From Gemmata sp. (lineage in GTDB: Bacteria; Planctomycetota; Planctomycetia; Gemmatales; Gemmataceae), in the NCBI GenBank assembly GCA_025055115.1, contig JANWYJ010000095.1:1-39708 (forward strand): a stretch of DNA of 39,708 bases, read 5' to 3'. A model generated the notes under the pieces. That model was not told the DNA's origin. It made no database searches and saw only the letters and a program-made list of their open reading frames with translations. Below, in pieces: positions 1-39,708 of this stretch (positions are counted from its first letter, which is position 1; each line of letters begins with the position of its first letter). The position numbers and the translations under genes are program-made.

Positions 1-1144
1 GGTGCTCGCGGAAGTAGCGCAACGGGTTGGCCTCGTACTGTTCACCGAGTTCTGGCTTTATTAGATACACTTCGAAACGTCCCACCAGCTTGATCGTCTC
101 CTCTGAGCTGTTCAGTCCCGCGCGCCCCGGTGTAGCTGTGAGTCCGCAAATGGGAAATAAGTCCGGCCCGCAGACCTGCTCCGCCTTATCCAATAGTTTG
201 TCATACATCGCTGACACGGCACGGTGAGCCTCATCGATAATCATAGCGCCGGTATCTTTCAGAATAATCTCGATCGTCTTGTCCCCCGTTTTGATGCGGT
301 TGTGAAGTTGCTGGATGCTCGTAACCACGGCACCACCTCTGAGTTCGTCGATGGGGATGTTCCGTCCCCCGAAGAAGCGGTAGATGCGTAGCGGGCTTAC
401 GAATTCTCGTGATCCCCACATCTGGTCGATGCAAGCGATAGCTTGCTCACATAATTCCTCACTCTGAGCGATCCATATTAAGTACTTGCCCTCAGCAAAG
501 CGGGGTTGCATCCAGTCGATGAACGCCTCGACGGCAACCCGCGTCTTACCCCCGCCCGTGGGGAGCGTAACCACGCAACGGGTGCGATCACCATAATGCT
601 CAAGGACCTCGAGCATACGCTTTTTCAGGCCTTCCTGATACTCTGCCAACTTCGGCGGTACTTTTAGCGGCGGGACATCATGGATAGTCGGGACCTTTTC
701 CCGCGGCTCGACACCAGCGAAGATCGGAGGGAAGCCGGTTGCAGCAACGAAATCCCGCGCCCACGGCTTGCCAGATGACCACTTCATCCGTGCTAGAGGT
801 TGGCGCATTCGGGAAACCGAAGTGATGTTTCTTCCCGATGGGGAGTTCCTTTCGAACAAATCCTTGATTTGTTCGTCCGGCAGTTTCTCGAGGATGCGCC
901 GGCGGAGCAGGCGGGTGAATTTCTCGCTACCTGAGAAAAGTGCTGGTCCTTTTTGCTGGATTAGTAGTCGGGCTAAGTCGATGGGACGCAGCCTCTTGTC
1001 ACCAAGCGACTGGAGAATGCTATTGGCTTGGTCGCGCTGTTCGATTCCGAAGAGCTGGGCAAGTAGTCGGACCGACACACCGTATCTTTTGACCAGCAAC
1101 TCCGCCGCTTGCTCGACTTCCTCGTCGGTGGGGAAGATTTGCAT
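1..1144 (-). CDS. DEAD/DEAH-box superfamily 2 helicase, C-terminus cut by window edge
   Basis: The reading frame is open on the minus strand from ATG at 1144 to the left edge, giving about 381 residues. Superfamily 2 helicase motifs are visible: a Walker A loop TLPTGGGKT with its Lys near residue 200 (545-547), a DEAH box near residue 304 (224-235), and motif III GLTATPGR near residue 340. The roughly 190 residues before the helicase core are helical and charged and match no domain I recognise. The start is supported by GAGGTG about 8 nt upstream and an in-frame stop at 1190-1192. The second RecA lobe lies outside the window. Such helicases occur in restriction and other defence systems as well as in general DNA metabolism. 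It is the last visible gene of a minus-strand trio with the genes at 1417-1725 and 1868-2086. Helicase identity is firm; the role is unknown. Confidence 0.85.
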   Translation of the reverse strand, partial: MQIFPTDEEVEQAAELLVKRYGVSVRLLAQLFGIEQRDQANSILQSLGDKRLRPIDLARLLIQQKGPALFSGSEKFTRLLRRRILEKLPDEQIKDLFERNSPSGRNITSVSRMRQPLARMKWSSGKPWARDFVAATGFPPIFAGVEPREKVPTIHDVPPLKVPPKLAEYQEGLKKRMLEVLEHYGDRTRCVVTLPTGGGKTRVAVEAFIDWMQPRFAEGKYLIWIAQSEELCEQAIACIDQMWGSREFVSPLRIYRFFGGRNIPIDELRGGAVVTSIQQLHNRIKTGDKTIEIILKDTGAMIIDEAHRAVSAMYDKLLDKAEQVCGPDLFPICGLTATPGRAGLNSSEETIKLVGRFEVYLIKPELGEQYEANPLRYFREH

Positions 1145-1318
1145 TGCAGTACACCTCGAATCAAGGTGTAGGTGCGATCTCAGGCATGTCTACTGCAGTT
1201 TTCCATCCTCTATGGTGACCGAACATCTTCCCTCACTGGCCCAACAACTGCGCCAACCAAGTTACGACTCCGGAAAAACCGCCCCCCGCATCCGCTGCAG
1301 CACCGGGTTCGGCACATC

Positions 1319-1370
1319 TATTGGGCTTGCACGTCGTATACACCTATTGGGCTTGCGCGTCGTATTCGGG
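1319..1370. repeat. 26-bp tandem duplication
   Basis: Two adjacent copies (1319-1344 and 1345-1370) share the core tattgggcttgc followed by cgtcgtat, with a few differences. They lie in the 272-bp gap between the winged-helix gene and the helicase gene. No further gene is seen in that gap. Confidence 0.75.
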
Positions 1371-1416
1371 GCCTCACTGCATGCTGGCATGTTACCGAAT
1401 TCCGACAAAGCGATCG

Positions 1417-1725
1417 CTAGTCTTCCTCCTCATCATGATCTTTCGAACCAGGCCCAGGGTGTGGATCAGGTAGGCTGAGTTGATACCTATTACCCACTTG
1501 CTTGACAAAGCGCAGCTCGATCAACCCCTGATACCCTGTAGACTCGTGCCCCCGTTCGTTTTGCGGGACTCCATCGAGCGCTTTTCTAACTGTAGTGGTG
1601 GAAATACCCTTGCCATTCGGAGTATCCAACCTCGTGGCCCATGCAATCTCGTCGATCGTAAGAGAACGAGTGCTGGTCTTGAGAGCCAAGAGAACTCGGA
1701 CCTGATTTAAGCGAAATGACGCCAT
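1417..1725 (-). CDS. small winged-helix-like DNA-binding protein, unknown function
   Basis: This encodes 102 residues. The sequence reads as a winged helix-turn-helix: an N-terminal helix (VRVLLALKTS), a helix-turn-helix stretch (SLTIDEIAWATRL, then a recognition-like helix STTTVRKAL), and a strand-turn-strand wing (GLIELRFVKQVGNRYQLS), followed by an acidic, disordered tail ending DHDEEED. The ATG has a good ribosome binding site, GGGAG, 4 nt upstream. It sits between a 72-residue protein gene and a DEAH helicase gene on the same strand, which suggests a regulator of, or partner in, that cluster. The fold is inferred by eye and no named family is assigned. Confidence 0.6.
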   Translation of the reverse strand: MASFRLNQVRVLLALKTSTRSLTIDEIAWATRLDTPNGKGISTTTVRKALDGVPQNERGHESTGYQGLIELRFVKQVGNRYQLSLPDPHPGPGSKDHDEEED

Positions 1726-1792
1726 AAATCTCCCGCCCCACGATACAGCTCACCGGCCCCCTGGAGCGACCAACAAGAACCAAGCCAACTCT

Positions 1793-1822
1793 CTGAGCCA
1801 CTCACCACTGAGCCACTCACCA
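1793..1822. repeat. 15-bp perfect tandem duplication
   Basis: The unit ctgagccactcacca occurs twice head to tail (1793-1807 and 1808-1822) in the gap upstream of the winged-helix gene. Confidence 0.85.
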
Positions 1823-1867
1823 CCCCACGTGGAGGTCGGGTCCGATGCAGCGACTGGTTTAGCGTGC

Positions 1868-2086
1868 TTAACCATTCTCTGCTTTGCCATGCTTCTGCAG
1901 GAGTTTATCGAATTCTACCCAGCTCATCTTGTAGCCGTAGGTCTTGTCTTTCGGAACCCACACGACTGTTCCATTGGATATCTTCAGACGGCCAAACGCT
2001 TTCCCATCAGGTTTAATGGTGAACTCAACATCGGCCTTGCCAAGTTGTCGTTCAGGGATCGAAAACATCACATCATGCTTGGCCAC
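1868..2086 (-). CDS. 72-residue conserved-looking hypothetical protein
   Basis: The frame is open from 2131, but GGAGG sits 7 nt before a GTG at 2084-2086, so I take that GTG as the start and get 72 residues beginning VAKHDVMFSIPERQLG. The protein is compact and beta-rich, with an aromatic C-terminal half (GTVVWVPKDKTYGYKMSW, then FDKLLQKHG). I recall similar small uncharacterised bacterial proteins but cannot name the family. It is the first gene of a minus-strand trio with a winged-helix protein and a DEAH helicase. No signal peptide or membrane segment is seen. Coding status rests on the ribosome binding site, the protein-like composition and the conserved-looking aromatic core. Confidence 0.6.
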   Translation of the reverse strand: MAKHDVMFSIPERQLGKADVEFTIKPDGKAFGRLKISNGTVVWVPKDKTYGYKMSWVEFDKLLQKHGKAENG

Positions 2087-2163
2087 ACGTTGACCTCCGC
2101 CGCCAACTTGGGACGAATTGGAATGAGTCAATTTGCGTCGGTCATCGGCTCCCTGGTTGGTCC

Positions 2164-2278
2164 GTCAACCACCACAGTAATTGTCACAATGTCACAATCA
2201 CTTTACGCCAACCACCACAGTAAATGTCACATTTACGTCAACCACCACAGTGATTGTCACAATGTCACAATCACTTTA
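2164..2278. repeat. 42-bp direct repeat pair, 73-bp period, with hairpin motifs
   Basis: Copies at 2164-2205 and 2237-2278 differ at one base. The 31-bp spacer carries a partial third copy (caaccaccacagt) and a perfect 7-bp stem with a 3-nt loop, gtaaatgtcacatttac at 2220-2236. Each repeat also contains the small palindrome attgtcacaat. I see no gene between 2087 and 2501; apart from this repeat set the stretch holds nothing recognisable. Confidence 0.9.
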
Positions 2279-2501
2279 GCCGATGTTTGCCCTGATGCCA
2301 ACCAGAAAATCCTCCACTGCTTCTTGTTCTGACACGCCAACGAACACTACAACTCTATCTGCGTGCGGAGTGCTTCCACTGACCCACGAACTCCCGAACA
2401 CCTGGCAGATTCACGAAATATCCCACAAACTGTCACTGAATCGTTGGCGCGGCAACTGGCAAGAAATCGCCACAGTTAGAACAATTCCTTCACCTGGACT
2501 G

Positions 2502-2782
2502 TAGGTCGCACATGAGACCAGTCAAAGTAAACTTTTCACTCGATCGACGTTAGGCCGCACGTCAAGCAGGTGGAATAAACTCTTCAACAGACTATTTAAA
2601 GCAAACTCTTGACTGAATTAACGTTAGTTCGCACATGAGACCAGTTAAAGTAAACTTTTCACTCGATCGACATTAGGCCGCACGTTAAGCGAGTTGGAAC
2701 AACCTTTTCACTCAATTGACGTTCGGTCGCACATTGGGCCAGTTGAAGTAACCTCTTCAACCGATTGACCTTAGGCCGCGCG
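2502..2782. repeat. 49-bp degenerate tandem array reaching the acyltransferase stop codon
   Basis: The motif tNggYcgcRc recurs at 2502, 2551, 2625, 2674, 2723 and 2772, giving intervals of 49, 74, 49, 49 and 49 bp. The rest of each unit resembles agttgaagtaaacttttcactcgattgacgt split over two stretches, with substitutions; the 74-bp unit has an internal partial duplication of about 25 bp. The final motif at 2772 lies inside the last codons and stop (2771-2773) of the minus-strand acyltransferase gene, so the array is anchored on a gene end. Confidence 0.9.
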
Positions 2783-3769
2783 TTGTTGGTCGCTGGTGCG
2801 GGGGGTCTTGGCTTTCGGTTGATGCTTCCAACGGCGGTGGAGCCAGAAGTATTGCTCGGGGTGTTCGCGGATGAGTTTTTCCAGGGCCGCCGTGTAACGG
2901 GCGGTGATAGCTGGCACGGCGTTGGGGTCGCCGGCGTAGTCCCGTGGATCGATGATATCGGCACAGCGGACCGCGTAAAACAATGGCGCCAGCGCACTGG
3001 CTGGGTCGTAGTCGGGCCGTTGTGGATAGTTCGCCCGCTTGACCCGGGGAACGCCCATCACCACCATCACCGCATCGAATTCCAAGGCCATGAGGGCCAC
3101 GGCTTTATGGGTACTGGCCGGACGGCCGAAGAAGTCCACGAACACGCCGCGGGGGCCGGCGTCTTGGTCGGCGAGGGTAGCGACTTTTCCACCGCGGCGC
3201 AGAGCATCGGTCAGGCGGGCGAAGTCGTCGTTCTTCGCAATGATCGTCTGACCGGTGGCTTGGCGAAACTTGAGAGCAAAGCGTTCCAAATACGGGTTTT
3301 CCAGAACCCGGGCGATGGCGTAAGTCCGGAAACCGAACAGCCCCAGGGCGAAGCCGGCCATCTCCCAATTCCCAAAATGGGCGGTGACGACCAACACGGC
3401 CCGCTGGGACAACAGCGGCGGTAGTGTCGCAGCGCCGTGATCGAGAACGAGGTATTTGCGCCAATTGGTCACATGCAGTTTGCGCGGTAAGAGAATCAGC
3501 TCCGCTATGGCGCGGCAGAAGTGGCGGAACATGCCGCGGACGAGTCGATCGGCGGCCAGCGGGTTTTGGGCCAGCTCGGGGAACGCCGCTTGGACGTTGG
3601 CTAAAGCAATGTCGCGGCGGCGTTTGACAAAGCGGTGCAAGGCCCAACCGAACCCATCGGCCAATGCGTAGGCCGCCTGGGGCGGGAGCATCTGCACCAC
3701 AGCAACGACCCCCCGTAATAGCAGATACACCGCGAAATCCACACCGCGATGGCGTGCCTTCTTGGCCAT
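2771..3769 (-). CDS. lysophospholipid / lipid A lauroyl-type acyltransferase (LpxL/HtrB family)
   Basis: This encodes 332 residues from ATG at 3769, chosen because AAGGAG lies 9 nt upstream; an earlier in-frame start at 3868 adds an unlikely Cys/Arg-rich leader. The catalytic H-x4-D/E motif of this membrane acyltransferase family is HFGNWE (131-136). The later family blocks DQDAG...VFVDFFGRPA (201-219) and PEQYFWLHRRWK (304-315) are also present. A hydrophobic stretch at 13-30 would anchor it to the inner membrane. The family transfers acyl chains to lipid A precursors or other glycerolipids; the precise substrate cannot be read from sequence. The last codons coincide with the end unit of the 49-bp array. 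Confidence 0.9.
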   Translation of the reverse strand: MAKKARHRGVDFAVYLLLRGVVAVVQMLPPQAAYALADGFGWALHRFVKRRRDIALANVQAAFPELAQNPLAADRLVRGMFRHFCRAIAELILLPRKLHVTNWRKYLVLDHGAATLPPLLSQRAVLVVTAHFGNWEMAGFALGLFGFRTYAIARVLENPYLERFALKFRQATGQTIIAKNDDFARLTDALRRGGKVATLADQDAGPRGVFVDFFGRPASTHKAVALMALEFDAVMVVMGVPRVKRANYPQRPDYDPASALAPLFYAVRCADIIDPRDYAGDPNAVPAITARYTAALEKLIREHPEQYFWLHRRWKHQPKAKTPRTSDQQRAA

Positions 3770-3840
3770 ACTCCACAACTCCTTGGCCCAACATCCCCGG
3801 GGGCAGCGAATTCTAATACCGTGGCCCCCCAAGCCACAAG

Positions 3841-3975
3841 ACCGGTTGGGAACGCGCAAGCCACACAACCGATTGGGAACGCAAATTCACCTGATTTTGG
3901 TTGAAGTCGTAGGACGTTTGTTGAAGTCGTAGGACGTTTACCGTCGCCGCAAACCATACGACCGGTTGGGAACGC
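3841..3975. repeat. short repeats: 15-bp motif x3 and 20-bp perfect tandem
   Basis: The motif accgRttgggaacgc occurs at 3841, 3868 and 3961. Between the second and third copies, gttgaagtcgtaggacgttt is repeated perfectly head to tail at 3900-3919 and 3920-3939. The region belongs to the 797-bp gap 3770-4566, which has no convincing gene and is filled with successive unrelated repeat sets. Confidence 0.85.
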
Positions 3976-3976
3976 A

Positions 3977-4077
3977 AATTCAGCCACACGGAGCTGCCGG
4001 CCAACTTCCAGGCCAACCCGATTGGGCCGTCAGCCTTCTGAGAGCGTGAATTCAGCCACACGGGACTGCCAGCCAAC
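3977..4077. repeat. 29-bp direct repeat pair, 72-bp period
   Basis: Copies at 3977-4005 and 4049-4077 begin aattcagccacacgg and end gccaac with a few substitutions, separated by 43 bp. The second copy runs into the first copy of the next repeat set. Confidence 0.85.
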
Positions 4078-4252
4078 CCAATTGGGTATTCGGAATCAAC
4101 CGGAGCACAGACCTAGTCAACCCTGTTTTCACGGCCAATAACAACCAACCCAGTTGGGTGTTCGGACTCAACCGGAGCAGGCCGTCCGTTTGACAACGTT
4201 CCAGGGAGTGAACCAGGACAGCCCGGTGGGGTATTCGGAATCGACCGGAGCA
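4074..4252. repeat. 34-bp direct repeat, three copies, 72- and 73-bp periods
   Basis: Copies at 4074-4107, 4146-4179 and 4219-4252 share ttcggaMtcRaccggagca; the third differs most at its left end. Unique spacers are 38 and 39 bp. The first copy contains the 12-bp perfect palindrome acccaattgggt. Confidence 0.9.
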
Positions 4253-4304
4253 TCCGACCCGCGCGGTGTGTACTCCCCCCAGGCAACCCGAGAGTGTAGC
4301 CGCG

Positions 4305-4408
4305 TGGCAATGGTTCAGCCCACTGCGATCGTAACCATGAAGAAGAACCCCAAGCCGAGGACATTGACGTGTATGGCCGCATGGCAATGGTTCAGCCCAC
4401 TGCGATCG
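4305..4408. repeat. 27-bp perfect direct repeat pair, 77-bp period
   Basis: The sequence tggcaatggttcagcccact plus gcgatcg is identical at 4305-4331 and 4382-4408, with a 50-bp spacer. Confidence 0.9.
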
Positions 4409-4508
4409 GGTCGGGCATTCTCTGGCGGGGGGAAGGGGGACACCCCCCCATGAGCGCGGATTCACGGCCGTGAGCCATGAAGCCGCTCAGGAACAGGGCC
4501 GATCCCCG

Positions 4509-4574
4509 CACTGGTCATGGATTCTCCCCGCGCTGGTCATGGATGCTCCCCGCGCTGGTCATGGATTCAGCGTT
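4509..4574. repeat. 22-bp tandem array overlapping the ceramidase stop codon
   Basis: Three units (4509-4530, 4531-4552, 4553-4574) share ctggtcatggat. The third contains the stop codon (TCA on this strand, 4567-4569) of the minus-strand ceramidase gene and its last codons, so the array extends out of the gene end. Confidence 0.9.
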
Positions 4575-5964
4575 GTTTGAACTGGGTCCGCAGTTGTTGC
4601 AGCGCCACATCCACCAACTTTTCCCCACTGCCCTCAGCACAACGGGTGCTGACCACCTCATAGTGGCCTTGGGAATAGGCCACCCGCGTGGGAATGTAAC
4701 CGATGCTCCCGTTTGCCAACTCGGCGATCATCGTTTGCTGGAAGGGTGAACCCTGTTTGATTTGCAGCCCCAACTCCACGAAGATTTCCCCCGGTAGGCT
4801 CACCCACGCCAAATCGCGCCCCAGGGAAATCACCTGCACTTCCACAGCCAGCGGGTTGCCCAAGCGTTGGCGAATGTCGAGAACTTTGAAAGCCTGAACC
4901 TGATCGAGAAATTTTGGTGCAGGTTGGGTTTTCGCTTCCAACGCGGCGACGACGCGCTGGGCTGCGGCAACGTCGTCGTTGGTCACAGGGGCCAGGGGCA
5001 GTTCCACGATTTCCCGGGACACACGCAGCGGCCCATCGGCTGCCGGCGTGAGCCGATCCAAGGTCCGTAGAACCGCTGCGGCCAGCCGGGTACCGATGCG
5101 TGCCGCTTCCCCAGGCCCTTTCTGCGGCTTGTCGCTGGCGACGTTGATGTGATTGATGTCGCCGCAACAGCCCGTGGTGAAAACGGTGACGACTTTTTCA
5201 CCATAAACAGCCGCCAGGCAGCGCGCCAGCGTATAGGGATAATCGGCTGAGAAGAACAAACCGCCCACGGTATCCAGATGCATGGCAAAATTCACATAAA
5301 TGGCGATGGGCTGCGGCTGTTTCTCATCGGTCTCGAAGAACACCACCGGAACGCTGGGATCGGTCGGCCCTGCGGGGCGAACAATATTCGGGTTCTTCTT
5401 GCCAGGGTTCCAGCCAATGCTGCCGTCATTCATGTGGAAGCGACGGTTGAAGGCGAGGCCGTCTTCGATACCGGTCGCAAACGACACCCGCGCCGGTCGC
5501 CGCGCCGCGTGGGCTTTCCCAACGGCCTCAGCTATCTGGCCCGGTAAGCCCGCAACGTACTCTTTGGCGATCTTCGCCCCATCGGCCGTAAAAATATCGG
5601 CCCGGGCCGACCCGTCGGGCAAAATCGGCCCGGTATGGGAATGTGTGGCCGCAATCATCACCTGCGCCGCGGGGATGGCGGTTCGCTTCTCAATCGCCTG
5701 ACGCGATTGCTCCACCAGATTCCGGGGCGTGCTGATCAGATCCAAAGCCACCAACGCCACCGTGGTACCGTCTTTTTCCAAGACCAGTGCTTTGGCCCAC
5801 AGCGGATCGTGCGTCCCCTCAGCGCCGCGGTACGAGTAATACCCGGCCATCGGGCAGCCCTTGGGGGGGGTAATATCGACCGCCGCCACGCCCACCTGCA
5901 GTGGACCGGCCACCGCTGGCATCGCGCAGACCAAAGTGACAACACACGTGAGCAACCGACCCAT
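4567..5964 (-). CDS. neutral/alkaline (non-lysosomal-type) ceramidase, secreted
   Basis: This encodes 465 residues from ATG at 5964, with GGAG 7 nt upstream. Residues 1-19 form a signal peptide ending VAG, so the enzyme acts outside the cytoplasm. The neutral ceramidase N-terminal domain is indicated by VAAVDITPPKG near 26-36, the metal-site motif ATHSHTGP (106-113), NFAMHLDTVGG (225-235) and TTGCCGDINHI (263-273). This family hydrolyses N-acyl bonds of ceramide-like lipids using zinc, though most bacterial members are untested. It is shorter than the 650-700 residues of characterised enzymes and seems to lack the C-terminal Ig-like domain, as many planctomycete homologues do. It is followed on the same strand by a repeat-filled gap. 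Confidence in family is high, in substrate modest. Confidence 0.88.
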   Translation of the reverse strand: MGRLLTCVVTLVCAMPAVAGPLQVGVAAVDITPPKGCPMAGYYSYRGAEGTHDPLWAKALVLEKDGTTVALVALDLISTPRNLVEQSRQAIEKRTAIPAAQVMIAATHSHTGPILPDGSARADIFTADGAKIAKEYVAGLPGQIAEAVGKAHAARRPARVSFATGIEDGLAFNRRFHMNDGSIGWNPGKKNPNIVRPAGPTDPSVPVVFFETDEKQPQPIAIYVNFAMHLDTVGGLFFSADYPYTLARCLAAVYGEKVVTVFTTGCCGDINHINVASDKPQKGPGEAARIGTRLAAAVLRTLDRLTPAADGPLRVSREIVELPLAPVTNDDVAAAQRVVAALEAKTQPAPKFLDQVQAFKVLDIRQRLGNPLAVEVQVISLGRDLAWVSLPGEIFVELGLQIKQGSPFQQTMIAELANGSIGYIPTRVAYSQGHYEVVSTRCAEGSGEKLVDVALQQLRTQFKQR

Positions 5965-6228
5965 GATACAACTCCGCGGCCAAGGATTCGGGTAAACCCC
6001 AAAAGGGTTAGACCCCCTCCGGCCACAGGATACCCAACCGCGGAGCAACCGGAACAGCAGAAAATTCCTTCGCCAGTAAAAAGCCCCGCCCTCCGGCGCG
6101 TTGGTGTTCCCCCCGGCCGGAGAGGAACTCAGCCGAAAAATGGACCGCACCAGGGAATAGCCAGCGCAGTCAGCCGCACGGACGGTGCTCGGCGCCGCGG
6201 GCCACGCCAAGAATGATTTCGCCAAAAA

Positions 6229-7611
6229 TCACTTCGCCAGCGAAAAGCAAGCCAATTCCTTATCGTTGCGAACAAAGACACACTTATTCGCAAACGCCGG
6301 ATGGCTCCACAGCACTTTGCGGCCAAACGCGGTGCCCGTGGGCTTCAAGAGGGGAGTCCGGCCGATCTCTTCATAACCCCGGGGGGATAGTTTGGCGATA
6401 ATCAACTCGCCCGTTTCGGAGAAGAGAAAGTAGCGGTCGCCATTTTTCACCAGAAATGCCGTACCAGAGCTGGCCCCTTTGTAGTCCTCGGCTTCTTCGC
6501 GGCCGATGACCGGTTTGTGCGTGAACCACAGTTTTTTCCCGGTACGCAGTTCCACGGCCCGCAGCATGCCGGGCTGATCGACGCCGTAAATGACCCCGTG
6601 ATCAATCAGAGGCGTCATATTGACCGGATACAGCCCACGTTCTTTGGGTGTGTTGCCGTCTCTTTCCAAAGCCTCTTGCCACACGACCGAGACTTTGGGC
6701 TTCTCCGCATCAAGTTGGAGAACCACCCCGGCCCCGCCGATACCCGCCGCAAAGAGCAAATCCCCCTCCTGCTGGGGAGCCATAATGGCCATCCCGTACT
6801 TTGGCTCCAAGTCGACCGACCAGAACACTTCACCGGTGAGCGGATCGAGGCCGTTGATGGCCGCGGCGTGCCAAATGACAAGCTGGTCGCGATGGGCCGC
6901 GTGAATCAGTGTCGGCGGGCTGTAACCGATTTCGCGTGCCCTGAGGGCTTTCCACTTCACCTCGCCGGTGTCTTTGTCGAAGGCCACGGCAACGGCATTT
7001 TCTCCGCCCACAGTGCAGATCAGCAGGTTTTTGTACAGCAACGGATGGCCGCAGAAGCCCCACGTGGGCACTTTGGCATGAAAATCACGCGGAAAGTTCT
7101 TCGACCAAAGCACACGACCATCGCGGACATCCAAGCAGTGCAAATCCCCCATGGCCCCCAGTGTGTACACTTTTTGGTCGGCGACCGTCGGGGTGCAGCG
7201 CGGCCCTGCGGGATAACTGATCTGATAAGGGCAATCGTATTGATACTTCCAGAGTGGCTGACCGGTGGCCGCATCGAAGCACAACACCCGCTCGGTGCTG
7301 GCGACCTTATGCTTGGTGTCGAAGGGATCGTCCGGGTTTTTCGCTCCTTTGGCCAACACCCGGTCGGTCACGAAGACTTTCCCCCCCGCTACCGCCGGAC
7401 CCGCGTAGCCGCCTGCCACCGGGACTTTCCACAACAATTTCACGCCGCTTTCATCTTTTGGCAGATTGGTGGGAAAGTTGTCGACAATTCCGGTTTCGGC
7501 CCAACGACCATCGCGATTCGGCCCCATCCATTGCGGCCAATCGTCGGCCACGGCCAGCGCAGCAGACAATGCCACGCTACCGATCGCAAAAAAAGTGCAT
7601 CGAAGTATCAT
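6229..7611 (-). CDS. secreted PQQ-binding-like beta-propeller repeat protein
   Basis: This encodes about 460 residues from ATG at 7611; an ATG four codons earlier (7623) is also possible, and a GGAG lies just before 7611. Residues 1-22 are a signal peptide. The mature start DDWPQWMGPNRDG matches the WPQWRGPNRDG signature common in planctomycete propeller proteins. Repeated propeller blades end in Trp-containing strands (ATGQPLWKYQYD, RDGRVLWSKNF, DTGEVKWKAL, LTGEVFWSVD, RTGKKLWFTHK). It resembles the PQQ-dependent dehydrogenase/BamB propeller fold, but catalytic residues of quinoprotein dehydrogenases cannot be confirmed. It is divergent from the cytochrome-containing dehydrogenase gene at 7983, which may indicate a shared promoter region and a shared periplasmic redox role; that link is inference. 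Confidence 0.85.
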   Translation of the reverse strand: MILRCTFFAIGSVALSAALAVADDWPQWMGPNRDGRWAETGIVDNFPTNLPKDESGVKLLWKVPVAGGYAGPAVAGGKVFVTDRVLAKGAKNPDDPFDTKHKVASTERVLCFDAATGQPLWKYQYDCPYQISYPAGPRCTPTVADQKVYTLGAMGDLHCLDVRDGRVLWSKNFPRDFHAKVPTWGFCGHPLLYKNLLICTVGGENAVAVAFDKDTGEVKWKALRAREIGYSPPTLIHAAHRDQLVIWHAAAINGLDPLTGEVFWSVDLEPKYGMAIMAPQQEGDLLFAAGIGGAGVVLQLDAEKPKVSVVWQEALERDGNTPKERGLYPVNMTPLIDHGVIYGVDQPGMLRAVELRTGKKLWFTHKPVIGREEAEDYKGASSGTAFLVKNGDRYFLFSETGELIIAKLSPRGYEEIGRTPLLKPTGTAFGRKVLWSHPAFANKCVFVRNDKELACFSLAK

Positions 7612-7982
7612 CACTCCACCCATCGCAGCTGACGACAGCAAGGAATACCGAGAATGCCTATCCGCCCTTACAACCGCCGGATTCATACCTGTGGCAGCCG
7701 TGCTGGCGGAGGCTGTTGCGGCACTCGCCCCGGTGATTCGCCACCGCCGCTTTCCCCACCGCTGGCCGATCATCCACACCCTCAGCGGCCAACGCACCCG
7801 CGTTGCCGACCGCCACGTTTTCGCACGGATATTTTATTGTCTGACCACATTGTGCACAGCCCGCCCGACGGCACCCCGAAGGCACAACCGCCCTTTCCAC
7901 CCAACTACGGACATGACACAACACCAACGACCACGGTATGCTGATAATGGCTGGGGGGTAGATGGACCAGGGAGGTTATTCG
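7612..7982. other. divergent intergenic region, 371 bp, presumably promoters
   Basis: This lies between the divergently transcribed propeller and dehydrogenase genes. Open frames exist in it but have Arg/Pro/Cys-rich, unprotein-like translations. No clear -35/-10 elements or long repeats could be identified by eye; GGGAGG at its right end is the ribosome binding site of the dehydrogenase gene. Confidence 0.5.
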
Positions 7983-10853
7983 ATGTTCCGGTTGTCGCTT
8001 GTCGTCGTGAGCCTGCTGGCGGCGGTCGCCCAGGGCCAATGGGAAGCACCACGCACCCATTCGGTGAAGCTCAACGGCCACACCTTCACCCTTCCGGAAG
8101 GCTTCACCATTGAAGTGGCCGCCGACGCGCAACTGGTTCCGCGGCCCATCGCCGGCGACTTCGACGACAAAGGCCGCCTTTACGTCACCGATTCAAGCGG
8201 TTCCAACGAGAAAGTGCAGGTGCAACTCGAAAAGAAGCCGCACCGCATTCTGCGCCTCGAAGATACCAACGGTGACGGTGTCTTCGATCGGCAGACGGTT
8301 TTCGTGAAGAACATCATGTTCCCCGAAGGATGTCTGTGGTACGCCGGGTCGCTGTATGTCGCCGCTCCGCCGCACATCCTCAAGTTCACCGATACCAACG
8401 ACGATGGGATCGCCGACAAAGAGGAGATTTGGTTCGACGGGCACACGCTCACCGGCTGCGCCAACGACCTCCACGGTCCTTACCGCGGCCCGGGCGATGG
8501 CTATCTGTACTGGACCAAAGGGGCGTTCGCCGAACAACACTACACCCTGCCCAACGGCAAGAAGTTCAAAACCCGGGCCGCACACATCTTCCGCGCCAAA
8601 CCCGATGGCTCTGGTCTCGAACCGGTCATGACCGGGGGCATGGATAACCCCGTGGATGTCGTCTTCCTGCCCAACGGCGACCTGATCTTCAGCACCACAT
8701 TCTTCCAACACCCCCGCAATGGCCAACGTGACGGGCTGATCCATGCTATCTACGGTGGCATCTATGGCAAAGACCACAGCCCGATTTACGATCACCCCTG
8801 GACCGGCCCAGAACTGATGCCGGTCCTCACCCACATGGGGCCGGCGGCCCCAGCCGGCTTGCACCGCTACGAATCCGAACAATTCGGCAAGGATTATGTC
8901 AACAACCTCTTCTGTTGCCAATTCAACATGCGGAAAGTCAGCCGGCACATTCTCATCCCCAAAGGCTCGAGTTACGAAAGCCGCGACTTCGATTTCCTCG
9001 TCTCCGATAATATCGATTTTCACCCCACGGATGTGATCGAAGCAGCCGACGGCTCGCTTCTGATTGTTGACACCGGGGGATGGTATAAGCTGTGCTGTCC
9101 AACCTCGCAGCTGGTGAAGCCCGACGTAACCGGGGCCATTTATCGGGTGAAGAAAATCGGTGCCCACGGCAACACGGTCAAACCCCCGCCGCCCGCGCTG
9201 CCGCGCTTGCGCGAAATCGCCCTGAAGCGCGACGAAGCCGGCCTCGATGAGGCTATCGCCGCCCTCCGCGATAAGAATCTGCACACGCGACGGCTGGCTG
9301 CCGAAGCCGTCGGGCGAATCGGTAGTTCCAAGGCGATTGCCGCGATTCTCGAAGCCCTCGCCGACGAACGCAACGACCGCCCGCTCGATCACGCCCTCAC
9401 CTACGCTCTCATCGAAATCGGCGATGCCCGGGAAACCGCCAAAGGGCTGAAACACTCCGCGCCACCAGTCCGTCGCGCCTGCTTGGCCGCGCTCTCCCAG
9501 ATGTCTCCACCCGCGTTGGAGGCCTCGGCCGTGCTCGCGGAACTCGATGCCAAAGACCCCGCCCTACGGGAAACCGCCTGGTGGATTGCTCGTCGTAACC
9601 CCCAGTGGGGCGGCCAACTCGCCCACTACTTCCGGACTCATCTCCGCGCCGCCGATCGACTCTCGGCTGCCGAACGCCATGAATGGGTCTTACGCCTGGT
9701 GCCATTCACCGGAGATGCCACCGTTCAACAAGTGATGAGCGAAGCCCTGGTCAGGGGCCGCGCAGAAACCCAACCGTTGGTCCTTGCACTCATGGCTCGC
9801 TCGGGGCTGAAAACCCTCCCGCCACCGTGGCGCGACGCCTTACTGGAACTGGCACCACAACTGACCGATCCGGAATTGCTGCGAGCCACGTTGCGCGTCT
9901 TCCAGGCCCTGCCTCCAGAAGCCAAGGATTACCAAGCCTTCATCGCCCGGCTCCCCAGCGCAAAACTCTGGCCCACGGGTTCAATCCCGGCGGAATTCCG
10001 ACTCGCGATCTTGGCGGCGCAGCCGGCGGGCCAACCCCTCGATAGCGCGGACCTGGAATTTCTGCTGGCTCGTCTCCACCGCGATCAGCCCGCCGCCGAT
10101 CGCTCCACCGCGGTCGACATCCTGCTGCGTGCTCAACTCAGCTCCGCGCAGCTGGTGGCCCTGACCACCCAGCTCACAACCGTCAGCCCTCTCGACCTGA
10201 TGAAGCTTTTGGCTGTCTTCACGAAATCAACTGACGAAAAGGTCGGTCGAGCCTTGATCGCCGCGTTGCAGGAACCCGCGGTGCGGCCGATGATTCGCAC
10301 TGAGATAGTTCAGCCGGTGGTGGAGAAATACCCCTCGGCGGTCCGAGCGGCCGCGGCGAAGCTCTACGCGGAACTCGACTCTGCCCGCGCCGGCGAGAAA
10401 GCAAAGCTCGACCAGATTCTGGCCCAACTGAAACCTGGCGACGTCCGCCGAGGGCAGCTCGTGTTCAATAGCAGCAAAACACAGTGCATCGCGTGCCACA
10501 AAGTCGGTTATGTCGGCGGTACTGTGGGGCCAGACCTGACCAAAATCGGCACCATCCGCAGTGAACGCGACCTGCTCGAAGCGATTCTCTTTCCCAGTGC
10601 CAGCTTCGTCCGCAGTTACGAACCGGTGCGCGTGGTGACTACCGACGAACGTGTTCTCAACGGCATTGTGAAAAAAGATGCGCCTGATGAACTGATCCTC
10701 ATCGTCGCCGCCGACAAAGAGGAACGCCTCCTGCGGGCCGATGTCGCCAGCATCGCACCCAGCAATATCTCCCTGATGCCCGCAGGATTGGAACAGCAGC
10801 TCAGCGAGCAGGACCTGGCCGACCTGCTGGCGTTTCTGAAGGCGTGCCGTTAG
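7983..10853 (+). CDS. PVC-type membrane-bound dehydrogenase with HEAT-like repeats and C-terminal haem-c domain
   Basis: This encodes 956 residues from ATG at 7983, with GGGAGG 7 nt upstream (an earlier ATG at 7962 lacks one). An N-terminal signal peptide (FRLSLVVVSLLAAVAQG) is followed by a soluble-sugar-dehydrogenase-like propeller; calcium-loop-like LEDTNGDGVFD and FTDTNDDGIADK segments are visible. The middle, roughly residues 400-780, is helical with HEAT-like repeats (NLHTRRLAAEAVGRIGSSKA). The C-terminus has a haem-c site, CIACH at 835-839, with a PDLTKIG segment after it. This architecture is characteristic of large planctomycete and verrucomicrobial paralogous families; an oxidoreductase passing electrons to a c-type haem in the periplasm is the usual inference, but substrates are unknown. 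Confidence 0.92.
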   Translation: MFRLSLVVVSLLAAVAQGQWEAPRTHSVKLNGHTFTLPEGFTIEVAADAQLVPRPIAGDFDDKGRLYVTDSSGSNEKVQVQLEKKPHRILRLEDTNGDGVFDRQTVFVKNIMFPEGCLWYAGSLYVAAPPHILKFTDTNDDGIADKEEIWFDGHTLTGCANDLHGPYRGPGDGYLYWTKGAFAEQHYTLPNGKKFKTRAAHIFRAKPDGSGLEPVMTGGMDNPVDVVFLPNGDLIFSTTFFQHPRNGQRDGLIHAIYGGIYGKDHSPIYDHPWTGPELMPVLTHMGPAAPAGLHRYESEQFGKDYVNNLFCCQFNMRKVSRHILIPKGSSYESRDFDFLVSDNIDFHPTDVIEAADGSLLIVDTGGWYKLCCPTSQLVKPDVTGAIYRVKKIGAHGNTVKPPPPALPRLREIALKRDEAGLDEAIAALRDKNLHTRRLAAEAVGRIGSSKAIAAILEALADERNDRPLDHALTYALIEIGDARETAKGLKHSAPPVRRACLAALSQMSPPALEASAVLAELDAKDPALRETAWWIARRNPQWGGQLAHYFRTHLRAADRLSAAERHEWVLRLVPFTGDATVQQVMSEALVRGRAETQPLVLALMARSGLKTLPPPWRDALLELAPQLTDPELLRATLRVFQALPPEAKDYQAFIARLPSAKLWPTGSIPAEFRLAILAAQPAGQPLDSADLEFLLARLHRDQPAADRSTAVDILLRAQLSSAQLVALTTQLTTVSPLDLMKLLAVFTKSTDEKVGRALIAALQEPAVRPMIRTEIVQPVVEKYPSAVRAAAAKLYAELDSARAGEKAKLDQILAQLKPGDVRRGQLVFNSSKTQCIACHKVGYVGGTVGPDLTKIGTIRSERDLLEAILFPSASFVRSYEPVRVVTTDERVLNGIVKKDAPDELILIVAADKEERLLRADVASIAPSNISLMPAGLEQQLSEQDLADLLAFLKACR

Positions 10854-10940
10854 GGGCCAAGCCGCAAGGACGTTTCATTCCCCAGCCCACTGACCGACCA
10901 CCGCGGCCTTGCGCCAGTCCTTCCAGGGCGGAACAAGGCC

Positions 10941-11048
10941 GCTGCCAAACCCGAACATTCCGCTGTCTTGGGCAACCCCGCTGACTCGGCGCAGTGTCAC
11001 TGTCGCACCGCTGCTGCAAAACCCGAGCAATCCCTTGTCTTGGGCAAC
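10941..11048. repeat. 36-bp direct repeat pair, 72-bp period
   Basis: Copies at 10941-10976 and 11013-11048 begin gctgcMaaacccga and end gtcttgggcaac, with about five differences, and are separated by a unique 36-bp spacer. They lie in the 234-bp gap between two convergent genes. Confidence 0.9.
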
Positions 11049-11087
11049 GATCCTAGTGTTGGGGAACAACCTGTCGCGAAACTGTGG

Positions 11088-11984
11088 TCACTTCTTTTTG
11101 TCCTTGAGCAATTGGAGATGGACAGCGGCCACATCCCACATGTAGTGGCCGATTTTGTATTTCTCGACAGCGGTGGTGAGGTGTTCGCGGGATTTCTGCG
11201 TATCCCCTTCGCTGTCGTAATAGAGGGCGACGTAAAGATGGCCGTAGAAGCGGGCCTCGCGGAGCTTGTCGTCTTTCAGGGCCGCTTTCTCGACGGCTTC
11301 GAGAACATCCTGGGGCTGGATTTTCCCGGCAAACAATTCGAGCACTTGCTTCATCGGCACGCGGTCATCCTGGGTGACGGGAATGAGTTGCTGGCGGGCT
11401 TTCTGGCGGTTGTGTGCCCGGGCATTGCACAGATAATGCCACACAGAGTTTTCCACATCTTCGGGATTAACTGTGCGGTGCAGTTCAAACTGTTCGACGC
11501 CCTCGGGGAAACGCCCGGCGTAATACAAAGCAATACCCCGGCGCCAGTGTTCGGGTTTGTCTTGGGGGCGGGCTTTGAGGTATGCGTCGAAGTCGGCGAT
11601 GGCCTCTGTGAAGCGACCGAGTTTCAGATAGGCATCACCGCGGCGATCGTAGGCGATAGCGGCTTGGGGTTCGAGCTGAATCACTTCACTGAAGGCTTTT
11701 ACCGCTTCGGCATGCTGGCGCAAGCCGGCGTGGGCCACGCCGGCCGCGTAAGGAATTGCTGGGTTCTTTGGATCCAGGGCCGCGGCTTTTGCGGTCAGTT
11801 TGAGGACTTCCTCGTACTTTTTCGCTTTGCCGGCGGCTTCAATGGCATCGAGGAGTTTCTCCAGTTCTGGGTTTTTGGGGGCGGGGGGTTGCTCGTGGGC
11901 GACAAGCCCGCTGGCAGAAGCGCCGTTGGCCATCCCGGCGGTCCATCCGAGCATCACCCCCATCATGACAGCGAACACAGGCAT
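11088..11984 (-). CDS. secreted tetratricopeptide repeat (TPR) protein
   Basis: This encodes 298 residues from ATG at 11984, with GAGGA 7 nt upstream. The N-terminus is a signal peptide (VFAVMMGVMLGWTAGMANG). Three or four TPR units follow, for example NPAIPYAAGVAHAGLRQHAE, AAIAYDRRGDAYLKLGRFTE and EHWRRGIALYYAGRFPEG, each with the A/G-x3-Y/F-x2-A spacing. The C-terminal region (ARFYGHLYVALYYDSEGD) resembles a further TPR and NlpI-like proteins. Its likely role is protein-protein interaction in the periplasm; the partner is unknown. It is divergent from the FKBP gene across about 100 bp containing a perfect inverted repeat. Confidence 0.85.
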   Translation of the reverse strand: MPVFAVMMGVMLGWTAGMANGASASGLVAHEQPPAPKNPELEKLLDAIEAAGKAKKYEEVLKLTAKAAALDPKNPAIPYAAGVAHAGLRQHAEAVKAFSEVIQLEPQAAIAYDRRGDAYLKLGRFTEAIADFDAYLKARPQDKPEHWRRGIALYYAGRFPEGVEQFELHRTVNPEDVENSVWHYLCNARAHNRQKARQQLIPVTQDDRVPMKQVLELFAGKIQPQDVLEAVEKAALKDDKLREARFYGHLYVALYYDSEGDTQKSREHLTTAVEKYKIGHYMWDVAAVHLQLLKDKKK

Positions 11985-12021
11985 GGCAGTTCCTCGTAAG
12001 GACAGATGTCGATGATCCTAT

Positions 12022-12048
12022 CCGGCTGTGTGGTTGTATAACAGCCGG
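12022..12048. promoter_or_regulatory. perfect 8-bp inverted repeat in a divergent promoter region
   Basis: CCGGCTGT (12022-12029) and ACAGCCGG (12041-12048) are separated by 11 bp, midway between the divergent TPR and FKBP starts. It could be an operator read by a dimeric regulator or an RNA hairpin; the arm centres are 19 bp apart, close to two helical turns, which slightly favours an operator. Confidence 0.45.
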
Positions 12049-12088
12049 CAAAAGGCGATTCTCACGATTCTTGCGAATGAGGCGGCCT

Positions 12089-12982
12089 ATGGGTGATACG
12101 CAGGGTGTGGATCGTGCCACGATGAAGCAATATCTGGTGCCGGCGGCGGGAGTCGCGGCCATTGTGGTGTTGGTTGGTCTGGTGCTTCTGGTTTCGGGTA
12201 ACTCCGAGCGAACCATGTCTGATGGTTCCAACGGTTCGGCCCAGGACCCCGACTTGCGGGACATCAGCCCGGGGGTGAAATATCGCGACATCAAAGAAGG
12301 GACAGGCGATCCGTGTCCCCCCCAGGCGACCATCGTCATTCACTACACCGGCTGGCTGTCGGATGGAACAGTCTTCGACAGTACTAAGGAAGGCAAAGCG
12401 GTACCCACCCCAGCCACATTTGAGCTGAAGAATCTGATTGCCGGTTGGAAAGAGGGCATCCCAGGCATGAAGCCGGGGGGGATTCGCAAGCTGGTCATCG
12501 CCCCCGATAAAGGCTACGGCAGCATCGGCTCACCACCCAAGATTCCCGGAGGGGCCACCCTGATTTTCGAGGTGGAATTGATCAGCTTCACAGCAGCCAA
12601 AGACCTGACCAAACTGGCCGATGGCACGGCTCCCGGTGACAACGACCCGAATTTGCGGGAAATTCGCAACACCGGCGTGAAATATCGCGACATCAAAGAA
12701 GGCCTCGGCGCGCCGGTACAACCCGGAGCCAAGGTGAAAATTCACTACACCGGCTGGTTGCTCGACGGCAAAGTGTTCGACAGCAGCCACCGGCGTGGCG
12801 AACCGGCGGAGTTTGCCCTCAACGGCCTCATCAAAGGTTGGCAAGAAGGCATTCCGGGGATGAAACCGGGGGGTATCCGCAAATTGGTCATTCCCCCCGA
12901 AATGGGCTACGGCGCGCAAGGGGCACCACCGGACATTCCCCCGAATGCCACGCTAGTCTTTGAAGTGGAATTGATCGAATGA
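12089..12982 (+). CDS. membrane-anchored tandem FKBP-type peptidyl-prolyl isomerase
   Basis: This encodes 297 residues from ATG at 12089, chosen for GAGG 6 nt upstream; other starts at 12071, 12077 and 12122 are possible. A single transmembrane segment (about 17-36) is followed by two complete FKBP domains, roughly 62-166 and 196-296. Each has GVKYRDIKEG, HYTGWL-DG-VFDS, GW-EGIPGMKPGGIRKL and a closing FEVELI strand, including the aromatic residues that line FKBP active sites. FKBPs catalyse cis-trans isomerisation of prolyl bonds; the anchor suggests work on the outer side of the inner membrane. The two domains are very alike and so probably arose by internal duplication. A strong hairpin 22 bp past the stop may end transcription. 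Confidence 0.9.
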   Translation: MGDTQGVDRATMKQYLVPAAGVAAIVVLVGLVLLVSGNSERTMSDGSNGSAQDPDLRDISPGVKYRDIKEGTGDPCPPQATIVIHYTGWLSDGTVFDSTKEGKAVPTPATFELKNLIAGWKEGIPGMKPGGIRKLVIAPDKGYGSIGSPPKIPGGATLIFEVELISFTAAKDLTKLADGTAPGDNDPNLREIRNTGVKYRDIKEGLGAPVQPGAKVKIHYTGWLLDGKVFDSSHRRGEPAEFALNGLIKGWQEGIPGMKPGGIRKLVIPPEMGYGAQGAPPDIPPNATLVFEVELIE

Positions 12983-13003
12983 CCGGCCCACGCACGGTTG
13001 CCG

Positions 13004-13034
13004 CGGCGGTTCGATGGGCCTCGGCGAACCGCCG
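13004..13034 (+). terminator. hairpin after the FKBP gene, possible terminator
   Basis: A perfect 10-bp GC-rich stem, CGGCGGTTCG (13004-13013) with CGAACCGCCG (13025-13034), encloses an 11-nt loop. It starts 22 bp after the FKBP stop codon. There is no T-run after it, so it may terminate without a U-tract or only stabilise the mRNA end. Confidence 0.5.
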
Positions 13035-13121
13035 GAGTGTGGCCGCGTACCGTTGACTCCTCATTCTCTCAGAATTCACGGCTTCGTGAAATCGCCCCGC
13101 CCGGGCAACGTTGTGTGTGAT

Positions 13122-13613
13122 ATGACACCCGAGCAGCTCGCGGAACTGGTAGACCGGTACGCGTCGGCCTTGGTGCTTTACGCCCGGCAGTGGTGTGCTT
13201 GCCCCGAAGATGTGGTCCAGGCGGCTTTTCTGAAGCTGGTGCGGCAGCGACGGCCGCCCGCCAACTTGTTGCCGTGGTTATACCGCGTGGTACGGAACGC
13301 GGCCATCGACGCCAGCCGGGCCGCGCGGCGGCGAACCCGCTACGAAATCGCGGCGGCTGCCAGTGCCCCGCAATGGTTTATGCCGTCGTATGATCCCACG
13401 GGGCTGGATGCCCAAGCAGCGGCCGCAGCCATTGCCGAGTTGCCCGCCGAAACCCGGGAGATTATTGTCGCCCATATCTGGGGTGGGCTGACGTTTGAAC
13501 AAATTGCCGAAGCGGTGGGCAGTTCTGCCGCGACGTGCTATCGCCGCTACGCCGCAGGGCTGGATGTCTTACGTCAGAAACTCGGAGTCTCTCGAAACGC
13601 ACACCAACCATGA
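13122..13613 (+). CDS. ECF-type RNA polymerase sigma factor
   Basis: This encodes 163 residues from ATG at 13122; an upstream in-frame start (13014) lies within the hairpin and is disfavoured. Sigma region 2 is seen at about 10-70 (VVQAAFLKLV, then LLPWLYRVVRNAAIDASRAARRR) and region 4 at about 107-155 (LPAETREIIVAHIWGGLTFEQIAEAVGSS with a helix-turn-helix, then YRRYAAGLDVLRQKL). ECF sigma factors redirect RNA polymerase to stress or envelope promoters. Its stop overlaps the start of a 72-residue membrane protein gene (ATGA), which suggests translational coupling and a functional pair. Confidence 0.9.
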   Translation: MTPEQLAELVDRYASALVLYARQWCACPEDVVQAAFLKLVRQRRPPANLLPWLYRVVRNAAIDASRAARRRTRYEIAAAASAPQWFMPSYDPTGLDAQAAAAAIAELPAETREIIVAHIWGGLTFEQIAEAVGSSAATCYRRYAAGLDVLRQKLGVSRNAHQP

Positions 13614-13828
13614 CCTCACCGTCTCCTCCACCGCCGCCGCCAAAACCCGACCCGTTGGCGGTCGCATTGTCGAAACTCGATCCGGCTCCGCACAATCTCG
13701 ATTGGAATGTGCTGATGTTCGAAGCCGGGCGGGAATCGAAATTCCGGGCGTTATGGTTCTGGCGCATCACGGCGTGGGTCTTCGCACTGGTGGCCTGCGG
13801 CCTGGCCTACGCCTATTTCACCCGCTAG
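13610..13828 (+). CDS. small single-pass membrane protein coupled to the ECF sigma factor
   Basis: This encodes 72 residues. Its ATG overlaps the sigma factor stop in an ATGA, so translation is probably coupled. A proline-rich start (six consecutive prolines within the first 11 residues) is followed by a polar segment (DWNVLMFEAGRESKF) and one transmembrane helix near 50-69 (WRITAWVFALVACGLAYAYF). The position is the classic one for an anti-sigma factor, but no zinc-binding anti-sigma motif (HxxxCxxC) is present, so this would be a minimal, unrecognised type if it is one. The last codons and stop lie in the first unit of a 19-bp array. Confidence 0.75.
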   Translation: MTSPSPPPPPPKPDPLAVALSKLDPAPHNLDWNVLMFEAGRESKFRALWFWRITAWVFALVACGLAYAYFTR

Positions 13829-13880
13829 ATCGATTTTCACCCGCTCGATCGACTTTCACCCGCTCGATCGACTTTCACCC
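13816..13880. repeat. 19-bp tandem array overlapping a stop codon
   Basis: Units tttcacccgctNgatcgaY lie at 13816-13834, 13835-13853 and 13854-13872, with a truncated fourth (tttcaccc). The first unit contains the final codons and TAG stop (13826-13828) of the small membrane protein gene; the second and third units are identical. The rest of the gap to 14035 holds a GGGCC/GGCCC hairpin-like stretch near 13928-13947 and no gene. Confidence 0.9.
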
Positions 13881-14035
13881 TTTGCCCCACCGGACCAGAA
13901 ACCGTCTTCGCTTTCCGCCCTTCGGTCTGGGCCTTTTTTCGGCCCCAGGCCCGGTTAGCCTCTCAGCCCCGCCGAGGTGGCCGGCGGGTCGTGTCGTCGG
14001 GAACCGTCGCGATCTTGACAGAAAATGGCGACCGG

Positions 14036-14061
14036 CTTATGTGCCCACCTGCACACATAAG
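14036..14061. promoter_or_regulatory. perfect 8-bp inverted repeat upstream of the BamA-like gene
   Basis: CTTATGTG (14036-14043) and CACATAAG (14054-14061) flank a 10-bp loop, ending 37 bp before the start codon of the outer membrane assembly gene. It is a candidate operator or 5-prime leader hairpin; nothing identifies a binding protein. Confidence 0.45.
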
Positions 14062-14098
14062 AAGGCGCTGGTGAGCCACGGGAATTGGGGAACCCCCG

Positions 14099-16456
14099 AT
14101 GAGTTTGTGCTGTCGTCAGAGTATGGGGCTGGTGGTTGCGCTATTGGCACTGGCCGTATTCATGACGAGCCGCCGGGAGTTGGTCGCTGCCGACAATCCG
14201 CAAGGTAAGCCGATCGCCGAAATTATTCCGGTGGGCAACAAAATTCGCACCTCCCAGCAAATTCTTGACATTATGCATTCGCGCCCCGGCCGCCCCTACG
14301 ATGAAAACACCATTCAGGAAGACGTGCGCCGCCTCTACAACACCCGCTGGTTCACCCCCGATGGTATTCGCATTCTGACCACCGAAGCGGAAGGCCGCGT
14401 CACCGTAACCGTCTTGGTCACCGAATTGACCAGTGTCGTCCAGGAGATCATTTACGACGGGGCCGAGCATTTGAGCCTCTCCGAGTTACAATCGCTCACC
14501 GGTTTGCGCAAAGGCGACGCGATGAGTCCTTTGGCGAACGAATTGGGCCGGCAAGCGATTCTCAAACGCTATCACGAAGAAGGCCGTTACTACGCCAGTG
14601 TGGAGTTGGTGGAAGGGACCAAACCAACGGATACGCGCGTCGTCTACCGTATTATCGAGGGGCCGGTGGTTAAGGTCGCCAACGTGGAATTCGTGGGCGT
14701 TCAGAATGCGATGATCGGCCGGCTCCGGCAACAGTTGGCGACCAATACCACCAAACTCGGCTTTGGCGGCAAGTTCAATCCCAACACCATCGACCTCGAC
14801 CGCAAAGCCCTGACCGACTACTACCACGCTTTGGGCTATCTCAACGTGCAAATCACCCCCGAGGTACGACGTTCGGCCGATATGAGCCGTGTGACGATCG
14901 TTTATCATGTTCGCGAAGGAACACGCTACCACGTCGCTGGTCGGCAGATTGAAGGCAACAAGTCGGTGCCCACGGAGAAGTTGGAGAAACTGGCGGAGCT
15001 GCAACCGGGCCAGCCTTACGATCGCCGCGTGGCCCAAGCCGACCAACTGCGGATTCGCGATTGGTATGGGCATCGCGGTTATGCCGTTGGCGTGGAGGAG
15101 CAATGGTACGAAGTGCAACCGGGTCTGGTGCAGGTTCACTACCACGTCATTGGCGATCGCGGTGCCCCTGACCGTGTCGGCCGCATCATCATCGAGGGCA
15201 ACTCGGTCACGCAAGACCGTGTGATTCTCAATCAGCTCGATCTGTTGCCGGGGCAGGTGCTGCAATATCCCAAACTGGAAGAAGCCCGGATGCGATTGAA
15301 CCGCTTGGGCATCTTTGATCCGGAAGACCCGCCGACGGTCGAAGTGATTCCCAACGAACTCGACAACATGTTCAAGGATATTCGTGTACGTGTTCGGGAA
15401 ACGCGGACCGGCCAGTTTATCGTGGGTGGGAGCGTAAACTCCGACGCGGGTTTAACCGCGAATATTGCCCTCAATGAGCGCAACTTCGACCTGTTCCGCT
15501 TTCCGCGCAGTTGGGACGATTTCCGGTCCGGGCGAGCCTTCCGGGGGGCGGGGCAGGAATTGCGGATTGAAGCCGCCCCGGGGACACAATTCCAGCGTTA
15601 TGCGATCACTTTCCGCGAACCGTATTTGTTCGATACCCCCTTCGGTCTGACCACCTCGGCGTATTTCTTCAACCGGGCCTTCGCGGAATACAACGAAGAC
15701 CGCTACGGTGGCCGCATCACCATCGACCGGCGGCTCGATCCGTATTGGACGGCGTCGTTCAGCACACGCATCGAAGGCGTTATGGTCAAGGATGTACCGG
15801 GATTTGCCACGCCGGCGATTACGGACGATATTGGCGGGCACTTTGTCCTCGGTTTGCGCGCTGGTATCAACCGCGACACCCGCGACTCGTACATTTATCC
15901 CACGCGCGGCAATGTGTTCGATGTCGGTTTTGAACAAGTGTTGGGCGATTATACCTTCCCGGTCGGTACGGCGGAGTTCTCACAATTTCTCTCCTCGCGG
16001 TATTTGGCCCGGGAAGACGGCAGCGGCCGGCATGTGTTGGGCATCCGAACGCAAGTGGCGGTTGCGGGCGGCAATGCTCCGGTGTTCGAGCGGTTCTACG
16101 GGGGGGGCATCCGCAGTTTCCGGGGGTTCACCTTCCGCGGTGTCGGGCCGTTTGAGAACAATTTGGCCGTCGGTGGGACGTTCGCGTTCCTCAATACGAT
16201 TGAATACCAGGTGCCGGTGTTACCCAGCGACCGATTGTTCATCGTGGCGTTTGTGGATCATGGCACGGTGGAGAAGAACTTCACCATCAAGGATTACCGG
16301 GTATCGGTGGGGACGGGTTTACGGATTGCCGTTCCGGCGTTGGGTCCGCTGCCATTGGCGATCGACTTTGCCTTCCCGCTCAATCAAGGACCGGGCGACA
16401 TTCGCCAGGTGTTCAACTTCTCCGTGGGGGTCTTCGGGGGTCCAGGTCCGCGGTGA
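14099..16456 (+). CDS. bamA: BamA/Omp85-type outer membrane protein assembly factor
   Basis: This encodes 785 residues from ATG at 14099 (a second ATG at 14123 is possible). After a signal peptide, POTRA-like repeats run from about 38 to 400; each has the alternating strand-helix pattern with internal blocks such as GNKIRTSQQILDIM, GNKSVPTEKLEKL and GNSVTQDRVILNQLDLLPGQ. From about 430 a beta-barrel follows, rich in alternating aromatic strands. The diagnostic lid-loop RGF motif is RSFRGF at 672-677, and the last strand ends VFNFSVGVFGGPGPR. BamA folds and inserts outer membrane proteins, so this gene supports a didermic envelope. It lies downstream of an ECF sigma factor unit and is convergent with rimO. 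Confidence 0.92.
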   Translation: MSLCCRQSMGLVVALLALAVFMTSRRELVAADNPQGKPIAEIIPVGNKIRTSQQILDIMHSRPGRPYDENTIQEDVRRLYNTRWFTPDGIRILTTEAEGRVTVTVLVTELTSVVQEIIYDGAEHLSLSELQSLTGLRKGDAMSPLANELGRQAILKRYHEEGRYYASVELVEGTKPTDTRVVYRIIEGPVVKVANVEFVGVQNAMIGRLRQQLATNTTKLGFGGKFNPNTIDLDRKALTDYYHALGYLNVQITPEVRRSADMSRVTIVYHVREGTRYHVAGRQIEGNKSVPTEKLEKLAELQPGQPYDRRVAQADQLRIRDWYGHRGYAVGVEEQWYEVQPGLVQVHYHVIGDRGAPDRVGRIIIEGNSVTQDRVILNQLDLLPGQVLQYPKLEEARMRLNRLGIFDPEDPPTVEVIPNELDNMFKDIRVRVRETRTGQFIVGGSVNSDAGLTANIALNERNFDLFRFPRSWDDFRSGRAFRGAGQELRIEAAPGTQFQRYAITFREPYLFDTPFGLTTSAYFFNRAFAEYNEDRYGGRITIDRRLDPYWTASFSTRIEGVMVKDVPGFATPAITDDIGGHFVLGLRAGINRDTRDSYIYPTRGNVFDVGFEQVLGDYTFPVGTAEFSQFLSSRYLAREDGSGRHVLGIRTQVAVAGGNAPVFERFYGGGIRSFRGFTFRGVGPFENNLAVGGTFAFLNTIEYQVPVLPSDRLFIVAFVDHGTVEKNFTIKDYRVSVGTGLRIAVPALGPLPLAIDFAFPLNQGPGDIRQVFNFSVGVFGGPGPR

Positions 16457-16494
16457 ACGGCCCTGTTGGCACTCGCCGCGGCTTCCGGGAACTG

Positions 16495-17940
16495 TTACCA
16501 CGGTGGGCCGATCGCTTTGGCGACAAGGTCATAACCATCGGCGGCGGTGATTTTGGCCCGCACGAAATCGCCGGGGTGAAGGTTTTTGCCGCGGACGCGC
16601 ACGGTGCAGTCGATGTCGGGGGCATCGGCGTAGGTGCGGCCACGGAAATGCTGGGGGAAGTCGGGGTCAGGCCCGTCGATGATCACGGGGTGTTCCCGGC
16701 CCACTTGGGCGGCGGCCCAGGCGAACGCCACCTCTTGCTGCAGTTGCATTAACGCTTGCACGCGAGCCTGTTTGACCTCCTCGGGCCAATGGCCGTCGAG
16801 CTTGGCGGCCGGAGTTCCCGGTTCGCGCGAATACGGGAACACACCGACGCGTTCGAAGCGGAAATCGGCCACAAATTGCTTCAATTCTTCGAATTCCGCC
16901 TCCGTTTCCCCCGGAAACCCGACAATGAAGGTCGTGCGCAGGGCCAAATCCGGCCATTGCTGACGCAGCCGCTGCAGCAGCGCTTCTGTGGCCGCACGGT
17001 TGACACGGCGGATCATCCGCTTCAAGATGCGATCGTTGATATGTTGCAGCGGCAAATCCAGATAGGGAATGATCTTTTTGGCCCCAGCGCAGGTGGCGAT
17101 CAATTCGTCGGAAATGTATTCGGGGTAGGCATACAGGATACGAATCCATTCGATACCTTCGATCTGATCGAGTTCGCGGAGCAATTCCGCCAGCCGTGGG
17201 CGGCCGTAAAGGTCAATACCGTAATAGGTTGTGTCTTGAGCAACGATGATCAGCTCACGAACGCCATCGGCGGCCAATTCCTGGGCTTCGCGAATCACCG
17301 CGTCGATGGGTTTAGTCACATGCGGACCGCGCATTTGGGGAATGGCGCAGTAGGTGCAGAGCCGGTCGCAGCCTTCGCTGATTTTCAGATACGCGAAGTG
17401 GCGCGGCGTGATCCGCAAGCGGGCGGTATCTTCGAAGGCCCGAACCGGCGCCGGGCGAAACAAACTCCGCTGTTCTTGCTGCTGGGCGACGGCACGATCC
17501 ACGACCGCAACAATCTCCTCTCGGCCAAAAACCCCAACAATCTGATCGACCTCCGGCACTTCCTGAAGCAGTAGTTCCCGTTGCCGCTCGGCCATACACC
17601 CAGCAACGACCACAGCCCCCACCTTCCCCGCCTTCTTCAAGGCGAGCATCTCGCGAATAACCGCCAACGACTCTTGCCGCGCCGGTTCGATGAAACCGCA
17701 GGTATTCACGATCACCACATCGGCCCCCGCGGCCTCGGCTTGCAGAGTGTAGCCATCTTGCGCCAGTTTCCCGAGCATCCGTTCACTATCGACGGTATTT
17801 TTCGGGCATCCCAAACTGATGAAGGCGTAATGGCCCTTGGTGAGGGGGGCGTTGGTGGCGGTGTCGGTAGGAGCCGACGCGGCCAACGGTAAACTTCGGC
17901 CAGGCATGCGCGGATATTCCGTCGGAGAAGGCCGGCCCAT
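16495..17940 (-). CDS. rimO: ribosomal protein S12 methylthiotransferase RimO
   Basis: This encodes 481 residues. The MTTase N-terminal domain starts with ISLGCPKNTVDSE, a RimO signature, and its cluster cysteines are C45, C81 (NTCGF) and C115 (GCMAE). The radical SAM motif CDRLCTYC is at 191-198, and a C-terminal TRAM-like domain ends the protein. RimO adds a methylthio group to an aspartate of S12 using two iron-sulfur clusters and S-adenosylmethionine. The first 36 residues before GHYAFISLG are a nonconserved-looking extension, so the start may lie downstream, for instance at Met12 (17907). It is divergent from a GNAT gene. Confidence 0.95.
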   Translation of the reverse strand: MGRPSPTEYPRMPGRSLPLAASAPTDTATNAPLTKGHYAFISLGCPKNTVDSERMLGKLAQDGYTLQAEAAGADVVIVNTCGFIEPARQESLAVIREMLALKKAGKVGAVVVAGCMAERQRELLLQEVPEVDQIVGVFGREEIVAVVDRAVAQQQEQRSLFRPAPVRAFEDTARLRITPRHFAYLKISEGCDRLCTYCAIPQMRGPHVTKPIDAVIREAQELAADGVRELIIVAQDTTYYGIDLYGRPRLAELLRELDQIEGIEWIRILYAYPEYISDELIATCAGAKKIIPYLDLPLQHINDRILKRMIRRVNRAATEALLQRLRQQWPDLALRTTFIVGFPGETEAEFEELKQFVADFRFERVGVFPYSREPGTPAAKLDGHWPEEVKQARVQALMQLQQEVAFAWAAAQVGREHPVIIDGPDPDFPQHFRGRTYADAPDIDCTVRVRGKNLHPGDFVRAKITAADGYDLVAKAIGPPW

Positions 17941-18004
17941 CGGCCGCCGTCAACAAACACAACATTCAACACGAGATTGTTGTTATAGAGCTTCCCCCCG
18001 CACG

Positions 18005-18038
18005 CTACAAGCAACCCGACTCTACAAGCAACCCGAGA
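18005..18038. repeat. 17-bp tandem duplication
   Basis: The unit ctacaagcaacccga plus two bases occurs at 18005-18021 and 18022-18038, immediately upstream of the GNAT gene. Confidence 0.85.
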
Positions 18039-18058
18039 CGGAAGGGGGTATCGACCCC

Positions 18059-18607
18059 ATGATGCACATACGCCAAGCCATCGCTACGGATTGGCCCCGG
18101 ATATGGGAATTGTTTCAGCTCGTCGCAGCCAGTGGCGAAGTCTTCACCTACGACGAAACCACCACCGAAGAAACTGCTCGCCAACTGTGGTTCGCCCCCC
18201 CCACGCACTGCTTTGTGGCCGAAGTGGAGGGCACTTTCGCCGGAACATACTACCTGCGGGCCAACCAGCCCGGTCGCGGTAGCCATGTGGCCAATGCCGG
18301 CTACATGGTCGCGCCGGCATTCCGCGGACAGAAGCTGGCCGAAGCGCTGTGCCGTCATTCGCTGGCCGAAGCTCGTCTGCGGGGCTTTACCGCGATGCAG
18401 TTCAATTGTGTGGTCAGTACCAACACGGCGGCCATTCGGGCATGGCAGAAGTGCGGGTTTGCGATTATCGGCCGTGTGCCAGGAGCGTTCCGGCATCGTC
18501 ACCACGGCCTGGTGGATGTGCTGATCATGCACCGAGCGCTGACCGACGACGCAACAGCTTCGGCGGCCACCGAACAGCCGGCCGAAGCGCAACACTCAGT
18601 CAGCTAG
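18059..18607 (+). CDS. GNAT-family N-acetyltransferase
   Basis: This encodes 182 residues from ATG at 18059 (a second ATG follows directly), with GAAGGGGG upstream. The GNAT acetyl-CoA-binding motif A is clear: GYMVAPAFRGQKLAEAL at 81-97, with the R-x2-x-G/A pyrophosphate loop. Motif B-like NTAAIRAWQKCGF is at 122-134. The N-terminus (IRQAIATDWPRIWELF) and EVFTYDETTTEE resemble members acting on small amines or amino acids, such as phosphinothricin-type acetyltransferases. The substrate is not predictable. The alanine- and threonine-rich tail is probably disordered. Confidence 0.88.
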   Translation: MMHIRQAIATDWPRIWELFQLVAASGEVFTYDETTTEETARQLWFAPPTHCFVAEVEGTFAGTYYLRANQPGRGSHVANAGYMVAPAFRGQKLAEALCRHSLAEARLRGFTAMQFNCVVSTNTAAIRAWQKCGFAIIGRVPGAFRHRHHGLVDVLIMHRALTDDATASAATEQPAEAQHSVS

Positions 18608-18645
18608 CCAGGCGCAGCCGAAGCGCTTGATGGGAGGTGGTTTCC

Positions 18646-18662
18646 CAGCGCCTGAGGCGCTG
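18646..18662. terminator. hairpin between convergent genes
   Basis: CAGCGCC and GGCGCTG pair perfectly around a TGA loop, between the ends of the convergent GNAT and kinase genes. It could terminate transcription from either side, although no T-run accompanies it. Confidence 0.4.
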
Positions 18663-18708
18663 TCGCATCCGCCTGGTTTTCTGGCATTGGCGGGATTTGG
18701 GAACTGTC

Positions 18709-20145
18709 TTACTTGAAGATCAGCAATGCCGCAATGATGCCGATCAAAACCGCAACCAAGGCCACAAGGATGGGGGTCCAATTGAACGGTTCCGCGCCGC
18801 TGGCCGTTCGCGGCGCGGCCGCTCCGGGGGCGGGGGTTCGCTGCGAGACGGGGGTGGGACTGTAGCTGTAGGCGATGGTTGCGTCGGGGGTGGGGGGCGG
18901 TGAAGTGGTACGCACCTTTGTGGAGGGGCGGCTGGCACCCGTCGGCGTGGGGCTGGGCACCGGGGCGTAGCGACCTGATGGAGGCGCAGGCGGCTTGCGC
19001 AGCCCCACGCCCGAAGCCGGGGGCGGAACGTAATCGGCCGTGGCGTTCGGGTCGGCGCTGGGCACCGGAATCGTCGTGGGGGTAACCACCAGATCGCGAA
19101 ATTCGGGGGTGCTGTGCAGAGGGACGAACTGCCCATTTTTGGTACGGCTGACGACAATGCCCGAAGGGTCCCCCAATAACCGGTCGCGTAAGGCCCGGCG
19201 AATGCCCTCCGTGCTGCCTTTGACAGTGTGAGGCACATTATTTTCGTCGCGATAGACCAAATACCACACGTCGGCCGCCGGCGCAGCGGCGGCACTGGCC
19301 GCAGGGGGGGCGTGGCGACTTTGGCCCGTCAGGTCTTCGACGAACTCACGGCAACTGCTGGGCCGTTGACTGGGTTCGGCACTCATCGCCCGGCGAATCG
19401 CCCAGTCGACCCGGTCGGAAATCTTGGGATTGAGTTCTTTGGGTGCGGCAAATTCATTGCGAATCTTCTTCATCCAGCAATCCAGTGGGCTGGAATTGTC
19501 GAAGGGGACCACCCCAGTGACCATGGCATACAGCGTGGCCCCCAGGGAATAAATGTCGCCGCGAACATCGACCGATTTGGCATTGCGAAACTGTTCGGGG
19601 GCCATGTAGTGGGGGGTGCCAAGTCCACGACCGGTTCGCGTCAGGTTGAGGTCACCATCCACTTCCTTCACCAGCCCCATGTCGGTGAGTTTGGCCACGC
19701 CGTCGCGGGTCACGAGGATGTTATCCGGCTTGACATCGCGGTGCACCAAACCTTGTTTGTGCGCCCGCTGCAGACCATCGCAAACCTGGGTGATCAGGCG
19801 AATAGCTTCGGCTTCCGGATAAGGTCCGTACTTTTCGATATGCTGGCCGATGGATTCGCCATCAACATATTCCATGACCAAAAAGGGATGCGGCGGGGTG
19901 CCACAATAGTCGAGAGCTTTGACGACATTGGGATGATCCAGAACTTTGGCGGCGAGGAATTCGCGTTCGAACCGCTGCAGGAGAATGGGGTTTTTGGCAG
20001 TCGCCGGGGCAATGACTTTGACGGCGACAATTTCCCCCGTGCTGCGGTTGCGGGCGCGGTAAACCGCGCCCATGCCGCCTTCGGCGATCTTGGACAGAAT
20101 GTCGTAGTTGCCGAGCTGGGCAGGGATGGTCGTATCGCTGGCCAT
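18709..20145 (-). CDS. membrane-anchored Ser/Thr protein kinase (PknB-like catalytic domain)
   Basis: This encodes 478 residues from ATG at 20145, with GGAG 6 nt upstream. The Hanks-type kinase domain occupies about 14-270: glycine loop AEGGMGAVY (21-29), catalytic Lys43 in VAVKVI, HRDVKPDN (135-142), DMG instead of the usual DFG (155-157), and APE (182-184), so it should be active. A second region near 295-360 (WYLVYRDENNVPHTVKG onward) looks like a small folded domain of unknown role. A Pro/Thr/Ser-rich linker leads to one C-terminal transmembrane helix (about 455-476) that puts the kinase in the cytoplasm with its extreme C-terminus at the membrane. It is divergent from the coiled-coil cluster at 20490. 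Confidence 0.93.
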   Translation of the reverse strand: MASDTTIPAQLGNYDILSKIAEGGMGAVYRARNRSTGEIVAVKVIAPATAKNPILLQRFEREFLAAKVLDHPNVVKALDYCGTPPHPFLVMEYVDGESIGQHIEKYGPYPEAEAIRLITQVCDGLQRAHKQGLVHRDVKPDNILVTRDGVAKLTDMGLVKEVDGDLNLTRTGRGLGTPHYMAPEQFRNAKSVDVRGDIYSLGATLYAMVTGVVPFDNSSPLDCWMKKIRNEFAAPKELNPKISDRVDWAIRRAMSAEPSQRPSSCREFVEDLTGQSRHAPPAASAAAAPAADVWYLVYRDENNVPHTVKGSTEGIRRALRDRLLGDPSGIVVSRTKNGQFVPLHSTPEFRDLVVTPTTIPVPSADPNATADYVPPPASGVGLRKPPAPPSGRYAPVPSPTPTGASRPSTKVRTTSPPPTPDATIAYSYSPTPVSQRTPAPGAAAPRTASGAEPFNWTPILVALVAVLIGIIAALLIFK

Positions 20146-20489
20146 GGGTTGCTCCGGCTACCGGCGCCAATCGGAAAGCTCCGGCCATCACGCCGGTGCG
20201 GTCACTATTCTTATAGCCCAAATGCGTTCATTGTGCGCGGGTAGTTCCGTTGGGAACGAAATTATGGAGCCGCCGGAATTCTGAAAGATAGCCGCAACGG
20301 TCCGACATAACCGATACGACCGACAGAGACTTTCCGGCTTTCCGATCTCCCACGGTTTGTGCTGGTTCCGCGCTTGTCAAGGGCGCAACTGTCCGTCACA
20401 ATCGCTTTGAGGAGGCCCACGCCCCTGCGGTGTTGGCCTGCGTTGTTCATCCACGACCGGTTCACCGGCTTGCCGGGATACCAACCACC
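20146..20489. other. divergent intergenic region, 344 bp, presumably promoters
   Basis: This separates the kinase gene from the coiled-coil gene cluster. No gene, tRNA or local repeat set was found, unlike most other gaps of this size here. Promoter elements could not be assigned by eye. Confidence 0.45.
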
Positions 20490-21992
20490 ATGAGACTGTT
20501 CGGCATCCTGCTGATCGTCGCGAACCTCCTTGCGGGGGCCGCTTTCGTCTATTTCGCCACCCAGAACTGGAAGGGGCGCCAGACGATCCATGCGGCGGCT
20601 CTCCGGCATATTTTACTGCTGCAAGGGCTGCCGTTTGAACCGCCCCCTGGTGCCCCCGAAGGCTTCGACCCCGAGGATGAAACGCCCTTTGTTGTAACGA
20701 TGGCTGGCGGCGACGCGACCAAAACGGTCAGCAAAAAGCTCCTCGAAGCCTATTTCGCCGCCAACACCGCAGCGGCCAGCGCCGCCGTGGGCGAACCAAC
20801 GGCCGGCCCGTCGATTCCTTTGGCCACCAATGCCCCGGTCACCAACCAACTGGCCGAAGTCAAACGTGTCCAAAAATTGATCAAGGATGAACTGGCCAAA
20901 GACACGCTGGCCCCCGCGGCCAAACAAGCCCTTCTGCGCGGATGGCTGCTGTACCAAGCGGAAAATTATCCGATGCGCGAACTGCTGCTCCGGCTGACTT
21001 CACCCACGACCGACAAGGGGCAAAATAAGACGGAGGAGCAGATCAAAGCCGATGTCGCCACCCTCGAACAGATTCTCGACAGCCGTTTCAATGCCGTTTT
21101 GAACCCACCGCAGCCTCTTGCGCCAGTGCCGCCGGAGGGGCTGCCTGATCTCAAACAGTTCGCCGACGCTCTGCAAGCCCTGCGCGATGACTTCGACCGA
21201 CTGACCGACGAATTGACCCCCATCCAAAATGAGTTTGAAAAGCTCCGCGGCGAACTGGCGACTCTGCAGGCCAACCAGGCCCCCGACGATCAACAGGAGG
21301 CCAAACGCAACCAAATTCAAGCGAAAATCGACCAATTGCGGGCCAAACAACCAGCGCTTCAAGCCAAACAAGCCGAAATCATCAAAAAACAAGTGGAATT
21401 TGCCGAGGCGATCCAACGCTACGAAGTGTTGCAGAATAAGGCATTCGACGATCGGGAAGGTCTCAGCCAAGATCAAATCGAACGCCGCATGCGCCTGGCC
21501 CATTTGCTCATCCATCTGGATCGCGACGGTGCTTGGCAAAAACGGGTGATGGTGATTGTCGGTCTGCGTCGCTATGTCAAAGCCGTCTCAGCGCAGGTGT
21601 TACGGTTGAGCCTGATGACGCAGCATGTGGATCGGGTCATTCCGATTGAAAATGCCGTCTTCCATCGCACGATCATCGAATTGCAACAAAAAGCGATTCA
21701 AAATGCGGCCCGCGCGCAAGGCGTGGCGGCGGAAAAAGCCAAACTCATCGAACAGAAAATCGTCGCCGATGATGCTGTCAACCGCCGACAAACGCAACTC
21801 AAGGAGTTGACGGATCAGTTGAACAAAGTCAAAGCCGAAGTGGACGACATGTTGGTCCGGCAAACGGCCATCGAGCAGCAACTATTCGAAGTTCAACGCG
21901 AAGTGGCCCTGACACTCGAAGACGTGTACCGTTTGGAAGACTTGCTCCGCGCGATGGAACGCGAACGCTACGGCTTGCCACCGACGAAGTGA
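20490..21992 (+). CDS. large membrane-anchored coiled-coil protein, unknown function (cluster gene 1)
   Basis: This encodes 500 residues from ATG at 20490, the Met directly before the hydrophobic N-terminus; no strong ribosome binding site precedes it. One transmembrane helix (about 3-24, LFGILLIVANLLAGAAFVYF) is followed by a long, highly charged and Gln-rich helical protein. Heptad-like coiled coil is strong around 230-330 (EFEKLRGELATLQANQ, KIDQLRAKQPALQAKQAEI) and 400-490 (LKELTDQLNKVKAEVDDML). I recognise no enzyme motif. It is the first gene of a cluster of four with short gaps (49, 130 and 34 nt) whose products all have one membrane segment, which suggests an envelope complex. Confidence 0.8.
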   Translation: MRLFGILLIVANLLAGAAFVYFATQNWKGRQTIHAAALRHILLLQGLPFEPPPGAPEGFDPEDETPFVVTMAGGDATKTVSKKLLEAYFAANTAAASAAVGEPTAGPSIPLATNAPVTNQLAEVKRVQKLIKDELAKDTLAPAAKQALLRGWLLYQAENYPMRELLLRLTSPTTDKGQNKTEEQIKADVATLEQILDSRFNAVLNPPQPLAPVPPEGLPDLKQFADALQALRDDFDRLTDELTPIQNEFEKLRGELATLQANQAPDDQQEAKRNQIQAKIDQLRAKQPALQAKQAEIIKKQVEFAEAIQRYEVLQNKAFDDREGLSQDQIERRMRLAHLLIHLDRDGAWQKRVMVIVGLRRYVKAVSAQVLRLSLMTQHVDRVIPIENAVFHRTIIELQQKAIQNAARAQGVAAEKAKLIEQKIVADDAVNRRQTQLKELTDQLNKVKAEVDDMLVRQTAIEQQLFEVQREVALTLEDVYRLEDLLRAMERERYGLPPTK

Positions 21993-22041
21993 AATCCCTG
22001 CGCCGGATCTCCACGCGGTCGGAATCCCTACAGGTGCCGTG

Positions 22042-22776
22042 ATGACTGCCATTGGAAAACTGCTGGTTGTGCTCTCGTTGGTTGCGGGTTTGGGCGTTCT
22101 TGCGTGGTCGGCGAACGTCTATACCCTGCGGCCAGGATGGTTTGCCAAGGAAAGCCCCAGTGTGGACAAGGGGCATTCGCCGCTGACCTTTGAGCAATTG
22201 AAGGCGGAAATTGATACTTTGCATCGCAGTGCCGCCGCCGTCAGTGAGGCGTGGGGCCGCGAGTTCGCCACACTGGAGCAACGCGAGAAATACCGCGACC
22301 AACGCCGCGCCGGCTATGCCGAACGGCTCCTGTGGGCGCACAAAGGCCACCCCACCGATCGGGTCAACCCGAAGAACCCCAAAAGCCCCGGCATTGGCTT
22401 CTACGAACCGGTCATCGACAGCACCACCCAACTGCACGACCTGACCAAACGGGGCCGCCCAGTCGTCGATACCAATAACAATCCGCTGGCTGGCTTAGAT
22501 GTCCAAGAAGCGTCGATTGCCAATGATGTCGCCGAGATCGAACGTCTCAGCCGGGAAATCAAAGCCCAACGCGAAGCCTTCGATAAGATCAGTGAGCAAG
22601 TGCTGGCCACCGAACAACGGGCATTCAAGATGACCGTCATCCGTGATAGCATACAAGCGGAGTTGTTCTTCCTCGAAACGTTTGAAGTCGGCGTCCTTGA
22701 AACCCGCGAAACGGTTTTCCGACGCCACGACCAACTGAAAAAACGACTCCAGCAACTGGGGCTAGTCAACCCCTAA
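22042..22776 (+). CDS. membrane-anchored coiled-coil protein, unknown function (cluster gene 2)
   Basis: This encodes 244 residues from ATG at 22042 (GTG at 22039 is also in frame). An N-terminal transmembrane helix (about 5-25, GKLLVVLSLVAGLGVLAW) is followed by SANVYTLRPGWF and then mostly helical sequence with coiled-coil stretches near 45-75 and 150-240 (EIERLSREIKAQREAFDKI). The N-terminal anchor resembles that of cluster gene 3 (GK-L plus an N-x3-R-x-W motif after the helix). No catalytic motif is seen. Its position 49 nt after cluster gene 1 suggests co-transcription. Confidence 0.8.
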   Translation: MTAIGKLLVVLSLVAGLGVLAWSANVYTLRPGWFAKESPSVDKGHSPLTFEQLKAEIDTLHRSAAAVSEAWGREFATLEQREKYRDQRRAGYAERLLWAHKGHPTDRVNPKNPKSPGIGFYEPVIDSTTQLHDLTKRGRPVVDTNNNPLAGLDVQEASIANDVAEIERLSREIKAQREAFDKISEQVLATEQRAFKMTVIRDSIQAELFFLETFEVGVLETRETVFRRHDQLKKRLQQLGLVNP

Positions 22777-22906
22777 CACCGGGTGGAAGCATCCTCCAAA
22801 CGGCCCGCACCACAACTTGCTCGATCGGGGGATTCACACTCGGTTCTAGGGTCGGATTCACCTAAGGCGACCAGACATCCGCAACGTGCGGATCAGGGGG
22901 GTAGCG

Positions 22907-23815
22907 ATGAGTTGGCTTGGCAAAATCCTGACGTTCCTTGTGCTCATCGGCTCGGTGGTGTGGATGTATTTCAGCGTCAATGCCTTCGCCATCCGCACCA
23001 ATTGGAAAGCCCGCGCCGATGCTTTTGAGAAGGCGTTCAAAGATAGCGAAGCCCGCCGCGAACAGGAAAAGCTCATGGCGCAAGCGGATCGCGACCAGCT
23101 CCTGCGTCTCTACGCGGCGGAAAAAGCTCGCGCCGATGAATTCGAACGCGGCTACAACGATATTGCCGCCTCGTCCCGTCGTGACGACACCGCCTTCCAA
23201 CAACTGCTCGACAACTACACCAGCGCCGATGTCAAGGCGCAAAAGCTCGCCGCTCAGGTCAAAACCATCCAAGAAGAACTCCGCATCACCCGCGACCGCA
23301 ATAATGAGCTGGAAAACAAACGGCAAGAACTCGTGTTGCAAAAAGAAGAAGCCGAACGCCGCCGGGTAGAAGCCCAGAATGCCGCTCGGCTGCAACAAAC
23401 TATCGCGGAAGATTATGCCCGGCGCTTGGAAACCCTCACAGCGCTGGTCAACGAATTGCGGCAAACCGGCGGCAGCGGCACCGCCGCCGTTTTGCGTTCG
23501 ATCGACCGGGTTCCGGCACCGCTTCCGGAGAACATCCGTGGCACTGTGGTTCGCGATATCGTCGGCGAATTCGTCCACATCAACATTGGTATCGACGCCG
23601 GCTTAGAACCCGGCAGCAAACTCGACGTGTACCGCGAAGGTGGCGGCGGGAAGTATTTGGGGACTCTGATTGTCACCAAATCTCTCTATCCCAAAGAAGC
23701 GGTGGCCGAATTCAAACCTGCGCGGCCAGTGCCCATCAGCCAATTGCGACCCGATGAGCTGCCCCGCAAAGGGGACAAGGTCGGCATCCTGACTCCCGGC
23801 CCCAGCTTGCGCTGA
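22907..23815 (+). CDS. membrane-anchored coiled-coil protein with C-terminal beta domain (cluster gene 3)
   Basis: This encodes 302 residues from ATG at 22907, chosen because GGGGGG lies 5 nt upstream. A transmembrane helix (about 5-25, GKILTFLVLIGSVVWMYF) precedes SVNAFAIRTNW, then a long coiled coil (about 35-195, for example NNELENKRQELVLQKEEAER). The last 90 residues look like a small beta-barrel (GTVVRDIVGEFVHINIGIDAG, LEPGSKLDVYREG, YLGTLIVTKSLYPKEAVAEF) similar in style to FlgT C-terminal or MreC-like beta domains; that comparison is from memory. A role bridging envelope layers is plausible but unproven. Confidence 0.82.
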   Translation: MSWLGKILTFLVLIGSVVWMYFSVNAFAIRTNWKARADAFEKAFKDSEARREQEKLMAQADRDQLLRLYAAEKARADEFERGYNDIAASSRRDDTAFQQLLDNYTSADVKAQKLAAQVKTIQEELRITRDRNNELENKRQELVLQKEEAERRRVEAQNAARLQQTIAEDYARRLETLTALVNELRQTGGSGTAAVLRSIDRVPAPLPENIRGTVVRDIVGEFVHINIGIDAGLEPGSKLDVYREGGGGKYLGTLIVTKSLYPKEAVAEFKPARPVPISQLRPDELPRKGDKVGILTPGPSLR

Positions 23816-23849
23816 TGCCCCCACCACTGCCCACCCAGGAGACCAACCG

Positions 23850-24092
23850 ATGGCGAAGGCCAAAGCGAAAACCCAAGAAAGCGTCGTTGCGGAAGACCCG
23901 CGCCGCCCCACGCCAGTTCGCCGCGACGGCCCCTATGTGCTGATGTTGTTCGTCACCTTGCTCGCCATCATCACCGGCACGGTCTTGATGTACTTAGACA
24001 CCGAAGAGTATGGCGGCAAAAGCCCTCCTAAGGAAACGGCACCCGAAGCCCGCCCCTTGGGCGGGCTGCCAAAAGCCAATCCGAACCCCTGA
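23850..24092 (+). CDS. 80-residue single-pass membrane protein (cluster gene 4)
   Basis: This encodes 80 residues from ATG at 23850, with AGGAG 8 nt upstream and only 34 nt after cluster gene 3. A Lys/Arg-rich cytoplasmic segment (1-26) is followed by one transmembrane helix (about 28-48, YVLMLFVTLLAIITGTVLMYL) and a short Pro-rich tail. No family is recognised. Its stop codon lies inside the first copy of a 30-bp direct repeat whose second copy is 73 bp downstream. Confidence 0.78.
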   Translation: MAKAKAKTQESVVAEDPRRPTPVRRDGPYVLMLFVTLLAIITGTVLMYLDTEEYGGKSPPKETAPEARPLGGLPKANPNP

Positions 24093-24183
24093 CGCGGATA
24101 TCGTCGTTCTATGACGACCTTATCGTCACGCGCCACCGGGGTGCCATTACCATCCAAACCCCTGACGTGGATATCGTCGTTCT
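24081..24183. repeat. 30-bp direct repeat pair, 73-bp period, overlapping a stop codon
   Basis: Copies at 24081-24110 and 24154-24183 differ at two bases (core acccctgacg, then ggatatcgtcgttct). The first includes the last codons and the TGA (24090-24092) of cluster gene 4. Spacer 43 bp. Confidence 0.92.
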
Positions 24184-24253
24184 GTGGCCAACGTCGTAAG
24201 TGCTGATACCTCAACGGCCTCGGTGCTTCACCGCGGCCGTGAGCGTTTCTTGA

Positions 24254-24288
24254 GCCAAATTCGGATTTTTTTTTCGGCCGAATCTGGC
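24254..24288. other. imperfect hairpin with a T9 loop
   Basis: GCCAAATTCGG (24254-24264) pairs with CCGAATCTGGC (24278-24288) except at one position, around a 13-nt loop containing nine T residues. It lies between the coiled-coil cluster and the PEP-CTERM gene and could be a terminator of the cluster or a regulatory leader element. Confidence 0.4.
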
Positions 24289-24346
24289 TAATGTTCTCCG
24301 CGGCTGTGGACCACTTGGAATGTTACCTAGGAAGGGGCGTGGATTT

Positions 24347-25228
24347 ATGCGTCGGACAACGGCGTGGTTCGTTGTAGTCGGCGTGGCGATCATCGCAACC
24401 GACAACCCACTGCAGGCTACCGAGGGATTTTGGGTCTCGCTGGCCTCCGGCTTCTCCGGAACGGGCGAACCACAATACTATTACGAACAGTGGTTTGAAA
24501 CACCCCACGGCCCACCGCCCCTGGCCGTGACGCGCACCAGCGGCGTCAATGCCCAGGCGACCACCGGCGGTGGAACAGCCTTCTTCAACAATGGTGCCGT
24601 CCCCGTGGTGATTCACCCGACCGATGGCTATGCCTACCTCACCGGAGGCAACCGACCATCGGACCTCAGCCAAGCCCTGCAACGGCAAATGGCTTACGGT
24701 CGGGGATTGGCCAGTTCCACACCCGATGCCAGCGCCACGGTCCCTCCGTCCAACGCCAACTTGCTGACGCTCGATGCCACAGCCCCCGACGACGCTGGCA
24801 ACCGGGTCCTGACGGTCGCACTGACGAATCCTCAAGGCCAGCCGTTGGTCGAAGGCAGTATTCCGATTCCCTCTGGCGGCTGGTGGGTCATCGGCCTCGG
24901 CCCGAACCCCAATGGTCTGATTATTTCTGATCCTGAACCGCTGCCCCTACCCGAACTACCGCCGGTCTTTGAAGAACCCGAGCCAACACCCGGCTTACCA
25001 CCCCAACCATCCCCCACCCCAGAACTCGAAATTCAACCCACTTCGCCGAGCAATCCACCCCCGCCCCCGCCCACGGAGTTGCCGACCGAGGCTACCCCCG
25101 AACCGGGTACTCTCATGCTCGCCAGTGTCGGCGGTGCCGGAGCGTTTGGCTGGCGCTGGTTCCGCCGCCGCCGCAAAGCCCGCGGACACACCACTCACCC
25201 CATACCCCAGCGAATCCAACATCCATGA
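24347..25228 (+). CDS. PEP-CTERM sorting domain protein, secreted
   Basis: This encodes 293 residues from ATG at 24347 (GGAAGG about 11 nt upstream; an ATG at 24320 is also in frame). Residues 1-24 form a signal peptide. The middle has no recognised domain. A Pro/Glu/Thr-rich linker (about 195-250) leads to a C-terminal PEP-CTERM tripartite signal: PEP at 251-253 in TPEPGTL, a hydrophobic stretch (MLASVGGAGAFGW) and an Arg-rich end (RWFRRRRKAR). Such proteins are handled by an exosortase and are often surface or matrix proteins. No exosortase gene is in the window. Confidence 0.82.
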   Translation: MRRTTAWFVVVGVAIIATDNPLQATEGFWVSLASGFSGTGEPQYYYEQWFETPHGPPPLAVTRTSGVNAQATTGGGTAFFNNGAVPVVIHPTDGYAYLTGGNRPSDLSQALQRQMAYGRGLASSTPDASATVPPSNANLLTLDATAPDDAGNRVLTVALTNPQGQPLVEGSIPIPSGGWWVIGLGPNPNGLIISDPEPLPLPELPPVFEEPEPTPGLPPQPSPTPELEIQPTSPSNPPPPPPTELPTEATPEPGTLMLASVGGAGAFGWRWFRRRRKARGHTTHPIPQRIQHP

Positions 25229-25270
25229 ACTTCGGGCCAGACGAGATGTCGTAATCCGCTGGCATACCCC

Positions 25271-25370
25271 GCCCTAGGTCCCAACCGGTCGTGTCTTGCG
25301 TCGATCGTCGCCTTGGCGGCGCAAAGAGAAAAAGGTTGATGCCCGCCTCATGCCCCAACCGGTCGCGTCT
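25271..25370. repeat. degenerate 26-bp direct repeat pair, 74-bp period
   Basis: Copies at 25271-25296 and 25345-25370 share ccaaccggtcgYgtct and diverge to the left. They open a 664-bp gap (25229-25892) that has no convincing gene and contains three successive repeat sets. Confidence 0.75.
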
Positions 25371-25394
25371 GTGGCCACGGCGACCGGTTGGCAC

Positions 25395-25485
25395 TTTTTT
25401 CAGCCCATCACCCGCATCAAAAGTCAGAACCGATCCGCTCTTTTTTCAGCCCACCACCCGCATCAAAAGCCAGAACCGATCCGCA
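25395..25485. repeat. 45-bp near-perfect tandem duplication, 46-bp period
   Basis: Copies at 25395-25439 and 25441-25485 share ttttttcagccca followed by cacccgcatcaaaag and cagaaccgatccgc, with few differences. Confidence 0.9.
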
Positions 25486-25577
25486 ACCCTAACCATAACC
25501 TGGAGAGCCTGTTTCCAAACACCGCAGCGGCCGAACGAACCGTGTTTTCGGGCGGTTGTCGGGTTGGGGAACGCCCC

Positions 25578-25763
25578 GTGGTTATCGTCCGTCGCCCGAC
25601 CGCCATGAAATCGGCCTTAAAAAGCGCAGCCAGCTCCTCATCGGTTATGAGTGGTTATCGTCCGTCGCCCCACAGCCGTGGTATCGGCCTTCATCTGGTG
25701 ATGCTTCTTCTCCTTCGGCATCAGGTGGTTATCGTCCGTCGCCCCACAGCCGTGGTATCGGCC
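25578..25763. repeat. CRISPR-like repeat: three 39-41-bp copies, 73- and 74-bp periods
   Basis: Copies at 25578-25618, 25651-25691 and 25725-25763 begin gtggttatcgtccgtcgccc. The second and third are identical over 39 bp; the first is degenerate in its right half. Unique spacers are 32 and 33 bp. The repeat contains the small inverted repeat ccacagccgtgg. No cas gene is nearby and no other array shares this repeat. Confidence 0.9.
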
Positions 25764-25892
25764 ACTCCGATGCTTGGCCTTGGTGTTCGTCGCTGGAAAC
25801 AGTGGCACTGGTTACTAATCATGACTGCGAGGGCCGGTGCAACAACCGGCTCGCTTGTGTCTGAACCCTTTCCACTTCAGGAGATGTCACCG

Positions 25893-26480
25893 ATGCCGGC
25901 TCAAGTGCAAAAAGAAGCCCCCGATTTCACCGCAGCCGCGGTGATCAATCGCACCATCGTCAACGATTACAAACTGTCCAGCAACCGCGGCAAATACGTC
26001 GTTCTGTTCTTCTATCCGCTCGACTTCACGTTCGTCTGCCCCACCGAAATCATTGCTTTCAGCGACCGGATTGCTGAATTCGAAAAACGGAACTGCCAGG
26101 TGATCGGCGTTTCGGTCGATAGTCAATATTCGCACCTGGCGTGGATCAACACGCCGCGCAAAGAAGGCGGCCTGGGCGAGCTGAAATACCCACTGGTAGC
26201 CGACCTCACTAAGAAAATCAGCGCCGATTACGGGGTACTGCTCGACTCGGGCGTTTCCCTGCGTGGCCTGTTCGTGATCGATAAAGAAGGCATAATCCGG
26301 GCCATCACGATTCACGATCTGCCCTTGGGCCGCAGCGTGGATGAAACCCTACGCGTTCTGGATGCTCTGCAACATTACGAAAAACATGGCGAGGTGTGCC
26401 CGGCCAACTGGAAGCCCGGCGAAGCCTCGATCGACACCAAAAACGCCAAAGCCTACTTCGAGAAAGTGGCCGCGAAGTAA
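25893..26480 (+). CDS. typical 2-Cys peroxiredoxin (AhpC/Prx1 type)
   Basis: This encodes 195 residues from ATG at 25893, with AGGAG 9 nt upstream; the frame stays open far upstream through repeat DNA, which I do not count. The peroxidatic cysteine is C49 in DFTFVCPTE and the resolving cysteine is C169 in GEVCPANW, both intact. [18 protein letters not shown] and the C-terminal helix ending EKVAAK fit the Prx1 subgroup, with normal length. It reduces hydrogen peroxide and organic hydroperoxides in the cytoplasm, using thioredoxin or a similar donor. No reductase gene is adjacent. Regulation is not evident. Confidence 0.95.
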
Positions 26481-26546
26481 ACGCGTCTCCCGTGGGCTTC
26501 CGCGATGCCCAACGGCCAGGGGCTGCCGCGTTGCAGACGCCTGCGC

Positions 26547-26648
26547 CAGCCCCTGGCCGGCGCAGGGCCACGATGCCGACCCACCCATCAGCGCAGACTG
26601 GGCTTGCGCGGATAGCCGCCACAGCCCCTGGCTGGCGCAGGGCCACGA
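26547..26648. repeat. 27-bp direct repeat pair, 75-bp period
   Basis: Copies at 26547-26573 and 26622-26648 (cagcccctggcYggcgcagg, then gccacga) differ at one base. An inverted partial copy (ggccaggggctg) lies just upstream at about 26514. They sit between the convergent peroxiredoxin and NAD-fusion genes. Confidence 0.9.
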
Positions 26649-26687
26649 GTTCTGGGTCATTGCCCCCCGGTTTTCAGTGCGAGCGCT

Positions 26688-28922
26688 TCAAGTGCGAGCG
26701 TTTTCGACTTCCACGGGGGGAAACATCGACTGCAGCAATCGGCACGACAAATCAAACTGCGGTGTGAAGCCCAATTCGATCGCAGCAATCGAGCTGACGC
26801 GTACCTCCATCGACCGTACCGGGCCACTGGGGTGGCCATCGACAAACCCCCGGATCGGCCGCTTGCCGTTGTGATCGAGGCTGCTGATCGCCACCACCGC
26901 CGATTCGGGCAAGGTCACAGGCCGCCAGAAGCGCGGCAGAAAGACATTCGAACCGGCCAGCGTCAGCACCGGAGCCGTCAGAGGAACGGGTGTTGCTCCC
27001 ATCGCACGCGCATACGCACTGGAACCCGACGGTGTGGCGACTAGCAAACCATCGCCGACAATCCGTGGCACCTGTTCCCGACCATCCACACTCAAACGCA
27101 ACCACGCCGCTTGCCCGCTATCTCGTTCCACCCACGCATCAGCACACGCCAACGACCGCAACGACTTGCCATCGGGGAGTTCGCTATCCACCCGGAGCAT
27201 GGGCATGCGATACAGCACCAATTCGGTGCCGTCGAGTTCGTCGGGTAACCATTCATTCATGAGAAAGCCCAGTGTGCCGGCGTTCAGACCAATGAACGGC
27301 AAACGCAACCGCCAATGGGTGCGAATGGCATTGAGCATCGTGCCATCGCCGCCCAGAACGAGAATATGCGTGGGGTCGGCAGCTTCGTAACGGCGGAAAT
27401 GTTCGGCCAAGAGCCGGGCTTTGTCGTTGCGCTCGTCAAAAACGATGTGGAAGCGCGGATTGCGCAGGCGAACGCGGGTTTCCCGGGGTGAGGGCTTTCC
27501 TGAGAACAACCCGTACCGCTGAATATACGTTTCGACCGCTTCGGGTACGTCGGGATAGGCCCGGCCCCCTTGGAAGACCCGCAAGCGAATATCGCATGTG
27601 GGAATGTGGCCATCCACGGCCAGCAATTGGCACTGTTGGGGTAAATCCGCCGCCGACGGAACACGCTCGCTGGGGTGCAGCACCACAAAGCGGGAAGCCA
27701 TCCACATATCACCCCCGCATTCCCACTTGGTGTGAATGGTGGAAGCGCCGCGGCAGCCGCCGTCAATGAATTCATGTGAAACGACATGCCACACTTCGCC
27801 GTGGTGGGCCAGCAGATCGTCGAAGACCACCGGGGGCGTGAACACGCCATCGTCGAGATCGGTCAGATCCACCGTAACCCCCGGAATATCACGAAAAGCC
27901 AGATCGGCCATCACCGCCCGGTGAATGGGGGCTGCATGTTCCACTTCGTCGTGATCTGGACGAGGGCCGACTGGCCGAACAATCACCTCATCGAAACCTC
28001 GCTCGCGAAGGGCCTGCACTACGCGGCGGTGGAAGGTTGTGGGTGGGTCGAAACTCCCTGTGAAGATGGCGACTTTGCGCCGTTTGAGGGGCACGATTTG
28101 TTCACGCCAGTGGGGCCGTGCGGCGGTATGGGCCAGGATCACTGCGGCTGCGTCGAGTTGTTGCAAGCTCAGCAGAGCCGCCAGACCATCTCCAACCGGG
28201 TAAGGGCCATCGCCGAGGGTCTCCACGGCCAGCACCTGGGCCTGTGTGCCCGGTTGAAGTGCTTCCGCGATTCGCACCGCGGCCTGGGCGAATGGACCGC
28301 AGACCAGCACCGTCAGCTTCCGCGATACCGCATGGGCGACGAAGCCGGCGGCGGCAGCCAGGTCGGCCGTACCGTGTTCAGCCCAGCGGTCGATCGACCA
28401 GTTATCGCAGGAGAGGTCGGTGGGCAGCCTCTCGTGAAGCTGCTGGGCCACTCGGATCGCGTTGGCCCCAAGGCCATCAACGGTCACTAGCTGCAAGCGT
28501 TCTTGCACGGCCCGCTCGGCTTCGTCCTGGCCGATGCGGTAGGCTTCCGCAAAGGTCTTCTCGGGCCGAAGATCGGCTCGGGAGGAGGTGCGGCGGCAGC
28601 GGTAGTGGGCTGTTTCCCGTAGCGGATCGCACAGTGAACCCACATCCACCACCAGCCAGTCGGTCTGGGTCGCCTTCGCCAGAACCGCGGTCGCAGAGCG
28701 GCCCGTGACCATTTCGTGAATCAGCGGTTCCAAAAGGCTGTCTTCGCCCGGCTCGTGATTGGCCGCGAAAAGAACCAATCGACGCGGACGGACGACCGGT
28801 GTGAGCGTGTTCTGGACTTCGCAGAGCCGGACCGCCAGCGGATCGAGCGCGCCGAGTCCCGACGAAGGCCCCGCGAGCGCATCCAGACGCCGGCGAATGT
28901 CGGCTGATGAAATCGAGCGCAT
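26688..28922 (-). CDS. three-domain NAD metabolism fusion: CobT-like, NadD-like nucleotidyltransferase, NAD kinase
   Basis: This encodes 744 residues in one uninterrupted frame from ATG at 28922 (GGGTGG upstream). Residues about 1-275 resemble CobT: LDALAGPSSGLGALDPLAVRL, VVDVG (91-95), GTADLAAAAGFVAHAV (184-199) and VLVCGPFAQAA follow the CobT order, but the catalytic GEGTGA region appears as GDGLAA (244-249). Residues about 283-475 are a NadD-like adenylyltransferase: GSFDPPTTFH (289-298) with the T/H-x-x-H ATP motif, and PTCDIR (441-446) as the late ST-x-IR-type motif. Residues about 485-735 are NAD kinase: GGDGTMLNAI (524-533), GLNAGTLGFL (545-554) and DGLLVATPSGSSAY (624-637). Nicotinate mononucleotide links the first two domains; NadK makes NADP. 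The NadK domain is the surest call; the CobT-like assignment is from recalled motifs. Confidence 0.85.
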   Translation of the reverse strand: MRSISSADIRRRLDALAGPSSGLGALDPLAVRLCEVQNTLTPVVRPRRLVLFAANHEPGEDSLLEPLIHEMVTGRSATAVLAKATQTDWLVVDVGSLCDPLRETAHYRCRRTSSRADLRPEKTFAEAYRIGQDEAERAVQERLQLVTVDGLGANAIRVAQQLHERLPTDLSCDNWSIDRWAEHGTADLAAAAGFVAHAVSRKLTVLVCGPFAQAAVRIAEALQPGTQAQVLAVETLGDGPYPVGDGLAALLSLQQLDAAAVILAHTAARPHWREQIVPLKRRKVAIFTGSFDPPTTFHRRVVQALRERGFDEVIVRPVGPRPDHDEVEHAAPIHRAVMADLAFRDIPGVTVDLTDLDDGVFTPPVVFDDLLAHHGEVWHVVSHEFIDGGCRGASTIHTKWECGGDMWMASRFVVLHPSERVPSAADLPQQCQLLAVDGHIPTCDIRLRVFQGGRAYPDVPEAVETYIQRYGLFSGKPSPRETRVRLRNPRFHIVFDERNDKARLLAEHFRRYEAADPTHILVLGGDGTMLNAIRTHWRLRLPFIGLNAGTLGFLMNEWLPDELDGTELVLYRMPMLRVDSELPDGKSLRSLACADAWVERDSGQAAWLRLSVDGREQVPRIVGDGLLVATPSGSSAYARAMGATPVPLTAPVLTLAGSNVFLPRFWRPVTLPESAVVAISSLDHNGKRPIRGFVDGHPSGPVRSMEVRVSSIAAIELGFTPQFDLSCRLLQSMFPPVEVENART

Positions 28923-29040
28923 GCGCCCACCCTACAGAACGACCACACGTTCGCTGTGCCCATTGTAGCGGGTGGGGAACCACAACCATACGCCCCGCGT
29001 ATGACAGGCACCATCCACGAATGGGAGCCGCTCGCCCCCG

Positions 29041-29145
29041 GTGGTGCGAACAGGCAGAACCTGTCATGCCGCTGGGCAAGTTGTCGGGCAATGCTGTTCA
29101 TTTCGCTGTCGCTGTGGTGTGAACAGGCAGAACCTGTCACGCCGC
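29041..29145. repeat. 33-bp direct repeat pair, 72-bp period, with internal hairpin
   Basis: Copies at 29041-29073 and 29113-29145 differ at two bases. Each contains acaggcagaacctgt, a 5-bp stem around cagaa. They lie in the gap 28923-29186 downstream of the sulfotransferase gene and upstream of the NAD-fusion gene (both minus strand). Confidence 0.92.
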
Positions 29146-29186
29146 TAAAGACAAGCATTCCGGGACAACGCAGCCCCGCGGACAAG

Positions 29187-30185
29187 TTAGGGATTCAGAA
29201 GGCCCAATTGGACGGCCACTCGGTGAACCAGTTTCCAACGCCGTTGCGTGTTGGTCGTGCGGCGTGACCGCTCAAGATCCCGTTCGAGCCGCTGAATGAT
29301 GGCCAGACGTTCATCACAGCTCCGCGTCAGCTCCGCGATCACAGCGAGACGCTGGGTACAAGCCGCATCAAGGCGCTGAATTTCCGCCAATCGCTGATCG
29401 GCAATGCGTTGCAATTGCTGATGACGATGCACCAGTTGCCGTGTGAATTGCAGCATCCGTTCTTCATCACAACCGACTGGATAGGCGTTGGCGTCCACAT
29501 CGGCTGGGGTCGCATACCCCAACTGGATCAACAGTGCGCCATGCAGGGTATAAAACTGCCGCAGGCGGACCTCTGTCCAGAATTCATCCGGCTGCCAGGT
29601 GGGCCGACCGTGTCCGTAAAAGGTGGGCGTTAGCTTCCGGAGCTGGGCTTGCGGATTGACCCAGGGATGGACCGGTCCCGAGTAGCCGAGGAACTCTTGC
29701 AGTTGCCGCAGCAGGTTCGCATTGGCGTTGAGCAGCTCTTCAAAGCGAACGACGAATGTCGGTCCCCGGGACGCAGCGCACCACGCATGGTAATGACTGG
29801 ACCAATCCCCATACGGATGGTCGCCGAGTAAGAGCGATTCAAACGTTGATTCGCCCGGGTGGAATGTGTCCTGAAACTTCACGAAGCTCTGCAGGGCCAA
29901 GCGGCCATCGCGCACAACGTAAATGGCTTTGTTGTTATCCCGTGGTAATTGATGGGACTTGATCAGCACCAGATCGGCACTTGTGTGTGCCTGCTGGTAG
30001 AACTCCTCGGGGTTGCCATTGACGAAGTAACTGCCGTAGTAGTCCTCACGCGCCGCATCGTGGTTGCGCAGATGCTCGGGAACCGGTTCGAGTCCTTCAC
30101 ATGAGTTAAGGTTGAAGCAGCATTTCAACACTTGTCGCAACAGCGTATTACCCGAGCGCGGATAAGAAGCCAGCCAGACGATCAT
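29187..30185 (-). CDS. sulfotransferase-domain protein with C-terminal coiled-coil repeats
   Basis: This encodes 332 residues from ATG at 30185, with AAGGAG 5 nt upstream. The PAPS-binding 5-prime phosphosulfate loop is SYPRSGNT (7-14) and the 3-prime phosphate motif is YVVRDGR (89-95); EEFYQQAH and FVVRFEELL follow sulfotransferase order. The enzyme would transfer sulfate from PAPS to a carbohydrate, lipid or protein hydroxyl. After the domain, residues 264-305 are three 14-residue repeats of the form QRLAxIxxLxxxCx, a short coiled coil, and then a basic end. Substrate unknown. It stands alone between repeat-rich gaps. Confidence 0.88.
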   Translation of the reverse strand: MIVWLASYPRSGNTLLRQVLKCCFNLNSCEGLEPVPEHLRNHDAAREDYYGSYFVNGNPEEFYQQAHTSADLVLIKSHQLPRDNNKAIYVVRDGRLALQSFVKFQDTFHPGESTFESLLLGDHPYGDWSSHYHAWCAASRGPTFVVRFEELLNANANLLRQLQEFLGYSGPVHPWVNPQAQLRKLTPTFYGHGRPTWQPDEFWTEVRLRQFYTLHGALLIQLGYATPADVDANAYPVGCDEERMLQFTRQLVHRHQQLQRIADQRLAEIQRLDAACTQRLAVIAELTRSCDERLAIIQRLERDLERSRRTTNTQRRWKLVHRVAVQLGLLNP

Positions 30186-30369
30186 ATCTGCTCCTTCACC
30201 AGAGGCTTGTTAGTTGTTGTTTCGGTGAAAATTCCGATTGAATTGATGAGAGTGACACGGAGAAAAAAACACGCCGCACCAGCTTGGCAATCTGTAGCGG
30301 CACCGTGAAATCCGTGTTCAAAATCCGATCAATGCAGCGCGGCGATTCACTCGCTTCACCACCTTCAGC

Positions 30370-30401
30370 AGAAATGATGAAAATCAGAAATGATGAAAAT
30401 C
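30370..30401. repeat. 16-bp perfect tandem duplication
   Basis: agaaatgatgaaaatc occurs at 30370-30385 and 30386-30401. The 600-bp gap 30186-30785 contains two opposing open frames (around 30400-30760), but their translations look random and they lie over repeats, so I call no gene. Confidence 0.9.
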
Positions 30402-30424
30402 TTCTCGTCACTGTGGCTGAGGGG

Positions 30425-30530
30425 AGTTCCTAGTCATCTTCCGAGTACCGCTTGCAAACGGAATTACCGCCAGCTCTTTGTGAAGCAACGGCACCGAGTT
30501 GCTGGCCATCATCCGAGGACCGCCCACGAA
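30425..30530. repeat. degenerate 34-bp direct repeat pair, 72-bp period
   Basis: Copies at about 30425-30458 and 30497-30530 share agtt, catc, tccgag, accgc and aacgg in register, with roughly three quarters identity. I found this one after noticing the 72-74-bp spacing elsewhere, so it is less independent evidence. Confidence 0.6.
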
Positions 30531-30662
30531 CGGCCCCCAAGAACTCACTTCCAAAGGCGCGGAAAAGCTCCCGGATTTCGACCTTGTCGCCATGCACTTC
30601 GCCGTATACTGAGGAATTCTGGTTTCTGCGTCGCAGCGCACAGGTCCGCCCGAGTGGGGACT

Positions 30663-30771
30663 GTGCGCCAGAAGACTGTGAGCCACAATGAGCTGCAACG
30701 ACATGGGCTGTTGGTATTGACGCTGTCCATCTTCAGTGCGCCAGAAGACTGTGAGCCACAATGAGCTGCAA
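30663..30771. repeat. 36-bp perfect direct repeat pair with 37-bp spacer, 73-bp period
   Basis: The copies at 30663-30698 and 30736-30771 are identical (core gactgtgagccacaatgagc). The 37-bp spacer is unique. The second copy ends 14 bp before the ATG of the DUF1559 gene, so the repeat occupies its leader. Confidence 0.95.
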
Positions 30772-30785
30772 GGCGAGAGTTGGCG

Positions 30786-31703
30786 ATGGCCGCGAATCGG
30801 GGTTATAGTCTGATCGAATTGTTGGTTGTGATCGCACTGATCGCCCTTCTGCTGGGGTTGTTATTGCCCGCGGTGCAAAAGGTCCGGGAAGCGGCCGCGC
30901 GAACCCGTTGTGCGAATCATTTACGGCAATTGGGTCTTGGTTTACATAATTTTGTAACCGCCACAGGCTATTTGCCTTCCAGCGGGCAGGGGACGAACTA
31001 CACCACCGATCCACCTTCGGTGATGTTCGATCTCCATTCCACCTTCACACAGTTGCTGCCGTATCTCGAACAAGAAGCCGTCTATCGCCAGTTAGACTTG
31101 ACTAAAGCCTACAACGCCACGCCAGCGAACCGTGTTGCTGCTCAAACAGTCATTCCCATCTTGATCTGCCCGAGTAATCCACTGCGGCCCCAGCCGCGCG
31201 ACTCGGCGGGTTATGGCTGCACCGATTTCGCCCCGGTGTATTATGTGGACATCGACCCTATCACCGGCGAGCGGAACCAATTCACCCGCATGGATGGCGG
31301 GTTGATCGTCAGCCGCTCGCCGCTATTAGCCATCACCGACGGGGCGAGCAACACCATCGCCCTTGCTGAAGACGTGGGCCGCAATGAAACCATGACCATG
31401 ATCTATCCCGATCCGTTGGGAGGTTTGCGCCAAGTGCATCGTTGGGCTGAGCCAGACTGTGCCATCGGCATCTCGAAGGGTATTAATAACAATTTCCATC
31501 CCTGGGGCGGCCCCCCCTCGTGCCCGTGGACAACCAACAACTGCGGGCCGAACGAAGAAATCTTCAGTTTTCACCCAGGGGGGGCCTATGTCGTCTTCTG
31601 CGATGGGCATATCGCCTTTCTCCGCCAGTCGATGGACCCGCGAACCCTGCGGAAGCTGGTCACGCGCAGCGGGGGAGAAGTGATCTCCGCAACGGAATAC
31701 TGA
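30786..31703 (+). CDS. DUF1559 protein with prepilin-type N-terminus and H-x9-DG tail
   Basis: This encodes 305 residues from ATG at 30786 (a TTG at 30780 is also in frame). The N-terminus GYSLIELLVVIALIALLLGLLLPAV is a prepilin methylation motif and hydrophobic helix, split here for length: cleavage is expected after G6. DUF1559-typical RCANHLRQLGLGLHNF follows. The prepilin-associated H-x9-DG signature has His263 and Asp-Gly at 273-274. These proteins form very large families in planctomycetes and are thought to be pseudopilin-like surface or secretion components; the exact role is unknown. Its stop codon lies in the first copy of a 31-bp repeat. Confidence 0.93.
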   Translation: MAANRGYSLIELLVVIALIALLLGLLLPAVQKVREAAARTRCANHLRQLGLGLHNFVTATGYLPSSGQGTNYTTDPPSVMFDLHSTFTQLLPYLEQEAVYRQLDLTKAYNATPANRVAAQTVIPILICPSNPLRPQPRDSAGYGCTDFAPVYYVDIDPITGERNQFTRMDGGLIVSRSPLLAITDGASNTIALAEDVGRNETMTMIYPDPLGGLRQVHRWAEPDCAIGISKGINNNFHPWGGPPSCPWTTNNCGPNEEIFSFHPGGAYVVFCDGHIAFLRQSMDPRTLRKLVTRSGGEVISATEY

Positions 31704-31784
31704 GTTTCATTCACTAACGACCCCGAAAATTACCGGCTACACCCTAGCAAAGGGATATCCGCAACGGAATACTGAGTTTCATTC
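31682..31784. repeat. 31-bp direct repeat pair, 72-bp period, overlapping a stop codon
   Basis: Copies at 31682-31712 and 31754-31784 differ at one base (core ccgcaacggaatactgag). The first includes the final codons and TGA (31701-31703) of the DUF1559 gene, so the second looks like a downstream echo of the gene end. Confidence 0.95.
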
Positions 31785-31893
31785 CCCGACACTCTGATCC
31801 GGCAGCATGGCTACCGGCGATCAGCACGATACGCGCCCGGCAGTACGGCACAACACCACAGCTCGGGGTTCAGGAAGCGTCTTGACCTCCCGG

Positions 31894-32001
31894 GATGGCG
31901 AACGCGCCGCGCTCTCAGGAGGTTTGTCGTTCGACTACGCCGAGCCAGCGCAGCACTGGGCTCCGGATAGCGGACGCGCCGCGTTCCCAGAAAGTGTGCC
32001 G
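31894..32001. repeat. degenerate 36-bp direct repeat pair, 72-bp period
   Basis: Copies at 31894-31929 and 31966-32001 share gat, gcg, acgcgccgcg and a later cag in register, about 75% identity. They lie in the 721-bp gap 31704-32424, which has no convincing gene. Confidence 0.7.
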
Positions 32002-32160
32002 TGCCGCGAAATCGTCATTTCCGGTCGCACCAGTCGCTAGGAGGTGGTTCTCGTGGACTACGCGGATGCCTCTCGGGAGGATCGTGGGCCTCAGGCCGAC
32101 CGGCGGATGATGACAATTGCGACCTGTGCCGGGCATCCCGCCCGCCGCGCGGGCCGCCGT

Positions 32161-32270
32161 GTTGCAGAACCTCATCGGGCACTCACGATGAGCTGGGATG
32201 CACGAAACGTTCTCATCCCACCGTATTCGAAGGTGTTGAAGAACCTCATCGGGTATCCATGATGAGCTGG
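32161..32270. repeat. 36-bp direct repeat pair, 74-bp period, with internal hairpin
   Basis: Copies at 32161-32196 and 32235-32270 share gaacctcatcggg and gatgagctgg. Both contain the inverted repeat ctcatc/gatgag around a 10-nt loop, and the loop bases are the variable ones, consistent with stem conservation. Spacer 38 bp. Confidence 0.9.
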
Positions 32271-32313
32271 CTCCAACACTCCACCGCGAACCGGTGAATC
32301 GTTCTACAATGGT

Positions 32314-32424
32314 GCCACGGGACCCCCCAACGCGGGAAGCATACGAAGCTGCCACGGGACCCCCCAACTCGGGAAGCATACGAAGCTGCCACAGGAACAA
32401 GCCCCCAACTCAGGAAACATACGG
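32314..32424. repeat. 37-bp tandem array of three units ending at the ADH start codon
   Basis: Units at 32314-32350, 32351-32387 and 32388-32424 share gccacRggaMc, cccccaac and catacg. The third, most diverged, ends immediately before the ATG at 32425 and contains the ribosome binding site caggaaa; the first two carry cgggaagcatacg at the same place. Confidence 0.92.
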
Positions 32425-33453
32425 ATGAAAGCGATTCAACTGGAACAACCGCAGATATTGCGATTGATCGACATTCCCGAACCGCCGGCCCCAGGACCCG
32501 GTGAAGCCGTGGTCCGCGTGATGCGGGTGGGCATTTGCGGTACCGATTACAGCGGCTATTTGGGCAAGATGCCCTTCTTCAGCTATCCGCGGATACCCGG
32601 ACATGAATTGGGGGTGGAAGTGGTCGCGGTCGGCCCGGGCGTCCGCCACATCCAACCTGGCGACCGGGCGGCCGTCGAACCCTACATCAATTGCCAAACA
32701 TGCTATTCCTGCCTGCGCGGGCACACCAACTGCTGCGAAAATCATCAAACGCTGGGTGTCCACTGCGACGGCGGCCTGCGTCGACTGTTCACGGTGCCGG
32801 CGCGGAAACTGCATGTTTCCACGCAACTGACCTTCGAACAGCTCGCGTTGGTGGAAACCTTGGGTATCGGTTTGCATGCCATCAACCGCGCTAACCCCCG
32901 GGCCGATGAGACTGTGCTGGTGATCGGCGCCGGCCCGATCGGCCTGGCCGTCGTCGAATTCGCCAAACTGACGGGAGCCCGCGTTATCGTGATGGATTTG
33001 CTGGAATCGCGCTTGCGCTTCGTGCGCGAAAAAATGGGGGTTGCAGAAACGATTCAGAGTACCGGGGTACTGAATCAGGATGTTGAGCGCTTCACAGAAC
33101 TGACCGAAGGCCGGTTGGGGAATGTCGTTGTCGATGCCACCGGCAGCGCCAAATGCATGAGTAGTGCGTACCACTTCGTTGGCTTTGCGGGGCGCCTGGT
33201 TTGGGTCGGGATTACCTCCGATGAATTGCAGTTCACCCAACCCCTGATGCACCGCCGAGAGATGACGTTTCTGGCTAGCCGCAATGCCCTGGCCCACGAA
33301 TTCACCCGGATTATCCGACTGATCGAACGGGGCACGCTCGACACGCGGCCGTGGATCACACATCGCGCGCCACTGGAAGCGATGATCGGGGAATTCCCCC
33401 AATGGCTGAAGCCCGAAACGGGCGTGGTGAAAGCGATGGTCGAGCTGGACTGA
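32425..33453 (+). CDS. zinc-dependent medium-chain alcohol/polyol dehydrogenase
   Basis: This encodes 342 residues. Catalytic zinc ligands C38 (GICGTD), H60 and E61 (GHE) and the structural zinc cysteines C90, C93, C96 and C104 are present. The Rossmann loop GAGPIG (168-173) and the acidic MDLLESRL segment after it suggest NAD preference. Length and the CGTD-GHE pattern match the threonine, sorbitol, galactitol and L-galactonate dehydrogenase branch; the substrate is not clear. The ribosome binding site AGGAA lies in the last unit of a 37-bp array, and the last codons and stop lie in the first unit of an 18-bp array, so repeats flank the gene exactly on both sides. Confidence 0.9.
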   Translation: MKAIQLEQPQILRLIDIPEPPAPGPGEAVVRVMRVGICGTDYSGYLGKMPFFSYPRIPGHELGVEVVAVGPGVRHIQPGDRAAVEPYINCQTCYSCLRGHTNCCENHQTLGVHCDGGLRRLFTVPARKLHVSTQLTFEQLALVETLGIGLHAINRANPRADETVLVIGAGPIGLAVVEFAKLTGARVIVMDLLESRLRFVREKMGVAETIQSTGVLNQDVERFTELTEGRLGNVVVDATGSAKCMSSAYHFVGFAGRLVWVGITSDELQFTQPLMHRREMTFLASRNALAHEFTRIIRLIERGTLDTRPWITHRAPLEAMIGEFPQWLKPETGVVKAMVELD

Positions 33454-33513
33454 ACGATCGAGCGGGGCTGAGCGGACGAGCGGGGCTGAGCGATCGAGGA
33501 TGGGAGGCAGATC
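33442..33513. repeat. 18-bp tandem array beginning in the ADH stop region
   Basis: Four units (33442, 33460, 33478, 33496) follow the pattern gagcKgggctgaRcgRWc; the first includes the final Glu-Leu-Asp codons and TGA stop of the dehydrogenase gene, and the fourth is weakly conserved. Confidence 0.88.
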
Positions 33514-33622
33514 GGGCCTTTGTAACACAGTCAGCCGAGGAAGCAACTGCACCCAGTGGGGCGGAGCGGTTGAGGATGGGAGGAAAGGCCGTCGGTCGCG
33601 CGGATGTCTCATTTTGGCGAAA

Positions 33623-33638
33623 TGTTCCACGTGGAACG
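33623..33638. promoter_or_regulatory. parS-like ParB binding site
   Basis: TGTTCCACGTGGAACG contains a perfect 14-bp palindrome, GTTCCACGTGGAAC (33624-33637). The left half TGTTCCAC equals a half-site of the Bacillus parS TGTTCCACGTGAAACA; the right half differs at two positions. ParB binds such sites to drive chromosome or plasmid partition and to load condensin. It lies in a 1.3-kb gene-free gap beside an AT-rich block. No parA or parB gene is in the window. Confidence 0.7.
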
Positions 33639-33643
33639 TCGGC

Positions 33644-33780
33644 GAATGTTAGAATGTTAATCTGAAGTACTGAAATGCAAAGAAGATGCGAATATTATTG
33701 ATTTATTCGCAATTTTTCTTCGTGACATTAATGCGCAATTTATAGTAGTCAAAAATAGACAAAATGAGACAAAAATAGAC
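33644..33780. other. AT-rich block with 8-bp and 10-bp direct repeats
   Basis: Right after the parS-like site the DNA becomes strongly AT-rich compared with the rest of the window. gaatgtta is repeated at 33644-33651 and 33652-33659, and three 10-bp units, aaaaatagac, aaaatgagac, aaaaatagac, run from 33751 to 33780. The helical 10-bp phasing suggests protein binding; a role as an unwinding or replication element is only a possibility, as no DnaA boxes were recognised. Confidence 0.6.
33688..33720 (+). terminator. hairpin followed by a T-rich tract
   Basis: GCGAATA (33688-33694) pairs with TATTCGC (33704-33710) around a 9-nt loop and is followed by aatttttctt. It has the shape of an intrinsic terminator on the plus strand, but the stem is AT-rich and it is 230 bp past the dehydrogenase gene. 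Confidence 0.4.
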
Positions 33781-33905
33781 AATCACCCGCTATCCCCCGC
33801 CGTATCCCCCGCAAGTGATTCCCCCTCCCAGACCCGACCCCGAGGGCATGCGAACGCCCCCGGCTCCTGCTGCGGACTGGCCGTGTAACAGACCGTGGCG
33901 TTGCC

Positions 33906-34077
33906 GCCCTCGGCCAGCTCCCACGGACCATTGAGGAAACGCCAACGACGGGGCGACGGTTACTCGTCGCCTTCATCGGCCCTCGGCCAGCTCCCACGGA
34001 CCATTAAGGAAACGCCAAAGCCGCAGAATAAACTTCGTCAGGTGGCGTTGCCGCCCTCGGCCAGCTCCCACGGACCC
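33906..34077. repeat. CRISPR-like repeat: 39-bp copies, 73- and 74-bp periods
   Basis: Copies at 33906-33944 and 33979-34017 differ at one base (gccctcggccagctcccacg, then gaccatt, aggaaacgcca); a third, 34053-34077, keeps only the left 25 bp. Spacers are 34 and 35 bp. The first and third copies also share the leader gtggcgttgcc directly to their left. Confidence 0.92.
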
Positions 34078-34170
34078 GGCGTTCCCTTCTCTTCTGAGCG
34101 TCGGCCCGCGATCCATCGCTACTGGCCTACTGGCGTACCCAACGCGGCCGACGGCGTACTTCGCTGGGTA

Positions 34171-34310
34171 TACTTCTCAACTGCGCGTATCTCGAGCGTA
34201 CTTCTCAACTGCGCGTATCTCTAGCGCACTTCTCAACTGCGCGTATCTCTGACGTACTTCTCAACTGCGCGTATCTCTGGCGTACTTCTCAACTGCGCGT
34301 CGCCCCGTGA
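34171..34310. repeat. 28-bp tandem array, five units
   Basis: Units start at 34171, 34199, 34227, 34255 and 34283 with the core acttctcaactgcgcgt followed by atctc; the last loses the right half. The variable bases are concentrated in the final five or six positions of each unit. Confidence 0.95.
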
Positions 34311-34316
34311 TCGATC

Positions 34317-34430
34317 GCTGCCCCCAGCCACAATGGTGAAGGCGCTTCGGTCGATCGTTATCCTGAGCCTGGTATGACGGTCATTTCTTGCTGCCCCCAG
34401 CCACAATGGTGAAGGCGCTTCGGTCGATCG
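34317..34430. repeat. 41-bp perfect direct repeat pair, 73-bp period
   Basis: Identical copies at 34317-34357 and 34390-34430 (core ccccagccacaatggtgaag) are separated by a unique 32-bp spacer. Confidence 0.95.
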
Positions 34431-34569
34431 GTCGTCTGGCATGTTGGCCGTTCGATCGGTCGATCGGTCGTCTGGCATGTTGGCCGTTCGAAACGCTTTT
34501 AGCGAAAAGGTGCTGTTGTTCTGGCCCGAGCGCTTCGGTCGATGGGTCGTCTGGCACGTTGGCCGTTCG
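34426..34569. repeat. 36-bp tandem pair plus a displaced third copy
   Basis: gatcggtcgtctggcatgtt and the following ggccgttcg occur at 34426 and 34462 (36-bp period) and again with two changes at 34541. A 19-bp unit (gggggtcgtcgctatccac) is then repeated at 34575 and 34594. From 34613 to 34774 nothing is recognised apart from the PiT gene leader. Confidence 0.9.
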
Positions 34570-34774
34570 GGAGCGGGGGTCGTCGCTATCCACGGGGGTC
34601 GTCGCTATCCACACTGAGCGTCAAAGCCTATGCCAGGAATGTATTCCTCGAAAGATTCGCTAGGATGAGAATTTCTGTGAAGATCGTGTGAAGATCGACC
34701 ACAGACGCGATGGCTTCTCCCACCAGCGACGAAATACTGGGAGGGGCCGTTCCTGTTCACGATAGGTAGGACGT

Positions 34775-36217
34775 ATGACGTTTTGGGATGCTGTGGCTGC
34801 GTTGCCGCTGGGTTCGCTTGTGATTTTGGCCTTGGCGTTACTGATCGCCTTTGCCTTTGAGTTTATCAATGGCTTCCACGATACCGCCAACGCAGTAACC
34901 ACGGTCATCTACACGCGCACGTTGCCAGCAACCCCCGCCGTCATCTACTCTGGCTTCCTCAACTTTCTTGGCGCGTTGATAACTGTGCTGTTTTTCGGGG
35001 CGGCGGTGGCGTTCAGTATTGTCAACTTGCTCCCCGTCGATCTGCTCATCGACGCCCGCTCCGATGCCGCTTTGGTGATGGTCTTGGCCTTGCTGTTAGC
35101 CGGCGTCACATGGAACTTGGGGACTTGGTACCTCGGGTTGCCGGTTTCTAGCTCGCACACACTGATTGGTTCCATTCTGGGTGTTGGTATGGCCAACAGC
35201 TTGTGGGAGGGAACGGGGCTGAGCGGGGTGAATTGGGCGAAAGCCGGGGAGGTTGGGCTGGGGTTGCTGCTCTCGCCGTTGATCGGCTTCATTTTGGCGG
35301 CCACGTTACTGCTGTTGATGAAGCAAGTCCTGAAAGAACCGCGTTTATACCGCCCCCCCGAAGGCGACGACCGGCCGCCGCGTTGGGTTCGTGTCGTGTT
35401 GATCCTCACCTGTGGCGGCGTCAGCTTTGCCCACGGTTCCAACGATGGCCAGAAGGGAATGGGGCTGCTTCTGTTAGTCCTGATTGGCTTTATGCCAGTT
35501 CATTACGCCCTGACCGTCAATCGCCCCGAGATGGCCCCCGACGTGCTCCAAGCGGCGGCCGCAATTCGTACCGAATTCGCCCAACACAATGTCGAACTTT
35601 CCCCCCAATTGGATGCCGACCTCACCTACATCACCACCCGGCTGACCGGGCGAACCAACCTCGAAGAACTCGCCACCGTGGAAGAAACCGATGCTGCCGG
35701 AAACCCGGTCAATGTCCGGTGGGAATTGCGCCAGGCGATCCTCCGCACGAAGCGCACACTCCAAGCGATGGAAAGCGTTCCGGAGCGTTACCCCGCGGCC
35801 ATGCTGGAACGGCTCCACGAGATTCGCAAAAAACAACTGACCCCGGCTATTGAGTTTGTGCCGCTGTGGGTGGTGATCGGTACGGCTTTGGCGCTGGGAA
35901 TCGGTACTTGCATCGGTTACAAGCGGATTGTCATTACCGTGGCCGAAAAGATTGGTCAAACGCACCTCACCTATGGCCAGGGTGCAGCGGCTGAAGCCGT
36001 AGCCGCGGCCACCATTCTGGGTGCCGATTTCGCCCATCTGCCCGTAAGTACCACGCAAGTTCTCTCCAGTGGTGTCGCGGGCACGATGGCCGCCAACGGC
36101 TCAGGGATTCAAGCCGCAACTTGCCGCAAGATTCTCCTGGCCTGGGTTCTCACCCTCCCGGCCTGCGTTACCCTAGCCGCGGTCCTGTTCTGGATCGGCC
36201 GTGGCATCGTCGGCTGA
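34775..36217 (+). CDS. pit: low-affinity inorganic phosphate transporter, PiT family
   Basis: This encodes 480 residues. The two inverted PiT signatures are NGFHDTANAV (32-41) and AHGSNDGQKGMG (about 219-230), and NLGTWYLGLPVSSSHTLIGS and FAHLPVSTTQVLSSGVAG mark the paired SSSHT/STTQ substrate regions. About ten transmembrane helices are visible, with a large cytoplasmic loop near 250-360 as in E. coli PitA. It imports metal-phosphate with protons across the inner membrane. No PhoU-like partner gene is adjacent. Start at ATG 34775 with AGGA close upstream. Confidence 0.93.
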   Translation: MTFWDAVAALPLGSLVILALALLIAFAFEFINGFHDTANAVTTVIYTRTLPATPAVIYSGFLNFLGALITVLFFGAAVAFSIVNLLPVDLLIDARSDAALVMVLALLLAGVTWNLGTWYLGLPVSSSHTLIGSILGVGMANSLWEGTGLSGVNWAKAGEVGLGLLLSPLIGFILAATLLLLMKQVLKEPRLYRPPEGDDRPPRWVRVVLILTCGGVSFAHGSNDGQKGMGLLLLVLIGFMPVHYALTVNRPEMAPDVLQAAAAIRTEFAQHNVELSPQLDADLTYITTRLTGRTNLEELATVEETDAAGNPVNVRWELRQAILRTKRTLQAMESVPERYPAAMLERLHEIRKKQLTPAIEFVPLWVVIGTALALGIGTCIGYKRIVITVAEKIGQTHLTYGQGAAAEAVAAATILGADFAHLPVSTTQVLSSGVAGTMAANGSGIQAATCRKILLAWVLTLPACVTLAAVLFWIGRGIVG

Positions 36218-36384
36218 AGTTCGGCGGGGGTATCACGAAGGAACACAACGACATTGTGGCCCGGCGCGAATCGGCCACGGCCCCCCCCTAGAAGCCATTT
36301 GACCGCGGCTGAAGCCCGTGCTACCGGTTAGGGGTGAGGCTGTCGAAAGCCTGGATTCACCGGACTTCCGCCCGCAGGCCCGCC

Positions 36385-37101
36385 GTGAATACGACCGTTT
36401 TGGAAACGACTCTGCCCGGGGCCACACGACGCCGCCTCTGGTCGCACCCAGAAGTACAATCGCATTCCCTTGTCGTTCTTACGTTCAGCCAATTGTATGT
36501 CACTCCCTGCACCGGCACTCCGCCACCGGAGTTTCTGACCGCCGTCGAAACCGGCGAGCTGCATGAACTGCTCGGTCCGTTCGCCATCCGCCTCGAATTG
36601 ATAGCCCTGCGTCGCGTCAAACTCGATCTGCTCAACAATACCCTGCTGCTCGACTACGACAAAGACGGCCTGACCACCAGCCGGCTGACCATCGTTTTCG
36701 CCAATCCGCAAGCGGCCGATGCGTGCTTCACCAAAATCTGGCGGCGTCTGGGCGATGGTCACCGATTACTGCCCTACAAGAAGGACCTGTGGTCGCGGAT
36801 CAAAGCCCCGTTGTCGCTCTTGGTCAGCGCCCTGGTGATTACCGCCGTCCTGACCCTGCTGTTGAGCGTTTTGGAAGACACCGCCGCGGCTCGCGCCGCG
36901 GGGGCACTGCAACCACCAGGGGAAAACCAACACCTCCACCGCGGCTTGGGGATTGTTGCAACCCCATGGGAATGGTTCCTCGCCCACCTGAATTGGCCCA
37001 TGGTCTGCGCCTGGGGCGGTATCGTCGCCGCAATTGCCCAGGTGTGGTTGTACCGCCGACTGACCAGCCCCCCAACGGCCTTGGAGCTTGTGCGCGCCTG
37101 A
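36385..37101 (+). CDS. hypothetical protein with two C-terminal membrane helices
   Basis: This encodes 238 residues from a GTG at 36385; a GTG at 36334 would add 17 residues that do not look conserved, and the start is uncertain. The N-terminal part (about 25-130) is a soluble mixed alpha/beta region (LVVLTFSQLYVTP, LELIALRRVKLDLLNNTLLL, RLTIVFANPQAADACFTKIW) that has the feel of a PH-like domain reading membrane lipids or proteins, although I cannot assign it. Transmembrane helices lie near 141-164 and 206-228. It is 43 nt upstream of the next gene on the same strand, so the two are probably co-transcribed. Confidence 0.7.
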   Translation: MNTTVLETTLPGATRRRLWSHPEVQSHSLVVLTFSQLYVTPCTGTPPPEFLTAVETGELHELLGPFAIRLELIALRRVKLDLLNNTLLLDYDKDGLTTSRLTIVFANPQAADACFTKIWRRLGDGHRLLPYKKDLWSRIKAPLSLLVSALVITAVLTLLLSVLEDTAAARAAGALQPPGENQHLHRGLGIVATPWEWFLAHLNWPMVCAWGGIVAAIAQVWLYRRLTSPPTALELVRA

Positions 37102-37144
37102 AACCGGCCCGCCGTCGCGCACAGGGTGGATCAAGGAGATAGGT

Positions 37145-37627
37145 ATGCGTCGGGAAGAGTGTCTGGAATTGTTCAAACGCATCCCGGAATCGTTCCACGC
37201 CCAGATTAACCTGGTGCTCCACAATCAGGCCGTGCTAGCCGTTGATACGGTGGCCCGCTTCGAGCCCAATTACATCGTGTTCCGCGGCCGAGAAGGCGGT
37301 TCCACCGACGAAGGCCGGGCGTTTTTCGTGCCGTATGAAGAGATTGCCTATTTCCGACTCGAACGGGTGGTGCGTCTGAGCGAATTGAAGGCTATGTACG
37401 GGGAAACCGGCTTTGTAGATGCCGAAGATCGCCTCACCGCCGATGAGAACAAAGATTCTACCGAAACGGCGAAACCGACCGTCACAACACCGACCCCCCT
37501 ACCCAGCGCCGCGGTCGTCCCCCAAGACCCGGCGTCGATCGCCAAACACAATCTGCTGGAGCGAATTCGGGCGACACGGGCCAATGCTGCCAGCGTTACA
37601 GGGAAACTCCCCGGGGAGAAGAAGTAA
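37145..37627 (+). CDS. hypothetical protein, 160 residues
   Basis: The start ATG at 37145 has a strong ribosome binding site, AAGGAG, 6 nt upstream. Residues 1-100 look folded (ECLELFKRIPESFHAQINLV, VARFEPNYIVFRGREGG, FFVPYEEIAYFRLERVV), a mostly beta region that could bind a small ligand or protein. Residues 100-160 are Thr/Pro/Ala-rich and probably disordered. No motif identifies a function. It probably shares a transcript with the membrane protein gene ending at 37101. Confidence 0.75.
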   Translation: MRREECLELFKRIPESFHAQINLVLHNQAVLAVDTVARFEPNYIVFRGREGGSTDEGRAFFVPYEEIAYFRLERVVRLSELKAMYGETGFVDAEDRLTADENKDSTETAKPTVTTPTPLPSAAVVPQDPASIAKHNLLERIRATRANAASVTGKLPGEKK

Positions 37628-37846
37628 GCCCCCGGCGCGGCGACACAGCACGCCACCCGCCGATGCACCCCAGGAAAACGCCTCACAGAAACAAAACCAC
37701 CGCACCAGGAAAATCGTTTCGATCTTCCCAATTGCAGCCCAGTCACGAACTGTTGGGTAGGTACGTTGGTGTCTCCATCACCGTGGTGAAAATATTGGAT
37801 GGAATGTGGATTTAGCTCTCTGGTACTCATCAGTTGGGCGGATATT

Positions 37847-37920
37847 CGTGAAGGGCCAAGACCAGCCCATGGAGGCATTATGTCGATAAGGGCCAAGACC
37901 AGCCTATGGAGGAATTATGT
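37847..37920. repeat. 37-bp tandem duplication
   Basis: Units at 37847-37883 and 37884-37920 share aagggccaagaccagcc, atggagg and attatgtcga, with four or five differences. The 455-bp gap 37628-38082 contains no other feature I can support. Confidence 0.92.
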
Positions 37921-38082
37921 CGATCGTTTGCGTGTTCGTGCGACGGATGGGTGGTATTTCGGACTTGCCCACTGTGTGAACATTAGTTACGATGGTTGGA
38001 ACTGAGGAGGAGGACTGTGAAGTGAGGCCCGGAGGGATGGTCGGCTTCCATCAACGAATTCTTGGTGCGATAAGGCGGGTCC

Positions 38083-38646
38083 ATGGCCATTGTCATTTTG
38101 TGCCCTTGGTGTCAAACGCGGCTGACGCTCAGTGATGATCGAGCGGGTGAGACGTTCGAATGTCCGCAGTGCGACAAACCGATCAGGGTACCGTGGCCAC
38201 AGTCCCCCCAAAGTGGGTCTCTGTCAAACGCGTCCTCAGTGAAACACGCACCGCCATGGCCATACCCCGCTGCGACTCCGCCCCCCTTTGTTCCAAGCGC
38301 CGCCGATGATGTACGCTATCGAAAACCAGGAAAAGTGACCGCCATCGGCGGAATGTTGATCGGCGGCGGAGCCTGGGCGATTCTCAACGCGCTCATTTGC
38401 GTTGTTTTCAGCATGGGTGTTTGCTGTCTGTGGCCGGGTCTGTACTTCGGAATCGTATGGGGCATCCTGGCAATCATCCGCGGGTCCAACTTGCTAGGGC
38501 CACAGTGGCCCTACTACGAGCCGGGATTAATGGTCATCATGCAGATCATCCAAGTAGTCAACCTGGATTTAGTCAATGTCGTGATGGGGATCATCGGGCT
38601 AGTTTTTCTCAACGACGACGAGGTGAAGTCGAGGTTCGTGCAGTAG
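38083..38646 (+). CDS. zinc-ribbon membrane protein, unknown function
   Basis: This encodes 187 residues. The N-terminus is a four-cysteine zinc ribbon, CPWC (7-10) and CPQC (27-30), preceded by AIVIL. A Pro/Ser-rich linker (31-80) leads to two or three hydrophobic helices (about 88-115, 118-130 and 150-175). Proteins of this shape, a cytosolic zinc ribbon plus a DUF4190-like membrane part, are common in planctomycetes; I do not know a function. AAGG precedes the start at 38083. Confidence 0.8.
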   Translation: MAIVILCPWCQTRLTLSDDRAGETFECPQCDKPIRVPWPQSPQSGSLSNASSVKHAPPWPYPAATPPPFVPSAADDVRYRKPGKVTAIGGMLIGGGAWAILNALICVVFSMGVCCLWPGLYFGIVWGILAIIRGSNLLGPQWPYYEPGLMVIMQIIQVVNLDLVNVVMGIIGLVFLNDDEVKSRFVQ

Positions 38647-38765
38647 GGGCCGTGAGGGTAACGCAGACCCCAACCGCCCACGCGCGCCGGCCTTGTGGTT
38701 TGGGTTGTTTGGCGGCAATCCGGGGGGGTGGACGTGTTGGCGGGAGTTCTTCAGGAGCGGCGTCG

Positions 38766-38871
38766 TCGGGGGCGGCACCGGGTTGGGATTTTCTCGTTCG
38801 TTTTTCGGGTCACAGGCGTCGGGGGCGACACCGGGTTGGGATTTTCTCGTTCGTTTTTCGGGTCACAACCG
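38766..38871. repeat. 53-bp near-perfect tandem duplication
   Basis: Units at 38766-38818 and 38819-38871 differ at about four bases (core caccgggttgggattttctc). They lie in the 406-bp gap 38647-39052 between convergent genes; no gene is supported there. Confidence 0.93.
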
Positions 38872-39052
38872 AGCCGTGGGTGGCTAAGAGAATCACCGCG
38901 CCGCTTGCTCGTTTCAGCGGGTCAAGCCAGTCTTCGTCGCTCCGGCGGTGAGTCGCCCAAGGAATTACCAACCCCCTTCCTGGAGTAACTTCTGACAAAA
39001 ATTGGGCAAAAATGATACCAATCACCAACTATCCGGTGACCATTCGCGCTTT

Positions 39053-39708
39053 TTACGCACTCTTGCGCAATGGCCGCGGCGCGGCGGTGATCCGTTCCGC
39101 CTCCCGGGCCAAGAAGCGGTACACCGCGGCCTGTGGCGGCGTCAGTTCTCGCCCCCGCCGCCGCATCACCACCTCCGCAGTGGCCAACAAGCGATCCCCA
39201 TCCAGTTCGCGGATGCCCTCCGGCCCGACGCGGTGAAACGACGGGATACTTCGCGGCGCAAATTGGCCACTGGGAAGCACTTGCGCAAAGATACCGATCG
39301 TCGTGCCACAATTCAGCAACACCCCCAAGCCGGTTTTGACGTGATCGCCGATGAGGCTGCCGAGTTTTGTCCGTCCGGTGTTGATCTCATCCCCCTCCAT
39401 CCCGACGCGAATCGGTCCGTAATCGCAACGCAAGTCGCCGGTACTGGTGCCTGCGGCCAAATTGACCCACTCGCCCACGTAGCTATGCCCCAAAAAACCA
39501 TCGTGATACTTGTTGGTATAACCCAACACGATACTGGCTTCGACTTCGCCGCCGATGCGGCAGTGCGGGCCAATGGATGTTCCGCCCCGCACCTTCGCGG
39601 ACAACAGATGCGACCCCGAACCGATGAAACACGGACCTTCCAACCGGCTAAACGCTGTCACCACCGCATTGTCCCCGATGACCACCGGCCCCGTGGTGGT
39701 ATCGGCCA
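39053..39708 (-). CDS. GlmU-like sugar-1-phosphate nucleotidyl/acyltransferase, N-terminus cut by window edge
   Basis: About 218 residues are visible; the frame continues without interruption to the right edge (GPVVIGDN), so the GTG near 39685 is not the real start. The sequence is a left-handed beta-helix of hexapeptide repeats (VVIGDNAVV, CFIGSGSHL, SIGPHCRIGG, GEWVNLAAGTSTGDLRCDYG, KLGSLIGDHVKTGLG, VLLNCGTTIG), with the GlmU-family HSYVGEWVNLAAGT block. Such proteins usually carry an N-terminal nucleotidyltransferase domain, which would be outside the window. The activated sugar and the transferred acyl group are not determined. Confidence 0.85.
   Translation of the reverse strand, partial: ADTTTGPVVIGDNAVVTAFSRLEGPCFIGSGSHLLSAKVRGGTSIGPHCRIGGEVEASIVLGYTNKYHDGFLGHSYVGEWVNLAAGTSTGDLRCDYGPIRVGMEGDEINTGRTKLGSLIGDHVKTGLGVLLNCGTTIGIFAQVLPSGQFAPRSIPSFHRVGPEGIRELDGDRLLATAEVVMRRRGRELTPPQAAVYRFLAREAERITAAPRPLRKSA

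Follow-up and report, generated by a model that had tools for sequence, protein, structure and literature searches.

What does a cell gain from a single polypeptide in which a CobT-like domain, a NadD-like domain and an NAD kinase follow one another? The question is raised by a locus of Gemmata sp. that lies within the window, by which we mean the whole stretch of 39,708 nucleotides analysed.

Domain architecture of the protein

The open reading frame encodes 744 amino acids without interruption and runs from 28922 to 26688. Its parts are as follows.

26688..28922, minus strand: whole CobT-like/NadD-like/NAD kinase frame, 744 aa, with its ATG at 28922 and its stop at 26688-26690
28098..28922, minus strand: CobT-like domain, residues 1-275, degenerate
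27492..28079, minus strand: NadD/NMNAT-like domain, residues 282-477
26718..27455, minus strand: NAD kinase domain, residues 490-735

Profile searches placed the CobT-like part between residue 6 and about residue 270, with a weak match to NadD at 286-472 and the NAD kinase at 495-734. When the protein was compared by phmmer with the sequences of solved structures, NAD kinases gave the best match (E 2.8e-11), NadD was also found (3.6e-8) and CobT was found weakly (0.01). The full-length AlphaFold2 model, built from 24 aligned rows, has a mean pLDDT of 84.3 and a pTM of 0.62, a value at which the arrangement of the domains relative to one another is not settled. Because the best 50 Foldseek matches of the whole model were all NAD kinases, the NadD part was also modelled separately. 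The full model matches the Thermus CobT 1wx1_A over residues 3-274 (Z 26.1, rmsd 3.2, 264 aligned), the ArsAB structure 4hdk_B over residues 2-276 (Z 26.1, rmsd 3.1, 263 aligned) and the NAD kinase 7qvs_A over residues 487-739 (Z 26.0, rmsd 3.2, 249 aligned). With both Z scores at 26.1, the fold does not choose between CobT and ArsAB as the nearer relative of the first domain. The middle part modelled alone, from 27 rows, has a pLDDT of 93.8 and is closest to the NadD 4ymi_A (Z 21.1, the highest obtained; rmsd 2.2, 173 aligned), with PPAT structures at Z 15.2-15.7. The earlier note on this DNA had described one polypeptide of 744 residues with these three domains; its coordinates prove exact, the strand, which it had left unstated, is minus, and its three assignments hold, with fold matches for each, including both a CobT and an NMNAT fold within residues 1-475.

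Distribution of the fusion

All three parts stand in one complete frame in 9 of the 19 genomes of the genus (the window's own genome, G310, G311, G296, G305, G295, G301, G294 and G297), and two of these, G295 and G301, are single-contig assemblies. The triple frame is cut by a contig end inside NadK in G308, and in G299, G300 and G304 the parts lie on different contigs or survive as a fragment. The CobT frame is broken in G303, by a one-base difference from G301, and in G309, in two places. A further four genomes (G298, G302, G306 and G307) have NadD-NadK without the CobT piece. That a frameshift, a misassembly or a chimera joined separate genes is an explanation to which the drafts G299, G303, G304 and G309 might seem to lend support, since CobT and NadD-NadK fall on different contigs or frames there, but it is refuted by the recurrence of the complete frame in nine genomes, the two single-contig assemblies included, and we give it virtually no credence.

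The phylogenetic spread of the fusion, a matter raised by the earlier note, differs between its two forms. Matches that cover both NadD and NadK were found in 33 of 95 family genomes, 18 of these in the genus, and in 2 of 293 other genomes sampled across the phylum; among the matches listed, the NadD-NadK form is also found in two Verrucomicrobia, a Gemmataceae MAG, an SCN18 bacterium and a Doudnabacteria MAG. CobT stands in line with NadD-NadK in the genus only, again among the matches listed, and the CobT-like matches of other genera lie there in separate frames. A scan of genome contigs with a single sequence as the query returned no match, and a scan with an alignment as the query returned at least 80 loci. 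The long frames that precede NadD in G397, G398 and G385 gave no CobT match, nor did six other loci. In g252 the kinase has a relative, at 45-46% identity, that stands alone.

The kinase domain and its genomic role

No enzymes other than NAD kinases are known to produce NADP(H) from NAD(H), according to the passages cited from PMC5890153 and PMC6947874. The following features lie within the C-terminal domain.

27342..27353, minus strand: GGDG catalytic motif of NAD kinases, residues 524-527
27138..27143, minus strand: A-D at the position of the short NE/D motif, residues 594-595, with the Asn lost

The domain exceeds the cut-off of PF01513 (37.2 bits against 25.5) and has NF003406 as its best NCBIfam match, at 143 bits over residues 495-734, below the cut-off of 211. 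PF01513, which found matches in 14 of 14 control genomes, detects the fusion as the only match over cut-off in the window's own genome. Two weak matches considered as a hidden second NAD kinase there belong to an alcohol dehydrogenase and to a DAGK/YegS lipid kinase. By the same model the kinase domain of the fusion is the only NAD kinase match in 18 of the 19 genus genomes; in the other, G300, which is 82% complete, no PF01513 match was found. Most of the other 40 genomes searched with PF01513 carry a separate kinase, which scores 53-68 bits. A NadD-NadK protein is all that was matched in G318 and G326, G321 and G338 have NadD-NadK together with a separate kinase, and G317 and G328 gave no PF01513 match. 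The model of the NadK C-terminal domain, PF20143, scores 15.5 bits in the window protein, below its cut-off of 23.7, and had no match in the window's own genome at E 0.001; as the fusion itself went unmatched, this model was left out of all claims of absence. The earlier note had also raised the matter of separate nadD and nadK genes, and the answer differs for the two: a canonical NadD exceeds its cut-off in 19 of 19 genus genomes, and a separate NAD kinase was found in none, the fusion being the only match in 18 of them and G300 having no match.

According to the part of PMC8553519 cited here, NAD kinases share three motifs without exception, and in Ppnk of Mycobacterium tuberculosis the NE/D Asn is vital. 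GGDG is present in 29 of 29 rows. In region II, defined by Thr-200 and Tyr-202 of Ppnk, the Tyr is kept in 28 of 28 readable rows, and the Thr position is Ser in Gemmata-type rows, a conservative difference on an alignment read by eye. The NE/D motif is another matter: all 18 readable Gemmata-type rows have A, G, S or C in place of the Asn, which 9 of 10 other rows have. Among three further loci, the Asn is found in L169 and L170 and a Ser in L172, and the NadD-NadK proteins L055 and L056 retain the Asn. We therefore class the C-terminal domain as NAD-kinase-like by fold and genomic role and, as the NE/D Asn is lost, not as a canonical member. An apparently sole NAD kinase that lacks this Asn is the main unexplained point of the system and counts against a plain canonical kinase.

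The NadD-like domain

The middle domain has an NMNAT fold of the NadD type but departs from NadD at its first motif.

28029..28058, minus strand: altered T/HxGH nucleotidyltransferase motif GSFDPPTTFH, residues 289-298

Its profile scores are low: 16.7 bits for PF01467, below the cut-off of 21, and 37.8 bits for TIGR00482 over residues 286-472, below the cut-off of 112; the TIGR00482 score is also below cut-off in each of the eight relatives, out of nine compared, for which it was listed. In the motif, written T/HXGH in the passage cited from PMC1249556, the first His is replaced in 29 of 29 rows (by T in 21 and by G, S or A in 8), whereas the second persists in 28 of 29. At the position of Asp-109 of Escherichia coli NadD, 28 of 29 rows have an acidic residue, which in the 14 triple rows is Glu; all 29 rows retain the Arg of SSTxIR. 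The loop of Arg-46 in the E. coli enzyme gave no confident alignment with the domain. With the motif residues partly kept and the first His replaced, catalysis by this domain seems possible but is not assured.

One explanation of the fusion builds on what has been kept. The NadD-like domain would be an active adenylyltransferase of NMN (or NaMN) that passes its product to the kinase, so that NMN is converted to NAD and then to NADP, and CobT would be a scaffold. The confidently predicted NMNAT fold is consistent with such a two-step enzyme, as are the second His, the Thr that 21 of 29 rows have in place of the first His, the acidic Asp-109 site, the invariant Arg and a dN/dS of 0.06-0.20 in the six of seven pairs in which it was computable. 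However, the domain falls below the TIGR00482 cut-off in the window protein and in the eight relatives for which a score was listed, its first His is lost throughout and is G, S or A in eight rows, the triple rows have Glu for Asp-109, and the canonical NadD of every genus genome means that its activity is not needed for NAD; we consider this explanation doubtful, if a serious contender. It is because of that canonical NadD that we regard the fused domain as an extra. The earlier note had found the order of the three domains metabolically sensible, a view that our results do not establish: CobT does not belong to the pathway of NAD synthesis, every genus genome carries a canonical NadD, and the first His of the T/HxGH motif is lost.

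The CobT-like domain

In the first domain the CobT fold has been kept and much of the CobT motif set has not.

28728..28769, minus strand: site of a deleted 7-residue loop (GVSxYP/GVSxWP or similar in CobT), residues 52-65
28461..28478, minus strand: DGLGAN replacing GEMGIGN, residues 149-154, with G150 at the position of CobT E174
28176..28193, minus strand: GDGLAA, residues 244-249, with D245 aligned with the CobT general base E317

PF02277 matches the window protein at 77.3 bits, over its cut-off of 22.6, and the NCBIfam CobT models reach 57-62 bits over residues 6-152, below cut-offs of 306-319. For the motif comparison, 10 fused rows were aligned with 8 standalone ones, and K213 and E317 were located by counting residues along an alignment with a CobT chain. 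Four segments, namely the loops GVSxYP and AHxSxExGH, the motif GEMGIGN and the stretch that holds K213, are lost in all 10 fused rows and present in all 8 standalone CobTs. Solved CobT variants (E174A, E317A and S80Y/Q88M/L175M) mark the same sites by their titles. From these titles and from the known CobT structures, we take the lost segments to be substrate-binding parts, for DMB and NaMN. The fused rows also carry variable linker inserts. What they keep is the DVG motif, in 10 of 10, and an acidic residue at the general-base position, which is D in 4 of 10, the window protein included, and E in 6 of 10, with the flanking LG lost in most; an invariant new Asp stands beside the old E174 position in all 10. 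We considered the change from E to D at the general base as a mark of lost CobT function and rejected it, given the six fused rows that keep E. The earlier note had aligned GDGLAA with GEGTGA of CobT and seen in it a sign of changed function; the alignment stands, and the motif does not serve as a hallmark, for the same reason.

The genomic context is in agreement with the lost segments. PF02277 finds a fused CobT piece, whole or as a fragment, in 15 of 19 genus genomes; standalone CobTs, scoring 355-429 bits, occur in 7 of the 59 genomes searched. CobS is present in 8 of the 59, namely all 7 with a standalone CobT and G319, and was not found in any of the 15 that carry the fused piece. G302 and G306, members of the genus that have a complete CobT and CobS, are without a fused CobT piece. 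CobU exceeds its cut-off in 4 of 59 genomes, none of them among the 15, but its absence is weak evidence, because three of the seven standalone-CobT genomes (G302, G316 and G340) lack a CobU match despite having both CobT and CobS and because eight genomes have matches below cut-off. We thus reject a part for the fused piece in cobamide assembly, as the earlier note had done from GDGLAA: with four segments lost in every fused row and CobS in 0 of 15 carrier genomes against 7 of 7 with a standalone CobT, it is strongly supported that the fused CobT part does not make cobamides.

A phosphoribosyltransferase with another acceptor or donor would be a different matter. The acidic general-base position and the new Asp by the old E174 site, each found in all fused rows, would suit such an enzyme. 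The general base is E317 in Salmonella CobT, and for MjCobT another, Asp 52, has been proposed (both in the part of PMC9561151 cited here), which lends the idea some weight. Yet the K213 segment and the AHxSxExGH and GVSxYP loops are deleted in all ten fused rows and the carrier genomes lack CobS, and on this balance we judge a surviving transferase activity quite improbable.

Origin and selective constraint

In a tree of 29 rows, the 14 triple rows form one side of a branch (93/92) among the NadD-NadK rows, although 4 of the 14 (L041, L042, L046 and L047) received the triple label on the basis of fragments or broken frames. The neighbors of the triple rows in this tree are the NadD-NadK rows of the genus itself and those of g217 (97/96). 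In a comparison with 8 standalone CobTs, rooted at the midpoint, the fused CobT parts form one side of a 100/100 branch. These groupings make the CobT piece look like a single capture in the Gemmata lineage. The two rows designated as the outgroup formed no clade in the 29-row tree, and for this reason the proposed order, with CobT joining an existing NadD-NadK, relies on the two-domain form being the more widespread.

We calculated dN/dS for seven pairs with our own NG86 script. Over CobT residues 1-230 five pairs have ratios of 0.19-0.30, and the two most distant pairs reach 0.44 and 0.50; these values are rough because dS reaches 0.5-1.2 (1.1-1.2 in those two pairs). The ratio is 0.06-0.20 in six pairs for the NadD part, the seventh being saturated, and 0.05-0.10 in all seven for NadK; the CobT value exceeds the NadK value in every pair compared. 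Judged by these ratios, the CobT part is under purifying selection that is weaker than that on the kinase.

The CobT-like part might be a structural tether or dimerisation unit only, without a ligand. Many of its features would fit this role: the substrate loops are lost in every fused row, the linker inserts vary, the ratio is higher than that of NadK in each pair, and the CobT frame is broken in G303 and G309. The passages cited here from PMC8553519 and PMC9561151 point the same way, the former stating that the NAD site of NAD kinases forms only with a contact between the subunits of a dimer and the latter that MjCobT is a dimer. The purifying selection, with ratios of 0.19-0.30 in five of seven pairs, and the retention of the DVG motif and of the acidic general-base position in all ten fused rows argue against a mere tether, which we think unlikely.

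A proposed role for the fusion

The explanation that we favor, if by a modest degree of confidence only, is that the protein is the cell's NAD kinase and that two degenerate nicotinate-nucleotide-enzyme domains would act on it as ligand-binding and/or oligomerisation modules that tune its activity. The C-terminal domain would phosphorylate NAD to NADP, which nothing else found in the genome does. The middle domain, of NMNAT (NadD-type) fold, joined to NadK beyond the genus as well and left with most of its catalytic motif, and the first domain, a CobT that the Gemmata lineage apparently captured a single time, stripped of its presumed DMB/NaMN-binding loops and standing outside cobamide synthesis, would together adjust the kinase to the pool of NaMN, NMN or NAD(P). 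The two front domains are thus most likely regulators or a scaffold, and the fusion probably serves to control the supply of NADP. A regulatory nicotinate-nucleotide function, as the earlier note had suggested, seems a plausible inference. Solved NadDs, 4ymi, 4s1o and others, carry bound NADP by their titles, and on this analogy NADP feedback through the NadD-like domain is a reasonable guess, no more.

Several observations weigh against the proposed tuning of the kinase by its front domains. The constraint on CobT could reflect folding or dimerisation only, and it is weak in two of the seven pairs; the breaks in G303 and G309 may be assembly errors or a sign of dispensability; and 4 of the 19 genus genomes do without the CobT piece. 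The acidic general-base position is kept in all ten fused rows, which a pure scaffold would not need. A more specific version, in which a dead vitamin-B12 enzyme would be an allosteric nicotinate-nucleotide sensor of the sole NAD kinase, the NMNAT fold would supply a second sensor or product coupling, and the kinase would work without the NE/D Asn, we put forward tentatively, as a possibility well short of even.

Relation to known systems

Each domain belongs to a known family, and their arrangement is unusual. In the open-access literature searched, we found no earlier description of the CobT-NadD-NadK fusion. The first domain resembles CobT and its relative ArsAB in its fold, the DVG motif and the acidic E317 position, and differs in lacking GVSxYP, GEMGIGN, the K213 segment and AHxSxExGH, in its genomes without CobS and in its fusion to NadD-NadK. 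The second is like NadD in its fold, the second T/HxGH His, the acidic Asp-109 site and the SSTxIR Arg, but has lost the first His, falls below the TIGR00482 cut-off and coexists with a canonical NadD in the genome. The third shares GGDG, the region II Tyr and its fold with NAD kinases of the NF003406/PRK04761 type, whereas it reaches only 143 of 211 bits, has lost the NE/D Asn and follows two upstream domains. Judged by its model name, the bifunctional NADP phosphatase/NAD kinase (NF010678) likewise joins an NAD kinase to another activity of NAD(P) metabolism, although its partner is a phosphatase and not NMNAT or CobT. A CobT domain within a fused polypeptide is also known from BluB/CobT2 of Propionibacterium freudenreichii, which, by the title of PMC4657239, serves active vitamin B12 production, unlike the protein described here with its lost CobT loops and absent CobS.

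Upstream of the gene, on the same strand, lies a sulfotransferase-like gene (29187-30185), and downstream, in convergent orientation, an AhpC-type peroxiredoxin gene within the frame 25296-26480 (PF00578, 132 bits). At locus L036 the gene is flanked by the same two neighbors. The flanking genes explain nothing of the fusion.

As NAD kinases are the sole known makers of NADP(H), the only one found in the genus should be an essential control point. The grades NadK alone, NadD-NadK and CobT-NadD-NadK are visible across living genomes, which makes the family a test case of a biosynthetic enzyme turning into an accessory domain. Automatic annotation could be misled by it into recording a B12 gene in genomes without CobS. 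Finally, the absent NE/D Asn would allow one to test directly which features are indispensable to an NAD kinase.

Direct repeats with a common spacing

The window contains many distinct families of short direct repeats, with units of approximately 24-45 nt in two to three copies each. Their copies start 72-77 nt apart, in most cases 73 or 74 nt. Among exact 14-mer pairs no more than 200 nt apart in the window, a distance of 73 forms the top peak (96 pairs), followed by distances of 74 and 28, tied at 38 pairs each. In contrast to a CRISPR array, the unit changes from site to site. The spacing of about 73 nt was not seen in nine further loci of 3-11 kb each, of which four belong to the same genome. 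Additionally, units of 36-37 nt, half of the 73-nt spacing, are paired head-to-tail at three sites.

Repeat sites in the window

Direct repeats, 72-77 nt spacing:
3967-4252
4294-4408
10938-11048
24079-24186
25268-25763
26547-26648
29041-29146
30663-30771
32159-32270
33906-34076
34317-34430
Head-to-tail pairs, 36-37 nt unit:
32305-32378
34420-34491
37846-37919

Related proteins and CobS

In four relatives' loci, variable in-frame inserts occur in the linker that joins the CobT-like part to the NadD-like part, and those of G301 and G303 are G-rich and repeat-like.

Linker inserts
L043 (genome G301), about 1318-1502
L044 (G294), L045 (G297) and L046 (G303), equivalent place

A NadD-NadK protein (L095:5001-6353) retains an intact SSTxIR motif, as GSSTTIR. 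Its source record is labelled as a Candidatus Doudnabacteria MAG, reflecting either transfer or a mis-binned contig.

CobS is encoded at G319:C1:5715493-5716212, in a genome where a profile search found no PF02277 (CobT) match anywhere, suggesting either that bases are activated by a different route or that a gene is missing.
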